Assembly (NCBI RefSeq): GCF_000689395.1 | Contig: NZ_HG966617.1 | Location: 1,954,677-2,018,676, forward strand | Direction: 5' to 3' | DNA length: 64,000 nt | DNA from: Candidatus Phaeomarinobacter ectocarpi | GTDB taxonomy: Bacteria; Pseudomonadota; Alphaproteobacteria; CGMCC-115125 | Shown here: positions 1 to 64,000 of the stretch, piece by piece | Layout of the letters: each line of letters opens with the position of its first letter | Numbering within the stretch: the stretch's first letter is position 1 | Made by a program: the position numbers and the translations under genes | The notes under the pieces: generated by a model | Seen by the model: the letters and a program-made list of their open reading frames with translations, nothing else | Databases searched by the model: none | Told to the model about the DNA's origin: nothing

Positions 1-149
1 AAAAGACATGTGTGTCCACCGTTGAAGGCGGCTCTATGACCAAGGACCTGGCATTGCTGGTGGGTGCGGAGCAGAAATGGCTCTCGACCGAAGCCTTCCT
101 CGACAAGGTCTCTGACAACCTCGAAAAGGCGATGTCGAAGGCCTCCTAG
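1..149 (+). CDS. icd: NADP-dependent isocitrate dehydrogenase, C-terminal end (partial)
   Basis: The gene enters from the left edge; its codons are in phase with position 3 and it stops with TAG at 147-149. The 48 visible residues include TVEGGSMTKDLALL followed by a short helical tail (WLSTEAFLDKVSDNLEKAM). This is the characteristic C-terminus of the dimeric NADP isocitrate dehydrogenase of proteobacteria, where TVE(S/G)G.MTKDLA closes the large domain. The enzyme oxidatively decarboxylates isocitrate to 2-oxoglutarate in the TCA cycle. Only the end is present, so active-site residues and the start cannot be judged. It converges with the K+ channel gene 35 bp downstream; no strong terminator is visible between them. 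Confidence 0.85.
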   Translation, partial: KTCVSTVEGGSMTKDLALLVGAEQKWLSTEAFLDKVSDNLEKAMSKAS

Positions 150-183
150 GAGGCGCTTCGGCGACTGTCGCCCGACAGGCCGC

Positions 184-1419
184 TCACTCGTGCCTCAGGG
201 CTTCTTCGATTTCTTCGTCTTCCGTAAAGGCAGTGGCATCCCCTGCGCGTTCGCGCGCGACCTTTACAACAGCTTCGCGTATCTCCGGATGACGGCGCGC
301 AAGCATCGTAAAATCATCGGACGCCAGCTTCAGTAGATCGCAATCGGCAGACACGGTCAGTTCATGCTGCCGGGTCGCTTTGCGCAATAACGCCATCTCA
401 CCGAAGAAGTCCCCTTCCCGAAGGTAGATCGGCTCCTCGGGGTCACGTTCCACCATCACCTCGCCGCTGATGATGAAATACATCGCGTCCGCCGGGTCAC
501 CTGCGTGGGCAATGTGAGACCCACGCGGCAGCGTCACCGCCTCAAGCCGCCCCATGATGGCAAATATCTGCTCAGCCTCGAGCGCTGAAAACAACGGGAC
601 CCGAGCAACCATGCCCCAGGTAATGGCAAATTCGCGGCGGTGAATTTCCTGTGAGAAGCCGGTGGCGATGATGCCGATGGGCAAGGCAAACATGCCAAGG
701 CCGAACAGCATGACCAGCGCACCAACAAGGCGACCGCCCGCTGTGACCGGCACCACGTCGCCATAGCCAACCGTTGTCAGCGTGGCCATGGACCACCACA
801 TGGCGGCAGGGACACTGCCGAAGGCCTCCGGCTGCTCATGACGTTCAATGAAGTAAAGCAACGTTGAAGAGACAAGCAGCGCACCGCTCATCACGATCAT
901 GGCGGCACCCAGCGCCCGGCGCTCCTGCCACAGCACGCGGCTGAGCGAGGACAGGGCCGGCGAATAGCGTGCCAGCTTGAAAAAGCGCAGCAGACGGAAG
1001 ACCCGCAGAACCCGCAGATCAATCGCCAGAAAGAACGCCAGGTAAAATGGCGCAATGGCGAGCAGATCCACGATCATCATCGGCGTACGGACAAAGCGCG
1101 CCCGCGCCGTGAAACCATTCAGTCGGCGGTAGGGACCGTGCTCCGTGCAGACCCAGATGCGCGCCAGATATTCGACGGTGAACACAGCCACGGAAGCAAT
1201 GTTGAAGGCCTCGAGCAGACCACCATATTGCGCTGCGATGTCAGGGACGGTCTCGAGCGAGAAGGCAACCACATTGGCGATGATCAGGATGGTCATCGAC
1301 ACATCAAAGATCAGGCTGGCCCGGTCGCTGGTCTTGCCGGCTTCAAGGATGTGGTAGAGGCGTGCCTTCAGGCCCTTACGGGCAGGACGCGGATCAGGAA
1401 CGGTTCCAGCCTGCGGCAC
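184..1419 (-). CDS. Six-TM voltage-gated-type potassium channel with C-terminal cyclic-nucleotide-binding domain
   Basis: This 411-residue inner-membrane channel has helices S1-S4 at about residues 36-151, with an S4 rich in regularly spaced Arg (DLRVLRVFRLLRFFKLAR). S5 lies near 172-190, the pore signature TTVGYGD at 215-221, and S6 follows. A cNMP-binding domain spans about 275-395 with GDFFGEMALL at its phosphate cassette. In MlotiK1-like channels that cassette continues with a conserved Arg; here it reads RKATRQHELTV, so cyclic-nucleotide binding is uncertain. The start is taken as GTG, because GAGGTGATGC lies directly before it. The gene begins 8 bp after the alaS stop, suggesting cotranscription with alaS. 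Role inferred: K+ flux and membrane-potential control. Confidence 0.88.
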   Translation of the reverse strand: MPQAGTVPDPRPARKGLKARLYHILEAGKTSDRASLIFDVSMTILIIANVVAFSLETVPDIAAQYGGLLEAFNIASVAVFTVEYLARIWVCTEHGPYRRLNGFTARARFVRTPMMIVDLLAIAPFYLAFFLAIDLRVLRVFRLLRFFKLARYSPALSSLSRVLWQERRALGAAMIVMSGALLVSSTLLYFIERHEQPEAFGSVPAAMWWSMATLTTVGYGDVVPVTAGGRLVGALVMLFGLGMFALPIGIIATGFSQEIHRREFAITWGMVARVPLFSALEAEQIFAIMGRLEAVTLPRGSHIAHAGDPADAMYFIISGEVMVERDPEEPIYLREGDFFGEMALLRKATRQHELTVSADCDLLKLASDDFTMLARRHPEIREAVVKVARERAGDATAFTEDEEIEEALRHE

Positions 1420-1427
1420 GCATCACC

Positions 1428-4109
1428 TCACGCAGCGCTTGCAGGTTCAGCCACCTGCGACGTGATGGCGGCCAGCGCTTCGTCTGCCTTGTCCACGTCG
1501 GGGCCACCGGCCTGCGCCATGTCAGGACGTCCACCGCCGCCCTTGCCCCCAAGGGCGGCCGACCCGGCACGCACCAGATCCACCGCACTGAGCTTGCTGG
1601 TGAGATCATCCGTCACGCCAACAGCAACAGCTGCCTTGCCATCCGCAATCGCCACCACAGCAACGACACCGGAGCCAATCTCTTTCTTGCCGTCATCAAC
1701 AAGGCCGCGCAATTCCTTGGCTGGAACGCCATCCAGACGGCGCGCCATGACCTTGATGCCAGCTATTTCCTGAACGGCAGGAGCCGCAGCGCCGCCTCCG
1801 CCGCCAGCACTGGCAAGGGCTGCCTGCTTGCGGGCTTCAGAAAGCTCACGCTCCAGCTTCTTGCGCTCTTCCACCAGCTGCGCCACGCGGCCAGGCAAGT
1901 CATCGATGCTGGTCTTGAGGGCATCCGCCGCAGCCTTCGCCTTGGCTTCCTGAGATGCCATGTACTGGCGCGCTGTTTCGCCGGTGAGCGCTTCAATGCG
2001 GCGCACCCCTGAGGAGACAGCGCTCTCAGACAATATTTTGATCAACGCAATATCGCCCAGACGGCGCACATGGGTTCCGCCGCAAAGCTCTGTCGAGAAA
2101 AAGCCTGCCCGGTCCTGCGGTCCGGAATGTCCCATGCTCAGCACACGGACTTCATCGCCATATTTTTCGCCGAACAGCGCAAGCGCGCCGGCCTCAATGG
2201 CTTCGTCTGGTGTCATCAACCGCGTTGTGACATCGCTGTTGTCGCGCACCACAGAATTGACGATGACTTCGACCTCAGCGAGTTCTTCCGCCGTAATGGC
2301 ACGCGGGTGTGAAATATCGAAGCGCAGCCGGTCCTGCGACACCATGGAGCCCTTCTGGGTCACATGGTCGCCAAGCACGCGGCGCAGTGCCTCGTGCAAC
2401 AGATGGGTTGCAGAGTGATTGGCCCGCAGCCGTGAGCGGCGCTCACCATCAACCCGAAGCTCAACGATCCCGCCGGTAGTCAGGCCACCCTTGGCAACCT
2501 TGCCCACATGCACATGCAGGTCTCCGCCCCGCTTGGCGGTATCCGTCACGCAGAACTCAACTCCCTCGGCACCAATCATGATGCCGGTGTCGCCCATCTG
2601 GCCACCGGACTCCGCATAGAACGGTGTCTGGTTGACGATGACGGAACCCTCGTCTCCTGCGGCCAGCGTATCAACCAGCTCACCGTCTTTGAGCAGCGCA
2701 ACAATCTGGCCCTCCGCCACTTCCGTGTCGTAGCCAAGAAATTCGGTCGCGCCGTGCTCGTCACGCAATTCCAGCCAGATGACTTCTGTCGCAGCATCAC
2801 CGGAGCCGGACCACGCGGCACGGGCTTCCGCCTTCTGACGCGCCATGGCGGCGTCAAATCCATCCGTATCCACCTCAATGCCCTTGGTGCGCAGGGCGTC
2901 CTGGGTCAGATCGAGGGGAAAGCCATAAGTGTCATAGAGCTTGAAGGCCGCCTCGCCGGCGAGCGTCTTTGCGTCGCCAAGCTGGGCCACTTCGTCATCC
3001 AGCAGCTTGAGGCCGCGATCAAGCGTGACGCGGAAGCGCTCTTCTTCCAGCTTGAGGGTTTCCGTCACCAGCGCCTGTGCCCGCTGCAGCTCCGGATAGG
3101 CCTGGCCCATCTGGGTGACAAGCGCAGGCACCAGCCGGTGCATGAGTGGGTCTTTCGCGCCGATGATGTGCGCATGGCGCATTGCCCGGCGCATGATTCG
3201 GCGCAGCACATAGCCGCGGCCTTCATTGGACGGCAACACCCCGTCCGCAATCAGGAAGCTCGTGGCACGAAGATGGTCTGCGATGACGCGGTGGCTCACC
3301 GCATGGTCTCCATCAGCGGCAACGCTGGACGCATCAGCAGACGCTTCAATCAGCGCGCGCATCATGTCCGTGTCGTAATTGTCGTGCTTGCCCTGTAGGA
3401 CGGCGGCGATCCGCTCCAGACCCATACCGGTGTCAATCGACGGCTTGGGCAGCGCGATCTTTTCACCGCCTGTCTGCTGGTCGAACTGCATGAAGACCAG
3501 ATTCCAGATTTCAATGAACCGGTCGCCGTCTTCATCCGGTGAACCGGGAGGGCCACCAGGCACATGGTCGCCATGGTCAAAGAAAATCTCAGAGCATGGG
3601 CCGCACGGGCCGGTGTCGCCCATGGACCAGTAATTGTCCGACGTGGCGATCTTGATGATGCGGTCGTCGGTCAGCCCGGCGATCTTCTTCCACAGGACCG
3701 GCGCCTCTTCGTCTTCGTGATAGACGGTGACGGTCAGCTTGTCCTTGGGCAGGCCATAGTCCTTGGTGAGCAGCTCCCACGCATAGGCAATGGCTTCTTC
3801 CTTGAAATAGTCCCCAAAGGAGAAGTTGCCGAGCATCTCAAAGAAGGTGTGGTGGCGGGCCGTATAGCCCACATTGTCCAGATCATTGTGCTTGCCGCCC
3901 GCACGCACGCATTTTTGCGATGAGACCGCGCGCGCATAGTCGCGTTTCTCCGCACCGGTGAAGACGTTCTTGAACGGGACCATGCCCGCATTGTTGAACA
4001 GCAGTGTTGGATCATTGCGCGGCACAAGCGGGGCCGAGGCCACCGGGGTGTGCCCTTTGCCATCGAAAAAATCGATAAACGTCTGGCGGACTTCATTGAC
4101 GCTCGTCAT
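1428..4109 (-). CDS. alaS: Alanine--tRNA ligase
   Basis: The protein (about 893 residues) charges tRNA-Ala with alanine and edits mischarged Ser and Gly. The N-terminus [15 protein letters not shown] matches the catalytic class II domain of AlaS. The editing domain carries the zinc motif HSATHLLH and the distal CGGTH. A coiled coil and the C-Ala domain, with an Ala/Gly-rich linker, complete the usual architecture. An in-frame GTG five codons upstream (4124) could also serve, but family alignment favours the ATG used here. The gene lies downstream of recA in the same orientation, a common alphaproteobacterial arrangement, and is separated from it by a terminator-like hairpin. Confidence 0.97.
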
Positions 4110-4214
4110 AGCCTGAACCTGCACTCTTACTCGTTAGCTGCGGAGAGGGAGACAGAAGGACACCCACAGATTCGCGAGAGCCCCTCATCCCTTATATATG
4201 CCCTTATACAGACA

Positions 4215-4243
4215 AAGGGCGCATGGAAGTACCATGCGCCCTT
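4215..4243 (-). terminator. Intrinsic terminator downstream of recA
   Basis: A 12-bp perfect stem (AAGGGCGCATGG / CCATGCGCCCTT) with a 5-nt loop is followed on the minus strand by TTTGT. It lies 82 bp past the recA stop and 105 bp before alaS, so it separates the two units at least partially. The U-tract is short, so readthrough is possible. Confidence 0.7.
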
Positions 4244-4324
4244 CATGGCTGACACCAGCCATATGCCTATCAGTCACAGCAGGGCCCCGTCAGTGACGGG
4301 ATGGCCTGCCAGCGGACACGCTGC

Positions 4325-5407
4325 CTAGACGGCTTCTTCTGTCGCGTCGTCCTCATCCGCCTCGTTTTCTTCGCCTGCAAGCTCCACGACACCAGCCGCA
4401 TCCGCCCGGATCCGCCGCTCGATATCATCGGCAATATCAGGGTTTTCCTTGAGGAAATTCTTGGCGTTCTCACGCCCCTGACCAATGCGCTGGCTATCGT
4501 AAGAGAACCAGGAGCCGGACTTCTCGACAATGTCCGCCTTGACGCCCAGATCCAGCAATTCGCCGGTCTTGGAAATGCCCTGGCCATACATGATGTCGAA
4601 CTCAACCTGCCGGAACGGCGGCGCGACCTTGTTTTTCACCACCTTCACACGGGTCTGGTTGCCCACCACTTCGTCCCGGTCCTTGATGGCACCGATGCGG
4701 CGGATATCAAGGCGGACAGAGGCATAGAACTTAAGCGCGTTGCCGCCGGTCGTGGTTTCGGGGTTGCCGAACATCACGCCGATCTTCATCCGGATCTGGT
4801 TGATGAAGATGACCATGGTGTTGGATTTGGAGATCGAGCCCGTGAGCTTGCGCAAGGCCTTGGACATCAAGCGCGCCTGCATGCCCGGCTGCATGTCGCC
4901 CATATCGCCTTCCAGCTCAGCGCGCGGGGTCAATGCCGCCACTGAGTCGATCACCAGCACATCGATGGCACCGGAGCGCACCAGCGTGTCAGCAATCTCA
5001 AGCGCCTGCTCGCCTTCGTCAGGCTGCGAAATCAGCAATTCGTCAATATCGACGCCCAGCTTGCGGGCATAGGAGGGGTCCAGCGCGTGTTCCGCGTCCA
5101 CAAAGGCACAGATGCCACCGCTCTTTTGCGCTTCGGCGACCGTGTGCAGCGCCAGCGTGGTTTTACCGGAGGATTCAGGACCATAAATTTCGATGATGCG
5201 TCCGCGCGGCAGGCCCCCAATGCCCAGCGCCACATCCAGCCCGAGCGAGCCGGTAGACACAGACTCAATCTCAACAACCTGGCCATCCTTGCCAAGCTTC
5301 ATGATGGAGCCCTTGCCAAAGGCGCGGTCGATCTGGCCCAGGGCCGCTTCAAGCGCTTTCGACTTGTCCACGTTCTTGTCTTTGAAACTCACTACATTCT
5401 CGCCCAT
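4325..5407 (-). CDS. recA: Recombinase RecA
   Basis: The protein is about 360 residues. RecA forms filaments on ssDNA, performs strand exchange, and stimulates LexA self-cleavage in the SOS response. Visible signatures are the Walker A motif GPESSGKTT, the MAW-type region, the loop ending [20 protein letters not shown], and an acidic C-terminal tail. The start is set at MGENVVSF because AAGGGG precedes it at good spacing; the open frame continues 24 codons upstream without family similarity. A LexA box of the alphaproteobacterial type lies about 175 bp upstream. Confidence 0.98.
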
Positions 5408-5581
5408 TTTGAACCCCTTTACGTCAGCGCCCCTCTGACCTGATGTGGGCAGGGGGAAAGGGAGTGCGGCCACCCGCATTTCCCTGACTCATGAGGTTAA
5501 TGTACACAGTTTGTTCTCACTCGCAAGCATTTTGGTGCAATGAGTAGAAAACGTTGATTTTCTTGCGGTTTTGGACCATTC

Positions 5582-5596
5582 GTTCCCGGCATGTTC
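5582..5596. promoter_or_regulatory. LexA (SOS) box upstream of recA
   Basis: The sequence GTTC-CCGGCAT-GTTC is a perfect match to the direct-repeat LexA operator GTTC-N7-GTTC known from alphaproteobacteria. It lies between the tetR stop and recA, on the promoter side of recA. A second perfect copy stands before imuA (58638-58652), which supports a working LexA regulon here. Confidence 0.85.
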
Positions 5597-5636
5597 TCAC
5601 CAGCAGAGCCAAAACGACTCCAGCCACGCCGGTGAA

Positions 5637-6341
5637 TCACTCCACCGCCAGACGGTCGATAGTAGCCACAATTTGCGCTGCCTGCTGCCTGATATTCTCA
5701 AGCTGTGCCGGGTCCACCAAAAGCCCGTGCAGGGCCAGATCAGCGGCAGCCACAGCCTGCTCGTCTGGGGACAGGCCTGCCACATTTTCACCGGCCATGA
5801 TGCTGGTTTCCGTCAACTGAAACACCTGCTCCGCAGCCAGGGCTGGATGCGCTGTGGCCATCAGGCCTGAGGAGCAGCCTTCGATAATGAGCCAATGAAA
5901 ATGCGTCACCATGTCGGCCCGCACCTGCTGCGCGACCGCAAACTCCGGCTGGCGCAACTCCGGCAGATAGAACAGCCCCGCCTGCTCCCGGTCGAACGAC
6001 GCCACCATCCGGGTTTCCTCAAATACGCTTTTGTAGAGCGCCACGTCCGGAGGGACATCGAGCTCATTGATCCGTGCGTAGAAGGCCAGCGATGGGGCAG
6101 CAGCAAACGCGATCAACTCATTCAGCAAATCGGCTTTCGACTCGAACAGATGAAACAGCGATGCCGGAGACGCTTTGAGATCCTTGGCAATCATCCGGAT
6201 ACTGGTGCCGCCATATCCGTGAATCGCCATCAACCGGGCCGCCGCAGACAACACCATATTGCGGGTGAGATGCGGTTTCCCGTCCCCCCGGGGGCGTCCA
6301 ACGGGACGGCGCTTGGGCGCTGAAATGGCTGTTTCACTCAT
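5637..6341 (-). CDS. TetR-family transcriptional regulator
   Basis: This 234-residue protein has a basic N-terminal tail (KRRPVGRPRGDGK) and then a TetR helix-turn-helix at about residues 28-75 (SIRMIAKDLKASPASLFHLFESKADLL). A ligand-binding helical domain follows, with a low level of conservation expected for the family. It is divergent from the Rieske oxygenase gene across a 120-bp gap. That gap contains an inverted repeat overlapping a possible -35 element. The layout suggests a local repressor of the oxygenase operon; the inducer cannot be predicted. Confidence 0.88.
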   Translation of the reverse strand: MSETAISAPKRRPVGRPRGDGKPHLTRNMVLSAAARLMAIHGYGGTSIRMIAKDLKASPASLFHLFESKADLLNELIAFAAAPSLAFYARINELDVPPDVALYKSVFEETRMVASFDREQAGLFYLPELRQPEFAVAQQVRADMVTHFHWLIIEGCSSGLMATAHPALAAEQVFQLTETSIMAGENVAGLSPDEQAVAAADLALHGLLVDPAQLENIRQQAAQIVATIDRLAVE

Positions 6342-6391
6342 GTTTCCTATTTAGGCCTGTTCGCAGCCTTTGTCTATTTTATATCAACCGA

Positions 6392-6405
6392 TCAATATTA
6401 ATTGA
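6392..6405. promoter_or_regulatory. Candidate TetR operator in the divergent tetR/oxygenase promoter region
   Basis: The inverted repeat TCAAT-ATTA-ATTGA overlaps a TTGACT that could be the -35 element of the Rieske oxygenase promoter. Its position between divergent regulator and target is typical of autoregulating TetR repressors. The arms are only 5 bp, so this is a candidate rather than a firm call. Confidence 0.4.
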
Positions 6406-6461
6406 CTCCCTGGAAAAGGCGGTGTTACATCAGGCCGGACACAAAGCGAGGATCCTCAGCC

Positions 6462-7649
6462 ATGACTATTCAACAAACAAAGCTTCCCCAACTCTCCGCT
6501 GACGAAATCGCCCGCGTGCGGCAGCCCCTGGCGCAGGCCTACACCCTGCCCCCCACCGCCTATACGGACCCGGAGGTCTACGAACGTGAAGTCGCCCTCA
6601 TCATGCGCAAGAGCTGGCTGCCGCTGGCCCGGGTGGACCAGGTGGCCAAGCCCGGCGACTACATCTCGCTCGACCTGTTCGGCCAGCCGGTGATGGTCGT
6701 CCACGGTAAGGATGGCGAAATTCGCACCATGTCCCGCGTGTGTCTCCACCGCGCAGCCCCCCTGACCGAAGATGGCGCGGGTCACCGCAACCTCTTCACC
6801 TGCCCCTACCATGCCTGGAGCTATGACACGGCAGGCGAACTCGTCCGTACACCACTCATGGAGGGGGCTGATGGCTTTGATGAAATGAGCGCCACGGAGA
6901 AAGGCTGCCGCCTGCCGCAGATCCGCACGGAAATCTGGAACGGCTTCATCATGGCCAATCTGGATGATGATGCAGACCCGTTTGCGCCACAGGTCGCGGG
7001 CTTCACGAAGTTCTTCGACAAATTCAATCTGGATGATCTGGTGGTGGTGAAGACGCTGGATTTCCCCAGCAACTGGAACTGGAAGGTGCTGGTAGAAAAC
7101 TTCATGGAGGCCTACCACCACATCGCCACCCACGCGACGACCTTTGGTCCCGTGTTCCCGGCAAGTGACAGCAACGTGCCGGACAATGACGGCGCTGTAG
7201 CCTCGGAACTTGAAGGCGGCCCGTGGTCCATCCTGCACATGCCCACAAACGAGGAAGCCCCCGAAGCAGCTGACACGGCGGAAGCCTCCGACAGCTCACT
7301 GGGCGGTGATCTCTATGCCAACGTCATCTTCCCGCATTTCCTGCTGGGCATTCAGGGCAGCGGCACCGCCTGGTACCAGATACTCCCGGAGTCGCACGAC
7401 AGGCTGATGCTGAAAATCCATTTCTGCCTTCCCCGCCACCTTGCCGAAGAAGACAAGGACGGCGCACATGCCGAAGCCACTGCCGAGATGCTGACAATCA
7501 TCCACAATGAAGACATCGAGGCCAACGATCAGGTCTGGCGCGGCCTCAACGCCCCGCTCACCAAACAGGGCCGCCTGTCACCGCTTGAAAAAAGCATCTG
7601 GCAGATGAACCAGTGGTGGCTCGACAAGATGACAGACGCAGAGGCTTAG
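6462..7649 (+). CDS. Rieske non-heme iron oxygenase, alpha (catalytic) subunit
   Basis: This 395-residue protein belongs to the ring-hydroxylating/demethylating oxygenase family. The Rieske [2Fe-2S] ligands are C94-x-H96 and C114-x2-H117. The mononuclear iron site is visible as EAYHHIATH (H219-x4-H224), with a likely Asp ligand near residue 355 (EANDQVW). The enzyme would receive electrons from a separate reductase, and none is encoded nearby. The start is chosen at MTIQQTK; an upstream in-frame codon lies in the promoter region. It is followed 6 bp later by a small membrane-protein gene and preceded by a divergent tetR. The substrate is unknown: sterol, quaternary amine or aromatic ring are all possible. 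Confidence 0.9.
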   Translation: MTIQQTKLPQLSADEIARVRQPLAQAYTLPPTAYTDPEVYEREVALIMRKSWLPLARVDQVAKPGDYISLDLFGQPVMVVHGKDGEIRTMSRVCLHRAAPLTEDGAGHRNLFTCPYHAWSYDTAGELVRTPLMEGADGFDEMSATEKGCRLPQIRTEIWNGFIMANLDDDADPFAPQVAGFTKFFDKFNLDDLVVVKTLDFPSNWNWKVLVENFMEAYHHIATHATTFGPVFPASDSNVPDNDGAVASELEGGPWSILHMPTNEEAPEAADTAEASDSSLGGDLYANVIFPHFLLGIQGSGTAWYQILPESHDRLMLKIHFCLPRHLAEEDKDGAHAEATAEMLTIIHNEDIEANDQVWRGLNAPLTKQGRLSPLEKSIWQMNQWWLDKMTDAEA

Positions 7650-7655
7650 AGGGCC

Positions 7656-7922
7656 ATGCCGGACCTCGCTCCCGCCGACTGGATCGGCTCCACCGGCGTC
7701 GCCCTGCTGCTACTGGCCTTCGCCCTCAACCTGACAGGCCATCTGCGCCACGAAAGCCTGACCTACCCGGCCATGAACGCGGCAGGTGCAGGTCTCGCAG
7801 CCTATGCCTCATGGCTAATCGACTACATGCCGTTCGTGGTGCTGGAGGGCACGTGGATGATGGTGTCGGTGGCAACTCTGACAAACCGGCTGCGCCCTAC
7901 TCCCCCTCAATCACCTCTTTGA
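7656..7922 (+). CDS. CBU_0592-like small membrane protein
   Basis: This 88-residue protein has three predicted hydrophobic helices (residues about 9-27, 40-56 and 60-76) and the FALNLTGHLR...YPAMNAAGAG pattern of the uncharacterised CBU_0592 membrane-protein family. It sits 6 bp after the Rieske oxygenase stop, so it is very likely cotranscribed and may share its TetR control. Its 3' end overlaps the end of the convergent cckA gene by 26 bp. Function is unknown. Confidence 0.75.
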   Translation: MPDLAPADWIGSTGVALLLLAFALNLTGHLRHESLTYPAMNAAGAGLAAYASWLIDYMPFVVLEGTWMMVSVATLTNRLRPTPPQSPL

Positions 7923-10662
7923 CCTTCGCTGCGAGCTGCTTGAGCGAGAACGGTTTGGGGAGGAACTGGAACTCCACGTCCTTGTCGAGGTTCTTCTTGA
8001 AGGCTTCTTCGGCGTAGCCGGAGATGAAGATGATCTTGAGGCCGGGCTTCACCTTGGCCAGATGGCTGACCATGGTCGGGCCGTCCATGTTGGGCATCAC
8101 CACGTCTGACACCACCACGTCGAGCTCACCGTCAAAGTCTTCCATCACTTCCAGCGCGTGCTCGCCGGATGCTGCTTCCAGCACCGTGTACCCACGCGTT
8201 TGCAGCGCGCGGACGGCAAAGCTGCGCACCGCGTCTTCGTCTTCCACCAGCAGCACCGTTCCCTTGCCGGACAGGTCGGCAGGCTTCTTCGCGGCTTCAA
8301 CGACAGCTTCCTTCGGCTTCTCGGTCTCAATGTGACGCGGAATGTAGATACGGAAACTGGTACCAGTGCCCACGGTCGAGAACGGGAAGATGTAGCCGCC
8401 GGTCTGCTTGACGATGCCGTAAACCGTCGACAGGCCCAGCCCCGTCCCCTTGCCCACTTCCTTGGTGGAGAAGAACGGCTCGAAGATCTTGCCGAGATTT
8501 TCCTTGGCGATACCGCAGCCCGTGTCGCTCACTTCAACCAGCACGTATTCCGCCGCCGGCATGATGGCGTGATCCAGCGCAGCAGCGTCTTCCTTGGTGA
8601 CATTCGCCGTGCGGATGGTGAGCGAGCCACCAATATTGCCTTCCGCATCCGGCTCCAGCATGGCGTCACGCGCATTGACGGCCAGGTTGATGATCACCTG
8701 CTCGAACTGGTTCTGGTCCGCCTTGATGGTCCACAGGTCACGCCCATGCACCATCTTGAGGTCAACCGTTTCGCCCAGCAGCCGCCGCAGCAGGTTGGAC
8801 AAGTCCGCCAGCGCGTCCGTCGGCATCAGCACCGTGGGACGAAGCGTCTGCTGCCGGGAGAAGGCCAGCAACTGCCGCACAAGATTGGCCGCACGGTTGG
8901 CGTTCTGCTTGATCTGCATGACATCCGCAAACGAAGGATCGCCCGGCTGGTGACGCACCAGCAGCAGGTCACAAAAGCCAATGATGGCCGTCAGCAGATT
9001 GTTGAAGTCGTGCGCCACGCCGCCCGCAAGCTGACCCACCGCCTGCATCTTCTGGCTCTGGGCAAACTGCACTTCCAGTGTCTTCTGCTCGGTCAGGTCC
9101 ACGAAATAGATCATGACGCGGGCATCGCTGTCCTTGCCGTCGTCATCCGCAGCAGAGCCCGCCCGGCTGATATAGGCCTGCAGCACCTTGTCGTTTTCAC
9201 CGTTGTCGTTCTCAGGGGTCTCGATACCCGTTGGCGGCAGCAGCCGCACGTCCACAGGCCCCTTGTCCGGCTCGCCCTTGGCGGCATCCAGAATGGCCGT
9301 GTCGAACGCTGCGCGGTCCTCATGGGCCACAAGATCAGACAACAAGACCGTCTTCTTCTTGTCCCCGGTCAGCGACCCTTCAGGGACGGCGTCGCCGACA
9401 ATGTCGCGGAAGGTGCGGTTGACGGAGACAACCTGCCCCTCGCCATTCACCGTCGCCATGCCAATGGGCGCATTGTTGAAGAAATGCGCAAACCGCACTT
9501 CGGCCGCATCCAGCAGATCACCGCCCGCATCCGTGCGGCGGTCGTGCAGCACCAGGAACGTGACTTTGCGCCCGTCGGGCATGTCTCCGTCGCGCTGGAC
9601 AATCCGCACAGGCACGACGCCCGCGCCCGAGGCGGCTTCTCCGCGCGGCTTGAGGTCCGCATCGGACACCTTGATGCCGTTCTCATCGGCGTTCTTGCCA
9701 AGCGGGACCCGTGTGCCCGCCAGCAGGCTGTCAAATTCAAGCGCACCGGCCGTGAACGTTGCCGCATCAATGCCGACCCAGCCGGCCAGCGTGTCGTTGA
9801 GATACAGAACCCGTCCCTGCTCATCGAGTGCACAGACGCCGGACACAAGCCCGTTGAGATAGGCGCCAAGGCGCAGGGATTCACGCTCGCTTGCTTCAAG
9901 CCGCTCCTGGGAGGCGGTTTGGTCCGCCACGCGCCACAGGGCATAGGTCTGCCCCACACTGCCCGGCGCCAGTTCCGCTGGCAGCGGCGACACACTGGCG
10001 ACCACTGCCCGCGTATCCCCTTCAGCGGTCTTGAGAGAAATTTCTTCGCTGGCATCGCTGCCGGACCGGGCCGCCCGCGCCAGCCGGAAGGCCCGCGCGC
10101 CAGCAGTCTCGCCCTCGTCGCTTGCCTCATCATGGTCGCCCGCCCCGGCCAGCACGGTTTCCGCACTGCGCAGCTTGCGGCCACCCGCCAGCGCCATGAA
10201 GGCCTTGTTGGCATAGACCATGCGTCCGCGATCATTGGTGACCGCCTGCGCAAGATCAGATGTTTCAGCCAGGCCCGCTGCCAGCCGCTCGCCCAGCATC
10301 CGCCCGCGCAGATCAAGCCGCACAAGGCCAGCAAAAATGCCCGCCACCACCAGCAGCCCAAGCGCACCGAAGCCACCGAGAATGTAAAACGCAATCTGTC
10401 CCATGGAGCCGGGATCAAGCAGCGCGAAACCCACCGCAATCAGACCAACACAACTCAGCAGCAGCCCAAGCCAGCGGCCTGCTGGTTTGGGCGCCTGATC
10501 AAGGTCTTCCGGTGCCGGCTCAAACACAGCCGCTGCCCCTGTCTCTTCCACGAGAGACAATGGCGGCGGGGAGGCAGGCACAGTTTCGGCCTGCGCCGGA
10601 GCGGGTGCTGCAGTCTCTGCGTCGTCAGAAGGTGAAACGGCGGGGTCTGCCGGGCTTGCCAT
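7897..10662 (-). CDS. cckA: Cell-cycle hybrid histidine kinase CckA
   Basis: This 921-residue membrane sensor kinase feeds phosphate to ChpT and on to CtrA and CpdR in alphaproteobacteria. In order it shows a Pro/Ala-rich cytoplasmic N-terminus, two membrane helices (about 63-83 and 88-112) and three PAS-like segments between about 125 and 525. The HisKA motif is VAHDFNNLL (phosphoacceptor H551). An HATPase domain follows, with [10 protein letters not shown] and [11 protein letters not shown]. The receiver domain lies at about 801-921 with D853 in [32 protein letters not shown] is close to diagnostic for CckA. GGAGG precedes the ATG. The gene stands beside the flagellar cluster, whose early promoters carry CtrA boxes. 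Confidence 0.93.
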
Positions 10663-10760
10663 TTGAGGCCTCCATCAAATGCGCTTTGTCCGGGATTTCC
10701 CCCGGGGGCAGAGTATCTACCCGACGCATGAGGCCATTTGGCGGCGCATCTAAAAAGGAA

Positions 10761-11846
10761 TCAGGTGCGCGCCGAGCCTCGGCGCATTTTACCCTTGAGG
10801 CGCATCACATAGCCAATGACTTGCGCCACGGCTTTGTAGTGCTCTGGCGGCACTTCGTCATCCACCTCAACGGTGGCATGAAGCGCCCGGGCCAGGGGCA
10901 CATTTTCCACCAGCGGAATGTCATTTTCCTTGGCGATTTCCCGGATCTTGAAGGCCATCCGATCCACACCCTTGGCCACGCAGATGGGGGCTGCCATGCC
11001 CTCTTCATATTTGAGCGCAACGGAATAGTGGGTCGGGTTGGTGACAATCACGGATGCCTCGGGCACCTGCGCCATCATCCGCTTGCGGCCGCGCTCATGG
11101 CGGATCTGCCGCAGCTTGGCCTTGACCGCGGGGTCGCCTTCCATCTGCTTGAACTCGTCCTTGACCTCTTTTTGGGTCATCTTCTGCTTCTTGGCCCATT
11201 GCGCTTTTTGAAACGCAAAGTCGATGCCGGCAATCACCGTCATGATGGCGATGACGCCACCGATCAGCTTGAGCACTTTTTCCTGAAGAACCCCCGGCAC
11301 CACGGCCAGGTCCACGCGCATCAGCATCCCCAGCATGTCGCGCTCGGGCCACACGACCCAGAACGCGATAAGGGAGACGATCACAAGCTTCGCCAGACCC
11401 TTGAAGAAGTTCATCATGCCTTGCGGCCCGAAGATGCGCTTCAGGCCCGCCAGGGGAGAAATCTTGGAGAATTTCGGCTTCATGTTCTCAGCCGAAAAAA
11501 CCGGTTTGTGCTGGACCAGGTTGCCCGCAATGGCCATCACCACAAGCACCAGCATCGGCAGCCCAAGGGCAGCCACCACCGCAATCCCCAGCTGCTGGAT
11601 GATGCGCAGGATATTGCCGCCATCCATGTCATAGGCATGCGGCTCAACAATGAAAGTGGATAAGGGCGCCGCCAGCTGCGCCGCCATGGGCCCCACAAAC
11701 AAAGCCACAATGATGCCGATGCCGATCATGCCGAACCAGGCACTGACCTCCTGGCTTTTGGCAACGTCACCCTTCTTGTGCGCCTCCTCGAGTTTTTTCG
11801 ACGAGGCGTCTTCGGTTTTTTCACTTTGGTCGGGTTGGTCCGACAT
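10761..11846 (-). CDS. flhB: Flagellar type III export protein FlhB
   Basis: This 361-residue inner-membrane component of the flagellar export gate switches export from rod/hook to filament substrates. It has a charged N-terminus, four membrane helices between about residues 35 and 210, and a cytoplasmic C-terminal domain with the autocleavage motif NPTH (270-273). It is the last gene of the flgB-flgC-fliE-fliQ-fliR-flhB unit. The 98-bp gap to cckA may hold a terminator, though none is strong by eye. Confidence 0.97.
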   Translation of the reverse strand: MSDQPDQSEKTEDASSKKLEEAHKKGDVAKSQEVSAWFGMIGIGIIVALFVGPMAAQLAAPLSTFIVEPHAYDMDGGNILRIIQQLGIAVVAALGLPMLVLVVMAIAGNLVQHKPVFSAENMKPKFSKISPLAGLKRIFGPQGMMNFFKGLAKLVIVSLIAFWVVWPERDMLGMLMRVDLAVVPGVLQEKVLKLIGGVIAIMTVIAGIDFAFQKAQWAKKQKMTQKEVKDEFKQMEGDPAVKAKLRQIRHERGRKRMMAQVPEASVIVTNPTHYSVALKYEEGMAAPICVAKGVDRMAFKIREIAKENDIPLVENVPLARALHATVEVDDEVPPEHYKAVAQVIGYVMRLKGKMRRGSART

Positions 11847-11867
11847 CGCGTGTGCGGCCTCCCGGTC

Positions 11868-12638
11868 CTAGATGATGAAACGCAGCAGCACCGCTTCAAA
11901 ATGCTCCAGGAAGTAGAGCATGATGGAGCTGAGCATCATGAACATGATGATGAAGCCGATCAGAATGTTGGCTGGCATCGCTACGAAGAAAATCTGCACC
12001 TGCGGGATCAGCTTCGACAGGATGCCGATGCCCGAATAAAAAACCAGCGAGAACACAATGAATGGGGCTGCGAGTTTGACGCCCAGCGTGAAAGCACTGG
12101 CCATGGTATCCACAGCTACCGCCAGAAAATCAGCCGTCGGAAACGCACCCAGAGGCGGAAACAGCGTGTAGCTGTCGCGCAGGCCAATGAGCATGAGATG
12201 ATGCAGGTCGGTGACAAAAATCATCGCCGTGCCAAGAACGGCGAGATAGGTGCCGACAATGGCACCCTGAATGCCCTGGGTCGGATCCATGTTCATGGCA
12301 AAGGCAAGACCCGTCTGAAATGCAATGATAGTCCCGGCAACCTGCAGCGCACTCATGAACATGCGCGCGGTCAAGCCGATGAACAGACCAATGCCGATTT
12401 CGCCAATCATGCTGGCCGCCATGGCGCCAACGCCCAGCGGCATCGCTGGATAGGTTTCCGCAATCACCGGCGCAAGTACCGCTGTCACAGCGATCGCCAT
12501 CACCAGCCGGATGCGCGCACTGACGCTCATTTCACCAAGCCCCGGCAACACCATCATGGCGGTGCCGATGCGCGCAAAAGCCAGCACATATACCAATGCT
12601 GTTTCGGGCAGAATGTCAGTGGGCAGAGAAAAAATCAT
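11868..12638 (-). CDS. fliR: Flagellar export gate protein FliR
   Basis: This 256-residue protein has about six hydrophobic helices and begins LPTDILPETALVYVLAFAR. It carries FliR features such as LPGLGEMSVSARIRL and the internal QVAGTIIAFQTGLAFA. FliR joins FliP and FliQ in the helical export gate of the basal body. It lies between fliQ (15-bp gap) and flhB (21-bp gap), the canonical order. Confidence 0.96.
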   Translation of the reverse strand: MIFSLPTDILPETALVYVLAFARIGTAMMVLPGLGEMSVSARIRLVMAIAVTAVLAPVIAETYPAMPLGVGAMAASMIGEIGIGLFIGLTARMFMSALQVAGTIIAFQTGLAFAMNMDPTQGIQGAIVGTYLAVLGTAMIFVTDLHHLMLIGLRDSYTLFPPLGAFPTADFLAVAVDTMASAFTLGVKLAAPFIVFSLVFYSGIGILSKLIPQVQIFFVAMPANILIGFIIMFMMLSSIMLYFLEHFEAVLLRFII

Positions 12639-12653
12639 CAGCGCTGACGCACC

Positions 12654-12920
12654 CTAGCCGCCAATGATCAGGCCGCTGATGCGGCTCATATAGGCGGCAA
12701 GCACGGATGCCATGAATGGCAGGGCAACAATCATCGCCAGAAAAATCGAAATGATCTTCGGCACAAACACCAGGGTCATTTCCTGCACCTGCGTCAGCGC
12801 CTGAACCAGCGCAATCGCCAGACCGACAACAAGACCTACAAGCATAAGCGGACCGGCCAGCTGCAACAGCAGCCAGATGCCTTCGCGTCCGATATCCAGA
12901 ACCTCAGGTCCTGTCAGCAT
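12654..12920 (-). CDS. fliQ: Flagellar export gate protein FliQ
   Basis: This 88-residue protein has two long membrane helices forming the hairpin typical of FliQ (GIWLLLQLAGPLMLVGLVVG and a second near 45-75). QALTQVQEMTLVFVPKI is the conserved family core. It is part of the FliP5Q4R1 gate. A GGGGAG Shine-Dalgarno precedes the ATG, and the gene follows fliE by 75 bp. Confidence 0.96.
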   Translation of the reverse strand: MLTGPEVLDIGREGIWLLLQLAGPLMLVGLVVGLAIALVQALTQVQEMTLVFVPKIISIFLAMIVALPFMASVLAAYMSRISGLIIGG

Positions 12921-12995
12921 TGTCTTCTACTCCCCCAAACGCCCCTAAATCAGGTCCCGAGCGTTTGCCTGTTGGATTGCCCCTGCAAATACCGA

Positions 12996-13325
12996 CTAGA
13001 TCGGCATCCGCATGATTTCCTGATACGCCGAGATCACGCGGTCGCGCACAGTAACGGCTGTCTGCAGCATGACTTCGGCTTCCGCGACCTGCGTCACGAG
13101 GTCCACAAGGTTGCCCTGACCCGCAGCTGCCTGTGTGGCGGCAGCTTCACTGGCCCGAGACGTGGACTCGATGCCCTTCATCTGCTGCGACAGCACATCA
13201 CCGAAAGAGGCAACGGGGTTCTTGCCGCCATCAGCAAGGCCACCGGCCTCACCAGTGGAAGACTGGGCCATGCGTTTGATGGCGTCTGTATAGGCGCCGG
13301 CGGCATTGGCTACATTAATACTCAT
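12996..13325 (-). CDS. fliE: Flagellar MS-ring/rod junction protein FliE
   Basis: This 109-residue protein is the adaptor joining the MS ring to the proximal rod. The C-terminal half carries the family pattern SFGDVLSQQMKGIE...LVTQVAEAEVMLQTAVTVRDRVISAYQEIMRMPI. It lies 27 bp after flgC in the flgBC-fliE order that is near universal. Confidence 0.95.
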   Translation of the reverse strand: MSINVANAAGAYTDAIKRMAQSSTGEAGGLADGGKNPVASFGDVLSQQMKGIESTSRASEAAATQAAAGQGNLVDLVTQVAEAEVMLQTAVTVRDRVISAYQEIMRMPI

Positions 13326-13352
13326 GAGCTTTGCTCCTGTTCAGGCAGCGCG

Positions 13353-13763
13353 TTAGCGGCGCAGCAGTTCAATCGTCGCATTCAGCATGCGGCGCGATGT
13401 GTTGATGACATTGAGATTGGCTTCATAGCCGCGCTGGGCCTGGCCCATATCAATGCTCTCGATCATGGTGTTGACGTTGGAGGTCTTCACGTACCCCTTG
13501 TCATTGGCTGCTGGGTGGCCCGGCTCATAGCGCTCGCCAAACGCACTGTTGCTGCGTTCGATCTTGCCCATCTTCACCCGCTCCACGCCGTTGGCACGGT
13601 CAAGCTCGGTGGTGAAGGTCGGGATTTTCCGGCGATAGGGGTCGCCCTCCGGCGTCTTTGCCGTGGACCCTGCATTGGCCATGTTTTCTGCGATCACCCG
13701 CATGCGCCCGCCCTGCGTCTTCAGGCCGGATGCGGCGATCAGCATTGATTTCATGAGATCCAT
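13353..13763 (-). CDS. flgC: Flagellar proximal rod protein FlgC
   Basis: This 136-residue rod protein has the N-terminal SGLKTQGGRMRVIAENMANA segment (rod/hook N-terminal domain). The matching C-terminal coil is EANLNVINTSRRMLNATIELLRR. AGGAG lies 8 nt before the ATG, which decides the start over the Met at codon 4. It sits between flgB and fliE. Confidence 0.96.
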   Translation of the reverse strand: MDLMKSMLIAASGLKTQGGRMRVIAENMANAGSTAKTPEGDPYRRKIPTFTTELDRANGVERVKMGKIERSNSAFGERYEPGHPAANDKGYVKTSNVNTMIESIDMGQAQRGYEANLNVINTSRRMLNATIELLRR

Positions 13764-13793
13764 AATCGTTTCTCCTTTATTGAGCGTCAGCGC

Positions 13794-14213
13794 CTATGAC
13801 GGGCGGCCCGTTACAGCCATGCGCAACATGCCAAGACCCTTGCTGTAGAGCGTGGTGGCGGTCTGATAATCCATCTGGTTTTCAGCGACCTTCATCATCT
13901 GCTCTTCAAGCACCACGGAATTGCCGTTGGATGATGTTTCGCTGTCCGGCGCATTGCGGGTTGAAAAATCACCCCGTGCGCTGGTCGACGTCGTGGAGCC
14001 GGACATGTGCCCCGCCCGCGTCGATGTCATGTGAAGTGTGCCTGACGTCGTGCTCTTGAGCACATTTCTGAAGTCAGGCTCCTTGATGTCCTGTGCGGTA
14101 AAGCCAGGCGTGTGAGCATTGGCAACGTTCTGCGACAGCACACCCTGACGCGCCTGCACCCAGTGCATCCGCTCGCGCAGCATGCCGAAAAGAGGAATAT
14201 CTGAGAAAGCCAT
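13794..14213 (-). CDS. flgB: Flagellar proximal rod protein FlgB
   Basis: The protein (about 139 residues) is a rod protein with the N-terminal motif LSQNVANAHTPGFTAQDIKEPDF and a C-terminal coil (MMKVAENQMDYQTATTLYSKGLGML). The ATG is preferred over a TTG two codons earlier. It is the first gene of the six-gene early operon. A perfect CtrA box lies about 150 bp upstream. Confidence 0.95.
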   Translation of the reverse strand: MAFSDIPLFGMLRERMHWVQARQGVLSQNVANAHTPGFTAQDIKEPDFRNVLKSTTSGTLHMTSTRAGHMSGSTTSTSARGDFSTRNAPDSETSSNGNSVVLEEQMMKVAENQMDYQTATTLYSKGLGMLRMAVTGRPS

Positions 14214-14363
14214 ACGCAACGAACCCCAGGTATTTGGCCGAGCAACTGCTCAGCAGACGGACGGAAATTCCACGAGATATTTTTCTGATGTGGAAGGCGC
14301 GCTGGTCTGCGCTGCAAAACCCGTCCTAGGTTCGTTGTGAGTAGGCAGTATCTGCCGGGCGAA

Positions 14364-14378
14364 TTAAGAAGGCCTTAA
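14364..14378. promoter_or_regulatory. CtrA box for the flgB operon
   Basis: TTAA-GAAGGCC-TTAA is a perfect match to the CtrA consensus TTAA-N7-TTAA. It is about 150 bp upstream of flgB, and its own kinase pathway gene cckA closes the downstream end of this gene cluster. Confidence 0.8.
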
Positions 14379-14453
14379 ACCAACCATCCACAGGCATTTT
14401 TTTTCCCGCAAGGCACCGTAGCCACATAGAAAAGTGGAAAGGTCTCGTTAGCC

Positions 14454-14468
14454 TTAATCGGTTGTTAA
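14454..14468. promoter_or_regulatory. CtrA box for fliOP
   Basis: TTAA-TCGGTTG-TTAA is a perfect CtrA consensus about 102 bp upstream of the fliO start. With the box at 14364-14378 it gives one site for each divergent unit. Confidence 0.8.
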
Positions 14469-14569
14469 GCGCGTGGGCGGAAAATCCTGCCTAGTTGATC
14501 ACCCGTCTGCGAGAGCCACGCACCAACGCGCCGCCCGCAGGCCAGAATTGAAAAGCTGCGAGAGCCGAC

Positions 14570-15076
14570 ATGGAATATGCCGATTACATGCGCTTCTTCT
14601 TCGCCCTCATGTTTGTGGTGGGGCTGATTGGCGGCGTTGCCCTTCTCGCCAAACGCTTTGGCCTGGCGCCGGGAACAGCGACAGGCGGTCGCGCCAGCAA
14701 GAAGCGTCTTGAGATTGTCGAGAGCCTCAACCTCGACACCAAGCGCCGCATGGTCATCATCCGCCGGGACGATCGCGAACACCTGGTTCTCCTGGGCGTC
14801 GACAGTGAAACCCTTGTCGAGACATCGTTTGACCGCCCCGCGCAGCTTCCCGTCGAGGTAGCACACGCTGAAACACTGCCCACGCAAACAACGCCCACGA
14901 CATCAAGCAAGCCGAGTGAAGATGACGATATCTTCGCCCGCCTTCGCAAAGTCGCTGAATTGATGAATGAGAAACGCGCCCTGGCCCTGCGCACCGGGCG
15001 CGCCTCATCAACGGCCGAGCCAACCACTTCGGCCCGTCACGACGCCCTTCGCAAAGTTGCAGGAGACCGCGGGTGA
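14570..15076 (+). CDS. fliO: Flagellar biosynthesis protein FliO
   Basis: This 168-residue protein has a short N-terminus and one membrane helix (about residues 8-28). A cytoplasmic domain follows, with the FliO pattern RLEIVESLNLDTKRRMVIIRRDDREHLVLLG. A charged, poorly conserved tail ends the protein. FliO assists assembly of the FliP ring. Its stop overlaps the fliP start by 4 bp (GTGA), so the two are translationally coupled. Confidence 0.92.
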   Translation: MEYADYMRFFFALMFVVGLIGGVALLAKRFGLAPGTATGGRASKKRLEIVESLNLDTKRRMVIIRRDDREHLVLLGVDSETLVETSFDRPAQLPVEVAHAETLPTQTTPTTSSKPSEDDDIFARLRKVAELMNEKRALALRTGRASSTAEPTTSARHDALRKVAGDRG

Positions 15077-15828
15077 CCCTGACCTCCCGTTTCACAAAAC
15101 TGGCACCAGCCCTGGTCGCAGGCCTTACCGCAACAGCAATGCTGGTGCTGCCGGCCCACGCGCAGGAAATCAGCCTCGCGCTGCCTGAAGAAGGCGCGCT
15201 TACGTCACGCATCGTGCAGCTGGTTCTGCTGGTTGCAGTCCTGAGCCTTGCACCTTCCATTCTCATCATGGTGACGAGCTTCGTGCGCATCGCCGTTGTG
15301 CTGTCCTTGCTGCGGACGGCGATGGGTGTTCAGCAGGCGCCGCCGAATTCGGTTCTCATCAGTCTTGCCCTCTTCCTGACCGCCTTCGTCATGGCGCCTG
15401 TGCTGCAGGACAGCTACCGGGACGGCGTTGCACCCTATCTGGCCGATGAAATCAGCACCGAAGAAGCCTGGGACCTGTCTTCAGGACCCTTCAAAGACTT
15501 CATGCTCAGCCAGGTCCGCGAGGAAGACCTCAAGCTCTTTATTGATCTGTCGGATACAGCCGTCCCTGAGACACCTCAGGCCACACCAATCCATGTACTG
15601 ATCCCGGCCTTCATGATCTCCGAGCTGCGCCGCGCCTTTGAAATCGGCTTTCTGCTCTTCATCCCGTTTATCGTGATTGACCTTGTGGTCGCCTCAGTCC
15701 TCATGTCCATGGGCATGATGATGCTACCACCGATCATGATCTCCCTGCCCTTCAAGCTCATCTTCTTCGTGTTGGTAGATGGCTGGCGGCTGGTGGCGGG
15801 GTCGCTGGTGCAAAGTTTCGGCGCCTAG
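15073..15828 (+). CDS. fliP: Flagellar export gate protein FliP
   Basis: This 251-residue protein has an N-terminal signal peptide (cleavage probably after AHA near residue 31) and four membrane helices. Conserved blocks are SFVRIAVVLSLLRTAMGVQQAPPNSVL, HVLIPAFMISELRRAFEIGF, and the C-terminal MMMLPPIMISLPFKLIFFVLVDGW. It forms the export gate with FliQ and FliR. The start is GTG, overlapping the fliO stop. Confidence 0.97.
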   Translation: MTLTSRFTKLAPALVAGLTATAMLVLPAHAQEISLALPEEGALTSRIVQLVLLVAVLSLAPSILIMVTSFVRIAVVLSLLRTAMGVQQAPPNSVLISLALFLTAFVMAPVLQDSYRDGVAPYLADEISTEEAWDLSSGPFKDFMLSQVREEDLKLFIDLSDTAVPETPQATPIHVLIPAFMISELRRAFEIGFLLFIPFIVIDLVVASVLMSMGMMMLPPIMISLPFKLIFFVLVDGWRLVAGSLVQSFGA

Positions 15829-15930
15829 CCATAAACTTCCCCATGCCCGACGCATAGCGGCATCCCACATGGCAGCAAACCCCGTGTGCTATAGCTCCTG
15901 CACATCCTGATACCAGCAAGGGACTTCACC

Positions 15931-16170
15931 ATGACGGATCGGTATGAGAGCGTTGTCGAAGAGGCTCTTTCAACTCTCCAGGTAGCCCGCGAACAGGTGC
16001 TCAGGGAAATCTCGGCATACCCGGCCCCAATTTCAGGGTGTGACGCGCAGTTCAATCAACTGCTCAGCGACCGAACCCGCATTGCCAACGCAATTCAGGC
16101 GCTTGAGACGACACCGTTCATTCCAACACCCCGCATGCTGGAACCCGGAACGTCGCTGGAGAGCCGGTAG
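15931..16170 (+). CDS. Hypothetical protein, short helical
   Basis: This 79-residue protein (MTDRYESVVEEALSTLQ...) has two amphipathic helices (about 4-30 and 38-56) joined by a Pro-rich turn. It has no membrane segment and no motif I recognise. An ATG is preceded by AAGGGACTTCACC. It lies 102 bp after fliP and converges with the large AMIN-like/TPR gene. Size and helical form would fit a small flagellar chaperone or regulator, but this is only position-based inference. Confidence 0.55.
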   Translation: MTDRYESVVEEALSTLQVAREQVLREISAYPAPISGCDAQFNQLLSDRTRIANAIQALETTPFIPTPRMLEPGTSLESR

Positions 16171-16233
16171 TCCACCGGGTATCTCACAGGTGCAAGATTT
16201 GAAGTGCAGTCTCGGCGAGCCGGGTGACGCGTG

Positions 16234-19200
16234 CTAGTTGATCGCGCCTTCGCCGGCCTGCCCGGCTTCATAGCGACCACGATAGCCCTTCATGAAGCGG
16301 TCCAGCGTATCAACCTGCGCAATCTCACGGGCCAGATCGCGGAAGGCAATGCCGCGTCCATCTGAGGAACTTGCAACAATAGAGAAGGCCGCAGCCTGCG
16401 GACCTTGTGCCATCTTCTCAAAATACTTCTGACGAATGCGCTCAACGCCGTCGCTTTCGCGCGCAAGCACATAGGATATGGCAGAGCGCAGAACATCAAA
16501 CTGCTCGTCATTTGTCAGCGGCTCGTCCCGCGTCCAGGCAAGACCCAGCAGATCCTCAAGAGCGCGGCCGGACTCAGCGTACATGCCTGCTTCCCAGTAA
16601 ACGTCCGCCGTGAGCGCCCGCGCTGGATCGGAGCGGTTGTCCGCAAGCAGTTCAAGCGCGTGATCATGACGCCCCAGCGCACTCAGGGCCTTTGCTTCAA
16701 ACAGCAGCCGCTCATCAGCAACCTGCTGTGGCAGCTGAGCCTGACGTGTCTTGCGCAGGGCCGATAGCGCTTCACCGGGGTCGCTGTTCAACAGATGCAC
16801 CGCAGCCAACCGGCCTGCCACCTGTGCGCGCGCGACACCACGGAGGCGATGGGTAACCTGGTGCTCAAGCATTTCCGCAGCCTGATCGAGCAGGTCAACA
16901 GCAACCAGCCGGTCTGCCAGTTCACGGATCATCCGGTCACCGTCGCGGCCAACCGGCGTCAGTTCACGGAAGTCATAGAACAGACTCAGCGCTTCAAGCG
17001 GCTGGAGGCTGTCCACTTCGCCATCAAGGAACAAGCGGCGGAACATCGCGACCATCTGGTCTGCAATCTCGCGGCCCTTTTCAGCACTGGGGAACTGCGT
17101 CGCAACAGTGCGCATCACACTCAGCGCGCTGCGATAGTCACCCTGCTGCTCATAAATCTTGGCAAGCTCGGCAACCGCATCCAGCTCAACGTCGCCACCG
17201 CGCCATGTAAAGCGCAGTCGGTCAAGCGTGTTGATGGCTTCATCCAGACTTGCAACCACGGCGGTCGCTTCGGCCTCAGCCTCCGCTTCACCTTCAGCAC
17301 CGTCCTGATTTTCAGATCCCTCAGCTGGCTCCACAGCAGCAACCGTTACAACCTCGCCATTTGCATCAAGCGCGCGCAGCAACCCTGCCTGCAGCAGCGT
17401 GGCGCGTGCGGCAATGGGCCGATAGTCCAGTGCCACAGCCTGAGCGTAGCGGGATAGCGCCTCTTCCGGATTGCCATTGGCCTGCGCCAGCTGGCCCGCC
17501 AGAAGAGTGCGTTCTGCAAACAGGGCGTGATCCAGACCATCGTCGGGCACCTTGCGCAGATCGCTTTCCACATTGGCAATATCATTCACCCCAAGCGACA
17601 CACTCGCCGCTGCCAGATGGAAGCGCGCCTGAACGCTGGGGGCATAGTCGGAAATAACAGTCCGCGCCCGTGTTACGTCGGACCGCGCATCAGCAAACCG
17701 ACCAAGACGAACATTCGCAAGTGTGCGCCATACGGCAGCATTTGGATCATATTTGAGCGCCGCCGCAGACAGATCTGCCATGGCATCGTCATACCGGCCG
17801 ATCATGTAGCTGGCGATACCGCGCAGCATGACGAATTCAGGATCAGAGGTCTGGTCCTTCTGCGCTTCTGCCATCAGCCGCATCAGCCCAAGTGCTTCGG
17901 TGCCGTATTCATATCCAAGATAGAACCGCACCAATGCCAGTCGCGCAGCCTTACGCTCATTCGGCGTGGTTGCGCCAGCCACGGCAGAATTAAGGGTGGC
18001 AAGGCCGGAGTGAAAATCATCCGGGTCACCGCTGGCGAGCCTGAAGCCGACAACGCCCGGCGCAAAGATGTTGTTCTGCCTGCTCAGTTCAGCAGCGGCC
18101 GGACGACGCGGATTGGCCGTCAGCACAAGCCCCGTACGGCGCGAGGCAGCCACCTGCCCCTCATTGTTCAGCGAAATCACAACGTCATCCGCAATCGGGC
18201 GGAAGATCAGACCATGTGCAGAGGCAAGAACCTCAAGGTCAACCGTTTCGCGCGGAGAGACCACGCCACGGACCGGGCCAGGCAAAGGTACGATCGCCAG
18301 CGTGTCGCCAACCTGTGGATCAGTAATGCGTCGCGTTGCAGCCGCATCCGGTGCAATGGCAAACAGCTTGCCACCACCATCCGCCTGTACACCCCGACGA
18401 ATGGCCAATGGTCCGGGCGGGCGCAACACCGTCTCGCCAATGGCGACCGACCACGTCTCGCCTTCAAGCTGGGCGGTGACCAGCGCATTACTTGCAAGGC
18501 GCAGACGCACGCCACGCAGGCCATCGGCCTCAACAATTTCAGCAGCATCCACAAACCGCAGATGTTCTTCGGTCAGTAGCGGCTTTTCGATGGCGATATC
18601 GGTTTCAAACAGCGCCCACACATGGCCGGCGCGTTCGAAAACTGCCGCAGGCGCATCAGCAAGACCGGCGAATGAGAACGTCACCGTGTCGCCGCGCCGA
18701 CGAGCTTTGACACTCCCCGCCGGGTCGCTTGGGGCGACCGGAACGGCATCTTCAACAACCGTCGCATCAATAGCTGCTGGGTCAACCACTTCTGGATTGG
18801 TTTCACCTGAAGCCACAACGCTCTCACCGCTGGGCTTTACGATGCGCGGTGTCTCAACAGACAGGCTGTCGCCTGCCGTGTTGGGAGCTGCAACGTTGAC
18901 CTTGTCCGATGTTCCGTCCAGCGCAACGTCCTCGGCAGCACCTTGGGCAGCATCAGCTGTCGCAGCGGCATTGGATGGCGTGCTTGCATCTGTGACCTGC
19001 TCCTCGGAATAGCCACTGTCTTTGACAATGCGAGCCGTGTCAGGACGCCCGATGCGACGCGGATCAATCATCGTCACAGCCTCTTTTGAGGCATCTTCGT
19101 CTGCAGGCGTAGTGGCAGATGGCGCGGGCTCGACCGGAACAGGCGTCGCCGCGTTGCGGCTGCTGGCACCTGCTGCATCACTTGGCAGCACACCTGCAAA

Positions 19201-20037
19201 CTGGTCCTGGTTCAGCTCAAGCGCGGCAAGGGCGCCAGCGTCTTCTGACGCGGCGGTGAGATCAAGCACAATGCCGGTTGGTTCGCGGAACATGCGGAAC
19301 TCGGCTTCAGGCGAGATCGTCAGGCGCAGCTTGGCATTGGTGGAATCTGTGTCCGCTTCCGCATCCGTCACGAAGGGCGGCGGATCGACGCGCAGGCGTC
19401 CGATTTTCAGATGACCCGGCGCGCTGAACTCAAGATCCAGCCGCGAGCCATCGCGCGAGACCTTGTAGTCAATGTCATCAGGCCAATCGAACACGATGCG
19501 GCTGTAGGAGTTGTGCACGCCGACACGAACCGGCACATCCGGCAACTCAACAAGGGCAAGCGCCTTTTTGGCAGCAGCGGCTTTTTCAGCCGCAGCCCTG
19601 GCGGCCTGTTCCCGCTGCAGCACCTCAGGCGGAAGCCCGGGAAAAGCGCGCTGAGAATTTTCTGGAATGAGATTGACATAAACCTCATTGGCCGCCGTCA
19701 GCGCCTCAACCCGGAACGGGAACTTGAGCGCCAGACGCAGGGTTGATCCGTCTGCATCCTGTCGGGCAAGCGCCACATAATTGGGAAGCTGGATTGGCAG
19801 GTCGTTGAGGGCCGCCTCGAAGGCGCGCCCGAACTTCAGAACGACAACACCATTGGATTCCTGTGCGTCCACCGTGACCGCGTCCGGCCACTGGAACCGC
19901 AACCGCGCAAAGCCCTGAAGCTCTTCCGCCTTCACCGACACAGCGTCCGCCGCATGCGCGGGCAATGCCGCCAGAATGGACATCACGGAGAGCGCCGCAG
20001 CAAGCAGTCCGGCCATCACAATGCGTGTAACGGTCAT
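16234..20037 (-). CDS. Large secreted protein with repeated AMIN-like beta domains and a TPR solenoid, flagellar motor locus
   Basis: This 1267-residue protein has a signal peptide (cleavage predicted after AHA at about 29). At least two related N-terminal beta-rich units carry a shared R-x-x-F-x-WP motif: LRFQWPDAVTVDA near 47 and IVFDWPDDIDYKV near 180. A third, weaker unit lies near 445-550. An acidic, Ser/Ala-rich linker lies around 290-440. From about 690 to the end there are TPR-like helical pairs (EFVMLRGIASYMIGRYDDAMADLSAAALKYDP). The beta units resemble the AMIN domain of envelope proteins that bind peptidoglycan or secretins. The start overlaps the motB-like stop (ATGA). Periplasmic, possibly a stator or basal-body scaffold; the function is not established. 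Confidence 0.85.
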   Translation of the reverse strand: MTVTRIVMAGLLAAALSVMSILAALPAHAADAVSVKAEELQGFARLRFQWPDAVTVDAQESNGVVVLKFGRAFEAALNDLPIQLPNYVALARQDADGSTLRLALKFPFRVEALTAANEVYVNLIPENSQRAFPGLPPEVLQREQAARAAAEKAAAAKKALALVELPDVPVRVGVHNSYSRIVFDWPDDIDYKVSRDGSRLDLEFSAPGHLKIGRLRVDPPPFVTDAEADTDSTNAKLRLTISPEAEFRMFREPTGIVLDLTAASEDAGALAALELNQDQFAGVLPSDAAGASSRNAATPVPVEPAPSATTPADEDASKEAVTMIDPRRIGRPDTARIVKDSGYSEEQVTDASTPSNAAATADAAQGAAEDVALDGTSDKVNVAAPNTAGDSLSVETPRIVKPSGESVVASGETNPEVVDPAAIDATVVEDAVPVAPSDPAGSVKARRRGDTVTFSFAGLADAPAAVFERAGHVWALFETDIAIEKPLLTEEHLRFVDAAEIVEADGLRGVRLRLASNALVTAQLEGETWSVAIGETVLRPPGPLAIRRGVQADGGGKLFAIAPDAAATRRITDPQVGDTLAIVPLPGPVRGVVSPRETVDLEVLASAHGLIFRPIADDVVISLNNEGQVAASRRTGLVLTANPRRPAAAELSRQNNIFAPGVVGFRLASGDPDDFHSGLATLNSAVAGATTPNERKAARLALVRFYLGYEYGTEALGLMRLMAEAQKDQTSDPEFVMLRGIASYMIGRYDDAMADLSAAALKYDPNAAVWRTLANVRLGRFADARSDVTRARTVISDYAPSVQARFHLAAASVSLGVNDIANVESDLRKVPDDGLDHALFAERTLLAGQLAQANGNPEEALSRYAQAVALDYRPIAARATLLQAGLLRALDANGEVVTVAAVEPAEGSENQDGAEGEAEAEAEATAVVASLDEAINTLDRLRFTWRGGDVELDAVAELAKIYEQQGDYRSALSVMRTVATQFPSAEKGREIADQMVAMFRRLFLDGEVDSLQPLEALSLFYDFRELTPVGRDGDRMIRELADRLVAVDLLDQAAEMLEHQVTHRLRGVARAQVAGRLAAVHLLNSDPGEALSALRKTRQAQLPQQVADERLLFEAKALSALGRHDHALELLADNRSDPARALTADVYWEAGMYAESGRALEDLLGLAWTRDEPLTNDEQFDVLRSAISYVLARESDGVERIRQKYFEKMAQGPQAAAFSIVASSSDGRGIAFRDLAREIAQVDTLDRFMKGYRGRYEAGQAGEGAIN

Positions 20038-20747
20038 GATGCGCCTCCTGCTGATTTGCCGGTACGCGGATCACGAATGGAAATGGCGACTTCACCCGGC
20101 GCGAGCCAGCCTGCAAACCCTGTCTCAACACCCGTTGGCGCAAGGCGCAGGGCGGAAACGGATTCCATGAGACTGCGGCTGTCACCAAGTGCCGACGCGG
20201 CAAAGACCGTAACGCGCCCCGGCGCGGCTGCAGAGATACGCTGCAGCGTCGTGTAGATGTCTGATCCTTCACGTGCTCCGGCAATCAACGCTGCGGGAAC
20301 AACCAGCACCACGCCACCGGCGCGCGCATCCAAGCGGCCCTGTTTGGACCCGGCAACCGCACTTACCTGCTGCATCAGCACACTGCCCAGATACCGGGCG
20401 CCCGCGCCTGCTTCAGCAGAAACCGTCGGCGCAAGCGCAACACCTGTTCCACGCTCGGGCGCCCGATCAGACATCGCACCGGCAGCACCCGCCGGTTCGC
20501 CATTAAGGCGCGCAATGGCATCAGGCTCAAACGCTGACATGGACAGGATCAAGACAAAGAACGCAATCAGCAGCGCCACTAGATCTGCAAAAATCACCAG
20601 CCACCGCGGCGCGCCATCAAATCGCGCTGCCACGAAGGGCAGCACTGCCCGCCGGCGCGGCAGGGATGTCACAGGAGCAGGCGCGTCCACGACGGGCACG
20701 GCTTCCAATTCGATCGGCGCTTCAGCAGCAAGAGCCAGATCACTCAT
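20034..20747 (-). CDS. MotB-like stator protein with conserved proton-binding Asp
   Basis: This 237-residue protein has a cytoplasmic N-terminus and one membrane helix, RWLVIFADLVALLIAFFVLI. This aligns with the MotB helix YADFMTAMMAFFLVMW and keeps the essential Asp (D55 here, D32 in E. coli). The C-terminal part (about 130-225) looks like a degenerate OmpA-type domain: GVVLVVPAALIAGA followed by RVTVFAASA and SALRLAPTGVE. The usual peptidoglycan-binding residues are not evident. The start overlaps the stop of the upstream paralogue, and its stop overlaps the AMIN-like/TPR gene. No motA gene is present in the window. Confidence 0.75.
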   Translation of the reverse strand: MSDLALAAEAPIELEAVPVVDAPAPVTSLPRRRAVLPFVAARFDGAPRWLVIFADLVALLIAFFVLILSMSAFEPDAIARLNGEPAGAAGAMSDRAPERGTGVALAPTVSAEAGAGARYLGSVLMQQVSAVAGSKQGRLDARAGGVVLVVPAALIAGAREGSDIYTTLQRISAAAPGRVTVFAASALGDSRSLMESVSALRLAPTGVETGFAGWLAPGEVAISIRDPRTGKSAGGAS

Positions 20748-21421
20748 GACCGCCCTCCCCGCGCTGCGTCGCCAATAACCGCGTAAAAGACCATCTCTAC
20801 GGTGTTGGCCGCATCAATCGTTCGCAGGCTGACAGCTTCAGGTCCGTTGACCGCGGTGAAAACAGACGCAAGCGCCACGGCCCGGCGAAGTGCCACCGCA
20901 CTCTCATCACCCACGGCAATATCCACACGACGGTTGGCTGAGCCTGAGCCCGCATCCTGAACCGCCATGGCAAATGCAGCAGCATCAAGAGCCTGACGTC
21001 CCGTGGCACTCAGCGCCGCTGTATCGTTCACAAAGAGTGCGGATGCATCAAGACGCACCCCGTGCCAGGCAACACCATCAATCGCAGCCAAATTTTCACG
21101 ACGACCCGCAAGGTCCTCAAAGGCTGTGGCAACGCGGCTGGTGAAAGCAGCGTCCGCCACAATGCGTTGACCGGCTGGTCCGGCAAAATGAGGCGTTATC
21201 CGCTCCGGCCCGGCCTGGGCTGTCACCGACTCTGCAAACTGCGCTTCGACTGAATCAATAACCGAAACAGCGCGCGCGGGATCAAAGGTTGAGATGGAGG
21301 TCAGGAACAGGAAAAAGGCCAGAAGCGCCAGAAACAGCGCGAGATACAACGTCGCCGCCTGCGGACGTGCCGCGGCGGAATGCGCTGTTCCCTCGATATG
21401 TGCCTGCGCACCTGTCGTCAC
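20744..21421 (-). CDS. MotB-like paralogue lacking the proton-binding Asp
   Basis: The protein is 225 residues from a GTG start. An AGGAGG lies 7 nt upstream and decides this start over an ATG eight codons earlier. One membrane helix, TLYLALFLALLAFFLFLTSIS, aligns with its neighbour's MotB helix but has Ala where the neighbour has the proton-binding Asp. A C-terminal OmpA-like remnant includes LFVNDTAALSATGRQALDAAA and NRRVDIAVGDE. It is the first gene of a three-gene unit with 4-bp overlaps. A perfect CtrA box is 120 bp upstream. It may pair with the Asp-bearing paralogue; this is inferred from context. Confidence 0.7.
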   Translation of the reverse strand: MTTGAQAHIEGTAHSAAARPQAATLYLALFLALLAFFLFLTSISTFDPARAVSVIDSVEAQFAESVTAQAGPERITPHFAGPAGQRIVADAAFTSRVATAFEDLAGRRENLAAIDGVAWHGVRLDASALFVNDTAALSATGRQALDAAAFAMAVQDAGSGSANRRVDIAVGDESAVALRRAVALASVFTAVNGPEAVSLRTIDAANTVEMVFYAVIGDAARGGRS

Positions 21422-21540
21422 CGGAGAGCCTCCTGCCCACCACATGCCGGAGCAACCCGGCCGAGGACCAACAAATCACCCGCGAATCGCACGCGCGTCT
21501 GCCGTCCCTCTCATGAGGGCAAAATCTAGCTCTGAAGCAG

Positions 21541-21555
21541 TTAAACAGCCGTTAA
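21541..21555. promoter_or_regulatory. CtrA box before the motB-like operon
   Basis: TTAA-ACAGCCG-TTAA is a perfect CtrA consensus in the 176-bp gap between motE and the motB-like gene. It implies that the MotB-like/AMIN-TPR unit has its own cell-cycle-controlled promoter, separate from fliL-fliM. Confidence 0.78.
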
Positions 21556-21597
21556 GGATTATCGACCCGGAGGGGTTATGCGGCCAAAATCAGCCAC

Positions 21598-22320
21598 TTA
21601 CCCGGCATTTCCCGGCAGGATGGGTTCCAGCTCTTCCAGCCCCAGGGGTGCAGGTGCTGACGGCATCGGCACCGCTGACAGGCGATCTTCGTTTTCCGTC
21701 GCCAGTTCAACCGTCACAGCCTGGGCCCGTGCGGGATCCATTGCGGCCAGAATGGCGGCCAGTTTGCGCTCGTTCATGCGATCCAGAAGCTCCAGCAGAA
21801 CCGTCATGTCCAGCTGTTCAAACACAGCTGCCGCGTCCTTGGGCTTCATGTTCTCATAGACCTTCACAAGGCTCTTGAACTTGGCATCGCCCTTGGATTC
21901 TTCGGTCTTGAAGACTTCATCAATCTTGGCTTTGAGTTCCTTGAGCTCAACGATCTTGTCGTCGATGCGCGTTTCTGCTGCTGCCAGCAGCTTTTCACGC
22001 ATGGCAACTTCGTTCTCCCGTGCGTCAAGCGCCTTGCGACGTTGCGCAAGGGCCTCAAGCACATCATCGCTCTGGCGGCTTACGGGACCAGGGCGCGCAG
22101 CGAGATTTACGGCTGGGCGGCCATTTTCATCTTCTTCCGCCACCGTCTCTTCAATAGCTTCGGTGGTTTCGTCTTCAGGTTCTGAGGATGCCGCCTCCAC
22201 GGCAGGCACAAGTGGCGATGAGCCTGTCACCAGTGCTGTCACCTTGAGGGTCAACAGCAATGCCGCGCCAATCATGACGGCGGGGAGAAGGCGCATACGG
22301 TCAGTAGACTGAGTGCTCAT
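21598..22320 (-). CDS. MotE-family flagellar protein (MgtE N-domain-like)
   Basis: This 240-residue protein has an N-terminal membrane helix or signal anchor (about 10-30), an acidic Glu-rich stretch and a coiled coil (about 85-145, ALAQRRKALDARENEVAMREKLL). The C-terminal MgtE-N-like fold is YENMKPKDAAAVFEQLDMTVLLELLDRMNERKLAAILAAMDP. This is the MotE pattern; in rhizobia MotE is a periplasmic chaperone for the motor protein MotC. It lies after DUF6468 and before the MotB-like pair, consistent with a motor role. Confidence 0.82.
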   Translation of the reverse strand: MSTQSTDRMRLLPAVMIGAALLLTLKVTALVTGSSPLVPAVEAASSEPEDETTEAIEETVAEEDENGRPAVNLAARPGPVSRQSDDVLEALAQRRKALDARENEVAMREKLLAAAETRIDDKIVELKELKAKIDEVFKTEESKGDAKFKSLVKVYENMKPKDAAAVFEQLDMTVLLELLDRMNERKLAAILAAMDPARAQAVTVELATENEDRLSAVPMPSAPAPLGLEELEPILPGNAG

Positions 22321-22352
22321 ATCCTTGAACTCTTTCTTGATACCAAATGTCT

Positions 22353-22820
22353 CTAGCGAACCTGGCGCAGGGCTGCAGCCAGCCCCGTTTCGGCCAGCGG
22401 GTCATCCTGAACCGGCGGTTCTGCGTATGTGTCGTTTGAAACGTCAGGCGATTTGGCTTTGGGCGTATCATTCGCTTCAGCGGTTTTAGGGCCGCCAGTG
22501 CCTGACAGCGCCCCAAGACGATCCGCAATGTGATCGCCTGCTTCCACCATCAAAGCCAGCTCGTCGGCCAGGCCACGTGCCTTTTTGAGGTCACGCTGCA
22601 TGTCCCGTGTGAGCCCGTCACAGCTCACGCGCAAATCCGTAATGGCGCCCTGCGCCCGGGTCGTGGCGCGATCAAGCGCCACCACAACCTGCTTGAGGTC
22701 GCCTTCCCCGTCGCGCAAGGCGCGCAGGCGGCGATCCAGCAAGAAGCAGTAGGCGATCGTGGCCACCAGCAAGCCGCCGACAACCAGTTCAATCAACAGT
22801 CCAACCAGAAAAGAACTCAT
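22353..22820 (-). CDS. DUF6468 membrane-anchored coiled-coil protein
   Basis: This 155-residue protein has one N-terminal membrane helix (about 4-28, LVGLLIELVVGGLLVATIAYCFLLD) and a cytoplasmic helical coil (about 45-100) with a Pro-rich tail. It matches the alphaproteobacterial DUF6468 pattern, which is found next to fliM and motE. The ATG overlaps the fliM stop by 4 bp, so it is translationally coupled. No molecular function is known. Confidence 0.78.
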   Translation of the reverse strand: MSSFLVGLLIELVVGGLLVATIAYCFLLDRRLRALRDGEGDLKQVVVALDRATTRAQGAITDLRVSCDGLTRDMQRDLKKARGLADELALMVEAGDHIADRLGALSGTGGPKTAEANDTPKAKSPDVSNDTYAEPPVQDDPLAETGLAAALRQVR

Positions 22821-23995
22821 TCGCCCGCCTCCCCTCGCAGGCCAAGAGCGGCAGCGCGATGTGTCGTCTGTTTCAGTGCCTTATCCACCAGCACGCCCAC
22901 ATGGTTGCCGACACGGCCCATGCTGCCTGTGGTGATGGGAATACCGCCTGAGCGCAGATGCACCGGACTTTCGCCTGTGCAGTTGAGCATCAGTGTCTGC
23001 CCGACTTCGAAATTCATGACGTCGCGAAGTGACATCACCTGTTCGTCCAGCAGGGCATCAAGTTCAACTTCCGTGGACCACAGCTCGGTCGCCAAATGGC
23101 TTTCCCAGATGGAGTCACGGCCGAATTTTTCACCCATGAACATCTGCAGCAGCAGCTCGCGAATGGGCTCGAGGGTGGCATAGGGCAGCATCAGTTCGAT
23201 GCGTCCGCCACGGTCTTCCATGTCGATGCGCAGTTTCACCAGAATGGCCGCATTGGCCGGACGGGCAATCGCTGCAAAGCGCGGGTTGGTTTCAAGACGG
23301 TCCAGCTCGAACTGAACCGGCGACAGAGGTTCAAAGGCAGCGCACGCATCCTGCAGCACGACTTCAACCATGCGCTGGACGAGATTGAGCTCAATCGTCG
23401 TGTAGGGCCGACCTTCAATACGCATGGCAGCAGTGCCGCGACGCCCACCCAGCAACACATCCACGATTGAATAGATGAGATTGGAGTCGACCGTGAAGAG
23501 ACCAAAATTGTCCCATTCGCGCGCCCGGAACACCGCAAGGATGGCCGGCAGCGGAATGGAGTTGAGATAGTCGCCAAACCGGATCGATGTGATGTTGTCG
23601 AGGCTTACTTCCACATTGTCAGACGTAAAGTTGCGCAGGCTTGTCGTCATCAACCGAACGAGACGGTCAAAGACGATTTCAAGCATCGGCAGGCGTTCAT
23701 AGGACACCAGCGCGGAGTTGATGATCGCGCGGATACCCGTGCGATCTCCCCCACCCTCTTCATCAAGCTCAAAGCCAAGCAGACTGTCGATTTCGTCCTG
23801 ATTGAGGACACGTTCACCGGCACCCGAAACACCAGGCGCGGCTTCTTCTTCCTCATCATCAGAAAGGCTGGCTTCCCACTCGGCTGCCATCGCATCTGCG
23901 TCACCATCCTCACCGTCGCTGGAGGGGTCAGCTTCTGCTTCAGCGGCCCACGCGGCTGCCATGTCGTCCTGGTCTGTCTCGTCTTCCATAGCCAT
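22817..23995 (-). CDS. fliM: Flagellar motor switch protein FliM
   Basis: This 392-residue C-ring protein binds CheY-P and FliG. The N-terminus is strongly acidic (about the first 75 residues), followed by VLNQDEIDSLLGF, the conserved switch-proximal segment. The middle CheC-like domain includes YLNSIPLPAILAVFRAREWDNFGLF. The C-terminal SpoA domain includes LMNFEVGQ-type sequence (VMNFEVGQTLMLN). The gene lies 37 bp after fliL. The acidic N-terminal region is longer than in E. coli FliM (334 residues), accounting for the extra length. Confidence 0.96.
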   Translation of the reverse strand: MAMEDETDQDDMAAAWAAEAEADPSSDGEDGDADAMAAEWEASLSDDEEEEAAPGVSGAGERVLNQDEIDSLLGFELDEEGGGDRTGIRAIINSALVSYERLPMLEIVFDRLVRLMTTSLRNFTSDNVEVSLDNITSIRFGDYLNSIPLPAILAVFRAREWDNFGLFTVDSNLIYSIVDVLLGGRRGTAAMRIEGRPYTTIELNLVQRMVEVVLQDACAAFEPLSPVQFELDRLETNPRFAAIARPANAAILVKLRIDMEDRGGRIELMLPYATLEPIRELLLQMFMGEKFGRDSIWESHLATELWSTEVELDALLDEQVMSLRDVMNFEVGQTLMLNCTGESPVHLRSGGIPITTGSMGRVGNHVGVLVDKALKQTTHRAAALGLRGEAGE

Positions 23996-24032
23996 GCTGT
24001 ATGCCTGTCTTGTCCGCGCGCTATCGCTGCGG

Positions 24033-24566
24033 CTACTGGATAATCATTTCGGTGAAAAGCACGTCCGCCACTTCGTGGGGGCGAACGTCCATATTGATGC
24101 GACGGAGGATCTCTTCCTTGAGGCGAAACAGCCCGGCTGACCCTTCAAGGTCAGACGCCCGCAGTTCACGCAGGTAAATCTGGAAATTGTCGATGATGCG
24201 CGGCATCAGCGGCTCAATCTTCGGCAGCGCTGCGGCGTCATGCAGCTCAAGGGTCACCTTGAACTTCACAAAAGACCCGCGCGGATCATCTGTCTGAAGA
24301 TTGATGATGAGTTCAGGAAGCTCGTAGAAAACGATCTTGGAAGGATCAACGACCTTCTTGCCGTCCACACCAACTTCCACCTGTTCTTCTTCGCCGCCGC
24401 CAAAGACGCCCATCATGAAGGCGCCACCGAGGCCACCGATGATCAGCAGCAATGGCAGAGCAATAAAGAGGACAAGCTTCTTGCCCGACATCTTGCCGGA
24501 CGCTTCTTCGCCTTCTTCATCATCAATGTCAGCAATGTCGTCGGCCGATGCCGTGGCGTCACTCAT
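24033..24566 (-). CDS. fliL: Flagellar basal-body-associated protein FliL
   Basis: The 177-residue protein has an acidic cytoplasmic N-terminus, one membrane helix (about 30-50, LVLFIALPLLLIIGGLGGAFMMG) and a periplasmic stomatin-like domain. That domain contains FYELPELIINLQ and ends RINMDVRPHEVADVLFTEMIIQ. FliL surrounds and supports the stators. The start is placed at MSDATAS; the open frame continues further upstream without similarity. It heads the fliL-fliM-DUF6468-motE unit. Confidence 0.94.
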   Translation of the reverse strand: MSDATASADDIADIDDEEGEEASGKMSGKKLVLFIALPLLLIIGGLGGAFMMGVFGGGEEEQVEVGVDGKKVVDPSKIVFYELPELIINLQTDDPRGSFVKFKVTLELHDAAALPKIEPLMPRIIDNFQIYLRELRASDLEGSAGLFRLKEEILRRINMDVRPHEVADVLFTEMIIQ

Positions 24567-24761
24567 GTTGCAAACCCTGCGCGTGGTGGAGCGTCTATAA
24601 GACCAAGCTCCGCGAACTATCCCGGTGCGTCCCGCCCGTCCTTGGGGGTCTGCGTTTGATATGTCCGCCGCCGCGCGTTCTGCCGGTGGCACCAGTTGGA
24701 GTGAAGCGCTGTGTTTAAGCCCATCCCCCAACTTTGATGCTCGCAGTGTGAGGGTCGGCGG

Positions 24762-24776
24762 TTAACGAAGCGTTTT
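24762..24776. promoter_or_regulatory. CtrA-like box upstream of fliL (one mismatch)
   Basis: TTAA-CGAAGCG-TTTT differs from the CtrA consensus at one base in one half-site. It lies about 196 bp upstream of fliL within the 461-bp fliL/flgF divergent region, which otherwise holds the flgF sigma-54 signals listed separately. Confidence 0.45.
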
Positions 24777-24801
24777 ACAAACCGCCCACCAAGGCAAAAA
24801 A

Positions 24802-24828
24802 CCGGCAAAAAGTGCCGGGTGCCCGGCA
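24802..24828. promoter_or_regulatory. Candidate FlbD-type enhancer (CGGCA-N5-TGCCG) upstream of flgF
   Basis: CCGGCA-AAAAG-TGCCGG is followed by an overlapping TGCCGGG-TG-CCCGGCA dyad. It lies about 85-100 bp upstream of the sigma-54 promoter at 24901, the distance expected for an NtrC-family activator site. The same CGGCA-N5-TGCC core recurs before flgI, flgE and flagellin 1. Confidence 0.6.
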
Positions 24829-24900
24829 ATCAGCAGCCTTTTGCCGCCCCCACCAACCGGCACGATCTCGCTAAGCCGTTGATTTGATTCATATTTCAGT

Positions 24901-24917
24901 TTGGCACGCCCGATGCA
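24901..24917 (+). promoter_or_regulatory. Sigma-54 promoter of flgFGAH
   Basis: TTGGCACG-CCCG-ATGCA has the invariant GG and GC with 10 nt between them and a perfect -24 element. The -12 has one change (ATGC for TTGC). It is about 112 bp upstream of flgF. Confidence 0.72.
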
Positions 24918-25027
24918 CAGCTAGGTCCGTGGTAGCGACCCGAAGCGGCCACACCGACGACACATAAATCCGTCCACAGAGCTTTTTCCCGAGAGCCGCA
25001 TGGACATTGACCAGCCTGAGGTCCGTT

Positions 25028-25777
25028 ATGGAACAAGCAATTTCAATTGCACTGTCGCGTCAGATGACGCTGCGCCGCGCGATGGACATCGTTGCCAACA
25101 ACGTTGCCAACGCGAACACGTCGGCCTTCAAGGCAGAGTCCCCCATCTTTTCAGAGTTTCTGATGCCCGGCGCCAAAGCCGATGATCGCACAGGCCTCAA
25201 CAACGCAGGCGCCCTCTCCTTCGTCCTCGACAGCGGCACGAAGCGTGATCTGTCCGAAGGCGATATCGAAGTCACCGGCAACACGTTTGACGTAGCCATC
25301 AGCGGTGAAGGTTTCTTTGCCGTTCAGACACCAGACGGCGAGCGCTATACACGCAGCGGCCATTTCGGTGTCGATCAGAACAACCAGTTGGTCACCCAGC
25401 AAGGCGACCCGGTGCTGTCTGCTGCGGGCGCGCCCATCACCATCAACCCGGATGACGGCGTCATTGAAATCGGCCGCGACGGCACCATTGCTGCGGGTGA
25501 AACCACTATTGGCCGCCTCGGCGTCGTCAATGTGGACAATCCCGCCGCCATGAAGAAGACCGGCGACAACTACCTGGAAACCGACCAGGCCGCTGTTGCC
25601 ATCGAGAACCCCACCGTGATGCAGGGCTTCATTGAAAGCTCAAACGTCAAACCAGTGGTGGAAATGACGCGGATGATTGAAGTCATGCGTGCCTACACCT
25701 CGACCCAGAAGACCATCAACAAGATGGGCGAACTCCAGCAGTCCGCCATTCGCCAGCTCGGCCGGGAGCCGCGCTAG
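25028..25777 (+). CDS. flgF: Flagellar proximal rod protein FlgF
   Basis: The 249-residue rod protein has MDIVANNVANANTSAFKAE at the N-terminus and VMQGFIESSNVKPVVEMTRMIEVMRAYTSTQK at the C-terminus. The start at MEQAISIAL is supported by GAGG 7 nt upstream; a TTG 7 codons earlier is less likely. It is the first gene of the flgF-flgG-flgA-flgH unit, behind a sigma-54 promoter. Confidence 0.95.
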   Translation: MEQAISIALSRQMTLRRAMDIVANNVANANTSAFKAESPIFSEFLMPGAKADDRTGLNNAGALSFVLDSGTKRDLSEGDIEVTGNTFDVAISGEGFFAVQTPDGERYTRSGHFGVDQNNQLVTQQGDPVLSAAGAPITINPDDGVIEIGRDGTIAAGETTIGRLGVVNVDNPAAMKKTGDNYLETDQAAVAIENPTVMQGFIESSNVKPVVEMTRMIEVMRAYTSTQKTINKMGELQQSAIRQLGREPR

Positions 25778-25858
25778 CACCTGAATTTTGAACAGGGCCA
25801 ACCTGAGGCCCTTACGACCTGACCCCGGATACCCGTCCGGCAAGAGGAGACCGAAGAG

Positions 25859-26644
25859 ATGAAGTCACTCAGTATCGCAGCCACCGGCATGCTCGCTCAG
25901 CAGCTCAATGTCGAAGTGATCTCGAACAACATCGCGAACATGAACACGACCGGCTACAAGCGCCAGCGTGCCGAGTTCCAGGACTTGATCTATCAGAACC
26001 TCCGCCGCGTGGGGTCCACGTCATCTGATGCTGGCACGGTCGTGCCCACAGGCATTCAGCTTGGTGTCGGCGTTAAGGCGGGTGCGGTTTATCGCATCTC
26101 AACGCAGGGCAACCTCACACCGACCGACAACACATACGATCTTGCCATTCAGGGTGAAGGCTACTTCCGCGTCACCCTGCCATCAGGCGAGGACGCCTAC
26201 ACCCGTGCCGGTGCTTTCCAGCTCAATGCATCCGGCCAGATCGTGACCACGGATGGGTACGAACTTTCTCCCTCCATCACTGTGCCGCAGGATGTGCGGG
26301 ACGTTTCGATCAACAGTCAGGGCCAGATTGAAGCCTTCCTGGATGGCCAGACCAACTCCACGGTTCTGGGTCAACTTGAAGTGGTTCGCTTCTTCAACAA
26401 GGCAGGCCTGGAAGCACGCGGTGGCAGCCTGTTCACAGAAACAGCCGCCTCAGGCGCCCCTGCTGCTGCAACGCCGGGCTCTGTTGGCTACGGCACATTG
26501 CTGCAGGGATACCTGGAAACATCAAACGTGGATTCAGTTGGTGAAATCACCAACCTCATCAGCGCCCAGCGCGCTTATGAGATGAACGCCAAGGTCATCA
26601 CCTCCACAGACGAGATGCTCTCCGTCGCATCCAACCTCCGCTAA
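25859..26644 (+). CDS. flgG: Flagellar distal rod protein FlgG
   Basis: This 261-residue protein begins MKSLSIAATGMLAQQLNVEVISNNIANMNTTGYKRQRAEFQDLIYQ, canonical FlgG. It ends with the matching coil LISAQRAYEMNAKVITSTDEMLSVASNLR. It builds the distal rod that crosses the P and L rings. AAGAGGAGACC precedes the ATG, and it lies 81 bp after flgF. Confidence 0.97.
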   Translation: MKSLSIAATGMLAQQLNVEVISNNIANMNTTGYKRQRAEFQDLIYQNLRRVGSTSSDAGTVVPTGIQLGVGVKAGAVYRISTQGNLTPTDNTYDLAIQGEGYFRVTLPSGEDAYTRAGAFQLNASGQIVTTDGYELSPSITVPQDVRDVSINSQGQIEAFLDGQTNSTVLGQLEVVRFFNKAGLEARGGSLFTETAASGAPAAATPGSVGYGTLLQGYLETSNVDSVGEITNLISAQRAYEMNAKVITSTDEMLSVASNLR

Positions 26645-26668
26645 CCCGGCAAGGAACAGGACAGTCTC

Positions 26669-27673
26669 ATGAGCATTCTTCGTACATTTTCACTGCGCGC
26701 GATCCTCGCCACCGCCGTGCTGGCAACCGCCGGCATTGCGGGCCACGCAGAGGCCGCCGCCCCCACCGAAGCCGTGCTGCGCGACAAGGCCATTGTGTCA
26801 GGTGATGCAGTGACACTCGGCGACCTGTTCATCAACGCAGGCAAACAGGCCTCAGCGCTTGTGTCCCGCGCACCAGCCCCAGGCGAACGCGCTGCCATCA
26901 ATGCGGTGCACGTTACCAATGCCGCCCGCGCCGCCGGCATGCTGTGGCCAAACAACGAGCGCTACACACACATCATCGTCAATCGCGATGGCACACCGGT
27001 TCCGGCTGGCATGGTTTTGGATGCAGTTGCCAACACCATCGCCACCGCCCAGGACGCCAACACCCCCTTTGATGTGTCCTACACCGTGACCCTGGACGCA
27101 GACCCCCGCACGCTTTTCGTTGCCAAGGGCAAAGCGCCGGAAGTCATCGTTAAGGACATGTCCTTTGACGCACGCTCCGGCCTCTTCTCAGCGCGCATCA
27201 CAACACCGACCCGTGGTGCAGCCGTTCAGCGCATTTCCGGACGCGCCAAGCAGACGCGCGAAATCCCTGTGGCCGCAACCGGCATTGCCCGTGGCGAAGT
27301 GCTGCGTGAAGACATGCTGACCATGGTCGATGTGGAAGTAAGCCGCATTGCACCGGGCACCGCTTTGAGCATGGAAGAACTGGTGGGCATGACACCGCGC
27401 ACAGCATTGCGTGTTGGCCAGCCGGTTCGCGCCAAGGACATGCGCCTTCCCGTTGCCGTCAACAAGGATGCCCGGGTCACCATCACTTATGAGATGCCTG
27501 GCATGGTGCTGACCGCCACAGGCCGCGCCCTCGAAGATGCGCCCATGGGTGGCATCGTGCGGGTCATCAACACCCGCTCCCACCGCACCGTCCATGCCCG
27601 CGTGACCGGCCCTGGCCGCGTGGTGATCGAAAGTGGCCAGCCCATTCAGGTCGCCGGACGTCCCATCAACTAA
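26669..27673 (+). CDS. flgA: P-ring assembly chaperone FlgA
   Basis: This 334-residue periplasmic protein has a signal peptide (cleavage after HAEA near residue 28) and a C-terminal SAF/FlgA domain. That domain includes ATGIARGEVLREDMLTMVDVE, the LRVGQPVRAKDMRLP motif and the closing GPGRVVIESGQPIQVAG. FlgA chaperones FlgI for P-ring assembly. It lies between flgG and flgH. The N-terminal part is longer than in E. coli FlgA (219 residues), as usual in alphaproteobacteria. Confidence 0.93.
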   Translation: MSILRTFSLRAILATAVLATAGIAGHAEAAAPTEAVLRDKAIVSGDAVTLGDLFINAGKQASALVSRAPAPGERAAINAVHVTNAARAAGMLWPNNERYTHIIVNRDGTPVPAGMVLDAVANTIATAQDANTPFDVSYTVTLDADPRTLFVAKGKAPEVIVKDMSFDARSGLFSARITTPTRGAAVQRISGRAKQTREIPVAATGIARGEVLREDMLTMVDVEVSRIAPGTALSMEELVGMTPRTALRVGQPVRAKDMRLPVAVNKDARVTITYEMPGMVLTATGRALEDAPMGGIVRVINTRSHRTVHARVTGPGRVVIESGQPIQVAGRPIN

Positions 27674-27750
27674 TCAACTCTCGTCATCACTCCATTGCTC
27701 CGGCACCCGAACCGGACATTGATTGAACTACAGCCTGAAGGACCAAGACC

Positions 27751-28509
27751 ATGACGATCACATCAAAATCAGTTCTGCGGATCGCAGCCCTTAGCAGCCT
27801 TGCAATGGCACTCACCGCCTGCAACGCAGCAGACCGCCTTAAGAACATCGGCAAGGTGCCGGACATGGCACCGATCGAGAACCCGGCCCACCGCGCGGAA
27901 GTACAGACGGTGTCTTTGCCCATGCCCCAGGCAGAAGATATCTCCTACCAGCCAAATTCGCTCTGGCGCGCCGGTGCCCGCGGCTTCTTCAAGGATCAGC
28001 GTGCATCTGCCCTCGGCGACATTCTGACGGTTACAATCGAGATCACCGACAAAGCAGAGATCGAAAACACAACAGAACGCTCCCGCGCCAACTCTGAAGA
28101 TGCAGGCCTGGACAATCTGTTCGGTTATGCGTCCAACCTCGACCGTCTGTTCCCGGACGAAGTGGACAACGCCAATCTCGTCGGCGCTGATTCAACAAGC
28201 TCCAGCCGGGGTGCCGGGTCAGTTGACCGCGAAGAAACGGTCAATCTCACAGTTGCCGCCATCGTCACCCAGATCCTGCCGAACGGAAACATGGTCATCC
28301 AGGGCAAGCAGGAAGTCCGCGTGAACTTTGAAGTTCGCGAGCTGCTTGTCGCCGGCGTCATTCGCCCGGAAGACATTTCCAATCAGAACACCATCAACCA
28401 CACCCAGATTGCTGAAGCCCGCATCTCCTATGGCGGCCGCGGTCAGATCACGGATGTGCAGCAGCCACGCTACGGCCAGCAAGTGTTCGACGTCATCATG
28501 CCGTTCTAG
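27751..28509 (+). CDS. flgH: Flagellar L-ring lipoprotein FlgH
   Basis: The 252-residue outer-membrane lipoprotein carries a lipobox LTAC at about residues 22-25. FlgH signatures include NSLWRAGARGFFKDQRASALGDILTV and the C-terminal LVAGVIRPEDISNQNTINHTQIAEARISYGGRGQ. It forms the L ring in the outer membrane and is the last gene of the flgFGAH unit, closed by a hairpin terminator 116 bp on. Confidence 0.96.
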   Translation: MTITSKSVLRIAALSSLAMALTACNAADRLKNIGKVPDMAPIENPAHRAEVQTVSLPMPQAEDISYQPNSLWRAGARGFFKDQRASALGDILTVTIEITDKAEIENTTERSRANSEDAGLDNLFGYASNLDRLFPDEVDNANLVGADSTSSSRGAGSVDREETVNLTVAAIVTQILPNGNMVIQGKQEVRVNFEVRELLVAGVIRPEDISNQNTINHTQIAEARISYGGRGQITDVQQPRYGQQVFDVIMPF

Positions 28510-28625
28510 TGAGGCCTCCTCTGGCACGCACTTAACGAGCTGACGGAGTGGGCGATTCAGGCCGCCCTCTCCATCCGCGCCGCCATCGGGACCTTCTTGA
28601 AAAAGAAGGAGGCAGCGCAAACCAA

Positions 28626-28666
28626 AACGGCGCATGAGCAAAAGCTCATGCGCCGTTCTTGTTTTT
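28626..28666. terminator. Bidirectional intrinsic terminator between flgH and dksA
   Basis: A 14-bp perfect stem (AACGGCGCATGAGC / GCTCATGCGCCGTT) with an AAAA loop is followed by CTTGTTTTT on the plus strand. On the minus strand it is followed by a TTTTGG run. It serves both convergent genes. Confidence 0.9.
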
Positions 28667-28682
28667 GAACCTGCAACGCAGC

Positions 28683-29099
28683 CTATTCGTCGCGATAGAC
28701 TTTCTCGCGCCGCTCATGCGCTTCTTGTGCCTCAATGGAGAGCGTCGCAATTGGACGCGCTTCCAGACGCTTGAGCCCGATCGGCTCACCGGTCTCTTCG
28801 CAATATCCGTAGGTGCCCTCTTCAATGCGCTTGATCGCGGCATTGATCTTGTTCACCAGCTTGCGCTGCCGGTCACGGGCCCGCAGTTCGAGCGACCGTT
28901 CCGTCTCTGACGACGCACGGTCGGTCAGGTCTGGATGGTGGCTCGTATCTTCCTGAAGGTTCGTGATCGTTTCGCGTGTCTCCCGGAGGATGTCTTCCTT
29001 CCAGTCGATCAACTTGCGGCGGAAATATTCCTTCTGCCGATCATTCATAAAGGGCTCGTCGTCAGACGGCGTGTAATCCTTGGTCAACTCAGCGGTCAC
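28683..29099 (-). CDS. dksA: DksA-type RNA polymerase-binding transcription factor with degenerate zinc finger
   Basis: The 138-residue protein has a coiled coil with the tip DLTDRASSETERSLELRARDRQRKLVNKI and the C-terminal GTYGYCEETGEPIGLKRLEARPIATLS. DksA binds the polymerase secondary channel and works with ppGpp. Three of the four zinc-binding Cys of classical DksA are replaced (pattern C-T-S-A), a redox-insensitive form also known from some other proteobacteria. A GTG start at 29099 is preferred because GGGAG precedes it at good spacing; an upstream GTG (29117) is the alternative. It stands alone inside the flagellar cluster. Confidence 0.93.
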   Translation of the reverse strand: MTAELTKDYTPSDDEPFMNDRQKEYFRRKLIDWKEDILRETRETITNLQEDTSHHPDLTDRASSETERSLELRARDRQRKLVNKINAAIKRIEEGTYGYCEETGEPIGLKRLEARPIATLSIEAQEAHERREKVYRDE

Positions 29100-29262
29100 C
29101 GGTGTCTCTCCCTTCACTGGCGCCAGCTACCTCCGTACAGATGAAGGTGGCTTGATGGCGCGGGAATATATCGGCGGGTTCGACGATGCACAACATCGCC
29201 TTGCAGGCTTAGTCCATGAATTATTTGTATAATTTCGCCTCTTGCACCCTCAGATGTGCAGG

Positions 29263-29700
29263 TTACTGCGCAAAAAGCTGTTCATACTTGGCCAGTTCAA
29301 CTCTTGCGCGCAGCTCAATTTCGTCCAGCACATGGGCCAGGCGCGGGTCCTGAAAGGTCGCGCTCGAATCACGGCGCTGCTCTACCAGTTTCAGCAGCTG
29401 ATCCAGCTTCTGCTTTGATACGCCGCCTGCCAGGAGCGATAGTTTGATGTCGTCGAGAATATCCAGCATGGCTTCCGCACGGACCACAGCCTTCCGGCTT
29501 TCGTCAGTAGCGGTGTCCACTTCCTGAAGACCAATCAATGCATCAACCGGCGCGACCGATGCCACAGAGCCTGTTGAGTGTGCAGCGTCAGCCTGCCCTA
29601 GTCCGTCCACACGGAATTGTTCGCCGCCCGCTGACCGGGGTTTCCCGGCGCGGCCTGCGGTAGCTGGTCCCTGCGCACGTCCTGCGCCGCCAACTTTCAT
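29263..29700 (-). CDS. fliX: Flagellar assembly regulator FliX
   Basis: The 145-residue protein begins MKVGGAGRAQGP, as FliX proteins do. Its conserved C-terminal helical region is LIGLQEVDTATDESRKAVVRAEAMLDILDDIKLSLLAGG...LAHVLDEIELRARVELAKYEQL. In Caulobacter FliX couples basal-body assembly to the activator FlbD, and so to sigma-54 promoters. The start is supported by AGGAG. A perfect CtrA box lies 76 bp upstream, and it is divergent from flgI. Confidence 0.9.
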   Translation of the reverse strand: MKVGGAGRAQGPATAGRAGKPRSAGGEQFRVDGLGQADAAHSTGSVASVAPVDALIGLQEVDTATDESRKAVVRAEAMLDILDDIKLSLLAGGVSKQKLDQLLKLVEQRRDSSATFQDPRLAHVLDEIELRARVELAKYEQLFAQ

Positions 29701-29775
29701 GGGCCAAGGCTCCTGCCAAATGGGGCGCGCAAATCGCACCCGTGTCTCTACAGGGTGCACGCTGCGCCAAACTGC

Positions 29776-29790
29776 TTAATGCCGCCTTAA
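29776..29790. promoter_or_regulatory. CtrA box for fliX
   Basis: TTAA-TGCCGCC-TTAA is a perfect CtrA consensus 76 bp upstream of fliX in the 309-bp fliX/flgI divergent region. Confidence 0.78.
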
Positions 29791-29824
29791 CGGTGTCTCG
29801 CCAACTGGGCAGAAGCTGCCGGGT

Positions 29825-29851
29825 TGCCGCGTCAAACGGCAGTCCGTGCCG
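29825..29851. promoter_or_regulatory. Candidate FlbD-type enhancer upstream of flgI
   Basis: The two overlapping dyads TGCCG-N7-CGGCA (29825-29841) and CGGCA-GTCCG-TGCCG (29837-29851) share a half-site. They lie 65-90 bp upstream of the sigma-54 promoter at 29915. The second has the same CGGCA-N5-TGCCG architecture as the sites before flgF and flgE. Confidence 0.6.
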
Positions 29852-29914
29852 GGTTTTCAATAATCGCTGCGCAAAATAATCAAGCAAAATCAATGGGTTG
29901 CAAAACATGCGGCG

Positions 29915-29930
29915 TGGCACGGGTTTCGCA
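29915..29930 (+). promoter_or_regulatory. Sigma-54 promoter of flgI
   Basis: TGGCACG-GGTT-TCGCA has a perfect -24 element, GG and GC 10 nt apart, and one change in the -12 box. It is 80 bp upstream of flgI. Confidence 0.7.
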
Positions 29931-30009
29931 GAACCAAGCGCAAAGCATATCCACCGGTGCGCCAGCCTGAACCTGACATCGCACCCAAGAGAACGGAACA
30001 CCGACCCGA

Positions 30010-31149
30010 ATGTTGTTCTTTGCACGCAAATCACTTTCAAGCGCCCGCATCGTCCTGGCGCTCACCATCGCAGCCTCCATGCTGTGGCCGGTGGCCGCCC
30101 AGGCCTCGTCGCGCATCAAGGATCTCGCCTCCGTTGAAGGCATCCGAGAAAACCATCTGGTCGGATATGGCCTTGTGGTTGGTCTGGATGGATCCGGCGA
30201 CAGCCTGCGGAATGCACCGTTCACCCGTCAGAGCCTGCAATCCATGCTGGAACGTCTGGGCGTGAACACCCGCGACGCGACCCTCAACACAAACAATGTG
30301 GCCGCCGTCATGGTCACCGGCAATCTGCCAGCCTTCGGCTCCCAGGGCAGCCGCATGGACATCACAGTCTCCACGCTTGGCGACGCTTCCAGCCTGCTGG
30401 GCGGCACCCTTCTGGTGACACCGCTCATGGGCGCTGACGGCGAAGTCTATGCCGTGGCGCAGGGCCCCGTTGCGATTGCGGGTTTCAGTGCGGAAGGCGA
30501 TGGCGCCAGCGTCAAGCGCGGCGTTGCCACATCCGGCCGCATTCCCAACGGCGCCATCATCGAACGTGAAATTGCCTTTGCGCTCGAAGACATGAGCACG
30601 GTGCGGCTGTCCCTCCACAACCCGGACCTCACCACCGCCCAGCGCATGGCCAACGTCATCAACACCTTTGTTGGCGGCAGCACTGCCCAGGCAATGGACC
30701 CGTCAACGGTGTCACTTACCGTGCCACAGAAGGGCAAGGGCAGCGTTGTCAGCATGCTGACGGAAATCGAGCAGCTGCGTGTTGCGCCTGACAGCCCCGC
30801 CAAGGTCGTGATTGATGAAGCCTCCGGCGTCATTGTCATGGGCAAAGATGTCCGCGTCTCCACCGTCGCCATTGCCCAGGGCAACCTGACAATTCGCGTG
30901 ACCGAAACACCGCAGGTAAGCCAGCCCAACCCCTTTGCTGAACAGGGCGACACGGTTGTTGTACCCCGCACTGACATTCAGGTGGACGATGATGCGGAAA
31001 ACCGCCTCGGCCTCCTGCGCGAAGGCGTAACCCTTGAAAGCCTCGTGGACGGCCTCAACTCCCTTGGTGTTGGCCCACGCGACATGATCTCCATTCTGCA
31101 GACCATCCGCGCCTCAGGTGCGCTGCAGGCAGAGCTGGAGGTTCTCTAG
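30010..31149 (+). CDS. flgI: Flagellar P-ring protein FlgI
   Basis: This 379-residue periplasmic protein has a signal peptide ending VAAQASS (about residue 34). FlgI blocks include RIKDLASVEGIRENHLVGYGLVVGLDGSGDS, NVAAVMVTGNLPAFGSQGSRMDITVS and the C-terminal LRASGALQAELEV-type ending. It forms the P ring in the peptidoglycan layer. It is immediately followed by flgJ, with no gap. Confidence 0.97.
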   Translation: MLFFARKSLSSARIVLALTIAASMLWPVAAQASSRIKDLASVEGIRENHLVGYGLVVGLDGSGDSLRNAPFTRQSLQSMLERLGVNTRDATLNTNNVAAVMVTGNLPAFGSQGSRMDITVSTLGDASSLLGGTLLVTPLMGADGEVYAVAQGPVAIAGFSAEGDGASVKRGVATSGRIPNGAIIEREIAFALEDMSTVRLSLHNPDLTTAQRMANVINTFVGGSTAQAMDPSTVSLTVPQKGKGSVVSMLTEIEQLRVAPDSPAKVVIDEASGVIVMGKDVRVSTVAIAQGNLTIRVTETPQVSQPNPFAEQGDTVVVPRTDIQVDDDAENRLGLLREGVTLESLVDGLNSLGVGPRDMISILQTIRASGALQAELEVL

Positions 31150-31551
31150 ATGGACCTCTCCCTCCCCGCGCCTGTTGCTGCAAATTCGTTTGGTCAGGTT
31201 CTGCCAAAGGCTCTGGCCCATGCCCCCAAGGCATCCACGCCCATGTCGCCGGCCAAGGAACAGGCCATGCGCGAAACGGCGCAGGAATTTGAAGCCGTCT
31301 TCATCGGTCAGATGACAGAAGCCATGTTCGCCGGTCTTGAAACCGAGGAACCCTTTGGCGGCGGCCACGCTGAAAAGATGTGGCGATCGCAGTTGTCTCA
31401 GGAGATGGGCCGGTCCATCAGCGCGTCCGGCGGCATCGGCATCGCAGATTCCGTTTACCGCTCCATGATCGCGCAGCAGGAAGCAGCCCTTAATCCCCTG
31501 CCGCAACCCACACCACCGACACAAGCTGCTGCAGCGGCTTACGCCACCTAG
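31150..31551 (+). CDS. flgJ: Rod-binding protein, FlgJ N-terminal domain only
   Basis: This 133-residue protein matches only the N-terminal rod-cap half of enterobacterial FlgJ (RETAQEFEAVFIGQMTEAMFAGLETEEPFGGGHAEKMWRSQLSQEMGRSI). It lacks the C-terminal muramidase, as is usual in alphaproteobacteria, so another enzyme must open the peptidoglycan. The ATG follows the flgI stop directly, with GGAGG inside the flgI end. Confidence 0.92.
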   Translation: MDLSLPAPVAANSFGQVLPKALAHAPKASTPMSPAKEQAMRETAQEFEAVFIGQMTEAMFAGLETEEPFGGGHAEKMWRSQLSQEMGRSISASGGIGIADSVYRSMIAQQEAALNPLPQPTPPTQAAAAAYAT

Positions 31552-31579
31552 ACATTTCGAAAATCACAGGTCCAATCCC

Positions 31580-32059
31580 ATGAGCAACTTCCAGATGCAG
31601 CAGCCCCCCGCTCCCAAGCAGTGGCAGCCGCCCGTTACCTTTCTTGAGGACATGGCGTCCCTGGCAACCGCCCTAGACACCATCATCACCAAGGAAAACG
31701 CTCTGGCCCAGGACAACAAGCTGGCCGACATCGCCGACATGGCCAGCGAAAAAACGCAGCTGGCCGTCGACTATGACCGGCATGTCCGTGCCCTGAAGGC
31801 AGACCCGTCCAGGCTCCATGCCGCTCCTGAAAAGGTCCGCGTCGGGCTGAAAACAGCCATCTCATCGCTTGAAAGCAAGCTTGCAGACAATGAACGCTAT
31901 CTGGGCGCTGCCAAGTCCATTTCAGAAGGTATCGTGCAGGCTGCAGCCCGCGCCGCCAGCGAAGCACAGGCACCGACCATCGGATACGTGCCGAAATCAA
32001 CGGCCAAAACCCGCCCGATGGCCGCAGCCGCCACCATCGCTTTGGACAAGCGCGTCTAG
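31580..32059 (+). CDS. FlgN-like flagellar chaperone
   Basis: This 159-residue, largely helical protein has a Pro/Gln-rich N-terminus and a heptad-like stretch, LATALDTIITKENALAQDNKLADIADMASEKTQLAVDYDRHVRAL. That stretch fits the FlgN family of chaperones for the junction proteins FlgK and FlgL. A later helix pair (about 85-120) ends with KSTAKTRPMA. It follows flgJ by 28 bp, the usual place of flgN in alphaproteobacteria. Confidence 0.75.
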   Translation: MSNFQMQQPPAPKQWQPPVTFLEDMASLATALDTIITKENALAQDNKLADIADMASEKTQLAVDYDRHVRALKADPSRLHAAPEKVRVGLKTAISSLESKLADNERYLGAAKSISEGIVQAAARAASEAQAPTIGYVPKSTAKTRPMAAAATIALDKRV

Positions 32060-32220
32060 CTGCCGGGTGACGGGTGCTGCGGAAACATAAAGCTTTCGTG
32101 AAACCGCAAGCCACGCATTAACAGAATGTTCAAACCTCTATGGGCAAAATTTGCCTAGGTTTGCATGTGCACGCCTGCAGGCAGTGGGATGCTTGCTAAC
32201 CGGGGGGCGCGACCCAAGAA

Positions 32221-32604
32221 ATGGGTGCAGCCATGGAAAGTATTTCTGGGCCCCGGCCCTTAGCAGATCCGATTACAGCACCGCGTGCAGCCACGCCGTC
32301 GGGACCAATTGCGTCCGGCGCCAAGTCTGTTCCACCGGTTGAACGCTCAAACGGATCACAAAACCAGACCACGCAGCAGCAGGACCCTGCTCTATTGCGC
32401 AAGGCCCTTGAGGCGCTCGAAAAGCGTTTGCCGGTCAATGTCAGCCTGGACATTACCTATGACGACACCATCAAGCGCGAAGTCGTACGCGGAACCAGCA
32501 AGGTCACCGGGGAAACCGTCATGGAATTTCCCACGGAGCAGATGCAAAAGCTGATCCGCGGTCTGCGCGAAGAACTCGGCCTGACAGTGGATGAGCAGGT
32601 CTAG
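32221..32604 (+). CDS. FlaG-family flagellar protein
   Basis: This 127-residue protein has an unstructured Pro/Ser/Thr-rich half and then a compact FlaG-type domain, VNVSLDITYDDTIKREVVRGTSKVTGETVMEFPTEQMQKLIRGLREEL. The TGE-V--FPTE core is the FlaG hallmark; FlaG proteins influence filament length or export. The start may be the ATG used or the Met four codons on. A 161-bp gap separates it from flgN, with only a TTAA half-site noted near 32118. Confidence 0.72.
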   Translation: MGAAMESISGPRPLADPITAPRAATPSGPIASGAKSVPPVERSNGSQNQTTQQQDPALLRKALEALEKRLPVNVSLDITYDDTIKREVVRGTSKVTGETVMEFPTEQMQKLIRGLREELGLTVDEQV

Positions 32605-32651
32605 GGATGAGCCGGGCGAGGCTCATCTGATTTGCTGATTTGGAGCAGGCA

Positions 32652-32666
32652 TTAAGACGCCGGTAA
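32652..32666. promoter_or_regulatory. CtrA-like box before the TPR-glycosyltransferase gene (one mismatch)
   Basis: TTAA-GACGCCG-GTAA differs at one base from the CtrA consensus and lies 64 bp upstream of the TPR-glycosyltransferase start. Single mismatched sites occur by chance, so weight is low. Confidence 0.35.
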
Positions 32667-32729
32667 CCACGATCTGCGACTTAGGAAGCTGGTATTATTG
32701 CCAGGTCCAGATTCGTCAAAGGCTGTTCC

Positions 32730-34874
32730 ATGTCCGCATCCCTTCCAAAGACAACGGCACACGTCGTCGCTGAAGAGTTCAATCGCGCCATCGACAGCCA
32801 CCAAAAAGGCAAGCTGGACCGCGCCAAACGCGGCTACAAACGCGTCCTTCAGTCCGCACCCAATCACGCCTCGGCAATACATCTGCTCGGTGTTCTGGAT
32901 CTACAGCGCGGCAACCCCGAGGCTGCAGCAGCGCTGATCGAAAAAGCCATTGGCATTGATCCAAACATGGCGGCCGCACATTACAATCTGGCGCGCTGCC
33001 GAAAATTGCTAGGTCAGCTGCAAGCCGCCCTAGCGTCTGCGGACCATTGTCTCAGCATTACACCCGATGATTTGGATGCCCTGCTTCTCAAGGGCAATGC
33101 ACTTAATGAACTTGAGCGCCCCGAAGAAGCCATTACAACATTTTCTGAGGTACTGGAGCTCAATCCGGACCTGTCCCCGGTTCGCGGTGCCCGCATCTGC
33201 TTGTACCTTGGCCAAGGCCGGACGAATGCAGCCGCTTTGGACATGGCGTACATCATCGAAAACACCGATGATCCGGTGTCTGTCTTGAATAGCGTCGCAG
33301 CGAAACTCCTGGATCAGGGCGACAATGAAAACGCCCTGAAGGTTCTGGAAAAGGCGACAGACACCGACCCATCCGACAAGCATACACTGTCGCTGATCGC
33401 GGGCGCACTTATTGACTTGGATCGCAATACAGACGCGCTCCCCATTGTAAAGCAGTTGCTGGATGACGACCCCGACGATGTGCTCGCCCAGTTGAAGATG
33501 GGGTTTTTGCTCGCCAACCTGAAACGTTTCAAAGATGCTCTTCCGATCCTCCAGGGTGTTCTCAAACACAGGCCTGAAGATTCAGCACTGCTGTTGAAGC
33601 TGGCCTACACGCACCAGTCGCTTGAGCAGTTCGACGAAGCAATCGCCTACTACGAGAAGCTCAAAATCCTCGAGCCCACCGAAGCACGAACCTGGTCAAA
33701 CCTGGTCGGCCTCTATGTCGGACTGGAAGACTACGAAAAAGCAATTGATGAAGGCATGGAGGCCCTGCGGATCAACCCGAATGTTGAGCAGAGCTATCTC
33801 AACCTGGCCGTCATGTTCCAGAGACTCGGCGATTTTGACAAGGCCGCCGACCTGTATCGTCGTGCCGTCGAGGTCAACCCGAACTACTCCACCGCCGGCT
33901 CTAACCTAGCCCATTTGCTTCTTGCGCACGGAAAAATCGAGGACGGCTGGGACCTGTATGCGCATGGATTTGCGGCCGGTCTGCGGCTCCCCCTGCGCCA
34001 GTTCAACACCGACCTTTGGCGCGGCGAAGACATTGCTGACCGCACGATACTCGCTTGGAAAGAACAGGGTATCGGTGACGACGTCCGCTTTGCATCATGC
34101 TACCCGGACCTGATCCAGCGCGCTGGCCATGTGATCATTGAGACAGATGCCCGCCTTGTCCCGCTGTACCAACGCTCATTCCCGCAGGCGTCCGTGCGCG
34201 CTCAACGCACTGATCCATCACTTGTGCCGGTCGGTCCACCCGACTTCAGCACCCATACGCCTGCCGGCCAGTTGCCAACTATTTTTAGACGATCTCTCGA
34301 TGCTTTTCCTGCGGAAGACGGATATCTGAAGCCAGATCCTGAACGCGTTGCCTATTGGCGCGAGAAAGTCGAAGCGGCCGGCGAAGGCATCCGGGTCGGT
34401 CTTGCATGGCGAAGCATGCACCAGAATGTCTCCAGAAACCGCACCTACACTGAGTTGGAGGACTGGGCGCGCCTGATTGCAACGCCGGGCATCACAGCAA
34501 TCAACCTGCAATACGATGATCCCAGTGATGAAGTGCGAGCGTTCGCCGAAAAAACCGGCCTGACGTTGCATATCATGGACGGTATCGACCTAAAGGATGA
34601 CCTCGACGACGCCGCCGCACTCAGCAAGGCATGTGATCTCGTCATAAGTGCGGGCACATCAGTAGCCGACATGGCCGCCGCAGTCGGCACGCCTGCAATG
34701 TTTTACGGCGAGAACCGACACCCCATGCAGCTGGGGACTGATCACTTCCCCTGGTACCCATCAGCACGATTTATCGGGATCGGACCAAAACAGCCGGTTT
34801 CGGAAATCGTCGATATCATTACCAGCGACGTGCAAGCTTTCGCGGCACGTTACCTCGACGGCGAATTCAAATAG
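32730..34874 (+). CDS. TPR protein with C-terminal glycosyltransferase-like domain, candidate flagellin glycosyltransferase (FlmG-like)
   Basis: This 714-residue cytoplasmic protein has an N-terminal array of about nine TPR-type repeats (residues about 10-400, e.g. AIHLLGVLDLQRGNPEAAAALIEKAIGIDPNMAAAHYNLARCRKLLGQL). A GT-B-like C-terminal region includes WKEQGIGDDVRFASCYPDL, GIRVGLAWRSMHQNVSRNR, and DLVISAGTSVADMAAAVGTPAMF. This domain order matches Caulobacter FlmG, where TPRs bind flagellin and the C-terminus adds a nonulosonic acid. It lies directly before two flagellin genes, which supports that role. The sugar donor and activity are not shown by sequence; no sugar-synthesis genes are in the window. 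Confidence 0.8.
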   Translation: MSASLPKTTAHVVAEEFNRAIDSHQKGKLDRAKRGYKRVLQSAPNHASAIHLLGVLDLQRGNPEAAAALIEKAIGIDPNMAAAHYNLARCRKLLGQLQAALASADHCLSITPDDLDALLLKGNALNELERPEEAITTFSEVLELNPDLSPVRGARICLYLGQGRTNAAALDMAYIIENTDDPVSVLNSVAAKLLDQGDNENALKVLEKATDTDPSDKHTLSLIAGALIDLDRNTDALPIVKQLLDDDPDDVLAQLKMGFLLANLKRFKDALPILQGVLKHRPEDSALLLKLAYTHQSLEQFDEAIAYYEKLKILEPTEARTWSNLVGLYVGLEDYEKAIDEGMEALRINPNVEQSYLNLAVMFQRLGDFDKAADLYRRAVEVNPNYSTAGSNLAHLLLAHGKIEDGWDLYAHGFAAGLRLPLRQFNTDLWRGEDIADRTILAWKEQGIGDDVRFASCYPDLIQRAGHVIIETDARLVPLYQRSFPQASVRAQRTDPSLVPVGPPDFSTHTPAGQLPTIFRRSLDAFPAEDGYLKPDPERVAYWREKVEAAGEGIRVGLAWRSMHQNVSRNRTYTELEDWARLIATPGITAINLQYDDPSDEVRAFAEKTGLTLHIMDGIDLKDDLDDAAALSKACDLVISAGTSVADMAAAVGTPAMFYGENRHPMQLGTDHFPWYPSARFIGIGPKQPVSEIVDIITSDVQAFAARYLDGEFK

Positions 34875-34936
34875 TCCACAGGTTTTGAATTCGGCGCCTG
34901 AGGGTCTCCCCCAGGCCGTCTGCGGCACAGACTACC

Positions 34937-34971
34937 CGGCATTTTATGCCTCCTGACGGCAATGACTGCCC
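34937..34971. promoter_or_regulatory. Tandem candidate FlbD-type enhancers upstream of flagellin 1
   Basis: CGGCA-TTTTA-TGCCT (34937-34951) and CGGCA-ATGAC-TGCCC (34957-34971) are two copies spaced 20 bp centre to centre, about two helical turns. They lie 55-90 bp upstream of the sigma-54 promoter. Each differs at the last base from the CGGCA-N5-TGCCG sites at flgF, flgI and flgE. Confidence 0.6.
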
Positions 34972-35024
34972 TATGGCTGTCAGGACAAACATCATAAACC
35001 ATTGATTTTATTGATATTTTGAAG

Positions 35025-35040
35025 TGGCACGGCTTGTGCT
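35025..35040 (+). promoter_or_regulatory. Sigma-54 promoter of flagellin 1
   Basis: TGGCACG-GCTT-GTGCT has a perfect -24 element and GG/GC spacing of 10 nt, with GTGC at -12. It lies 207 bp upstream of the flagellin ATG. Confidence 0.7.
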
Positions 35041-35142
35041 CCTACTACGTCATCATGCTGGTCGCATTGAACCAGCCGGGTGATGACGGAACGAATGATC
35101 GAAACCACAAGTGTTTCAAATTCTGTCATCGACCGAGCTGAG

Positions 35143-35157
35143 TTTACCGGTGATTAA
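35143..35157. promoter_or_regulatory. CtrA-like site in the flagellin 1 leader (one mismatch)
   Basis: TTTA-CCGGTGA-TTAA lies downstream of the sigma-54 start point. If real it could act as a repressor site, but one half-site is imperfect and a second TTAA follows out of phase. Confidence 0.25.
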
Positions 35158-35246
35158 GCATTAACGCGCAGTATCCGGCGTAACGAACTGGGACACTTTC
35201 CCTCAATCTTGAGGGCGCCGGTGTTGGTCCTAGGAGGACATGAGAT

Positions 35247-36386
35247 ATGGGTGACATAGTACTTTCCGCAGGTATCCGCTCAAACCTTTTGAGCATTCAG
35301 AATACCGCCAAACTTCTGGATCAGACGCAAACACGTCTGGCGACGGGCCTTAAGGTCAACGGTGCCATTGATGACCCGACCGCGTTCTTTACGGCGCAGG
35401 GCCTAAACAACCGCGCACGTGATCTGGAGTCCCTGCTCTCTTCCATGGACCAGGCCATTCAGACACTTGATGCTGCGGACCAGGGCATCCAGTCCGTCAT
35501 CAAGCTGATTGAGAATGCCAAAGCCACCGCCAACCAAGCGTTGGAAACAAAGGTGAAGGCATCCGCGGCTACCAGCACAAATTCGACAGCTTTTGTTGCA
35601 ACAACGGCAGTCAGCACGGTCACCGGCATTGATGCCGGCGACATCTTCACTATTCAGGTCGGAACCGCAGCCGCTATCGCCGTGACTGTCGGAGCCAGCA
35701 CCTCACACGTTTCAGCTCTGGTTGCCACCATCACCGGTTTGACCGGTGTGACCGCCTCCCTCACCTCAGAAGGCAAGATCAAGATCGAGGGTGACAACGG
35801 CGAAGATCTGACAATCACCGACACCACAGGATCTGCAGCAAACACACTGGGCGTAACAGGTACGGCCACGAACGGCACAAACCGGCGTACATTTGAAAGT
35901 GATTTCAACTCGTTGCGTGTGCAGATGGACCAGTTGGTCGGAGACGCTTCTTATAAGGGCGTGAATCTGTTGCAGGCCAACAATGACCTGACCGTATTCT
36001 TTAACGAAGGTCAGACATCGAGCCTTACAATCACCTCGAGACTCATGGATACGTCTTCTGGTGGTCTCAACATCTCTGAGATCATAGCAAAGGCTTGGAC
36101 GACAGATGGCAGTATCAATTCAGCCATTGACCAGCTCGATCAGGCCGTCAACACGCTGCGTCAGCAGGCCTCTACTTTCGGCGGCAACCTGTCAGTGGTC
36201 GAAACGCGCTCTGACTTCACAGAGAACATGATCAATACGTTGGTAGGCGGTGCGTCCAACCTCACTGTTGCCGATACCAATGAAGAAGGTGCAAATCTTC
36301 TGGCACTGCAGACCCGTCAGTCCCTGGGCACAACCGCCCTGTCGCTGGCATCACAGGCCGACCAGAACGTGTTGCAGCTCTTCTAA
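35247..36386 (+). CDS. Flagellin 1
   Basis: The 379-residue filament subunit has the D0/D1 helices at both ends (MGDIVLSAGIRSNLLSIQNTA and GANLLALQTRQSLGTTALSLASQADQNVLQLF). A Thr/Ser-rich central insert at about residues 105-212 resembles the Flagellin_IN motif (SALVATITGLTGVTASLTSEGKIKIEGDNGEDLTI). The insert is a likely surface domain. The gene is preceded by a sigma-54 promoter and two enhancer dyads and followed by a strong terminator. Its neighbour at 36608 is a same-length paralogue. FlbT and FlaF genes are downstream. Confidence 0.95.
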   Translation: MGDIVLSAGIRSNLLSIQNTAKLLDQTQTRLATGLKVNGAIDDPTAFFTAQGLNNRARDLESLLSSMDQAIQTLDAADQGIQSVIKLIENAKATANQALETKVKASAATSTNSTAFVATTAVSTVTGIDAGDIFTIQVGTAAAIAVTVGASTSHVSALVATITGLTGVTASLTSEGKIKIEGDNGEDLTITDTTGSAANTLGVTGTATNGTNRRTFESDFNSLRVQMDQLVGDASYKGVNLLQANNDLTVFFNEGQTSSLTITSRLMDTSSGGLNISEIIAKAWTTDGSINSAIDQLDQAVNTLRQQASTFGGNLSVVETRSDFTENMINTLVGGASNLTVADTNEEGANLLALQTRQSLGTTALSLASQADQNVLQLF

Positions 36387-36408
36387 AAGCGACACGGCAA
36401 AAATATTC

Positions 36409-36446
36409 AAGGGCGGTTGCATTTTTTGCAACCGCCCTTTTTGTTT
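36409..36446 (+). terminator. Intrinsic terminator after flagellin 1
   Basis: A 13-bp perfect stem (AAGGGCGGTTGCA / TGCAACCGCCCTT) with a T5 loop is followed by a TTTTTG run. It separates the two flagellin genes into independent units. Confidence 0.9.
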
Positions 36447-36607
36447 GATTTCTGGGGTTTCTGCCCTGCTTTGGGCACTGGCGCCGCGAAGCACCGCGTG
36501 CCTGTACGATTGCAGTAACTCCCCTTTAAGACCTTTCCGCCAGCATGACCATCGACACCTCAGAAAGAGGGTCTGATTAGTTATTTTCCTAGGAAAGGAA
36601 CATCCAC

Positions 36608-37747
36608 ATGGGTGACATCGTCCTCTCGAGTGCACTGCGCTCCAACCTTACTTCTCTTCAGAACACAGCATCGCTTCTGTCTCAGACTCAGGAACGTCTT
36701 TCGACTGGCCTGAAAGTGAACAGCGCGATCGACAACCCAACTGCATTCTTCACAGCTGCCGGCCTGAACAACCGTGCAAATGACCTGTCAGCTCTGTCTG
36801 ACAACATCGGTCAGGCTGTGGATACGCTTAAGGCTGCCGACGATGGTATCCAGGCTATTACGAGCCTCGTGGAAAACCTGAAGTCTACAGCTAGCACGGC
36901 CCTCACTACGAAGGTTGCTGCGTCAAGTGCTACCAGCACGAACTCAACTGCATATGTTGCCACAACTGCTGTCAGCACCATCACTGGTGTCGATGCCGGT
37001 GATATCTTCACTGTTCAGGTTGGTACAGCCACTGCTGTTGCCGTCACTGTTGGTGCAAGTACGTCACATGTGTCTGCACTTGTTGCGACCGTCAATGGTC
37101 TGACTGGCGTTTCAGCGTCTTTGACGTCTGAAGGCAAGATCAAGATCGAAGGCGACAGCGGCGAAAACCTGGTGATCACTGACACAACAGGTTCTACTGC
37201 AGCTACTCTTGGTGTTTCCGGTACAGCCAGCAACGGTACAAACCGCAATCAGGCTGTGTCTGACTTCAACACCCTGCGTACACAGATTGACCAGTTGGCA
37301 TCTGACTCGTCCTTCAAGGGTGTTAACCTGCTCCAGGCCAGCAATGACCTGACGGTTAACTTCAACGAAGACCAGTCTTCAAGCCTGACGATTGCGTCCA
37401 AGCTCCTGGACACATCTGCATCAGGCCTGAACGTCTCTGCTGCTACCAACTCTGACTTTGCTACAGACAGCAATATCGAGGCGGCTCTTACGTCTCTCGA
37501 CGCAGCTGTGTCTACGCTTCGTCAGCAGGCTGCCAGCTTTGGTAACAACCTCTCCATCGTGGAAAACCGTCAGGACTTCACTTCGAACCTGATCAACACG
37601 CTGGAAACAGGCGCCGGCAAGCTCACGCTCGCTGACACCAACGTTGAAGGTGCAAACCTGCTTGCTCTGCAGACACGTCAGTCCCTGGGTACCACGACCC
37701 TGTCACTGGCTTCTCAGTCCGACCAGAACGTCCTGCGTCTGTTCTAA
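36608..37747 (+). CDS. Flagellin 2
   Basis: This 379-residue paralogue of flagellin 1 has identical layout: D0/D1 ends (MGDIVLSSALRSNLTSLQNTA; GANLLALQTRQSLGTTTLSLASQSDQNVLRLF) and the same central insert at about residues 105-212. Its codons are visibly richer in T at third positions (GGT, GCT, CTT, TCT) than the neighbouring genes, which can reflect very high expression. AGGAAAGGAA precedes the ATG. No sigma-54 promoter like that of flagellin 1 is seen; the closest, TGCCTGT-ACGA-TTGCA near 36499-36514, lacks the -24 GG. It probably is the main or differently timed filament subunit. Confidence 0.95.
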   Translation: MGDIVLSSALRSNLTSLQNTASLLSQTQERLSTGLKVNSAIDNPTAFFTAAGLNNRANDLSALSDNIGQAVDTLKAADDGIQAITSLVENLKSTASTALTTKVAASSATSTNSTAYVATTAVSTITGVDAGDIFTVQVGTATAVAVTVGASTSHVSALVATVNGLTGVSASLTSEGKIKIEGDSGENLVITDTTGSTAATLGVSGTASNGTNRNQAVSDFNTLRTQIDQLASDSSFKGVNLLQASNDLTVNFNEDQSSSLTIASKLLDTSASGLNVSAATNSDFATDSNIEAALTSLDAAVSTLRQQAASFGNNLSIVENRQDFTSNLINTLETGAGKLTLADTNVEGANLLALQTRQSLGTTTLSLASQSDQNVLRLF

Positions 37748-37806
37748 TCAGACCCGCAGGCGGCCTAGCCACGAAGGCAAAGCCATCTGGTTACGAATAC
37801 GGAGAG

Positions 37807-37838
37807 CGGCGGTGCAGAAAGCACCGCCGTTTTTCTTT
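37807..37838 (+). terminator. Intrinsic terminator after flagellin 2
   Basis: A 9-bp GC-rich stem (CGGCGGTGC / GCACCGCCG) with an AGAAA loop is followed by TTTTTCTTT. Confidence 0.9.
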
Positions 37839-37940
37839 GTCTTCTGAACCCCTTTTTTGGGGAAACGTGCCCGTCTCTGCTTGGCCTATACTAGACACAC
37901 ACGAATCACTGTGTGCAGCTTCCCGCAACGGAGAGACATC

Positions 37941-38354
37941 ATGGCCCTCAAGATCGAGCTAAAGCCCGGCGAACGCTTCATTCTGGGCAATGCCGTCATC
38001 ACGAATGATGATCAGCGCACCAGGCTGTTTGTCGAAGGATCCGCACCCATTCTGCGTGAGAAGGACATCATGCGTCCCGAAGACGCTGACTCGCCATGCA
38101 AGAATCTCTACCTGGCCGTTCAGCTCATGTATCTGAGCAACGACCCCTCAGAACAGCACAGCGTCTATTTCAAGCTCACCAACGACATAATCAAGGCGGC
38201 CCCCAGTACGCTCGAGTACATTGAGCGCATGAACAATCAAATCTTAACCGGCGCATTCTATAAAGCTCTGAAGGAAGCAAAGAAGCTCATCAAGTATGAG
38301 CAGGAGCTCATGTCGAATGCACAATCCGACGCAGGCATACGGGAAGACAGCTAA
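37941..38354 (+). CDS. flbT: Flagellin translation regulator FlbT
   Basis: The 137-residue protein begins MALKIELKPGERFILGNAVITND and has FLVEG-type and ADSPCKNLYLAVQLMYLS blocks of FlbT. In Caulobacter FlbT binds the flagellin mRNA leader and limits its translation and stability until the hook is done. The gene overlaps flaF by 38 bp. GGAGAG precedes the ATG. It is directly downstream of the flagellins. Confidence 0.93.
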   Translation: MALKIELKPGERFILGNAVITNDDQRTRLFVEGSAPILREKDIMRPEDADSPCKNLYLAVQLMYLSNDPSEQHSVYFKLTNDIIKAAPSTLEYIERMNNQILTGAFYKALKEAKKLIKYEQELMSNAQSDAGIREDS

Positions 38355-38685
38355 GGTTGTTGCCAACCCGCGTGAACACGAAGCCAATCTGCTCACCAAG
38401 GCTGCCCAGCAGCTTTCGGCCGTCAAAGACCCGTTTGAGCCGCGCAGCGATAAGTTCCGCGACGCACTGATTTACAATCGCAAGCTCTGGACCGTCTTTG
38501 CAGGCTCGGTGACAGGCGACGACAATCCCCTTCCCGATCAGATCAAGCAGAACATTGCCAATCTGGGTATCTTCATTCTCAAGCACACCGTTTCCGTCCA
38601 GGCGAGCCCCTCGCCGGAGAAGCTTGATGTGCTGATCAGCATCAATCGCGAAATTGCCGCGGGCCTCTATCAGCGTCCCGCGTAA
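38317..38685 (+). CDS. flaF: Flagellin regulator FlaF
   Basis: The 122-residue protein matches FlaF (AYGKTAKVVANPREHEANLLTKAAQQL; RKLWTVFAGSVTGDDNPLPDQIKQNIANLGIFI). FlaF promotes flagellin translation or secretion and works opposite FlbT. The start at MHNPTQAYGK is supported by AGGAGC 9 nt upstream; it lies inside the flbT end, so the two are coupled. Confidence 0.92.
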   Translation: MHNPTQAYGKTAKVVANPREHEANLLTKAAQQLSAVKDPFEPRSDKFRDALIYNRKLWTVFAGSVTGDDNPLPDQIKQNIANLGIFILKHTVSVQASPSPEKLDVLISINREIAAGLYQRPA

Positions 38686-38705
38686 CTCCCCGAACAAAAC
38701 CAACG

Positions 38706-38740
38706 AAAAAGGCGCTGCTCAGTTGAGCAGCGCCTTTTTT
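38706..38740. terminator. Bidirectional intrinsic terminator between flaF and flgL
   Basis: A 15-bp stem (AAAAAGGCGCTGCTC / GAGCAGCGCCTTTTT) with an AGTT loop and T runs on both strands serves the convergent flbT-flaF and flgE-flgK-flgL units. Confidence 0.93.
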
Positions 38741-38775
38741 GGTTTCAGTCAGATGAGCAATTGAGCTACATCACG

Positions 38776-40269
38776 CTAGATGTAACTGGTCAGCGTCAGC
38801 CGTGAGACGATGGACGTCGCCTGGAAGCTCGCCGTCAGCTGATTGTTCAGTTGCAGGATCATTGTCCCGACCTCGTTGGTGTCGGCATTCTCGGACTTCG
38901 CAAGCAACACCTGCGTCGCATTGATGGTCCGCTCATGACGATCCTTGGTGGCCGCCAGGCTGCTTTCCTTCAAGCCAAGCTGAGTGCGCACATCAGCCAG
39001 AGACGTTGTGTCCTTGAAGGCAAACTTGCCACCAATCCGCTGCGTTGTTTCATTGAAAGCACGCTGGGAGAATGTATCGGCCTCATCAAACTCAAGCGCT
39101 GACAGCACGGCCAGGGCTTTCACGGTGTCGCGCGTCGGGCCTTCATCAGCGCGGGTCGCGTATCCGATGGTCCGGCCATCATCAATCTTGGCCAGCGCAC
39201 TGTTGCGGATCGGCGTTGTGGCTGTGTCGCCCTTGTACCAGAACACCGTGTCGGTGGTCGTTGCGTCCACCACACCCGTTGCGGTCGCAAAGGGAGGGCC
39301 GTCAACACGCTTTGGCGGATTGGCTGCGTCATACTCAAAAAACTCGGTGGCGGCCCGCTGCGCGCTGGCAGGCTTGAGTGCCGTTTGCGCAAGTGCCTCT
39401 ACATCCCGCGCAAGCGCCGTCTGGAAATTGGCAGCAGTCGCGTTTGCATCCGCACCCACCAGAAACTCACCTTCATTCGGTGTCCCGCTCTCAATGGCAA
39501 CGAGAGACAGTGTCTCAGTCGTGCCGTCGGGCAGTGTGAAGGACACATCAAGTTTCTGGCCAGCCGTTGGCAACGGCGCACCAAACGCAACCGTCATCGC
39601 CTGCGGCGCACCGGCAATACCCGCGGTTACATTGTTGAGGTCCGTTGAAACCGCACTGAACTTGAACCCAAATGGCGGCGCGTTGTCTTCCGTCACCGTC
39701 ACCGTGTTGGCACCGGGAACCGGAATGGACAGACGCCCACGATTGTCCGCCCCCAGATCGGCCTGGGCACGCTCCGTTACAATCTGCTTGAAGCCGGCAA
39801 GACCCACATCACCGTTGATGACCTTGTCATAGGTCTCAACAGGCCGCGTCTGCGTGGCCGCACCACCAAACAGGTGGCGGCCCCCAATATCCGTGTTGAG
39901 CACGGCCAGCGTTTCTTCAAGACGCTCCTTCGCGGTGAACTGAAGCTGCGTCTGATTGCCATCCAGCGTTTCGTAGCCGGAAGTCAGCGACGCCGTACGC
40001 ATCTCAGCTGCAATATCATCGATGCGCGACAGGCCCTGCTGCATCGTTGTCAGACGAAGCTGCGTCTGATCAATCGTGCGCACATAGCCGTCCATCTGGT
40101 TCAGCTCCGCACGCAGGTTCAACACCAGCGAAGCATCCACACCCAGACCTGAATACGTCTGCGATTTCTTGCCCGTTGCCAGCTGCGTCTGCAGGTCCGT
40201 GAGCTGAAGCTGCATCGTCTTGATCTGATCACGCGCTGTAAGCGACTGAAGAAGCGAGGGAACCTGCAT
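38776..40269 (-). CDS. flgL: Hook-filament junction protein FlgL
   Basis: This 497-residue protein has flagellin-like ends: N-terminal helices with LQTQLATGKKSQTYSGLGVDASLVLNLRAEL and a C-terminal coil (LAATKDRHERTINATQVLLAKSENADTNEVGTMILQLNNQLTASFQATSIVSRLTL). It is much longer than E. coli FlgL (317 residues), because of a large central domain (about 165-400) that would be surface exposed. It is the last gene of the flgE-flgK-flgL unit, 21 bp after flgK. Confidence 0.9.
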   Translation of the reverse strand: MQVPSLLQSLTARDQIKTMQLQLTDLQTQLATGKKSQTYSGLGVDASLVLNLRAELNQMDGYVRTIDQTQLRLTTMQQGLSRIDDIAAEMRTASLTSGYETLDGNQTQLQFTAKERLEETLAVLNTDIGGRHLFGGAATQTRPVETYDKVINGDVGLAGFKQIVTERAQADLGADNRGRLSIPVPGANTVTVTEDNAPPFGFKFSAVSTDLNNVTAGIAGAPQAMTVAFGAPLPTAGQKLDVSFTLPDGTTETLSLVAIESGTPNEGEFLVGADANATAANFQTALARDVEALAQTALKPASAQRAATEFFEYDAANPPKRVDGPPFATATGVVDATTTDTVFWYKGDTATTPIRNSALAKIDDGRTIGYATRADEGPTRDTVKALAVLSALEFDEADTFSQRAFNETTQRIGGKFAFKDTTSLADVRTQLGLKESSLAATKDRHERTINATQVLLAKSENADTNEVGTMILQLNNQLTASFQATSIVSRLTLTSYI

Positions 40270-40290
40270 GGGTCTTTTCCTACCTGTCCG

Positions 40291-42171
40291 CTATCGCAGG
40301 ATGTTGCCGAGCAGGGACATCATTTCCTGCACTGCCGACATCACCCGCGCATTTGCGGCATACGCATTTTGCAGCAGAAGAAGCTGCGCCATTTCATCAT
40401 CTATCGATACACCCGTCGTGCCCTGGACCTTTTCTTCAAGTCCAAGCTGAACAACTTTCTGGCTATCCAGCGCACGGTTGGCGAGCACCACCTCATTGGC
40501 CTGGAAAGACACAACGCGACGGGCAAATTCATCGACACCGCCGGCAAAAGGCTGCCCCGTACCGCCAATACCCGTTGCAGGGTCAAACTCGCGCGACCTG
40601 CCGGTCAGGCGTTCAAGCAACTCGGTCGGACGGGCCGGATCACCAGCGTCTGTCGCTGGAGAGGTTGAATAAACAACCAGAGAAGATGGATCAGCCCGCA
40701 CATTCGCGTTGAGTGAAATGCGGCTTGCAAAGCCAACCTTCTGGCGCGCACCATCCTGGAAATTCGTGTACGCCGCCTGCGCATTCGCCCCGTCCACAAA
40801 CAGGGGAAGGGCCGTGCCGCTATCAACCAGGCCAGTGGCCGTAACGGTCGCTGTGACGGCATCAACATCTGTCGTTGCACCCACACCATCATCAACAATG
40901 CGAAGCGTTGTGCCCGCAGGGTTTGACGTATCAATATTGATGCTTGCAGCCGCAAGCGCTGCATCAAGGTTGGTCGCAAAAGTGGCGGCACTGCCACCCC
41001 AGGCAACGCCAACAACCGTGTCGTTCGCGTTCGGTGTAACTGTGTTCGCCAGTGGCAGAGCCGTTGCATCATCCACACGAACGATCGTGACCTGGCGCTG
41101 TGTGCCGCCCGGTGTTTCCGTGTAGGTGAGGTTGATGCTGTCGCCATTCTGAAGCGCTGCAATATCAACATCAAAGCCCGCAGGCGGACCGGCAACCGCG
41201 GCCGATGTCACGGTCGTTTCCGACATGGACTTGGCCAGGTTGTGGGCAATCTCATCAAGCTGTGACTGCGCTTCGACCAGTGTCTTGTCACGCATATCCG
41301 CAAGACCGGCAATCTTGCCCTCGCGGATTGTGCCGTCGCGCAGCAGGTCAATCGGAGCTGACCCACCAACCTGCAGCGTCACCGTACCGACACCGCGCAG
41401 CGCTGGATCAGAATTGTAGAAGGAAGACGCGTTGAGCGTTGGATGCTCATCAAAGGACAGTTTGGCAGGCTGAGTATCCAACAGCAGATTACCGCCATTG
41501 GAGAATACCGAGATCCGGCCGCCTTCGCGTTCCACCGTGCGAATGTCCATCAGGGACGCCAGCTCACGCACGGCCATGTCCCGCTCATCCTGCAGGTCAG
41601 CTACTGAGCCCGCCTGGTTGGCAGAAATCTTGAGATTCAGATCGTGGATCTTTGCCAGCGCACCATTGGCCTGTGATACCGCGTCTTCGAGACGGCGTTC
41701 AGTCTCACGGCGCATCTGCTGAATTTCGTCAGACAGGCGATTGAGCTCAACTGTCAGTTCTTCAGCCGCCGCAAGTGTCGCTTCGCGGGTGACCGTTGAT
41801 TCAGGCGTTGTTGCCAGATCCTGAAACGCCGTGCCCAAACGTGTCACATAGGACGCGATAGATGTTTCACTGTCCGGCGTGCCGAACATCTGGTCCACAC
41901 GCGTCAGAAACTCTGACCGCACTTCCAGCTTGGCATTAACGCCGGAAGACCGCTGCAGCTGACCAAACAGATAATTGTCCACCTCGCGCACGGCCGCCCG
42001 CACGGACACACCAATACCCTCGCCGCCGGCCAGCGCATTGCTCTGGCCCACGACCTTCCGCGTATAGCCTTCCGTCGTCGCGTTGGCGATGTTGCGCGCG
42101 GCAAGATCGACAGCGGACTGGTTGGCCTTGAGCCCGGAAACGGCTGCATTGAGGGCGGTTGAAAGGGACAT
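40291..42171 (-). CDS. flgK: Hook-associated protein FlgK
   Basis: The 626-residue junction protein has N-terminal NAAVSGLKANQSAVDLAARNIANATTEGYTRKVV and the C-terminal SIDDEMAQLLLLQNAYAANARVMSAVQEMMSLLGNILR, both canonical. The middle region (about 300-480) is Ala/Thr-rich and variable. It joins hook to filament with FlgL. It lies between flgE and flgL. Confidence 0.95.
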   Translation of the reverse strand: MSLSTALNAAVSGLKANQSAVDLAARNIANATTEGYTRKVVGQSNALAGGEGIGVSVRAAVREVDNYLFGQLQRSSGVNAKLEVRSEFLTRVDQMFGTPDSETSIASYVTRLGTAFQDLATTPESTVTREATLAAAEELTVELNRLSDEIQQMRRETERRLEDAVSQANGALAKIHDLNLKISANQAGSVADLQDERDMAVRELASLMDIRTVEREGGRISVFSNGGNLLLDTQPAKLSFDEHPTLNASSFYNSDPALRGVGTVTLQVGGSAPIDLLRDGTIREGKIAGLADMRDKTLVEAQSQLDEIAHNLAKSMSETTVTSAAVAGPPAGFDVDIAALQNGDSINLTYTETPGGTQRQVTIVRVDDATALPLANTVTPNANDTVVGVAWGGSAATFATNLDAALAAASINIDTSNPAGTTLRIVDDGVGATTDVDAVTATVTATGLVDSGTALPLFVDGANAQAAYTNFQDGARQKVGFASRISLNANVRADPSSLVVYSTSPATDAGDPARPTELLERLTGRSREFDPATGIGGTGQPFAGGVDEFARRVVSFQANEVVLANRALDSQKVVQLGLEEKVQGTTGVSIDDEMAQLLLLQNAYAANARVMSAVQEMMSLLGNILR

Positions 42172-42242
42172 GAACGTATCTGTGCCTGGTTGAAGGAATG
42201 TAACCGGCAGGCGGCATCAGCCACCTGCCGAAGAGGAGCGAC

Positions 42243-43634
42243 TTACCGCTTCATGTTGAGTGTCTGCTGCACCAGTTCGTCAGCCGTCGTCACGATACGT
42301 GTCGTTGCCGAGTAGGCCTGCTGCGTAACGATGAGCTTCGAGAACTCGTCCGCAATATCCACGTTGGACGATTCACGGGCTTCGGCAACAATCTCGCCGG
42401 ATGCACCCTGAATGGCTTCACCGGAATCCTGCGTTGCAGCCCATGCACCACCATCAAGCTTGCGCAGCTTGTTGTCAGCGTTGAACTTCACGAGTGTGAC
42501 TTCCGCCAGATCAAGCTGCTTGCCGTTGGTGTATGTGCCAACGACACGGCCCGCGTCAGATACAGCGATGGAAGCAAGAGCACCGGATGCGAAGCCATCC
42601 TGCTCAATCTCCGTTACCGAAACCGCGCCATTGGTGTCTGCAAACTGCGTAACCTGATTGGAGCCGTGGTTCATCGTGATATTGCCAAGGCTGACACCAT
42701 CAACCGTCAGACCTGTGATCGTCGCTGACGTCACGGCCGGCGTCGCAACACCTGAAGAGTTGAAGACATAAGCCTGGCCAATATTATTCCACTTGGCAGC
42801 CGTGCCTGTCGCCGTTGTGCTGGTCTGATAGAACAGGTTCCATGTCTCAGCGCCGCCTGCTTGGCCAGCGCCATTGGCCGTGTTGTTCACTTTGGCCCAC
42901 CGCAGTTCGACATTCACCGGGTTACCGATGGAGTCGTAAGTGGTAATGGCACCACCGGCGAGAGACCGGTCCAGGAACAGCTGCTCGTCCTGGCCCTGCA
43001 CAAAGCCGTCACCACCGAAGGAAGACGGGTTGTTGGTGAAGGTCGCGTCCAGCATCAGTTCCGAGTTGGGCGTATTGGCATCAGCCACAACCGTTTTGGG
43101 GAAGGATGCAAGGTTGGCCGTGTAGTCAATCGTGGTGGACTGCTTGGCCTGAATGAAATCGCTTTCAATCTGAATACGGCCCGGCACGTCACCAATCTTG
43201 TTGCCTGTCAGTGGATTGATCTCGACGCCCTGAAGATAATAGCCGGCACCGTTCTGGAGAAAGCCGAACCGATCCACTTCAAAGTCACCACGACGGGTGT
43301 AGTAGTCGATCTGGTTGAACACCGGCTTGTTGTCCAGTGTGGCAACCCGCTCCGACACCATGAAATACCCATCGCCATTGATGGCCATGTGGGTTGGCAC
43401 CTGGGCGGCTTCCAGAGCGCCCTGCACCGTATTGGTGAAGCGGGCTTCTGCGAGCACCGTGCCCGGCGCGCTATTGCGCGAAGTGGCAAAGGTCACAAGG
43501 TCGCGAAAATTGGTTTCAGTACGCTTGAACCCGATGGTCTGCGAGTTGGCGATATTGTCCGAGATATGGCCCAGAGCCTTGGAATTGGCTTTGAGGCCGG
43601 TCACGGCGGTGGTCATTGCACCGAAGATTGTCAT
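42243..43634 (-). CDS. flgE: Flagellar hook protein FlgE
   Basis: The 463-residue protein begins MTIFGAMTTAVTGLKANSKALGHISDNIANSQTIGFKRTETNF and ends with a coil IADEFSKLIVTQQAYSATTRIVTTADELVQQTLNMKR. It forms the hook. The start is fixed by GGAGGG 6 nt upstream; the open frame runs 60 codons further without similarity. A sigma-54 promoter and an enhancer dyad lie upstream. The hook-cap gene flgD and fliK are not in the window. Confidence 0.96.
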   Translation of the reverse strand: MTIFGAMTTAVTGLKANSKALGHISDNIANSQTIGFKRTETNFRDLVTFATSRNSAPGTVLAEARFTNTVQGALEAAQVPTHMAINGDGYFMVSERVATLDNKPVFNQIDYYTRRGDFEVDRFGFLQNGAGYYLQGVEINPLTGNKIGDVPGRIQIESDFIQAKQSTTIDYTANLASFPKTVVADANTPNSELMLDATFTNNPSSFGGDGFVQGQDEQLFLDRSLAGGAITTYDSIGNPVNVELRWAKVNNTANGAGQAGGAETWNLFYQTSTTATGTAAKWNNIGQAYVFNSSGVATPAVTSATITGLTVDGVSLGNITMNHGSNQVTQFADTNGAVSVTEIEQDGFASGALASIAVSDAGRVVGTYTNGKQLDLAEVTLVKFNADNKLRKLDGGAWAATQDSGEAIQGASGEIVAEARESSNVDIADEFSKLIVTQQAYSATTRIVTTADELVQQTLNMKR

Positions 43635-43706
43635 CGGATCCCTCCAGAGGACTGACACATGGCATGCACGCCAAAGCGGCATGCGGATTAATTCAGACAC
43701 ACCGGA

Positions 43707-43721
43707 GCAAGCCCCGGGCCA
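43707..43721 (-). promoter_or_regulatory. Sigma-54 promoter of flgEKL
   Basis: On the minus strand TGGCCCG-GGGC-TTGC has GG and GC 10 nt apart, a perfect TTGC -12 element and one change in the -24 box. It is 73 bp upstream of flgE. Confidence 0.72.
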
Positions 43722-43794
43722 GTCTGTTTTTTGTTTGATTTCAATGACTTGGGAGGGTTTGCGGCCTCGCAGGCTCAGCACTTTCTGCCCCTTG

Positions 43795-43809
43795 CGGCAG
43801 CTTTTGCCG
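43795..43809. promoter_or_regulatory. Candidate FlbD-type enhancer upstream of flgE
   Basis: CGGCA-GCTTT-TGCCG is a perfect copy of the dyad seen before flgF and flgI, about 75-90 bp upstream of the flgE sigma-54 promoter. A further inverted repeat CTGCC-N5-GGCAG overlaps it on the left. Confidence 0.6.
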
Positions 43810-43931
43810 GGCAATATCGCGCAAATGACACTGCGTCATGCCGCTTGCCCCGCAGCGCTGGCCCCCTTAGGTTTGCGCCCGTTCGAAAATCTTACTGACT
43901 TATTACCAAAAACAACTGGCAGGACTTGTTG

Positions 43932-44777
43932 ATGCGCTTTGAAGGCACCAAAGACTATGTGGCGACCGAGGACCTCCGCGTCGCCGTGAATGCAGCCATT
44001 ACCCTCGAGCGTCCACTGCTCGTGAAGGGTGAACCTGGCACCGGTAAAACCGTGCTGGCCGAACAGATCGCCACATCCCTTGGCGTTCCCATGATCACCT
44101 GGAACATCAAATCCACGACCAAGGCTCATCAGGGTCTGTATGAGTACGACGCCATCACCCGCCTGCGCGACAGCCAGCTGGGCGACGAGCGCGTCAAGGA
44201 CATCAAGAACTACATCAACAAGGGCAAGCTCTGGGAAGCGTTTGACGCCAACGAGAAGGTCGTGCTGCTGATCGATGAAATCGACAAGGCCGACATCGAA
44301 TTCCCAAATGACCTGCTCCAGGAACTCGATCGCATGGAGTTCTACGTCTACGAGACCGACGAGGTCATCAAGGCGAAAGAACGTCCCATCGTGATCATCA
44401 CGTCCAACAATGAAAAAGAGCTGCCGGACGCATTCCTGCGCCGCTGCTTCTTCCACTACATCAAGTTCCCCGATGCAGACACGATGGGTCAGATCGTTGA
44501 TGTACACTTCGACAATCTGAAAGAGCGCCTCGTCAAGGAAGCCCTCGACGTCTTTTATGAAATGCGCGACGTCCCCGGCCTCAAGAAGAAGCCATCCACG
44601 TCAGAACTTCTCGATTGGCTCAAGCTGCTGATGAATGAAGATGTGTCACCAGAAACCCTGCGTGAGCGTGATGCCTCCAAGCTCATCCCGCCGCTGCACG
44701 GCGCCCTTCTCAAGAATGAGCAGGATGTTCACCTGTTTGAGCGCCTGGCCTTCCTCGCCCGCCGCGAACGCAATTAG
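43932..44777 (+). CDS. MoxR-family AAA+ ATPase (CbbQ/NorQ-like)
   Basis: The 281-residue protein has Walker A GEPGTGKTVLA (about residues 36-46), Walker B VVLLIDEIDKAD (about 105-116), a sensor-1 region IVIITSNNEKELPDAFLRRC, and a C-terminal lid ending LAFLARRERN. MoxR ATPases act with VWA-domain proteins to insert cofactors or remodel complexes. The likely partner, a CoxE-like VWA gene, lies 5 kb downstream (49732). The ATG at 43932 follows AGGA at good spacing. It is not part of the flagellar set. Confidence 0.93.
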   Translation: MRFEGTKDYVATEDLRVAVNAAITLERPLLVKGEPGTGKTVLAEQIATSLGVPMITWNIKSTTKAHQGLYEYDAITRLRDSQLGDERVKDIKNYINKGKLWEAFDANEKVVLLIDEIDKADIEFPNDLLQELDRMEFYVYETDEVIKAKERPIVIITSNNEKELPDAFLRRCFFHYIKFPDADTMGQIVDVHFDNLKERLVKEALDVFYEMRDVPGLKKKPSTSELLDWLKLLMNEDVSPETLRERDASKLIPPLHGALLKNEQDVHLFERLAFLARRERN

Positions 44778-44799
44778 CGGTAGCGCTATCTAAAAAGAC

Positions 44800-44830
44800 A
44801 AAGGCCGGAGCAACTGCTCCGGCCTTTTTC
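44800..44830 (+). terminator. Intrinsic terminator after the MoxR gene
   Basis: A 12-bp perfect stem (AAAGGCCGGAGC / GCTCCGGCCTTT) with an AACT loop is followed by TTTTT. Confidence 0.9.
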
Positions 44831-44954
44831 ATGTCCGACCTGAAATAAGGCCTAAATCCGCGTCAGCAAGCTTTCCCACCACCATGAAGTCGGGAATGGT
44901 GGTCGGGTTTTCCGGCAGATGCGCATAGACCGCGCTGAGCACCTGGGTCTTCAA
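44829..44954 (-). other. Possible short ORF or gene remnant
   Basis: A 41-codon minus-strand frame from a TTG start reads LKTQVLSAVYAHLPENPTTI and continues PDFMVVGKLADADLG. The composition is protein-like, but there is no clear Shine-Dalgarno sequence, and the stop falls in the MoxR terminator. It may be the end of a decayed gene; I do not recognise the family. The rest of the 44831-45007 gap shows nothing else. Confidence 0.25.
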
Positions 44955-45007
44955 GTTATTGTGCGCCCGTCCTAGTCTGAACCCAGCGCTCAACCGAAAG
45001 CAGATCC

Positions 45008-45658
45008 ATGTCCTCTGTCAGAACCATCACCATTGACGGCAAAGGCCCCAACGCTCTGACACCTGATGCCATTGCCGCCATGGATGCCGCATTGACGGTG
45101 GCCGAACAGGACCCTGCGACAGAGGCAATCATTCTCAAAAGTAAGCCAGGCGGCGCGTTCTGCGTCGGTCTGGACAATGCAATTCTCGCGGACGGAGAAG
45201 CGGCAGCCGCCGGACTGCTGAACGCCATGGGCCAGCTATTGTTGCACCTGTTTACTTCCCACCTGCGAGTTGTCGCCCAGGTTGAGGGTCATGCTGTTGC
45301 CGCAGGTGCCATGCTGCTGCTGGTGTCAGACATACGCATCGGATCACCCGGGGACTATCGCATTGGCTTTTCAGAAGTCGGCATCGGCATGCCCCTGCCC
45401 GGTTTGCCTCTGGCTCTCGCCCGTCACCGGCTTAATGGCCAATGGCTGACGCGCGCCACCGCACTTGCCACCATTCTGCCGCCAGCTGACGCTTTGCAGG
45501 CGGGCTTTCTCGATGACATCCACGGTGACGTACAGCAGGCCTCCATGAAGGCTGCAGAAGCGCTGGCCGCCCTGCCCCGCGATGCCTATACACAAACGGC
45601 GGCGACACTGCGTGCCGCCGCCGTTGAAGAAATGAAACTGTCGCTAGGTGTCCGCTAG
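45008..45658 (+). CDS. Enoyl-CoA hydratase/isomerase family protein
   Basis: This 216-residue crotonase-fold protein is shorter than the usual 255-260. The oxyanion-hole segment FCVGLDNAILADG is followed by VVAQVEGHAVAAGAMLLLVSDIRIG. The residues that match the catalytic Glu pair of hydratases are not obvious (GFSEVGIGMPLPG keeps one Glu), so it could be an isomerase or have another acyl-CoA activity. It converges with the small membrane gene downstream, overlapping it by 4 bp. Confidence 0.85.
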   Translation: MSSVRTITIDGKGPNALTPDAIAAMDAALTVAEQDPATEAIILKSKPGGAFCVGLDNAILADGEAAAAGLLNAMGQLLLHLFTSHLRVVAQVEGHAVAAGAMLLLVSDIRIGSPGDYRIGFSEVGIGMPLPGLPLALARHRLNGQWLTRATALATILPPADALQAGFLDDIHGDVQQASMKAAEALAALPRDAYTQTAATLRAAAVEEMKLSLGVR

Positions 45659-45900
45659 GAGCGGATCATCCGGTAGCCGTAGATGAGGGCGCAGGCACCG
45701 GCGACGGCAATGATGAGCTGTCCAAAAATGCCCGCGAATGCGACGCCAAGAAGACCCAGCACAAAATTGAGGATCACCGCGCCGGCAATGCCCAGCAGAA
45801 TGTTTGTCAGCAGACCATGGTCAGCTTTCATCAGCTTCTCGGCAATCCAGCCGGCAAGCCCACCAATAACGATTGTCAAAATCCAGCCCATACCAACCAT
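45655..45900 (-). CDS. GlsB/YeaQ/YmgE-family stress-response membrane protein
   Basis: The 81-residue protein has three Gly-rich membrane helices (WILTIVIGGLAGWIAEKLMK; TNILLGIAGAVILNFVLGLLG; GQLIIAVAGACALIYGYRMI). This is the transglycosylase-associated (YeaQ) family, linked to general stress; the older name does not imply an enzyme. AGGAG lies before the ATG at MVGMGW. Confidence 0.88.
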   Translation of the reverse strand: MVGMGWILTIVIGGLAGWIAEKLMKADHGLLTNILLGIAGAVILNFVLGLLGVAFAGIFGQLIIAVAGACALIYGYRMIRS

Positions 45901-45992
45901 GTCGTTCTCCTGCTCCCTAGTTGATTCTTCCAATAGAAACGTAGGGCACCTAACCCTGTTCGGCTAGGATGCACCGCAGCACAATATCGGCC

Positions 45993-46607
45993 ATGAAGAT
46001 GAACGACCAAAGCGACGCACAGACACTGACATTCTATGACGCGGAAGCTGCGACTTACGCAGCAAAGGCGCGCCCCGACGACATGCCCGCGTCCTTCCAC
46101 CGGTTCGCTGCCGCCCTTCCCTCAGCAGCCCACGTTCTGGACCTTGGGTCGGGCGATGGGCATTATGCGGCCGCCTTTGAAGCGATGGGTCACAACGTGA
46201 CTGCAATGGATGGTTCAGCGGGCCTTGCTGCGATCGCCAGCACCCGTCTTGCGAAGCCGGTCAGGGTTGCGCGCTTTGACGAACTTGAGGAGATCGATGC
46301 ATTTGATGGCGTGTGGGCGCACGCGTCCCTGCTGCATGCGCCGCTCAAGAGCCTGCCGGACCTGATGGCCCGCATCCACAAAAGTCTGCGCCTGAACGGC
46401 ATCTTTCACGCCAGTTTCAAAACCGGCCAGCCCGAAGGACGAGACAAGCTGGGACGGTATTACAATTTTCCCACCCAGATGGATCTGCAAGACGCAATGA
46501 CCAGCTCAGGAAACTGGTCCGACATAACCTACGACACCGGCAACGGCATCGGGTATGACGGCAAGTCCACCGGATGGATTATCCTCTTTGCACGGAAGAC
46601 TGCATGA
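45993..46607 (+). CDS. SAM-dependent class I methyltransferase
   Basis: The protein (about 204 residues) has motif I VLDLGSGDGHYAAAFEAMG. Downstream are VTAMDGSAGLAAIAS, the acidic FDELEEIDAFDGVWAHASLLH and the LRLNGIFHASFKTG strand, the normal order for small TehB/UbiE-type enzymes. The target is unknown. The start is MKMNDQ or the Met two codons on. Its stop overlaps the DUF188 start (ATGA). Confidence 0.87.
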   Translation: MKMNDQSDAQTLTFYDAEAATYAAKARPDDMPASFHRFAAALPSAAHVLDLGSGDGHYAAAFEAMGHNVTAMDGSAGLAAIASTRLAKPVRVARFDELEEIDAFDGVWAHASLLHAPLKSLPDLMARIHKSLRLNGIFHASFKTGQPEGRDKLGRYYNFPTQMDLQDAMTSSGNWSDITYDTGNGIGYDGKSTGWIILFARKTA

Positions 46608-47047
46608 CAACGATCTACATTGACGGTGACGCCTGCCCGGTGAAGACCGAAACCATCAACATCGCCGAGCGGCACAACCTGCAGGTGTTTCTGGTCTCCA
46701 ACTCCGGCATGCGCACCGGCAACCATCCCCTGGTCAAAAACATTCTGGTATCGGACGGCGCCGATGCTGCCGATGACTGGATTGCGGACGAAATCTGCAA
46801 GGGCGACATCGCGATCACCGCTGACATCCCCCTCGCTGCCCGCTGTCTGGAAAAAGGCGCGCAGGTGCTCGGCTCTGATGGACGCGCCTTCACCCCGCAG
46901 AACATCGGCTCCGCCCTCGCGTCACGCGAACTGAACCGCCACCTGCGCGAAACAGGCGTGATGACGGGTGGCAATGCGCAATTTTCAAAAGGCGACCGGT
47001 CCCGCTTCATGAATCAGCTCGACCAGATGATCTGCAAGTCCGCCTGA
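46604..47047 (+). CDS. DUF188 (YaiI/YqxD) family protein
   Basis: The 147-residue protein begins [16 protein letters not shown] and contains the [38 protein letters not shown] core, with ITADIPLA typical of the YaiI/YqxD family. This is a PIN-like acidic fold with an unknown role. It is translationally coupled to the methyltransferase gene. Confidence 0.93.
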
Positions 47048-47261
47048 GCAATCAGCAGGGCGTAGACTCTGTCCGCCACATTCCCGCCACACAATGACCA
47101 CGCTTAAACCACGCGCTTGCGTGATCCGGCGCTATCACACTGCCGTAATCAATCATGCAGTTGAGCGAAACAACTGCTCTGGCACCCGCCACCGCATTCC
47201 CCCGACGCGTGGCGACAAACGGTGCCGGAATTTTAATCAAAGCCCCAACAGGAGCGCCTTT

Positions 47262-47816
47262 ATGAAGAAATTCCCCCGCACGTCAATCGCTGTGACCCTG
47301 GCCGCAACCGCCGGCCTGCTTGCTGGTCCCGCGTTGGCGGGCTCCTCAGGCTACGGTTCAGAATCAAAGGCCGAGAAGGCCGCCATGACCGAAGCAGCCG
47401 TGCAGATGGATGTGGTCGACACAGCTATTGCCGCTGATGACTTCAATACACTTGTTGCTGCCGTACAGGCAGCTGGACTTGTCGAAACCCTGAAGGGCGA
47501 AGGGCCATTCACGGTCTTCGCGCCAACAGACGCTGCCTTCGCAGCCTTGCCCGAAGGAGCGCTGGACGGTCTTCTTGCTGATACAGAAGCCCTTGCAGGT
47601 GTGCTCACCTATCACGTGGTGCCCGGCAAGGTGATGGCCGCTGACATCGGCGGTAAGGTTACAACAGCAGCCACAGTTCAGGGTGCTGACGTAACTATTG
47701 ATGCAACCGGCGAAGCACCAACCATCAACGGTGCCACCATCGTCACCACAGACGTGGAAACATCAAATGGTGTCATCCACATCATTGATGCGGTGATCCT
47801 GCCCCCACAGGAGTAA
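47262..47816 (+). CDS. Secreted fasciclin (FAS1) domain protein
   Basis: The 184-residue protein has a signal peptide (cleavage after ALA near residue 26) and one FAS1 domain. H1 is [23 protein letters not shown]2 is the C-terminal [14 protein letters not shown], and [10 protein letters not shown] lies between. Such periplasmic or surface proteins mediate adhesion. AGGAG precedes the ATG. The 214-bp gap to the DUF188 gene shows no further signal. Confidence 0.93.
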
Positions 47817-47830
47817 GCATCTGACACAAC

Positions 47831-47869
47831 AAGGGCGGCAGTATCCTGCGGGACACTGCCGCCCTTTTT
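47831..47869 (+). terminator. Intrinsic terminator after the fasciclin gene
   Basis: A 12-bp stem (AAGGGCGGCAGT / ACTGCCGCCCTT) with a 12-nt loop is followed by TTTTT. It also lies downstream of the convergent crotonase gene, with only a weak T run on that strand. Confidence 0.85.
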
Positions 47870-47903
47870 CATGATGATGGACCGCTTGCCAAAAACCGAC
47901 CGC

Positions 47904-48680
47904 CTAAAGCCCCGAAAAATCCGCCTCGCGTTTTTCGCGGAACGCAGCCAGCGCTTCGCGATTGGCGGGACCTTTTCCGATTTCCTCAAAGGCAATCTGC
48001 TCGCGGTAGTGCGCCGCCCGCACATGCTCATTGCGCGCCTCCAGCATCAAGCGCTTGGTCGCGACCAGTGACGCCACCGGCATGCCTGCAATCGGCGCTG
48101 CGAATGCCCGCGCGGCGGCAAGCGCTGTGCCCTTGTCGGCAATCTCCTGCACCAGACCGATCTCCAGCGCACGTTCCGCGGACAGCCACTCAGCTGTAAA
48201 CAGCAATCGCGCCGCATTGGCCCAGCCAACGCGTGCGGGAAGCAAATAGGAGTTGCCCGCCTCCACCGTCACACCCAGCGTGGTGAAGGGCGCGCGCAGA
48301 CGCGCCGTCTCATCCATGATCACACAGTCGCAATAGGGCAGCATGGTCAGACCAATGCCCACGCCCAACCCGTTGACGGCCGCCACAAGTGGTTTGTCAA
48401 AAACCTCCAGCGCCTCGCGGAAGCGGCGAAAACCGTGTTGGCCACCATCCGTATGAACCGGCGGATTGTCCATTTCATCAAGATCGTGCCCGGCGGTGAA
48501 GGCCCGGCCCTCGCCAGTGAGGATCACCACGGCGACGTCCTTGTCCGCGGACGCCGCACGCAGGGCATCGCCCACATCCTCATACAGGGCACCGTTCATT
48601 GCATTGAGGTGGTCAGGCCGGTTGAAGGTAAGGACCCTGACTCGCCCTTCGGTTTCTATGCGCAAAATGTCCGAACTCAT
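47904..48680 (-). CDS. Enoyl-CoA hydratase/isomerase family protein
   Basis: The 258-residue crotonase begins MSSDILRIETEGRVRVLTFNRPDHLNAMN. It has AFTAGHDLDEM (oxyanion hole), KPLVAAVNGLGVGIGLTMLPYCDCVI and FTTLGVTVEAGNSYLLPARVG. The normal length and motifs fit an acyl-CoA hydratase or isomerase of fatty-acid or aromatic degradation. Its ATG overlaps the stop of the VOC gene (ATGA), so the two form an operon. Confidence 0.9.
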   Translation of the reverse strand: MSSDILRIETEGRVRVLTFNRPDHLNAMNGALYEDVGDALRAASADKDVAVVILTGEGRAFTAGHDLDEMDNPPVHTDGGQHGFRRFREALEVFDKPLVAAVNGLGVGIGLTMLPYCDCVIMDETARLRAPFTTLGVTVEAGNSYLLPARVGWANAARLLFTAEWLSAERALEIGLVQEIADKGTALAAARAFAAPIAGMPVASLVATKRLMLEARNEHVRAAHYREQIAFEEIGKGPANREALAAFREKREADFSGL

Positions 48681-49543
48681 GCCACGTCCTCCACACGGTC
48701 GGGATGCCCTGACCAGGTCCACGCCATGGTCGGACGGGAGATACCCAGCATCATGCCGCCTAGAGACGGCGGGTGAAGCCACATCTGGTCCGGCGTCTTA
48801 TCGGCACCGCGTCCATCCGGCCGTTCGACGGTGATGCCTGCGTCCTGCGCAGTGGCCCGCGCTTCAATGTCCAGCATGCGCGCGCTTTCACAAAACGCCA
48901 TGTAGTAACAGACGCCTTCGCGGGCGAAGTAGCGCCCCATGGTCTTCTCAGCACTTGTCGGGCTGATGACTTCAAAGCGATGCAGACGCTGCGCATCAAA
49001 CAGCGTCAGCGTGCCCGTATAGCCAAAATTCTCAGACGAAATATGTTCAAACCCGGCGTCATTGAGGCCGAAGGTATCGACAAACAGCTTCACGGCGGCA
49101 GCTTCGTTTTGAACCAGCAGTGTTGCCTCGTATAGGAAAGACGCATCACCAACCTGGCTGCGCTCTTCATGGGGTGAGACAGCAAAACGGACCGGTGTGT
49201 CTTCTACCGGCAGGCAGATATGAAGCTGACCGTTTTCCGCCACAACGTCCGCAGCGCTGGCGGCAAGTTGCTTTTCCAGCCCGGCCATGTCCGTGGTCGA
49301 GATGCCCGCAGCAAACAGATGTGCCCGCCCCCGCGCCTTGAGAGCCGTGTCCGCGATCCCCGTTCCGTCCGGCTCAAGCAGTTCAATACACGATGTGCCG
49401 ATCCGCAGCGTCGTGCGCTTGGCCGACAGCGTCTTGACTGCGTCCTTGCCCGCATCTTGCGCCCCCAGCAGCTCTATCCATTTGGCAGCGGCTGCTCCAG
49501 TGTCGGGCACCAGAAGCTGCACCCGGTCAATATCCCTGAGCAT
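48677..49543 (-). CDS. VOC superfamily (glyoxalase/bleomycin resistance/dioxygenase) protein
   Basis: The 288-residue protein has two VOC modules: an N-terminal half starting MLRDIDRVQLLVPDTGAAAAKWIELLG and a C-terminal half starting SFLYEATLLVQNEAAAVKLFVDTFGLN. Likely metal ligands are H and E positions in LHRFEVISPT and DQMWLHPPSLGG, but a full set cannot be read with certainty. It is coupled to a crotonase gene, so it may be an acyl-CoA epimerase- or lyase-type enzyme of the same pathway. Confidence 0.85.
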   Translation of the reverse strand: MLRDIDRVQLLVPDTGAAAAKWIELLGAQDAGKDAVKTLSAKRTTLRIGTSCIELLEPDGTGIADTALKARGRAHLFAAGISTTDMAGLEKQLAASAADVVAENGQLHICLPVEDTPVRFAVSPHEERSQVGDASFLYEATLLVQNEAAAVKLFVDTFGLNDAGFEHISSENFGYTGTLTLFDAQRLHRFEVISPTSAEKTMGRYFAREGVCYYMAFCESARMLDIEARATAQDAGITVERPDGRGADKTPDQMWLHPPSLGGMMLGISRPTMAWTWSGHPDRVEDVA

Positions 49544-49731
49544 GTCTGTACGTCTCCCTCAATTGCCTAGCCCTTTTGGGTGCAGCATAGGTCTCCGGTG
49601 GACGAGGGCCAACTGTGAGTAAAACCGCCAGTTTTTGCGTCCTCTTGCATCCAAATGCGCACCATGAGAGTTTCCTTTCGAAACCCTATATTCTGTTACA
49701 GCCGTGACCACCAAAGCCGAGGCTACGCACC

Positions 49732-50907
49732 ATGTTCGTCAACTTCTTCCATGAGCTGAAAAATGCCGGCATGCCGGTTTCCCTGCGCGAATATCTGACG
49801 CTGCTGGAGGCCATGGATGCCGAAGTAATCGACCGCGAGGTTGAGGATTTCTATTACCTCTCCCGCTCCGCTCTGGTGAAAGACGAAAAGAACCTCGACA
49901 AGTTCGACCAGGTGTTCGGCACGGTCTTCAAGGGCCTGGAAAGCCTTGGCGAAGGTGATGTTTCCGAGATCCCCGAAGACTGGCTGAAAGCCCTCACTGA
50001 AAAATTCCTCACCGACGAAGAGAAGGCTGAAATCGAAGCCCTTGGTGGTTGGGAAAAGATTATGGAGGAGCTCAAGAAGCGCCTCGAGGAACAGGAAAAG
50101 CGCCACGAGGGCGGCAACAAGATGATCGGCACCGCCGGCACCTCTCCGTTTGGTGCAGAGGGCTATAACCCTGAAGGCGTGCGCATCGGCCAGAAGGAAG
50201 GCCGCCACGGCAAGGCCGTGAAGGTGTGGGACAAGCGCGAATACAAGAACCTCGACGATTCAATCGAGCTTGGCACCCGCAACATCAAGGTTGCCCTGCG
50301 CCGCCTGCGCAAATGGGCCCGCGAAGGCGCTGCCGAAGAACTGGACCTGGATCACACCATCAAGTCGACAGCCGACCGTGGCTATCTCGACATCAAGCTG
50401 ATCCCCGAGCGCCGCAACACCATCAAGACATTGTTGTTCTTCGATGTGGGCGGCTCCATGGACCCGCACATCAAGGTGTGTGAGGAGCTTTTCTCAGCCG
50501 CTCGCACCGAGTTCAAGAACATGGAATATTTCTACTTCCACAACTGCCTCTATGAAGATCTGTGGAAGGACAATCGTCGCCGCCACAATGAAAAGATGGC
50601 GACGTGGGATGTGCTCCACAAGTATCCGTCCGACTACAAGGTCATCATCGTCGGTGATGCCTCCATGAGCCCCTACGAAATCACCTATGCCGGTGGGTCC
50701 GTGGAGCACTGGAACGAAGAGCCCGGCGGCGTGTGGCTGGAACGTCTCCAGCAGGTCTATGAAAACGTTGTGTGGCTCAATCCTGTCGCCGAGCGTCACT
50801 GGGAGTACACACCCTCCATCGAGATCATGCGCCAGATCTTGGGTGACCGGATGTTCCCGCTGACACTGGACGGCCTCGACCGCGCCATGCGCGAGCTGTC
50901 CCGGTGA
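49732..50907 (+). CDS. CoxE-like VWA-domain protein (MoxR partner)
   Basis: The 391-residue protein has an N-terminal helical region (MFVNFFHELKNAGMPVSLREYLTLLEAMDA). A charged coil follows (about 90-125), and a C-terminal VWA domain has a MIDAS-like DVGGSMDPH at about 242-250. It matches CoxE/YeaD-like proteins that work with MoxR ATPases, probably to mature a metallo-enzyme or remodel a complex. The MoxR gene lies 5 kb upstream. The 188-bp region before it, divergent from the VOC gene, shows no operator I can name. Confidence 0.9.
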   Translation: MFVNFFHELKNAGMPVSLREYLTLLEAMDAEVIDREVEDFYYLSRSALVKDEKNLDKFDQVFGTVFKGLESLGEGDVSEIPEDWLKALTEKFLTDEEKAEIEALGGWEKIMEELKKRLEEQEKRHEGGNKMIGTAGTSPFGAEGYNPEGVRIGQKEGRHGKAVKVWDKREYKNLDDSIELGTRNIKVALRRLRKWAREGAAEELDLDHTIKSTADRGYLDIKLIPERRNTIKTLLFFDVGGSMDPHIKVCEELFSAARTEFKNMEYFYFHNCLYEDLWKDNRRRHNEKMATWDVLHKYPSDYKVIIVGDASMSPYEITYAGGSVEHWNEEPGGVWLERLQQVYENVVWLNPVAERHWEYTPSIEIMRQILGDRMFPLTLDGLDRAMRELSR

Positions 50908-51329
50908 ACGACGACGCACGTTCTGCGTCTGAACCCGGAAGACCCTATATTTTCCTGCAAGGCCGCCGTGTCGCGTGGCTGGATTTGTGGCTGTTTACGC
51001 CATTAGCCCTGCCCTACTTTTCAGAGATCTACATCACCATTCTTAAGTTTGCCCATTTTCAGCTTGGGCTGGCCGGTGGCTTCCCCGGCTTTGCGCCGCT
51101 GCACTGGGTGTTCATCAACACCACCGGCATTCTTGCGGTGCTGTGGGCCTGTATCCGCCTGCGCTACCCGGTGCGTGACTTTGCGCTGGCCGATGCCTAT
51201 GCCCGCATCGTCGTCGCCGCCGTTCTGGTGTTCTGGATCTGGCAGGGAGCCACGCCGCTGCTGACGCTATTTGTTGCCACTGAAATAGGTGGGGCGCTGT
51301 ATGTCGTCTGGCCGCGCAAGGCGGTCTAG
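50904..51329 (+). CDS. Hypothetical inner-membrane protein
   Basis: This 141-residue protein has a GTG start overlapping the VWA stop. Three to four hydrophobic helices are seen (LDLWLFTPLALPYFSEIYITIL; WVFINTTGILAVLWACI; IVVAAVLVFWIWQG; LLTLFVATEIGGALYVVW). I do not recognise the family. The coupling to the CoxE-like gene suggests a related function. It converges with and slightly overlaps the next gene. Confidence 0.7.
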   Translation: MNDDARSASEPGRPYIFLQGRRVAWLDLWLFTPLALPYFSEIYITILKFAHFQLGLAGGFPGFAPLHWVFINTTGILAVLWACIRLRYPVRDFALADAYARIVVAAVLVFWIWQGATPLLTLFVATEIGGALYVVWPRKAV

Positions 51330-51928
51330 AGCACGGCCATCTCGCGGGCATCATCCACCATCATGCCAATGCGGTCCTGCCCCCAATAGCGGTGTGTCTT
51401 GCTGCCTGCGTCAAAGGCGAAAAAAGGCACGCCAAACACCTGATCTTTTTCGATGAGCGGCGCATAGGCCTTTTCCATTTGTGCTCTGAGCGAGGCATCA
51501 CCCATGGCCGATCTTGCTGCAGTGCCATCAATCCCAACTGATACGGCAATGTTCGCAAGAACATCTGCATCATCCAGCACAGCGCTTTGCGTCCATCGCG
51601 CACGGCCGGCTGCCTGAACAAAGGCAAGTCCCTTGCCCTCACGCTTGGCGAGCTCAGCCACATTGTGAACCGGTGTCCAGTCCTCCGGATCAACAGGCGG
51701 GGCCAGGGCAAGTCCCATACGTTTTGCAATGCGCGCGATATCCTCGATGACATAGGCCAGCCGGGGTGGATTGGCGACCGGGTCGCCGAAGACGGTCCCC
51801 TCCACAAAGCCGACAACGGGTATCGGGTCAACGTCGATGCCGTCACGTGCAAGCTGCTCGGCTGCTAGCCACACATAGGGGCTACGGAGAAAAAAGTAGA
51901 AGCGAAAAGGTGCGTCTGGATGGGTCAT
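51326..51928 (-). CDS. DsbA-family 2-hydroxychromene-2-carboxylate isomerase-like protein
   Basis: The 200-residue protein has the thioredoxin-fold start FRFYFFLRSPYVWLAAEQLARD. A Ser occupies the active-site position (RSPY), as in HCCA isomerases. Also visible are LAYVIEDIARIAKRMGLAL and the closing VFGVPFFAFDAGSKTHRYWGQDRIGMM. The glutathione-dependent isomerase acts in naphthalene-type degradation, though many relatives have other substrates. It is 38 bp downstream of dnaE2, same strand. Confidence 0.85.
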   Translation of the reverse strand: MTHPDAPFRFYFFLRSPYVWLAAEQLARDGIDVDPIPVVGFVEGTVFGDPVANPPRLAYVIEDIARIAKRMGLALAPPVDPEDWTPVHNVAELAKREGKGLAFVQAAGRARWTQSAVLDDADVLANIAVSVGIDGTAARSAMGDASLRAQMEKAYAPLIEKDQVFGVPFFAFDAGSKTHRYWGQDRIGMMVDDAREMAVL

Positions 51929-51966
51929 GGTCGAGTTTACGGCCTCGAGGCCCAACTGGATGACCG

Positions 51967-54900
51967 CTAGTGAAAATCCCGGCTCTTGGGCAGCATGCGC
52001 CTCACGGCACGTGGCATCTGTTTGGGCCGTTGACGGAAATGCTGCTCGATGGCTTCCGCCCGCGCGACCCGTCCCTCTTCCCGGCGCGCTGTGATCTCGC
52101 GAGGGTCTTCGCCGGGTCGGCGCACTTCATCCGCATTGGCAATTGCAACATCACCAAAGTCGGCGACGGCATCGCGTTGCTCTGACAACGTGCCCAGAAG
52201 GTGCGTCAGGTCTTCCAGATGGTCCGCAACGATATGGATCACCTGACCCTGCTTTTGCACCCGGCCGCGCACCCCAAGGACACGAGCGCCCAGAATGATT
52301 TTGCGATGGGTTTCAAATACCGGCGGCCAGACAATGATGTTGGCAACACCAAACTCATCCTCCAGCGTGGCAAAGATCACCCCCTTGGCACTGCCGGGCC
52401 GCTGACGTACCAGCACCAGCCCCGCCAGATTGATCTTTGAATTGTTGCGAATGGTCTCAAGCGCCTTGGACGGCGTGTAGCGCGCCGCCGCCAGCCCGTC
52501 GCGCAGGAAAGACAGGGGATGCGCCTTCAGCGACAGGCGCATATGGGTGTAATCTTCGATCACATGCTCACCCAACGGCATGGACGGCAACGCAACCTCC
52601 TCCTCATGCTGAAAGCCCGTGCCTTCCGCATGTGCAAACAGGGGAAGTGACGCAGGCATGGTGCGCTGGGTACCACCAAGTCCGCGCACAGCCCACAGCG
52701 CCTCACGACGATCAAGGCCGATGGAACGGAACGCATCCGCCTTGGCTAGTCGCTCAAGTTCTGCCGGGGTCAGCCGCGTTCTCAGCCAGACGTCCCGCAC
52801 ACTGTCAAAGCCTTGGCGCGGCCGTGCCGCCATAAGCCTTTCCGCAGCATCGATCCGAAACCCCTTGATCTGCCGCATGCCCAGACGCACAGCCATGCAG
52901 CCGCCGCCCTCATCACTGATGGGGCTGGCATGCTCGCGCAGTTCAAGGGTTGCATCCCAGTCACTGTCATTCACATCTGGCGCCCGCACCTCCACGCCAT
53001 GCTCGCGGGCATCGCGCACGAGTTGGGACGGCGCATAAAACCCCATAGGCTGGGCATTCAGAATGGCCGCACAAAAAACATCCGGGTAATGACATTTGAG
53101 CCAGGACGACACATAGACCAGAAGTGCAAAGCTGGCCGCATGGCTTTCGGGAAAGCCATATTCGCCGAAGCCTTCAATCTGCTTGAAGCACCGCTCGGCA
53201 AAATCACGCTCATATCCATTGCCGACCATCCCTTCCACCAGCTTGTCCTGAAAGCTGTGGATGGTGCCCATCTTGCGGAACGTCGCCATGGCGCGGCGCA
53301 ACCCGTCTGACTCGGCAGGCGTAAACCCGCCCGCCACAATGGCAATGCGCATGGCCTGCTCCTGAAACAGCGGCACGCCAAGCGTCTTGCCCAATACGGC
53401 TTTGAGTTCTTCCGATGGGTACACCTCCGGCTCGATACCATCGCGGCGACGCAGATAGGGGTGCACCATGTCCCCCTGAATGGGGCCGGGCCGGACAATC
53501 GCAACCTCGATGACGAGATCATAAAACTTGCGCGGCTTGAGGCGCGGCAACATCGACATCTGCGCCCGGCTTTCCACCTGAAACACGCCAACAGAGTCCG
53601 CCTTGCACAACATGTCATACACCCGCGGGTCTTCATGGGGCAGCGTGTGCAACTCAAGCGGACGGTCATAGTGGGTTTCAATAAACTCGAACGCCCGGCG
53701 AATGCACGACAGCATGCCCAGCGCCAGCACATCGATTTTCAGCATGCCCAGCTCGGACAGATCATCCTTGTCCCACTCGACAAAAGTCCGGTCATCCATC
53801 GCCGCATTGCAGATGGGCATGACTTCTTCCAGCGGCCCTGCAGTAATCACAAACCCGCCCACATGCTGGGACAGGTGGCGGGGAAACCCGATGATCTGCC
53901 GTGTCAGCTCAAGGGTAAGCGCCAGTGCGCGGTCGCTTGGATCAAGGCCAAGATCAACAATGTGTTCTTCCTGCACCCCGGCGCTCGACCAGCCCCATGT
54001 GGTGCCGGACAGCGCAGCCGTCACATCTTCCGACAGTCCCATCACCTTGCCCACTTCCCGCACGGCAGAGCGTGACCGATAGGAGATGACCGTGGCCGCA
54101 ATCCCCGCACGATGCAGCCCGTACTTCTTGTAGATGTACTGGATCACCTCCTCGCGGCGCTCGTGCTCGAAGTCTACATCGATGTCCGGCGGCTCATTGC
54201 GTTCCGCCGAGATGAACCGCTCAAACAGAAGATTGATCTCGATGGGATTGATGGAGGTGATGCCAAGGCAGAAGCACACGCAGGAATTGGCCGCACTGCC
54301 CCGCCCCTGACACAGAATGTCCTGCGAGCGGGCAAACCGGACAATGTCGTGAACCGTCAGAAAGTATGGCGCATAGTTCAGCTCAGCGATGAGCTTGAGT
54401 TCATAGGTGATGGATTTTTCAAGCTCGGGGTCCAGCCCATCGGGAAACTTGTCGTGGGCATGCTCCCAGGTAAGACGGGTCAGTGTTTCCTGAGGCGTTT
54501 CATCCGAACCGAACACTTCGTCCGGGTACTGATAGGACAATTCATCCAGTGAAAAGAAAATGCTGTCGGCAACGTCCAGACCCGCCTGCACGGCATCGGG
54601 ATAGTCTGCAAGCAGCCGCACCATTTCATCGGGTGTTTTGACGTACCGCTCTGCATTGGCGGCCAGCAGCGCCCCAGCTTCAGCCACCGTCACATGCTCA
54701 CGGATGGCCGTAACCACATCCTGCAGCCGGCGCCGCTCCGGCTCATGATAGTGCACATCATTGGTCGCCAGCAGCCGCATATCCAAAGCACCTGCCAACC
54801 CGGCAACACGCTCGAGCCGGGCATGATCGTCTGAGCCATACAGAAAACTCATGCCCATATAGGGAATGGCCAGCAGTGCACGCGCCGCACGGGCCTTGTC

Positions 54901-55305
54901 TTCAAAGTCCTGATCAATCACGGCAGGCGGCATCAGCACCAGCACCTGGTCTTTGGCAGCAGCCACAATGTCCTCAAGAATGAGATGACATTCGCCTTTA
55001 GGGGCCCGGCGATTGCCCAGGGTCAGTAGCTTGGACAGCCGTCCGTAGGCGGCCCGGTCTTTGGGGAAGCATAAAATCTCCAGCCCGTCCCGGGTGACCA
55101 GTCGCGCACCGACAAGGAGCTGAATGCCCGCCTCCTTGGCTGCCACATGGGCCCGCACCACGCCGGACAGCGTATTGCGATCCGCAATGCCGACCGCTGC
55201 CAGCCCTAAAGCCGCCGCCTGCCGCACCAGTTCGTCTGGATGGCTGCCGCTGCGCAGAAAGCTGAAATTGCTGGTGACCGCCAGTTCGGCATAGCCCTGC
55301 CCCAT
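51967..55305 (-). CDS. dnaE2: Error-prone DNA polymerase DnaE2 (ImuC)
   Basis: The 1112-residue polymerase III alpha-type protein has an N-terminal PHP domain ([23 protein letters not shown]). The catalytic palm contains [24 protein letters not shown] and [23 protein letters not shown]. A tHhH region and an OB fold ([28 protein letters not shown]) follow. With ImuA and ImuB it forms the damage-inducible mutasome. The start at MGQGYAEL fits the family. No LexA box is visible just upstream. A merR gene on the other strand separates it from imuB, unlike the usual imuA-imuB-dnaE2 operon. Confidence 0.95.
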   Translation of the reverse strand: [1112 protein letters not shown]

Positions 55306-55448
55306 CAGCCGTCTCTTGACGTTTCGGGCAGTAAGCGCGATGAATGCGGAGCATGGCTCCGTAAAAAAGAACGAGTCTCCATGCCCCACGAAGACATCGC
55401 ACGCCACGCGCAGACAAAAGACGTGGAAAAGCTGAAGGGCCTGTCACG

Positions 55449-56189
55449 ATGAAAATGAAGGAACTTGAGGAAAAGAGCGGCATTGGGCGTGAAACCATCC
55501 GCTATTACATCCGTGAGGGCCTGCTGCCGGAGCCGGATCGGCCCAAAACCAATGTGGCGATCTACAGCGAAGACCATCTGCGCCGCCTTGATCTGATCCG
55601 CACCCTTCAGCGTGAGCGGTTCCTGCCCCTGGGCGTCATCCGCAAACTCATTGAAGAAGCCGGTGACCGCGAGCCTGACATGGTGCCCGGTCTCTTCGGC
55701 TTTGAAATCATGCTGGCGGACCAGCTGGGCGCCGAAAGCACCCGCTCGCCGGTGGAGGTTGAAAAGCTGAGTGAAGACAGCGGCATGCCGATGGAAGAAA
55801 TTCGGGCCATTGCCGATGAAGGCATCATCACCTTCAGTCAGTCTGCTGCTGGCAAAACCGTTGTCAGCGCGCAGGATGCGGGCATCATTTCCAACTGGGC
55901 CAAGGTTCAGTCCGTCGGTTTTTCGGCCGAAAAAGGCTACGGCGTTGAATATCTCAAGCAGTACAACGAGTTGGCCGAAACGCTGGGCGATCTGGACGTG
56001 ACAGCGTTCTATGAGCGTCTGGCAGAGCATGTGGATACGGACAAGGCCTCTGCCATGGCAGCCGCGGCCATTCCCCAGTCTCTTGAGGTCTTTGGCCACC
56101 TGCGTACCAAGGCGATTCTGCGCAAGATTGCCGAACGCAACGCAGAAGCACTGGAAAGTGATCCGGCAGCCCCACGCAAAAGCGCCTGA
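55449..56189 (+). CDS. MerR-family transcriptional regulator
   Basis: The 246-residue protein has an N-terminal winged helix with MKELEEKSGIGRETIRYYIREGLLPEPDRPKTNVAIYSEDHLRRL (about residues 3-48). It is longer than typical MerR proteins (120-150). A second helical domain (about 95-215) contains a MPMEEIRAIADEGIITFS repeat-like segment that may bind an effector. No metal-binding Cys are seen. It lies between imuB and dnaE2 in opposite orientation, divergent from dnaE2. Confidence 0.85.
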   Translation: MKMKELEEKSGIGRETIRYYIREGLLPEPDRPKTNVAIYSEDHLRRLDLIRTLQRERFLPLGVIRKLIEEAGDREPDMVPGLFGFEIMLADQLGAESTRSPVEVEKLSEDSGMPMEEIRAIADEGIITFSQSAAGKTVVSAQDAGIISNWAKVQSVGFSAEKGYGVEYLKQYNELAETLGDLDVTAFYERLAEHVDTDKASAMAAAAIPQSLEVFGHLRTKAILRKIAERNAEALESDPAAPRKSA

Positions 56190-56221
56190 GGATTGTCCTG
56201 CACACATCATGCAAACACCCA

Positions 56222-57871
56222 TCATGCAAACACACCATGCATGAACCAGCGCGGCGCATCCGTCTCCCGCTCATATAGCCCGTCGCGATAAAGCCAGAAG
56301 CGCCGCCCTTCACCGTCCTCGACGCGAAAATAGTCCCGCGTGGCGGCTTCCTTGCCCGCAGACAGCCACCATTCAGGCGCCAGCCGCTCCGGCCCGTCGG
56401 CCCGCGTCACCGCATGCAGCATCCGCCGCCAGCGAAACTGCCGTGGCGGACCCTCAGGCACTTCGGCCACCACTTCCACAGGCTCCGGCGGCGTCAGCAT
56501 GCGGATGGGCCGCAGGGGCGCATCCCCATACATCACCAGCGGCGGCACATCGCTCTGTTTGAAGTCATTGGCAGCCAGCGCTGGAACAGCCACCTGTGCC
56601 CGTTCAGGAATATGACTGGCCTGCCCTTTGAGCTGCATCACCCGGTTTGCCCCCAGCCGGTTCGACAGGCGGTCAATCAGCTCTTCAAGGCTGGACCCAT
56701 CATCCGGCCCACTTGTGAGATCCTTCTGGCGCGCGCCCATGGCGTCCACAGCACGCGCTTCCAGCACCACCCCTTCAATGCCGTAGCCGATATCAATGTC
56801 GGAACCCGACACACCACCCGACGGCACCAGCTTTTCAGCAAACAGGGCGGCAATCCGGTCTGCATCCCGCAAGGCCTGCGACGTGCCCGCCTCAAACGTG
56901 AACAGCTCTGCATCCACCCGATAGAGCCGCAGCCGCAACTGCCGCGCCCCCTGCTGGCGGGTATCAAGCTCACCCGCCAGGTCCCGCGCTGCCAGGGCAA
57001 TGGCCGCAATGATCCCGTCGAGCGCAATCAGCGGGTCTGCAAACAACAGCCGTGCCCGCGCCGGCACCCGGACGGCTTCAGGCGCCACGGGCTCTGCCCG
57101 CGCCCCGATGATGGCATCCAGCTGCCGACCAAGCACCGCACCAAAGCGGGCCACCAAGGGTGCCCGCGGACGGCCCAGCAGGTCGCCGATGGTCACAAGA
57201 CCAAGCCGTGTCAGGTCATCCGCCATGCCCTGAGAAATGCGTAACGCTGTGGTCGGCAGGGAGGAGACAGCCTCTCGCTCGGCCCCCGGTTTGACGATGC
57301 TGATCTTCTGCTGACCATGGCGCGCCACAGCCCATGCCGCCCCCAACGTATCCGCCACACCGGCGCGCGCCTCATGTCCCAGCCGATTCATTCGGGTGAG
57401 CAAGTCATTCAAGAGCGCTGTTTCTCCACCAAAAAGATGTGCACAGCCGGAGATGTCCAGAAACAGACCAGCGCCCTCATGGGCAAAGGCAGAAAGGTCT
57501 TCGGCCCGCGTCCATGGCGTAAACCGCGTCGCCCAGGCAGCCAGTTTGACAAGCCGCGCTTCATCGCCTGCAACATCACGCTCCACCACATCCAGTCCCG
57601 GAATAAGTGTCCGTGCATCCGCCAGCCGCTGGCCGGGACGGATGCCGGCGTCCGTTCCCGCACCGTTCACAGCAACAATGCGCAAGCCTCCCTGCTGCGC
57701 TTCAATGAGCGCAAAGGGCGCCGCCTGCCTATGCGGAGACTGCGAGCCGGGAGACGGACGCGTGCTCTTGCGGCCGCGCAGGCGGGCGATCTCGCTTTGC
57801 TGCATCTCGGCCCGCAGTCCCATCCTCTCGACGGAAAAATGGGGAAGCCACAGAGAAACAATGCGCCGCAT
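56222..57871 (-). CDS. imuB: ImuB, catalytically inactive Y-family polymerase of the mutasome
   Basis: The 549-residue protein starts MRRIVSLWLPHFSVERMG. ImuB blocks include IRPGQRLADARTLIPGLDV, LFLDISGCAHLFGG and the C-terminal APEWWLSAGKEAATRDYFRVEDGEGRRFWLYRDGL. It bridges ImuA, DnaE2 and the beta clamp. The acidic metal-binding residues of active Y-family polymerases are absent, as expected. The first 47 codons overlap the end of imuA in another frame, within a low-complexity stretch (about residues 25-55). Confidence 0.93.
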   Translation of the reverse strand: MRRIVSLWLPHFSVERMGLRAEMQQSEIARLRGRKSTRPSPGSQSPHRQAAPFALIEAQQGGLRIVAVNGAGTDAGIRPGQRLADARTLIPGLDVVERDVAGDEARLVKLAAWATRFTPWTRAEDLSAFAHEGAGLFLDISGCAHLFGGETALLNDLLTRMNRLGHEARAGVADTLGAAWAVARHGQQKISIVKPGAEREAVSSLPTTALRISQGMADDLTRLGLVTIGDLLGRPRAPLVARFGAVLGRQLDAIIGARAEPVAPEAVRVPARARLLFADPLIALDGIIAAIALAARDLAGELDTRQQGARQLRLRLYRVDAELFTFEAGTSQALRDADRIAALFAEKLVPSGGVSGSDIDIGYGIEGVVLEARAVDAMGARQKDLTSGPDDGSSLEELIDRLSNRLGANRVMQLKGQASHIPERAQVAVPALAANDFKQSDVPPLVMYGDAPLRPIRMLTPPEPVEVVAEVPEGPPRQFRWRRMLHAVTRADGPERLAPEWWLSAGKEAATRDYFRVEDGEGRRFWLYRDGLYERETDAPRWFMHGVFA

Positions 57872-58589
57872 GGTTCCACTCCAAAATGAACTGTGAAGAT
57901 GAGCCGCCCCGCACCCGGTCCAGCGTCACGGCAAAGCGCGCGCGGCCGGGAGCCGAAACAACTGACGGATTGGGTGATGAATTAGGAGAACTGGCCGCCG
58001 AGGCGATCCGAAACCGGGTCAAAGCTGCCGATGGGGCTGAGGCCGCACTGCCCGCATGGCCGGCCAGCAATAAAGCCGGGCGTTCAAACCGCTCAGCTGC
58101 CAGCTGCAACCGGCGCGACGCCTTGAGGTCATAGGCGCGGCTGCCTTCAAGCTCGCTGACAACACCGCACAGGTCCGGCGTCCGCAATGCTTCTTCGGTC
58201 ACCCACAACGCCTCACGGTCATCCTTCGCTGAGACGATGAGCACCCGTGCCGGATCAAGCCCCATCATGGCGAGACCAGGCCCGTAAAGCGGCCCCAGAT
58301 CATGAACGCCGGAGCGCTGGGTCACCCACACCAAAGACCGCGTTTCACGCATCACAAGCCGGCTGCCAAGCGCTATGGCAAAGCCGGTTGCCGCCGCCAT
58401 ATCCGGATAGGCCGCCCCCACCACCTCATGCAGTCCGGCCAGCGACAAACCGGCCCCACCGCTTAAACGCTGGTCGACCTCAGGCGCGCCAAGCGAGAGA
58501 GACGGTGCCTGTGCCCGCGGCGACTCAAAGCATGAGAGATCCCGCCTAAGGGACTCCAGAAGCTCTCTTTTTCCAGCCTGACGCGACAT
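57729..58589 (-). CDS. imuA: ImuA, RecA-like mutasome protein
   Basis: The 286-residue protein has ImuA features: LSLGAPEVDQRLSGGAGLSLAGLHEVVG, VLIVSAKDDREALWVTEEALR and the near-terminal FILEWNHAAHCF. It is SulA/RecA-like and recruits RecA to the mutasome. The ATG at 58589 follows GGAG at good spacing. A tail of about 35 residues after the usual end reads into imuB in a different frame, giving a 143-bp overlap. A perfect LexA box is 49 bp upstream. Confidence 0.9.
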   Translation of the reverse strand: MSRQAGKRELLESLRRDLSCFESPRAQAPSLSLGAPEVDQRLSGGAGLSLAGLHEVVGAAYPDMAAATGFAIALGSRLVMRETRSLVWVTQRSGVHDLGPLYGPGLAMMGLDPARVLIVSAKDDREALWVTEEALRTPDLCGVVSELEGSRAYDLKASRRLQLAAERFERPALLLAGHAGSAASAPSAALTRFRIASAASSPNSSPNPSVVSAPGRARFAVTLDRVRGGSSSQFILEWNHAAHCFSVASPFFRREDGTAGRDAAKRDRPPARPQEHASVSRLAVSA

Positions 58590-58637
58590 CAAAGCTCCAC
58601 TGCACACACGCTATGGATGTGCTTATATTCCTACTAT

Positions 58638-58652
58638 GTTCTTATTTTGTTC
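58638..58652. promoter_or_regulatory. LexA (SOS) box upstream of imuA
   Basis: GTTC-TTATTTT-GTTC is a perfect alphaproteobacterial LexA operator, 49 bp before imuA. It predicts damage induction of imuA-imuB, matching known regulation of this cassette. Confidence 0.87.
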
Positions 58653-58748
58653 TATTTCCAATTACCCTCCTGAGTCAACAAATGAGTCATCACAAGAGTT
58701 GGATGGATTTGTTCTGGCGCGTGTTCCTGTGGTGCCGGAAGATGCGGA

Positions 58749-59441
58749 ATGCTGGAAATCATCCTCATACACAGCCCCCTGGTTGGCCCGTCTTCCCTCC
58801 TGCCGACAGCGGAAATACTGAAGGCCCGGGGCATCAAATGCGCCACACCCTCGCCCCTGCGCCCCCATGCGCAACCGCCAAGCTGGCACGACTGGCCCGT
58901 CCGTCTGAGGGGCGCACTGCCGGACATGGCCTCCCCGATCATTGTCGGTCACTCCATGGGTGGTCTCCTGGCAGCACGCCTTGCAGGGGACATCCATGCC
59001 GCCGGCATGATCTGCCTTGATGCCCGCATGCCCCCCACAAGCGGCCCGACACAGCCCGTCGAGCCGGAGTTTCATGATTTCCTCAAAACCCTCCCCCTGA
59101 CAGACGGATTTCTGCCGCCCTGGCAGGACTGGTGGGAGGTAGATGCCTTGGAGGGTGCGGACATTTCCGATGCTCGCCGCAAGGCCATCCTCAGCGATAT
59201 TCCGTCTCTGCCCCTGAGCTGGTTTGACGATGCGTTCGACATGCCGGGCTGGTCAGGCGTCAGAAAGGGCTTTGTCAGAACGTCCCACACCTTCATTGAC
59301 GAGGCCCGCCGGGCCGAAGCCGATGGTTGGCCTGTGGTGCGTCTCAAGGGCACCCATCTGCACCCGGCAACACAGCCGGAGGAAACAGCCCAAGCGATCA
59401 TCGAGTGCTGTGCAGATATGCAAAATGCCCGGCGCGCATAG
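58749..59441 (+). CDS. Alpha/beta hydrolase
   Basis: The 230-residue protein has LILIH-type first strand (LEIILIHSP), the nucleophile elbow IIVGHSMGGLLAARLAG (Ser near residue 67), and a C-terminal RLKGTHLHP containing the likely catalytic His. No signal peptide is seen. It is a general esterase or lyase of unknown substrate. It starts about 100 bp from the imuA LexA box on the opposite strand. Confidence 0.87.
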   Translation: MLEIILIHSPLVGPSSLLPTAEILKARGIKCATPSPLRPHAQPPSWHDWPVRLRGALPDMASPIIVGHSMGGLLAARLAGDIHAAGMICLDARMPPTSGPTQPVEPEFHDFLKTLPLTDGFLPPWQDWWEVDALEGADISDARRKAILSDIPSLPLSWFDDAFDMPGWSGVRKGFVRTSHTFIDEARRAEADGWPVVRLKGTHLHPATQPEETAQAIIECCADMQNARRA

Positions 59442-59516
59442 CTGCCCCACCGCCCCCGCATTTGGGAAACGCCGTTCCCGGCTGATAGATCAAGGGTCAT
59501 CAAAAGGATGACACAT

Positions 59517-59981
59517 ATGAAAGAGACATTTCAGGTTCGGGCTATCGGCCATGTAGAAGCAGGCCGCACAGACCCCATCGACGATGACTGGGACGCCGTT
59601 CCCGCCGCCATCGTGCTGGATGACCGCTTTGACGAAGAAGCCCTCATGGGCCTCGATGCCTTCAGCCATGTGGAAGTGATCTACCTCTTCCACCAGGTGC
59701 CGGACGAAGAGGTCGAGGGCAAAGCCCGCCACCCACGCGGCAACAAGGACTGGCCCCGCGTCGGCATATTCGCCCAGCGCGGCAAAGGCCGCCCCAACCG
59801 CCTCGGCGCCACCATCGCCCGCGTTGACCGTGTCGAAGGCCGCACCCTCCACATCACCGGACTGGACGCCATTGACGGCACCCCTGTACTGGATTTGAAA
59901 CCGGTCATGAAGGGCTTCCTGCCGCGCACAGAGGTTAGCGAACCCACATGGGCTGGTGAGATCATGGCGAGCTACTGGTAA
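59517..59981 (+). CDS. TrmO-like (TsaA/VirR domain) SAM-dependent tRNA methyltransferase family protein
   Basis: The 154-residue protein contains the TsaA/TrmO core: FQVRAIGHV at the start, VGIFAQRGKGRPNRLGATIARV (family motif F..R...RPN.LG) and LHITGLDAIDGTPVLDLKPV. TrmO methylates N6 of t6A37 in tRNA-Thr, but the shorter relatives vary. The ATG at 59517 follows AAGGA at 8 nt and is preferred over the one at 59508. Confidence 0.88.
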   Translation: MKETFQVRAIGHVEAGRTDPIDDDWDAVPAAIVLDDRFDEEALMGLDAFSHVEVIYLFHQVPDEEVEGKARHPRGNKDWPRVGIFAQRGKGRPNRLGATIARVDRVEGRTLHITGLDAIDGTPVLDLKPVMKGFLPRTEVSEPTWAGEIMASYW

Positions 59982-60017
59982 GGCAACCGCCAAATAGCCA
60001 ACGACGTGGCCAAAGAG

Positions 60018-60048
60018 TGGATTGTCCGGTCAAGCCGGACAATGGCGT
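60018..60048 (+). repeat. Palindromic intergenic repeat, copy 1
   Basis: A 31-nt hairpin unit with stem TGTCCGG / CCGGACA and core GGTCAAGCC, bounded by TGGAT and ATGGCGT. The inverted copy lies 37 bp on. It is non-coding, between the TrmO-like gene and the VOC gene. Confidence 0.8.
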
Positions 60049-60085
60049 CAAGGGGCGTCAAAGAGCGTTTCGGTTCTCCTTTCAC

Positions 60086-60116
60086 ACGCCATCCCCCGGC
60101 TTGACCGGGGGATCCA
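60086..60116 (-). repeat. Palindromic intergenic repeat, copy 2 (inverted)
   Basis: On the minus strand it reads TGGAT-CCC-CCGGTCAAGCCGG-GGG-ATGGCGT, the same 31-nt unit as copy 1. The only changes are two paired stem triplets (CCC/GGG in place of TGT/ACA). The pair forms a REP/BIME-like inverted duplex. Confidence 0.8.
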
Positions 60117-60145
60117 TCCGGCACAGCAAACAGGGAGCGAGCAAA

Positions 60146-60526
60146 ATGAAACTCAACCAGGTCACCGTCAGCGTGACGGACATCCCCCGCGCGATTGCAT
60201 TCTATGAGCAGCTGGGCATGTACCTCATCGTCAAGGACGACCACTACGCCCGCTTTGAACTCCCCGACGGAGACACATTCTCCATCCACGTGGCAGACGA
60301 CGTGCCCCCGTCAGGTACCATGGTCTATTTCGAGTTTGAGGATGTGGACATCGCCGTCCGTGACGCCGAAGCCCGCGGCCTCACCTTCACCATGCAGCCA
60401 ACCGACCAGTCATGGCTGTGGCGCGAAGCCTATATCTCAGACCCGGACGGCAACCAGCTGTGCTTCCTGCAGGCCAGCCCCAACCGCCGCTTCCCGCCAT
60501 GGCGGGTCGACGGGCGCACGTCCTAG
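60146..60526 (+). CDS. VOC-family protein (glyoxalase-like)
   Basis: The 126-residue single VOC domain has MKLNQVTVSVTDIPRAIAFYEQLGMYLIVKDDHYARFELPDG, FSIHVADD, and SDPDGNQLCFLQA. The final Cys replaces the common Glu metal ligand of glyoxalase I, so metal-dependent chemistry is uncertain. The start follows AGGGAG; longer forms would translate the palindromic repeats. Confidence 0.88.
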   Translation: MKLNQVTVSVTDIPRAIAFYEQLGMYLIVKDDHYARFELPDGDTFSIHVADDVPPSGTMVYFEFEDVDIAVRDAEARGLTFTMQPTDQSWLWREAYISDPDGNQLCFLQASPNRRFPPWRVDGRTS

Positions 60527-60542
60527 ATCAAACAGATCATGG

Positions 60543-60580
60543 AAGCAGCTGCTTGACTCTTTTTATTTTTGGATCATGAT
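60543..60580 (+). promoter_or_regulatory. Candidate promoter with operator palindromes for the TetR-phyH operon
   Basis: The perfect 12-bp palindrome AAGCAGCTGCTT (60543-60554) runs into a -35-like TTGACT (60553-60558). A -10-like CATGAT lies 16 nt on, overlapping an 8-bp palindrome ATCATGAT (60573-60580). The layout suits autorepression by the TetR protein encoded directly downstream. Confidence 0.45.
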
Positions 60581-60598
60581 GATAAAAAATAAGGAAGC

Positions 60599-61165
60599 AT
60601 GATGCCGAAGATCGTCGACCGCGATGCGAAATGTGAGGAACTGACCCGGGCCGCCATTGAAGCAATAGCCGAACGCGGGCTTGAGTCCGTGAAACTGTCT
60701 GATGTGGCGCGCATAGCAGGCGTCACCACCGGTACAGTCGGCTACTACTTCCGCGACAAGGAAGAGCTCCTGATCGAAACCCTCAACACGGTCGCACGGG
60801 ACATCCTTGAACGGATGCGCAACCTTGGCCCGATCAAACCGGACTCTCTGCAAGTGTACCTGCCCCTTACGCCCAAGCTCATGAAGCAGTGGAAAGTCTG
60901 GCTGGCATATGCTGGTGCATCCCCCTCCTCCCCAAAGCTGAGCAAGGCCTATCGGGAGTTTTATGCCGATATCGAAGCTCTCTACGCCGACATCCTTGAC
61001 GAAACCGACCCGGAGATTGTCCGGGTCAAAGCAGGCAACATCATCGCTGCCCTGGACGGCATCGGCCTGTGTGCCGTGCTGCAACCGCAGCTCTGGCCCG
61101 CCGAACGACAGATCAACGCATACAAAGAGCTCGTCGAGCCGCTTATGAAAACAAAAAGCCGATAG
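60599..61165 (+). CDS. TetR-family transcriptional regulator
   Basis: The 188-residue protein has an HTH at about residues 12-58 (AIAERGLESVKLSDVARIAGVTTGTVGYYFRDKEELL), BetI-like. The ligand domain includes WKVWLAYAGASPSSPKLSKAYREFY and LDGIGLCAVLQPQLWP. It is cotranscribed with the PhyH gene (9-bp gap) and probably controls it. An ATGATG start leaves one-codon ambiguity. Confidence 0.9.
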   Translation: MMPKIVDRDAKCEELTRAAIEAIAERGLESVKLSDVARIAGVTTGTVGYYFRDKEELLIETLNTVARDILERMRNLGPIKPDSLQVYLPLTPKLMKQWKVWLAYAGASPSSPKLSKAYREFYADIEALYADILDETDPEIVRVKAGNIIAALDGIGLCAVLQPQLWPAERQINAYKELVEPLMKTKSR

Positions 61166-61174
61166 GAGGAAACT

Positions 61175-62074
61175 ATGACAGGTATCACCCACCTACCCGC
61201 GGATACATCACCAGAAAAGATCAAGGACGTCATCGAAGATCAGGGCGGTGTCATCATCGACAATCTGATCTCTCCGGACAAAATCAAACGCATCAGCGAG
61301 GAACTGGCTCCCTATCTGGAAGCCGGCGAGTTCGGTCGCGAAGACTTTGGCGGTTTTCAGACAAAGCGCATCGGCGCATTGATGGCAAAATCCCCCGAGT
61401 GCCATGACCTGGCGCTTCACCCTCTGGTCAACGCTGCATGTGATCTCACTCTGCGCCCCTACTGCGACAGCTATCAGTTGCATTTCACCCAGGCGGTCAG
61501 CATCAGCAAGGATGAAGGTGCACAGACCCTGCATCGTGACCGAGGCGTGTGGGGCCCCTACCTCAACCGGTCCATTGAAACTCAGTTCAGCACAATCTGG
61601 GCAATCTCAGAATTCACCAAGGAGAACGGCGCTACACAATTCGTGCCTGGGTCGCACAAGTGGGACAAGAACCGTACCGCGACGGAGGATGAAATTGCCT
61701 ATGCTGAAATGTCACCCGGCTCGGTCCTGCTATACAACGGCACCGTGTTTCACGGTGGCGGCGCGAACACTACCGACAAGAACCGCCTTGGCGTGTTGCT
61801 GCACTACACACTCAACTGGCTGCGGCAGGAAGAAAATCAGTACCTGTCATGCCCGCCGGACATAGCCGCAAAACTACCCTCAGAACTACGCCGTCTCATG
61901 GGATATTCTCTGGGTGGCCCCACCTTGGGCTTTTATTCAACACCAGGCGCGCCGGGCGAAGGCCGCGACCTTGCACCACCGGAATATCTGTTCGGAGAGA
62001 AACCGAGAAAACCCAGAATCTTCGATACCAAGCGTGTGGACGCCAATTTCAACCTGCACGAAACGACGGAATAG
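61175..62074 (+). CDS. Phytanoyl-CoA dioxygenase (PhyH) family Fe(II)/2-oxoglutarate oxygenase
   Basis: The 299-residue double-stranded beta-helix enzyme has the facial triad H120-x-D122 (TLHRDRGVWG) and H193 (FHGGGANTT), with R204 (NRLGVLLHY) as likely 2-oxoglutarate ligand. All key residues are present, so activity is expected; the substrate could be a lipid, alkaloid or small secondary metabolite. A TAGGAGG Shine-Dalgarno lies at the tetR end. A 167-bp gap with nothing recognised follows. Confidence 0.92.
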   Translation: MTGITHLPADTSPEKIKDVIEDQGGVIIDNLISPDKIKRISEELAPYLEAGEFGREDFGGFQTKRIGALMAKSPECHDLALHPLVNAACDLTLRPYCDSYQLHFTQAVSISKDEGAQTLHRDRGVWGPYLNRSIETQFSTIWAISEFTKENGATQFVPGSHKWDKNRTATEDEIAYAEMSPGSVLLYNGTVFHGGGANTTDKNRLGVLLHYTLNWLRQEENQYLSCPPDIAAKLPSELRRLMGYSLGGPTLGFYSTPGAPGEGRDLAPPEYLFGEKPRKPRIFDTKRVDANFNLHETTE

Positions 62075-62241
62075 CCATCAAATCCTACCTACAGATAGGC
62101 GTGCTTCTGCCCGGACGAGTCGACAGACCAAAGCCGTGTCACCTATCCATGCGTCAAAATACCCAAAGACAGTTCTGAAGGATTAGTGGCAGCATCAGGT
62201 GTGACCAGTATCCAGCGACTGCTCAACAGGGAAGCGCGGAC

Positions 62242-62706
62242 ATGACACCATCCATATTTGCGCCGCCATATTCGTATCACGACGATGACCGTGTCCCGGA
62301 CTTCGACGATAGCGGCCCCGTCACTGTCATGGATGGTGAGTGCGCCCTGTGCTCCACCGGCGCGCGGCTGATTGCCCGCTTCGACAGGGCGGGCGAGTTT
62401 CGCATATGCCGCACACAGACCAAACTTGGACAGGCACTCCTGAGTCATTACCAACTTGACCCGGATGACCCGGAAAGCTGGCTCTACATCGAGGACGGCA
62501 AGGCCTACACATCGCTAGACGGCTTGATCCGCGCCGGGAAAAGAGTGGGCGGCATCGGACGGATCTTGCAGATACTCCGTCTCCTTCCACGTGCCGCTCA
62601 GGACTGGCTCTACAGACGCATTGCCCGAAACAGGTACCGGCTGTTTGGTCGGACGCAAATGTGTGAGCTGCCCGACCCGGCACTGCGGAAAAGACTGATG
62701 GAATGA
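62242..62706 (+). CDS. DUF393 (DCC family) thiol-disulfide oxidoreductase-like protein
   Basis: The 154-residue protein carries the DCC-family redox motif DGECALC (C34-x2-C37), then GARLIARFDRAGEFRICRTQTKLGQALLSHY and SWLYIEDGKAYTSLDGLIRAGKRVGG. It is thioredoxin-like but has no signal peptide. Its stop overlaps the DUF4166 start by 4 bp (ATGA). Confidence 0.9.
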   Translation: MTPSIFAPPYSYHDDDRVPDFDDSGPVTVMDGECALCSTGARLIARFDRAGEFRICRTQTKLGQALLSHYQLDPDDPESWLYIEDGKAYTSLDGLIRAGKRVGGIGRILQILRLLPRAAQDWLYRRIARNRYRLFGRTQMCELPDPALRKRLME

Positions 62707-63242
62707 GACAAACTCTTTTCCAGACAGCGCTTGCCGACCGTTGGTCCGCGCTCCCACCCGAAGTTCAAGCCCTTCACAGCGGGCAGGATATCCAGAGCTT
62801 TTCGGGACGAGCGGACATAACGCGCGGCACATCGATGATCGCCCGGTTTGCTGCCTGGTTTTTCGGATTTCCAAAAGCCGGACATGATGTCCCGGTCACG
62901 ATCACCAAGACGCGTACTGACAAAGGCGAAATATGGGAACGCAATTTCAACGGCAGCACGTTCCGGTCGTTCTGCTCACGGGCAGATCAGCCCTATCGCT
63001 ACAGGGAACGTTTCTGGCTCTTCACCTATGAGCAGGAGCTGCCGGTCAAAGACGGCACTATGCACTTGCCTGTCGTACACGGATGGTTTTTGGGCATCCC
63101 GCTCCCCAAGCCACTGCTACCCGGCAGCGACAGCCGTGAATACGCGAAGGACGGCACCTTCCGCTTTGACGTTGTATTGAAAGCCCCGCTGTGGGGAGGC
63201 CTGATTGTCAGATACACAGGGCACCTGACGCCAGACCCTTAG
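62703..63242 (+). CDS. DUF4166 domain protein
   Basis: The 179-residue protein contains a beta-rich domain (FSGRADITRGTSMIARFAAWFFGFPKAGHDVPVTITK...WERNFNGSTFRSFC) ending LWGGLIVRYTGHLTP. This is the DUF4166 pattern, a domain often fused to dehydrogenases or DoxX-like proteins. Here it stands alone but coupled to a DUF393 gene, which suggests a shared lipid or membrane role; no function is known. Confidence 0.85.
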   Translation: MRQTLFQTALADRWSALPPEVQALHSGQDIQSFSGRADITRGTSMIARFAAWFFGFPKAGHDVPVTITKTRTDKGEIWERNFNGSTFRSFCSRADQPYRYRERFWLFTYEQELPVKDGTMHLPVVHGWFLGIPLPKPLLPGSDSREYAKDGTFRFDVVLKAPLWGGLIVRYTGHLTPDP

Positions 63243-63272
63243 TACTCGTGCTAAATCTGCACTCCACAGGTG

Positions 63273-63590
63273 TCACCCATAGAGCTGACGCCATCTTTCA
63301 AGAAGCGTCACCAAATCAATTTTGGGAACAGAAATAAGCTTATCCAGCATCCCGTCTTCACCATGCGGATAGCCGAGTAGATTGCCGAGGCAATTCATCA
63401 CCATGTTACTGACATCACGGTTTGCAAAATCTGCGTCAGGCCACTTTGCTAAGAGCTGCCTATAGTCGGAACGCTCGAAACCAGTAAGAGTTTGAAACTC
63501 CCAGTCCGGAACAAATGGCCCGTCAACAAAAGCAAATAGGCATTCTCCCACCACCTGTAGATCGCGACTGTCAATTGCCATTGCGAGCAA
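63273..63590 (-). CDS. Hypothetical protein
   Basis: This 105-residue soluble protein (or 102 from an ATG at 63581) is acidic and includes PDWEFQTLTGFERSDYRQLLAKWPDAD and NCLGNLLGYPHGEDG. The WEFQTL...YPHG pattern recalls small uncharacterised or immunity-type proteins in proteobacteria, but I cannot name the family. A TTG start follows AGGGG at the end of the preceding methyltransferase gene, 3 bp away, so it is coupled to it. Confidence 0.65.
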   Translation of the reverse strand: MLAMAIDSRDLQVVGECLFAFVDGPFVPDWEFQTLTGFERSDYRQLLAKWPDADFANRDVSNMVMNCLGNLLGYPHGEDGMLDKLISVPKIDLVTLLERWRQLYG

Positions 63591-63593
63591 GCT

Positions 63594-64000
63594 TTACCCC
63601 TGAACCGCCTGACCCCAGTAATTGAAGCCCGCAAACTTTGGCGTTGACGGCAGGTACATGGTTTCCATGCCTTCAATCTTGAAGCCGCCTTCGGCCAGCA
63701 TGTCCGGGATCGGGCGGTTGACGTTGCAGCCACCGGCGATCTTCTTCCATATCGGGTTGATGCGGTTCTGCCATTTGGCAACGTTGGCATCCGGCGCCTT
63801 GCCGTGTTCACAGAAAATCATCTTGCCACCGGGCTTGAGCACCCGGGCCATGCCTTTGAGGGCCGTGATGCCATCGGGAATGGTGCACAGAGTGTAGGTC
63901 AGCAGCACGGTATCCACCGAATTGTCATCAAGGGGAATTTCCTCGCCCGGCAGATCAAGAAACTCAACGGGAATGCCGTACTGCGCCACCTTGGGTTCCG
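63594..64000 (-). CDS. Class I SAM-dependent methyltransferase (partial, continues past the right edge)
   Basis: The visible 134 residues begin inside the Rossmann fold (IPVEFLDLPGEEIPLDDNSVDTVLLTYTLCTIPDG). They continue with the ARVLKPGGKMIFCEHGKA motif typical of UbiE/Methyltransf_11 enzymes. The C-terminal part has GCNVNRPIPDMLAEGGF. The N-terminus, including motif I, is outside the window, so the target cannot be inferred. Confidence 0.88.
   Translation of the reverse strand, partial: EPKVAQYGIPVEFLDLPGEEIPLDDNSVDTVLLTYTLCTIPDGITALKGMARVLKPGGKMIFCEHGKAPDANVAKWQNRINPIWKKIAGGCNVNRPIPDMLAEGGFKIEGMETMYLPSTPKFAGFNYWGQAVQG

Follow-up and report, generated by a model that had tools for sequence, protein, structure and literature searches.

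Two tandem flagellin genes of the alphaproteobacterium Candidatus Phaeomarinobacter ectocarpi encode proteins whose ends and centre follow different trees. Three genomes of the genus have central inserts that group by genome joined to ends that group by orthologue, the edges of the insert tract lie at the edges of a domain, and conversion tracts are present in relatives. We think it probable that these genes are old paralogues (A-type and B-type) whose outer domains underwent recurrent, domain-limited gene conversion, later restrained by purifying selection, while their ends stayed paralogue-specific. Homogenisation of A and B must have recurred within the genus, because one copying event in the ancestor would have produced a tree of the orthologue type.

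The gene pair and its surroundings

The window is a stretch of 64,000 nt from contig NZ_HG966617.1, and its relevant features are listed in Table 1. Both flagellins score above the curated cut-offs for Flagellin_N (PF00669) and Flagellin_C (PF00700), and they align without gaps over 379 codons each. The ends of the A gene cluster with the A-type flagellins of relatives, those of the B gene with the B-type. A search at order and family level around the window genome (G000, genes A0/B0) covered four genomes, one of them without a detected flagellin; the congeners G003 (A3/B3) and G001 (A1/B1) carry the same tandem pair.

Table 1. Features of the flagellin locus, in positions of the window
Feature	Position	Strand	Basis
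TPR protein, FlmG-like architecture, immediately 5′ of the flagellin pair	32730..34874	+	TPR families clear; C-terminal part Glyco_transf_9 E=0.08, below cut-off
Sigma-54-like promoter (predicted), 5′ of A gene	35025..35039	+	TGGCAC and TGC kept in G000, G003 and G001
Flagellin A-type, upstream copy, 379 aa	35247..36386	+	Pfam Flagellin_N 2.5e-12, Flagellin_C 2.3e-9
A outer (D2-type) domain, residues 105-212, genome-grouping tract	35559..35882	+	Informative columns; fold resembles the D2 of FliD and of V. cholerae flagellin
Terminator-like hairpin and T-run between A and B genes	36411..36440	+	Hairpin kept in all three genus genomes
Flagellin B-type, downstream copy, 379 aa	36608..37747	+	Pfam Flagellin_N 1.6e-11, Flagellin_C 4.9e-7
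B outer (D2-type) domain, residues 105-212, matching tract of second gene	36920..37243	+	Informative columns; insert-only model
FlbT, flagellin regulator	37941..38354	+	PF07378 2.6e-43; NF009432 above cut-off
FlaF, flagellin regulator/chaperone	38296..38685	+	PF07309 4.5e-33; NF009435 above cut-off

Upstream of the A gene lies TGGCACGGCTTGTGC, which from its consensus we take to be a sigma-54-like promoter. In the intergenic region (36387-36607) the hairpin is followed by a conserved leader belonging to the B gene and unlike that of the A gene. Given this promoter, the hairpin and the distinct B leader, the two genes are probably controlled separately. Fourfold codons end mostly in C in the A gene and mostly in T in the B gene of G000, and likewise in G003, where the A gene is less strongly biased; this contrast is absent in G001.

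Divergence between the two window proteins

The A and B proteins differ at 35 of 104 positions over residues 1-104 (33.7%), at 17 of 108 over the insert, residues 105-212 (15.7%), and at 55 of 167 over residues 213-379 (32.9%). Comparison of the insert with the remainder gives a Fisher p of 6e-4. The C-terminal part is uneven (50% different over residues 261-310, 22% over 311-379). The initial annotation had put the differences at roughly 17 in the insert and 35 in the first 104 residues, and both counts prove exact.

Silent sites are near saturation throughout, pS being 0.75 in the N part, 0.68 in the insert and 0.68 in the C part; the corresponding dN values are 0.33, 0.10 and 0.27. In the insert, amino-acid change is restrained compared with silent change, at a dN/dS of ~0.06 against 0.15 in the C part (in the N part the ratio is undefined because dS is saturated). 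Silent divergence of the insert is not reduced relative to the rest of the pair (62/91 versus 146/205, p = 0.58), and no fresh low-divergence DNA tract was seen in the window pair, which makes fresh gene conversion there unlikely, in agreement with the earlier view of this pair.

Two trees in one protein

The ends track orthologues. N-termini differ by 3.8% between A0 and A3 and by 13.5% between B0 and B3, compared with 34-38% between A and B within a genome. The inserts track genomes, with A and B differing by 15.7, 21.3 and 30.8% within the three genomes and any between-genome pair by 36-50%. Inserts of A0-A3 and B0-B3 are 37% and 38% different, their N-termini 4% and 13%; over all A-A and B-B pairs between species the inserts differ by 36-46% and the N-termini by 4-25%, so orthologues show the usual flagellin pattern. 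A reversal of that pattern had been claimed from the window alone, which holds between copies within one genome and fails between orthologues. The accompanying proposal, that the insert is a constrained, conserved surface rather than a product of gene exchange, is contradicted by the free variation of orthologous inserts.

Among informative amino-acid columns of the G000/G003 quartet, the insert has 20 of the genome type and one of the orthologue type, and the ends have two and 54, respectively (insert versus ends, p = 3e-15). The orthologue tree fails maximum-likelihood tests for the insert (dlnL 89 with amino acids, 112 with codons), as does the genome tree for the ends (dlnL 125 and 151; range 125-217 across amino-acid and codon models). 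Orthologue-type columns run from 8 to 104, are then missing save for column 184, and are found again from 214, so that the switch points of the grouping (~105 and ~213) coincide with the edges of the outer domain. Paralogues closer to each other than to orthologues, the mark of concerted evolution, are found for the insert in all three genus genomes, and not for the ends.

Structure and identity of the insert

The full-length AlphaFold model (pLDDT 75) has long helices at 44-100 and 287-378 and a shorter one at 214-233; its D0/D1 core, model residues 38-342, matches Caulobacter FljL/FljK (Z ~19, rmsd 2.4). Modelled by itself (pLDDT 85, pTM 0.81), the insert is a small beta-alpha-beta domain that resembles FliD D2 (Z 10.9) and the D2 of V. 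cholerae flagellin (Z 9.1-9.9), and its profile, compared with sequences of solved structures, matches the flagellins 6b5b (3.6e-6) and 9p7r (1.3e-4). From these fold and profile matches the insert is identified as a predicted outer domain of the FliD-D2/Flagellin_IN type that follows the first D1 helix. Flagellin_IN (PF07196) itself, the family named for the insert in the initial annotation, gives no match to the window inserts at E<=1 and matches 4 of 23 aligned insert homologues (best 3.8e-6). The insertion site, at about residue 104, is near that of FliD D2 (from 103); the D2 of V. cholerae flagellin occupies 171-278. The same matches, together with general flagellin architecture, suggest that the insert, of which 32-34% is Ser plus Thr, would be exposed on the filament surface.

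Relatives outside the genus

The tree places the A/B duplication before the split of the window genus from its sister family. Every one of the 31 A/B pairs in that family (26 genomes) has an insert more divergent than both ends, so homogenisation across the deep A and B types is special to the window genus in this sample, and matching outer domains are no general requirement. In all five recent B/B pairs (in G145, G243, G388, G389 and G390) both ends are more divergent than the insert. Both counts exclude a few pairs in which distance assigns the two members to one type (G393, G395, G412 and G413). One of these, the tandem pair L103 of G412, has an insert 31% different, below both ends (C-terminus 49%), and is possibly a further case of insert copying.

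Direct DNA-level conversion of the outer-domain region is seen in the recent B1/B2 duplicates of relatives. In G389 the insert pS is 0.023 and those of the ends 0.278 and 0.345; divergence is low over residues ~87-246, with an identical run of 255 nt. Insert pS is likewise low in G243 (0.28, versus 0.61 and 0.58 at the ends) and, more weakly, NORP32, apparently the same genome as G388, shows the same reduction. The B1/B2 inserts of G145 differ at one of 103 residues and at ~32 silent sites (p = 5.7e-4 against the ends), and when all inserts of G145 and G390 are compared, whether orthologous or paralogous, 0-2 of 103 residues differ with a pS of 0.25-0.38. Between the B genes of NORP32/G388 and G145, insert divergence is very high.

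We compared Dn/Ds within and between genomes in a manner resembling the MK test. In the window pair the insert odds were 0.37 (p = 1e-3) and those of its N and C ends 3.9 and 2.0; insert odds were 0.02 (p = 6e-10) for G145, 0.56 (p = 0.06) for the G003 pair and 1.10, no effect, for the G001 pair, and the ends were high or neutral. All these values are indicative only, since paralogue differences were treated as polymorphism, silent saturation biases the ratios and several contrasts were tried. From the low odds and the nearly invariant inserts of G145 and G390, the insert appears tightly held for periods, yet it is strongly different between other lineages.

The opposite pattern occurs in G174, where four scattered flagellins (L079-L082) have near-identical ends and inserts 44-79% different, which suggests a repertoire of surface variants; insert homogenisation is thus not universal. 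Loci of Roseibium, Labrenzia and Pseudovibrio (L012-L015, L017, L026 and L034-L038) were tried as insert pairs and rejected, being without a domain at residues 105-212; they bear a different, later insertion, and their insert figures were discarded. In several tandem flagellin pairs of Roseibium and Pseudovibrio with the later insertion, silent divergence is low outside the N-terminus.

DNA exchange in the window pair

Serine codons, which fall into two classes (TCN and AGY), agree in class at all 10 insert positions compared between A0 and B0, whereas A0-A1 gives three the same and four different, and A0-B1 two and five. This agreement hints at shared DNA ancestry of the A0 and B0 inserts. 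Compared with the ends, the insert has silent columns that lean towards genome grouping (7:2 versus 3:24, p = 4e-4; in other comparisons 6:3 versus 7:19, p = 0.05, and 6:0 versus 9:17, p = 0.006). A six-sequence likelihood test on silent sites of the insert was uninformative, leaning slightly to the orthologue tree (dlnL 1.1). Silent divergence of the insert is not lower between paralogues than between orthologues, although conversion after the species split should lower it; saturation may account for this, as may the differing codon regimes of the C-ending A and T-ending B genes, which may have re-saturated these sites. Given the saturation of its silent sites, the window pair's own exchange would be old, and we infer it mainly from the amino-acid and Ser-codon patterns. 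A DNA process, rather than parallel amino-acid change, would then have homogenised the inserts of the window pair.

Proposed history

In the history that we favour, the D0/D1 ends of old A-type and B-type paralogues evolve apart and stay paralogue-specific. More than once, the outer domain of one copy (~105-213) would have been overwritten from the other through homologous recombination of the two adjacent genes. After each copying, silent sites would drift while amino-acid change was held down. Selection would favour matching outer domains if the two flagellins are assembled into one filament and share its surface, and the ends would retain different roles in assembly or expression.

Alternative explanations

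A foreign outer-domain cassette might have been imported into one copy and then spread to the other, making the between-species difference one of replacement rather than gradual change. This would add to the favoured history rather than fully replace it. The G000-G003 insert divergence (37%) is nearly that to G001 (45%), while the A-gene N-terminus differs by 3.8 versus 19%; the best insert tree sets G000 outside G003 plus G001; and the very high insert divergence between NORP32/G388 and the G145 B genes is of the same kind. The species tree is nevertheless not rejected for the insert (p-AU 0.24), and a scan of 385 genomes of the class yielded no closer donor from outside, so import was set aside; we regard it as unlikely.

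Selection for matching surfaces could also drive the same substitutions independently in both inserts, with DNA exchange playing no part. Grouping of amino acids by genome, alongside saturated silent sites, would fit such co-evolution, as would the MK-like insert odds of the window pair and G145, opposite to those of the window-pair ends. The 10:0 agreement of Ser codon classes within the genome and the quartet counts at silent sites point instead to shared DNA ancestry, and conversion at the DNA level is seen in relatives. We consider independent matching distinctly improbable.

Still less probable is the view of the initial annotation, in which protein-level constraint keeps a functional surface conserved and no DNA is exchanged. 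It draws on an insert with saturated silent sites and only 15.7% amino-acid difference, and on the G145 B1/B2 inserts, nearly identical as proteins despite their silent differences. The divergence of orthologous inserts across the genus, far above that of the N-termini, and the maximum-likelihood trees lead us to reject this reading, and it has to face the Ser codon classes common to A and B within a genome and the direct conversion tracts in relatives. Its rescue needs parallel change at ~20 amino-acid columns per lineage, with silent sites on the orthologue tree.

An acquisition of the B insert from A in the genus ancestor, with normal divergence since, might be suggested by the clustering of genus A and B inserts in the insert tree but is scarcely credible, since B-type genes of the sister family have an insert at the same site and the orthologue-type tree that one ancestral copying would leave within the genus is rejected.

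Meaning of the pattern

The likeliest reason for matching would be a single filament built from both flagellins, with outer domains that must give a uniform surface. A common glycosylation surface is possible: the neighbouring TPR gene resembles Caulobacter FlmG in having a weakly glycosyltransferase-like C-terminus, and FlmG combines an N-terminal TPR part with a C-terminal GT-B glycosyltransferase (PMC7591256); the insert is rich in Ser and Thr; and a NeuB-type sugar synthase gene lies ~11 kb past the window end, which is circumstantial for flagellin glycosylation. Alternatively, matching might serve escape from flagellum-binding phages, an evasion proposed for Campylobacter in the consulted text of PMC5126078.

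More tentatively, and with the odds against it, one may suppose a general rule that co-assembled outer domains have to be near-identical to pack as one lattice and are copied and then frozen, while inner domains are kept apart by their assembly roles. If so, the halves of one protein would follow different trees for a structural reason, and the pair would offer a test of why many bacteria retain several flagellins. The locus is a clean natural case of two protein halves on different trees with switch points at domain edges, and it sets what would have to match when flagellins co-assemble (the outer surface) apart from what would have to differ (the core). A further lesson is cautionary: when paralogues of one genome are compared, the apparent conservation of a domain may come out inverted.

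Comparison with known systems

Among alphaproteobacteria, Caulobacter FljK/L/M/N give the best D0/D1 sequence match to the window pair and are among the best fold matches; unlike the window proteins, they are 270-273 aa long and without the outer domain. The Sinorhizobium meliloti FlaA/FlaB filament (PDB 7SN9), in which outer domains dimerise and FlaA and FlaB are probably mixed (PMC8931119), is built of alphaproteobacterial flagellin with a single D2 and offers a working model for why outer domains match. The overall fold match to 7SN9 is driven by D0/D1, and that work contains no analysis of exchange. Its D2 is not among the matches listed for the insert-only model, an absence that is no sign of a different fold. 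In P. aeruginosa, outer-domain contacts are required for motility (PMC10256154).

Alteromonadales fla is listed under concerted evolution in PMC6053082 and, as in the window genus, its paralogues within a genome are closer than orthologues, recurrently over long times; in the searched text of the survey, fla appears as an entire gene, with nothing domain-limited. The closest parallel in the sources consulted is flaA/flaB of Campylobacter jejuni, for which intragenomic recombination and concerted evolution are described (Meinersmann & Hiett 2000, cited in PMC5126078). According to the consulted text of PMC5126078, these two genes differ mainly in their terminal regions and are nearly identical in the central, surface-exposed one. 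Tandem flagellin genes and exchange within the genome are common to both systems, and one Campylobacter gene is under sigma-54 control; however, the Campylobacter copies are 95% identical overall, whereas the ends of the window pair are one third different, its paralogy is older than the family and its exchanged tract stops at the outer-domain edges. Concerted evolution of flagellins is already known; new here are the sharp limit to one domain and the much older paralogy.

Follow-up and report, generated by a model that had tools for sequence, protein, structure and literature searches.

A tag-inward pair of CGTC-class palindromic repeats in an alphaproteobacterial genome, and a clade of GIY-YIG nucleases as a candidate for their mobilisation

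Short palindromic repeats that carry a conserved tag are among the commonest repeats of bacterial genomes. A 2013 survey by Di Nocera et al. (PMC3733652), as far as its accessible text extends, splits these elements (REPs) into a GTAG and a CGTC class, the latter with TGTC and CCTC as allowed variants of the tag, and places most of them in intergenic DNA, downstream of genes. For the GTAG class the enzyme is known--the HUH tyrosine transposase termed RAYT. For the CGTC class that text reports no association with transposase genes and no RAYT flanked by such repeats, and the question of the enzyme was left open (PMC3733652).

The window analysed here is a stretch of 64,000 nucleotides from the genome of Candidatus Phaeomarinobacter ectocarpi (termed here G000; 3,415,905 bp in a single contig). 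It contains an inverted pair of tagged palindromes, which lies just past a stop codon, between co-directional TrmO-like and glyoxalase-like genes (Table 1). The original prediction, made from the letters of the window, described two inverted 31-nucleotide units that share a core and differ only in two stem triplets. This description is accurate: the units are complementary at 25 of 31 positions, all six mismatched positions belong to those triplets (TGT/ACA versus CCC/GGG), and within the window the exact core, CCGGTCAAGCCGG, is found only at the two arms. Each arm is predicted to fold by itself into a 9-bp stem with a 5-nt loop (as DNA, -9.7 and -11.1 kcal/mol; z -4.4 and -3.2), and the whole 99-nt pair into one long imperfect hairpin (-27.5 kcal/mol; z -5.0). 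A search of the window against Rfam returned no match, and no tRNA was found as an insertion site for the pair. As a point of annotation, an automatic gene caller could begin the glyoxalase gene at a GTG at 60017 (window 60017-60526, plus strand), which would give it a false N-terminus consisting of the translated REP pair.

Table 1. Coordinates of the repeat pair, its surroundings and the nuclease gene (window positions unless preceded by the contig, C1)
Feature	Position	Strand	Description
TrmO_N family gene (PF01980)	59508..59981	+	upstream of the insert
Insert carrying the REP pair	59986..60143	.	about 158 bp, ends approximate; junction in G002 and G003 without insert
REP unit, subfamily A	60018..60048	+	stem TTGTCCGG-TCAAG-CCGGACAA; TGG tail outside, tag GGCG (= CGCC) inside
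Spacer between A and B units	60049..60085	.	37 bp; no second genomic copy
REP unit, subfamily B	60086..60116	-	stem TCCCCCGG-TCAAG-CCGGGGGA; inverted relative to A, giving a tag-inward (TT) heterodimer
Glyoxalase family gene (PF00903)	60146..60526	+	downstream of the insert
Type I GIY-YIG gene of G000 (L196)	C1:1620073-1620354		about 96 aa; between B and A units of the window's A/B family

The palindrome is repeated elsewhere in the genome, on which the original prediction had made its own survival depend: 43 matches with up to three mismatches were found in G000, as against none for the reversed pattern, and a looser pattern gave 52, a few of them chance-like. Two main types of copy can be distinguished, namely A (TTGTCCGG..CCGGACAA) and B (TCCCCCGG..CCGGGGGA, or with a mismatch). 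An inverted B copy lies within 80 bp of 20 of the 27 A copies, the tags facing inward in 16 of these pairs and outward in 4; the spacers vary from pair to pair. The remaining seven A copies adjoin two further palindrome types, and one B/B pair occurs, at 2759972. Because A is so regularly paired with an inverted B, the difference between them is that of a fixed heterodimer and not of compensation at a single locus. Hence the paired substitutions that had been taken as a sign of selection for the hairpin are compensatory when the two sequences are compared, but represent two fixed subfamilies and no compensation at the window locus itself. Among 48 aligned copies, the TGT/ACA type accounts for 27 at the G-C/C-G position, and B-type variation includes non-compensatory changes (C-A at one pair in 6 of the 48 and C-T at another in 8). 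The BIMEs of E. coli are likewise fixed heterodimers. Within the CGTC class, heterodimers are reported for many families in the available text of the 2013 survey (PMC3733652).

Three peculiar arrangements were seen among the copies of this family. At C1:1000688-1000800 (L019) the loop of an A unit that adjoins a B unit is replaced by another complete palindrome, CCCCCGACTTGATCGGGGG--that is, a REP nested within a REP. At L025, L026 and positions 428832, 435380 and 452989, a longer palindrome type (TGGATCCCACCCCTCCGGTCAAGCCGGAGGGCTAAAGGGTCACC...), which resembles a B unit with a nested hairpin, is repeated beside A units. And at one locus (L018:1453-1675, which is C1:692753-692975, and L158) an A/B pair lies inside an open frame of 74 codons; pair and spacer are identical over about 108 bp in G000 and in a second genome of the genus (G002), while the surroundings differ by at least 9%, so that the segment is possibly REP-derived coding sequence or the product of a recent exchange.

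The family agrees with the CGTC class, as described in the accessible text of PMC3733652, in stem, loop, tail and dimer structure. Where that class has stems of 8-9 bp beginning with AT and loops of 4-5 nt, the window family has a 9-bp stem beginning with AT (ATTGTCCGG/ATCCCCCGG) and the loop TCAAG; where it has a 3-nt tail, mostly CCA, the family has TGG.../...CCA; and, as in that class, the copies are intergenic and many, mostly inverted dimers, including heterodimers (43 copies, with 20 A/B inverted pairs). The differences concern the tag and its orientation. The tag of the window family, CGCC, is a one-base variant with no occurrence in the survey by term search of its available text, and the same pattern search applied to other genera returns GACG/CGTC; tag-inward dimers, moreover, are described in that text as rare (PMC3733652), whereas they form the majority of the A/B pairs here. 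Apart from its variant tag, the window feature appears to be an unexceptional representative of the known CGTC class.

A gene associated with these repeats is found elsewhere in the same genome. At 1619968-1620456 the order in G000 is A-B, a GIY-YIG gene, A-B, whereas G002 has a single A/B pair; on account of this difference, 59 genomes were searched with the GIY-YIG profile (PF01541) and the flanks of the matches were scanned for REPs. The product of the gene in G000 matches PF01541 with an E value of 6e-17 and retains the GIY-YIG motif and the catalytic Arg and Glu. It belongs to a GIY-YIG subfamily, termed here type I, of about 96 residues with the signature GTLYxGxT...REKxxKxW...NPxWxDL, in which Y, R27, E64 and N83 are invariant across 13 aligned proteins. 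One further intergenic site exists in four states among the four genomes of the genus: G003 is empty; G000 has one cognate REP, of the same stem type as that of G001; G002 has a different REP pair; and G001 has a REP-GIY-REP element of 525 bp, in which two tag-inward REP dimers of about 100 bp, in direct repetition, enclose the gene. G002 as a whole contains 16 A/B copies and no cognate (L196-like) gene, and its two type I genes adjoin other REP families.

The second type I gene of G000 (L235, C1:430093-430374) lies beside other palindromes (CCCTCCGGTCAAGCCGGAGGG and related sequences), a context that suggests that each REP family has a nuclease of its own; a small clade with similar flanks is made up of its relatives in G001 and G002. 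The L196 protein, for its part, groups in the tree with a gene of another family (L240, in G006) and not with relatives from the genus, which hints at horizontal arrival.

For the class-wide comparison an automatic motif rule assigned 26 of 62 single-domain GIY-YIG loci to type I. By a strict scanner, a REP was present within 150 bp at 13 of these 26 loci, at 2 of the 36 others and at none of 23 uvrC genes. The two flanked 'others' (L252 and L253) are damaged type I genes by sequence, and both were among ten further loci that were moved to type I on their protein sequence, at a time when the flanks of these two were already known. A tree built without use of the flanks places all 76 type I rows that were finally compared in one branch. 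A profile of the 13 aligned type I proteins has matches in 136 of 385 genomes of the class, from which a second set of 40 loci was taken; ten loci at places already counted were dropped as duplicates.

A locus was counted as flanked if a hairpin within 200 bp of the gene had a GTC or GCC tag on its outer side and a CC tail on its inner side. By this measure 53 of the 76 distinct type I loci are flanked by a correctly oriented tagged hairpin, 34 of them on both sides, as compared with 0 of 26 other single-domain GIY-YIG genes, 1 of 23 uvrC genes and 4 of 72 windows located 500-700 bp away (72 of the 76 loci being long enough for this control); the corresponding Fisher p values are 5e-11, 1e-8 and 4e-17. 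The proportion is 20 of 36 in the first set (14 of 26 for the automatically assigned loci) and 33 of 40 among the loci fetched after the hypothesis had been formed, a set that is not random but combines the best-scoring matches (L274-L303) with one match, the first listed, from each of 20 further genomes. The type I loci come from 59 genomes, 46 of which have at least one flanked locus. Without the tail requirement the count rises to 57 of 76, as against 0-4 of 76 for shuffled flanks. All 53 flanked genes belong to a single branch (97/94) of a 100-protein tree, the branch that holds the 76 type I rows.

The arrangement is also regular in its details. Usually a minus-strand REP lies upstream and a plus-strand REP downstream, so that the CCA/TGG tails face the gene and the tags point outward; the distance from the upstream REP to the start codon has a median of 24 bp and clusters at 19-26 bp (near 22), and the distance from the stop codon to the downstream REP has a median of 20 bp. 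Likeness between the two REPs of a locus is 88%, as compared with 53% between loci, and none of 10,000 permutations gave a within-locus likeness that high. Hairpins in the wrong orientation are frequent as well (29 of 76 loci), in part because the count takes in neighbouring dimer partners and symmetric stems. By the full measure 23 of the 76 type I loci have no tagged hairpin, several of these having other palindromes instead.

The gene and the repeats co-occur at the level of genomes too: a type I gene is present in 8 of 9 REP-positive genomes versus 11 of 50 others (p 2.5e-4), where REP-positive means true hairpin matches (two matches in G001 were judged non-REP and the genome counted as negative) and where the pattern detects CCGG-type stems only, so that the negative genomes may hold other REP families. 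G037, with 10 REP matches, lacks a clear type I gene (best E value 1.8e-16). A tblastn search of plasmid records with the G000 protein found 33 records, and among the 16 that were fetched a CGTC REP lies within 200 bp of the gene in 13: Neisseria gonorrhoeae, Azospirillum lipoferum, Sinorhizobium meliloti pSymB, three Shinella, Aeromonas caviae, two Rhizobium, Sinorhizobium C101, Sphingobium, Neorhizobium and Photobacterium. None was found at that distance in the Planktothrix, Spirosoma and N. aromaticivorans records. The N. gonorrhoeae record is a chromosome-sized 'plasmid', and its gene is inside a dRS3-type array. Type I proteins were absent from 50,697 phage records, and direct repeats of at least 40 bp around the gene, present at 7 of 75 type I and 2 of 25 other loci, are not a general mark. 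In other words, one clade of GIY-YIG proteins is tightly associated, in a fixed orientation, with CGTC REPs, and across the class this link is strong and specific.

From this association we infer that the type I nuclease mobilises the repeats, and it is a candidate for the missing enzyme that spreads CGTC REPs. It might do so by recognising its own tagged hairpin in single-stranded DNA or in an extruded cruciform and nicking or cutting there; repair or replication of the cut would then spread REP copies, with or without the gene, and gene-less pairs such as that of the window would relate to the nuclease as REPINs do to RAYTs, as non-autonomous derivatives. The catalytic Tyr, Arg and Glu are retained in type I proteins, and GIY-YIG enzymes of the Slx1 group are reported to cut branched DNA. 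Several points weigh against the model: to our knowledge GIY-YIG enzymes are hydrolytic nucleases and not known transposases, some type I loci lack tagged hairpins, the A/B copies of G002 are without a cognate gene, and G037 contains REPs although no clear type I gene was found in it.

The main rival to nuclease-driven spread, which we regard as doubtful, is that the gene merely invades REPs, as abundant and safe cleavage sites, while the REPs owe their spread to another agent. Homing endonucleases are the best-known bearers of GIY-YIG domains (according to the accessible text of PMC1564403), the directly repeated REP dimers that flank the gene in G000 and G001 are what entry into a REP dimer would be expected to leave, and the REP-rich G002 lacks an L196-like gene. 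Against this, REP copies without a gene vastly outnumber those with one and REP-positive genomes tend to have the gene; moreover, an invading gene leaves the spread of the REPs themselves unexplained.

An improbable explanation is that type I genes and REPs are simply tolerated in the same dispensable intergenic places, or that the hairpins are mere terminators, with no functional link between gene and repeat. It would suit the mostly intergenic location of REPs downstream of genes that is described in the available text of PMC3733652, and also the 19 of 76 type I loci that have no tagged hairpin even when the tail is disregarded. It would account neither for the fixed distance of the upstream REP (about 22 bp before the start codon), the fixed orientation and the likeness of the two flanking REPs, nor for the absence of such flanks from the 26 other single-domain GIY-YIG genes and their rarity at distant windows; nor would a role in termination explain the upstream copy.

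At the window locus, comparison with the congeners bears on the history of the pair. In G002 and G003 the alignment extends as far as the first gene's stop codon and is taken up again shortly before the second gene starts, with 2 bp and 0 bp, respectively, between the aligned flanks, versus 156-158 bp in G000; in both congeners the glyoxalase-like gene starts about 10 bp after the upstream stop codon. The junction in G001 is short and REP-less as well. Since the junction lacks a REP in three congeners, a gain in G000 is the simplest account, and, judged from these alignments, the window pair is a recent insertion, made after this lineage split from its known congeners. Of the A/B sites elsewhere, 19 can be aligned with G002 (8 further fetched loci could not be, given the G002 stretches available): the A/B pair is absent there at 14, and at least one unit is common to both genomes at 5. 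At one such common site the partner unit differs, being A in G000 and another palindrome in G002, and at another a B unit is present in G002 only. The L022 site could not be polarised, as G001 differs there by 1.8 kb and G003 has no match.

No second copy of the window spacer or of the outer flanks of the insert exists in G000, so that it is the units that are repeated and not the DNA between and around them. A MITE with a conserved spacer that moves as a unit was considered and rejected, given these single-copy sequences and the different spacers of the A/B pairs. The unique spacer and flanking DNA of each insertion is explained neither by the nuclease model nor by simple cut-and-paste or copying of the pair. 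No clear target duplication emerged from comparison of occupied with empty sites, at which congener divergence of about 12% blurs the ends of the insertions; the short repeats that were seen (GGCA at the window site, GGCAAGC at L023) are inconsistent between sites.

It is quite improbable that the pair is kept for a host function, whether as a transcript end, an mRNA stabiliser or a supercoiling site between the TrmO-like gene and the glyoxalase gene. In favour of such a role are the strong hairpins that either strand can form and their position, immediately past a stop codon and between co-directional genes; yet in three congeners the two genes follow closely on one another without any hairpin, and from one congener to the next the copies differ at individual sites. 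The pair may affect transcription, but any such effect would follow from the insertion.

The original prediction had also compared the pair to REP/BIME elements mobilised by RAYT transposases. The comparison is apt as regards organisation and mobility, which are REP/BIME-like, but mobilisation by RAYT finds no support: the profile PF01797 (Y1_Tnp) has no match in G000 or in its three congeners, whereas the same search has matches in E. coli and Caulobacter, and among the 59 genomes Y1 transposases show no link to REPs, occurring in 1 of 9 genomes with REPs and in 11 of 50 counted as REP-negative. That the pair is a REPIN moved by a tyrosine (HUH, Y1) transposase, since lost from G000 or unrecognised in it, is very improbable, for although the general anatomy of tagged hairpins and inverted pairs is the same and genomes with REPs but without RAYT do exist, the profile is absent from all four genomes of the genus and does not co-occur with REPs among the 59, the tag is of the CGTC and not the GTAG type, and no RAYT flanked by CGTC REPs is reported (PMC3733652, accessible text, for both the existence of such genomes and this last point).

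The reading preferred here is that the window pair probably is a tag-inward CGTC-class heterodimer, inserted after the split from known congeners, that belongs to a two-part system of tagged hairpins and a GIY-YIG nuclease gene situated between inverted copies of them. With somewhat less assurance, we lean toward the more general view that CGTC-class REPs and this small GIY-YIG clade constitute one mobile-element system, a counterpart of REP/RAYT with a hydrolytic, structure-selective nuclease in place of a transposase. If so, no earlier REP system is known to us that relies on a GIY-YIG nuclease. In the open-licence PMC literature no paper on a link between GIY-YIG proteins and REPs was found, the one joint match, PMC9465073, being unrelated as far as its accessible text goes. 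Such a system would account for how the commonest palindromic repeats of Alphaproteobacteria, the dRS3 repeats of Neisseria and relatives in Gammaproteobacteria have spread, and each nuclease would be matched to its own hairpin family. Moreover, a small and widespread nuclease gene inside inverted REPs, at fixed spacing, makes the question of the CGTC enzyme directly testable at the bench.

The proposed system may be compared with those already described. It shares with the REPINs and BIMEs associated with RAYTs the combination of non-autonomous pairs of tagged hairpins with a nuclease gene between REPs, but differs in that the enzyme there is an HUH tyrosine transposase and the foot is of the GTAG type, whereas here the tag is of the CGTC class (the foot being GGCG/CGCC in the window family), the nuclease is of the GIY-YIG type and there is no RAYT. 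From the CGTC REPs as surveyed in PMC3733652, the accessible text of which is silent on GIY-YIG, the A/B family is set apart by its link to a GIY-YIG gene. The dRS3 repeats of Neisseria, which are assigned to the family CGTC-1 in the same text (PMC3733652), have in N. gonorrhoeae a type I GIY-YIG gene inside such an array, but form large arrays and have another stem sequence. Finally, the single-domain GIY-YIG proteins (UPF0213, bacterial Slx1-like; PDB 1zg2 and 1ywl) belong to the same fold family by profile search (Pfam GIY-YIG), but type I constitutes a separate branch of the tree, and the only branch that is flanked by CGTC REPs.
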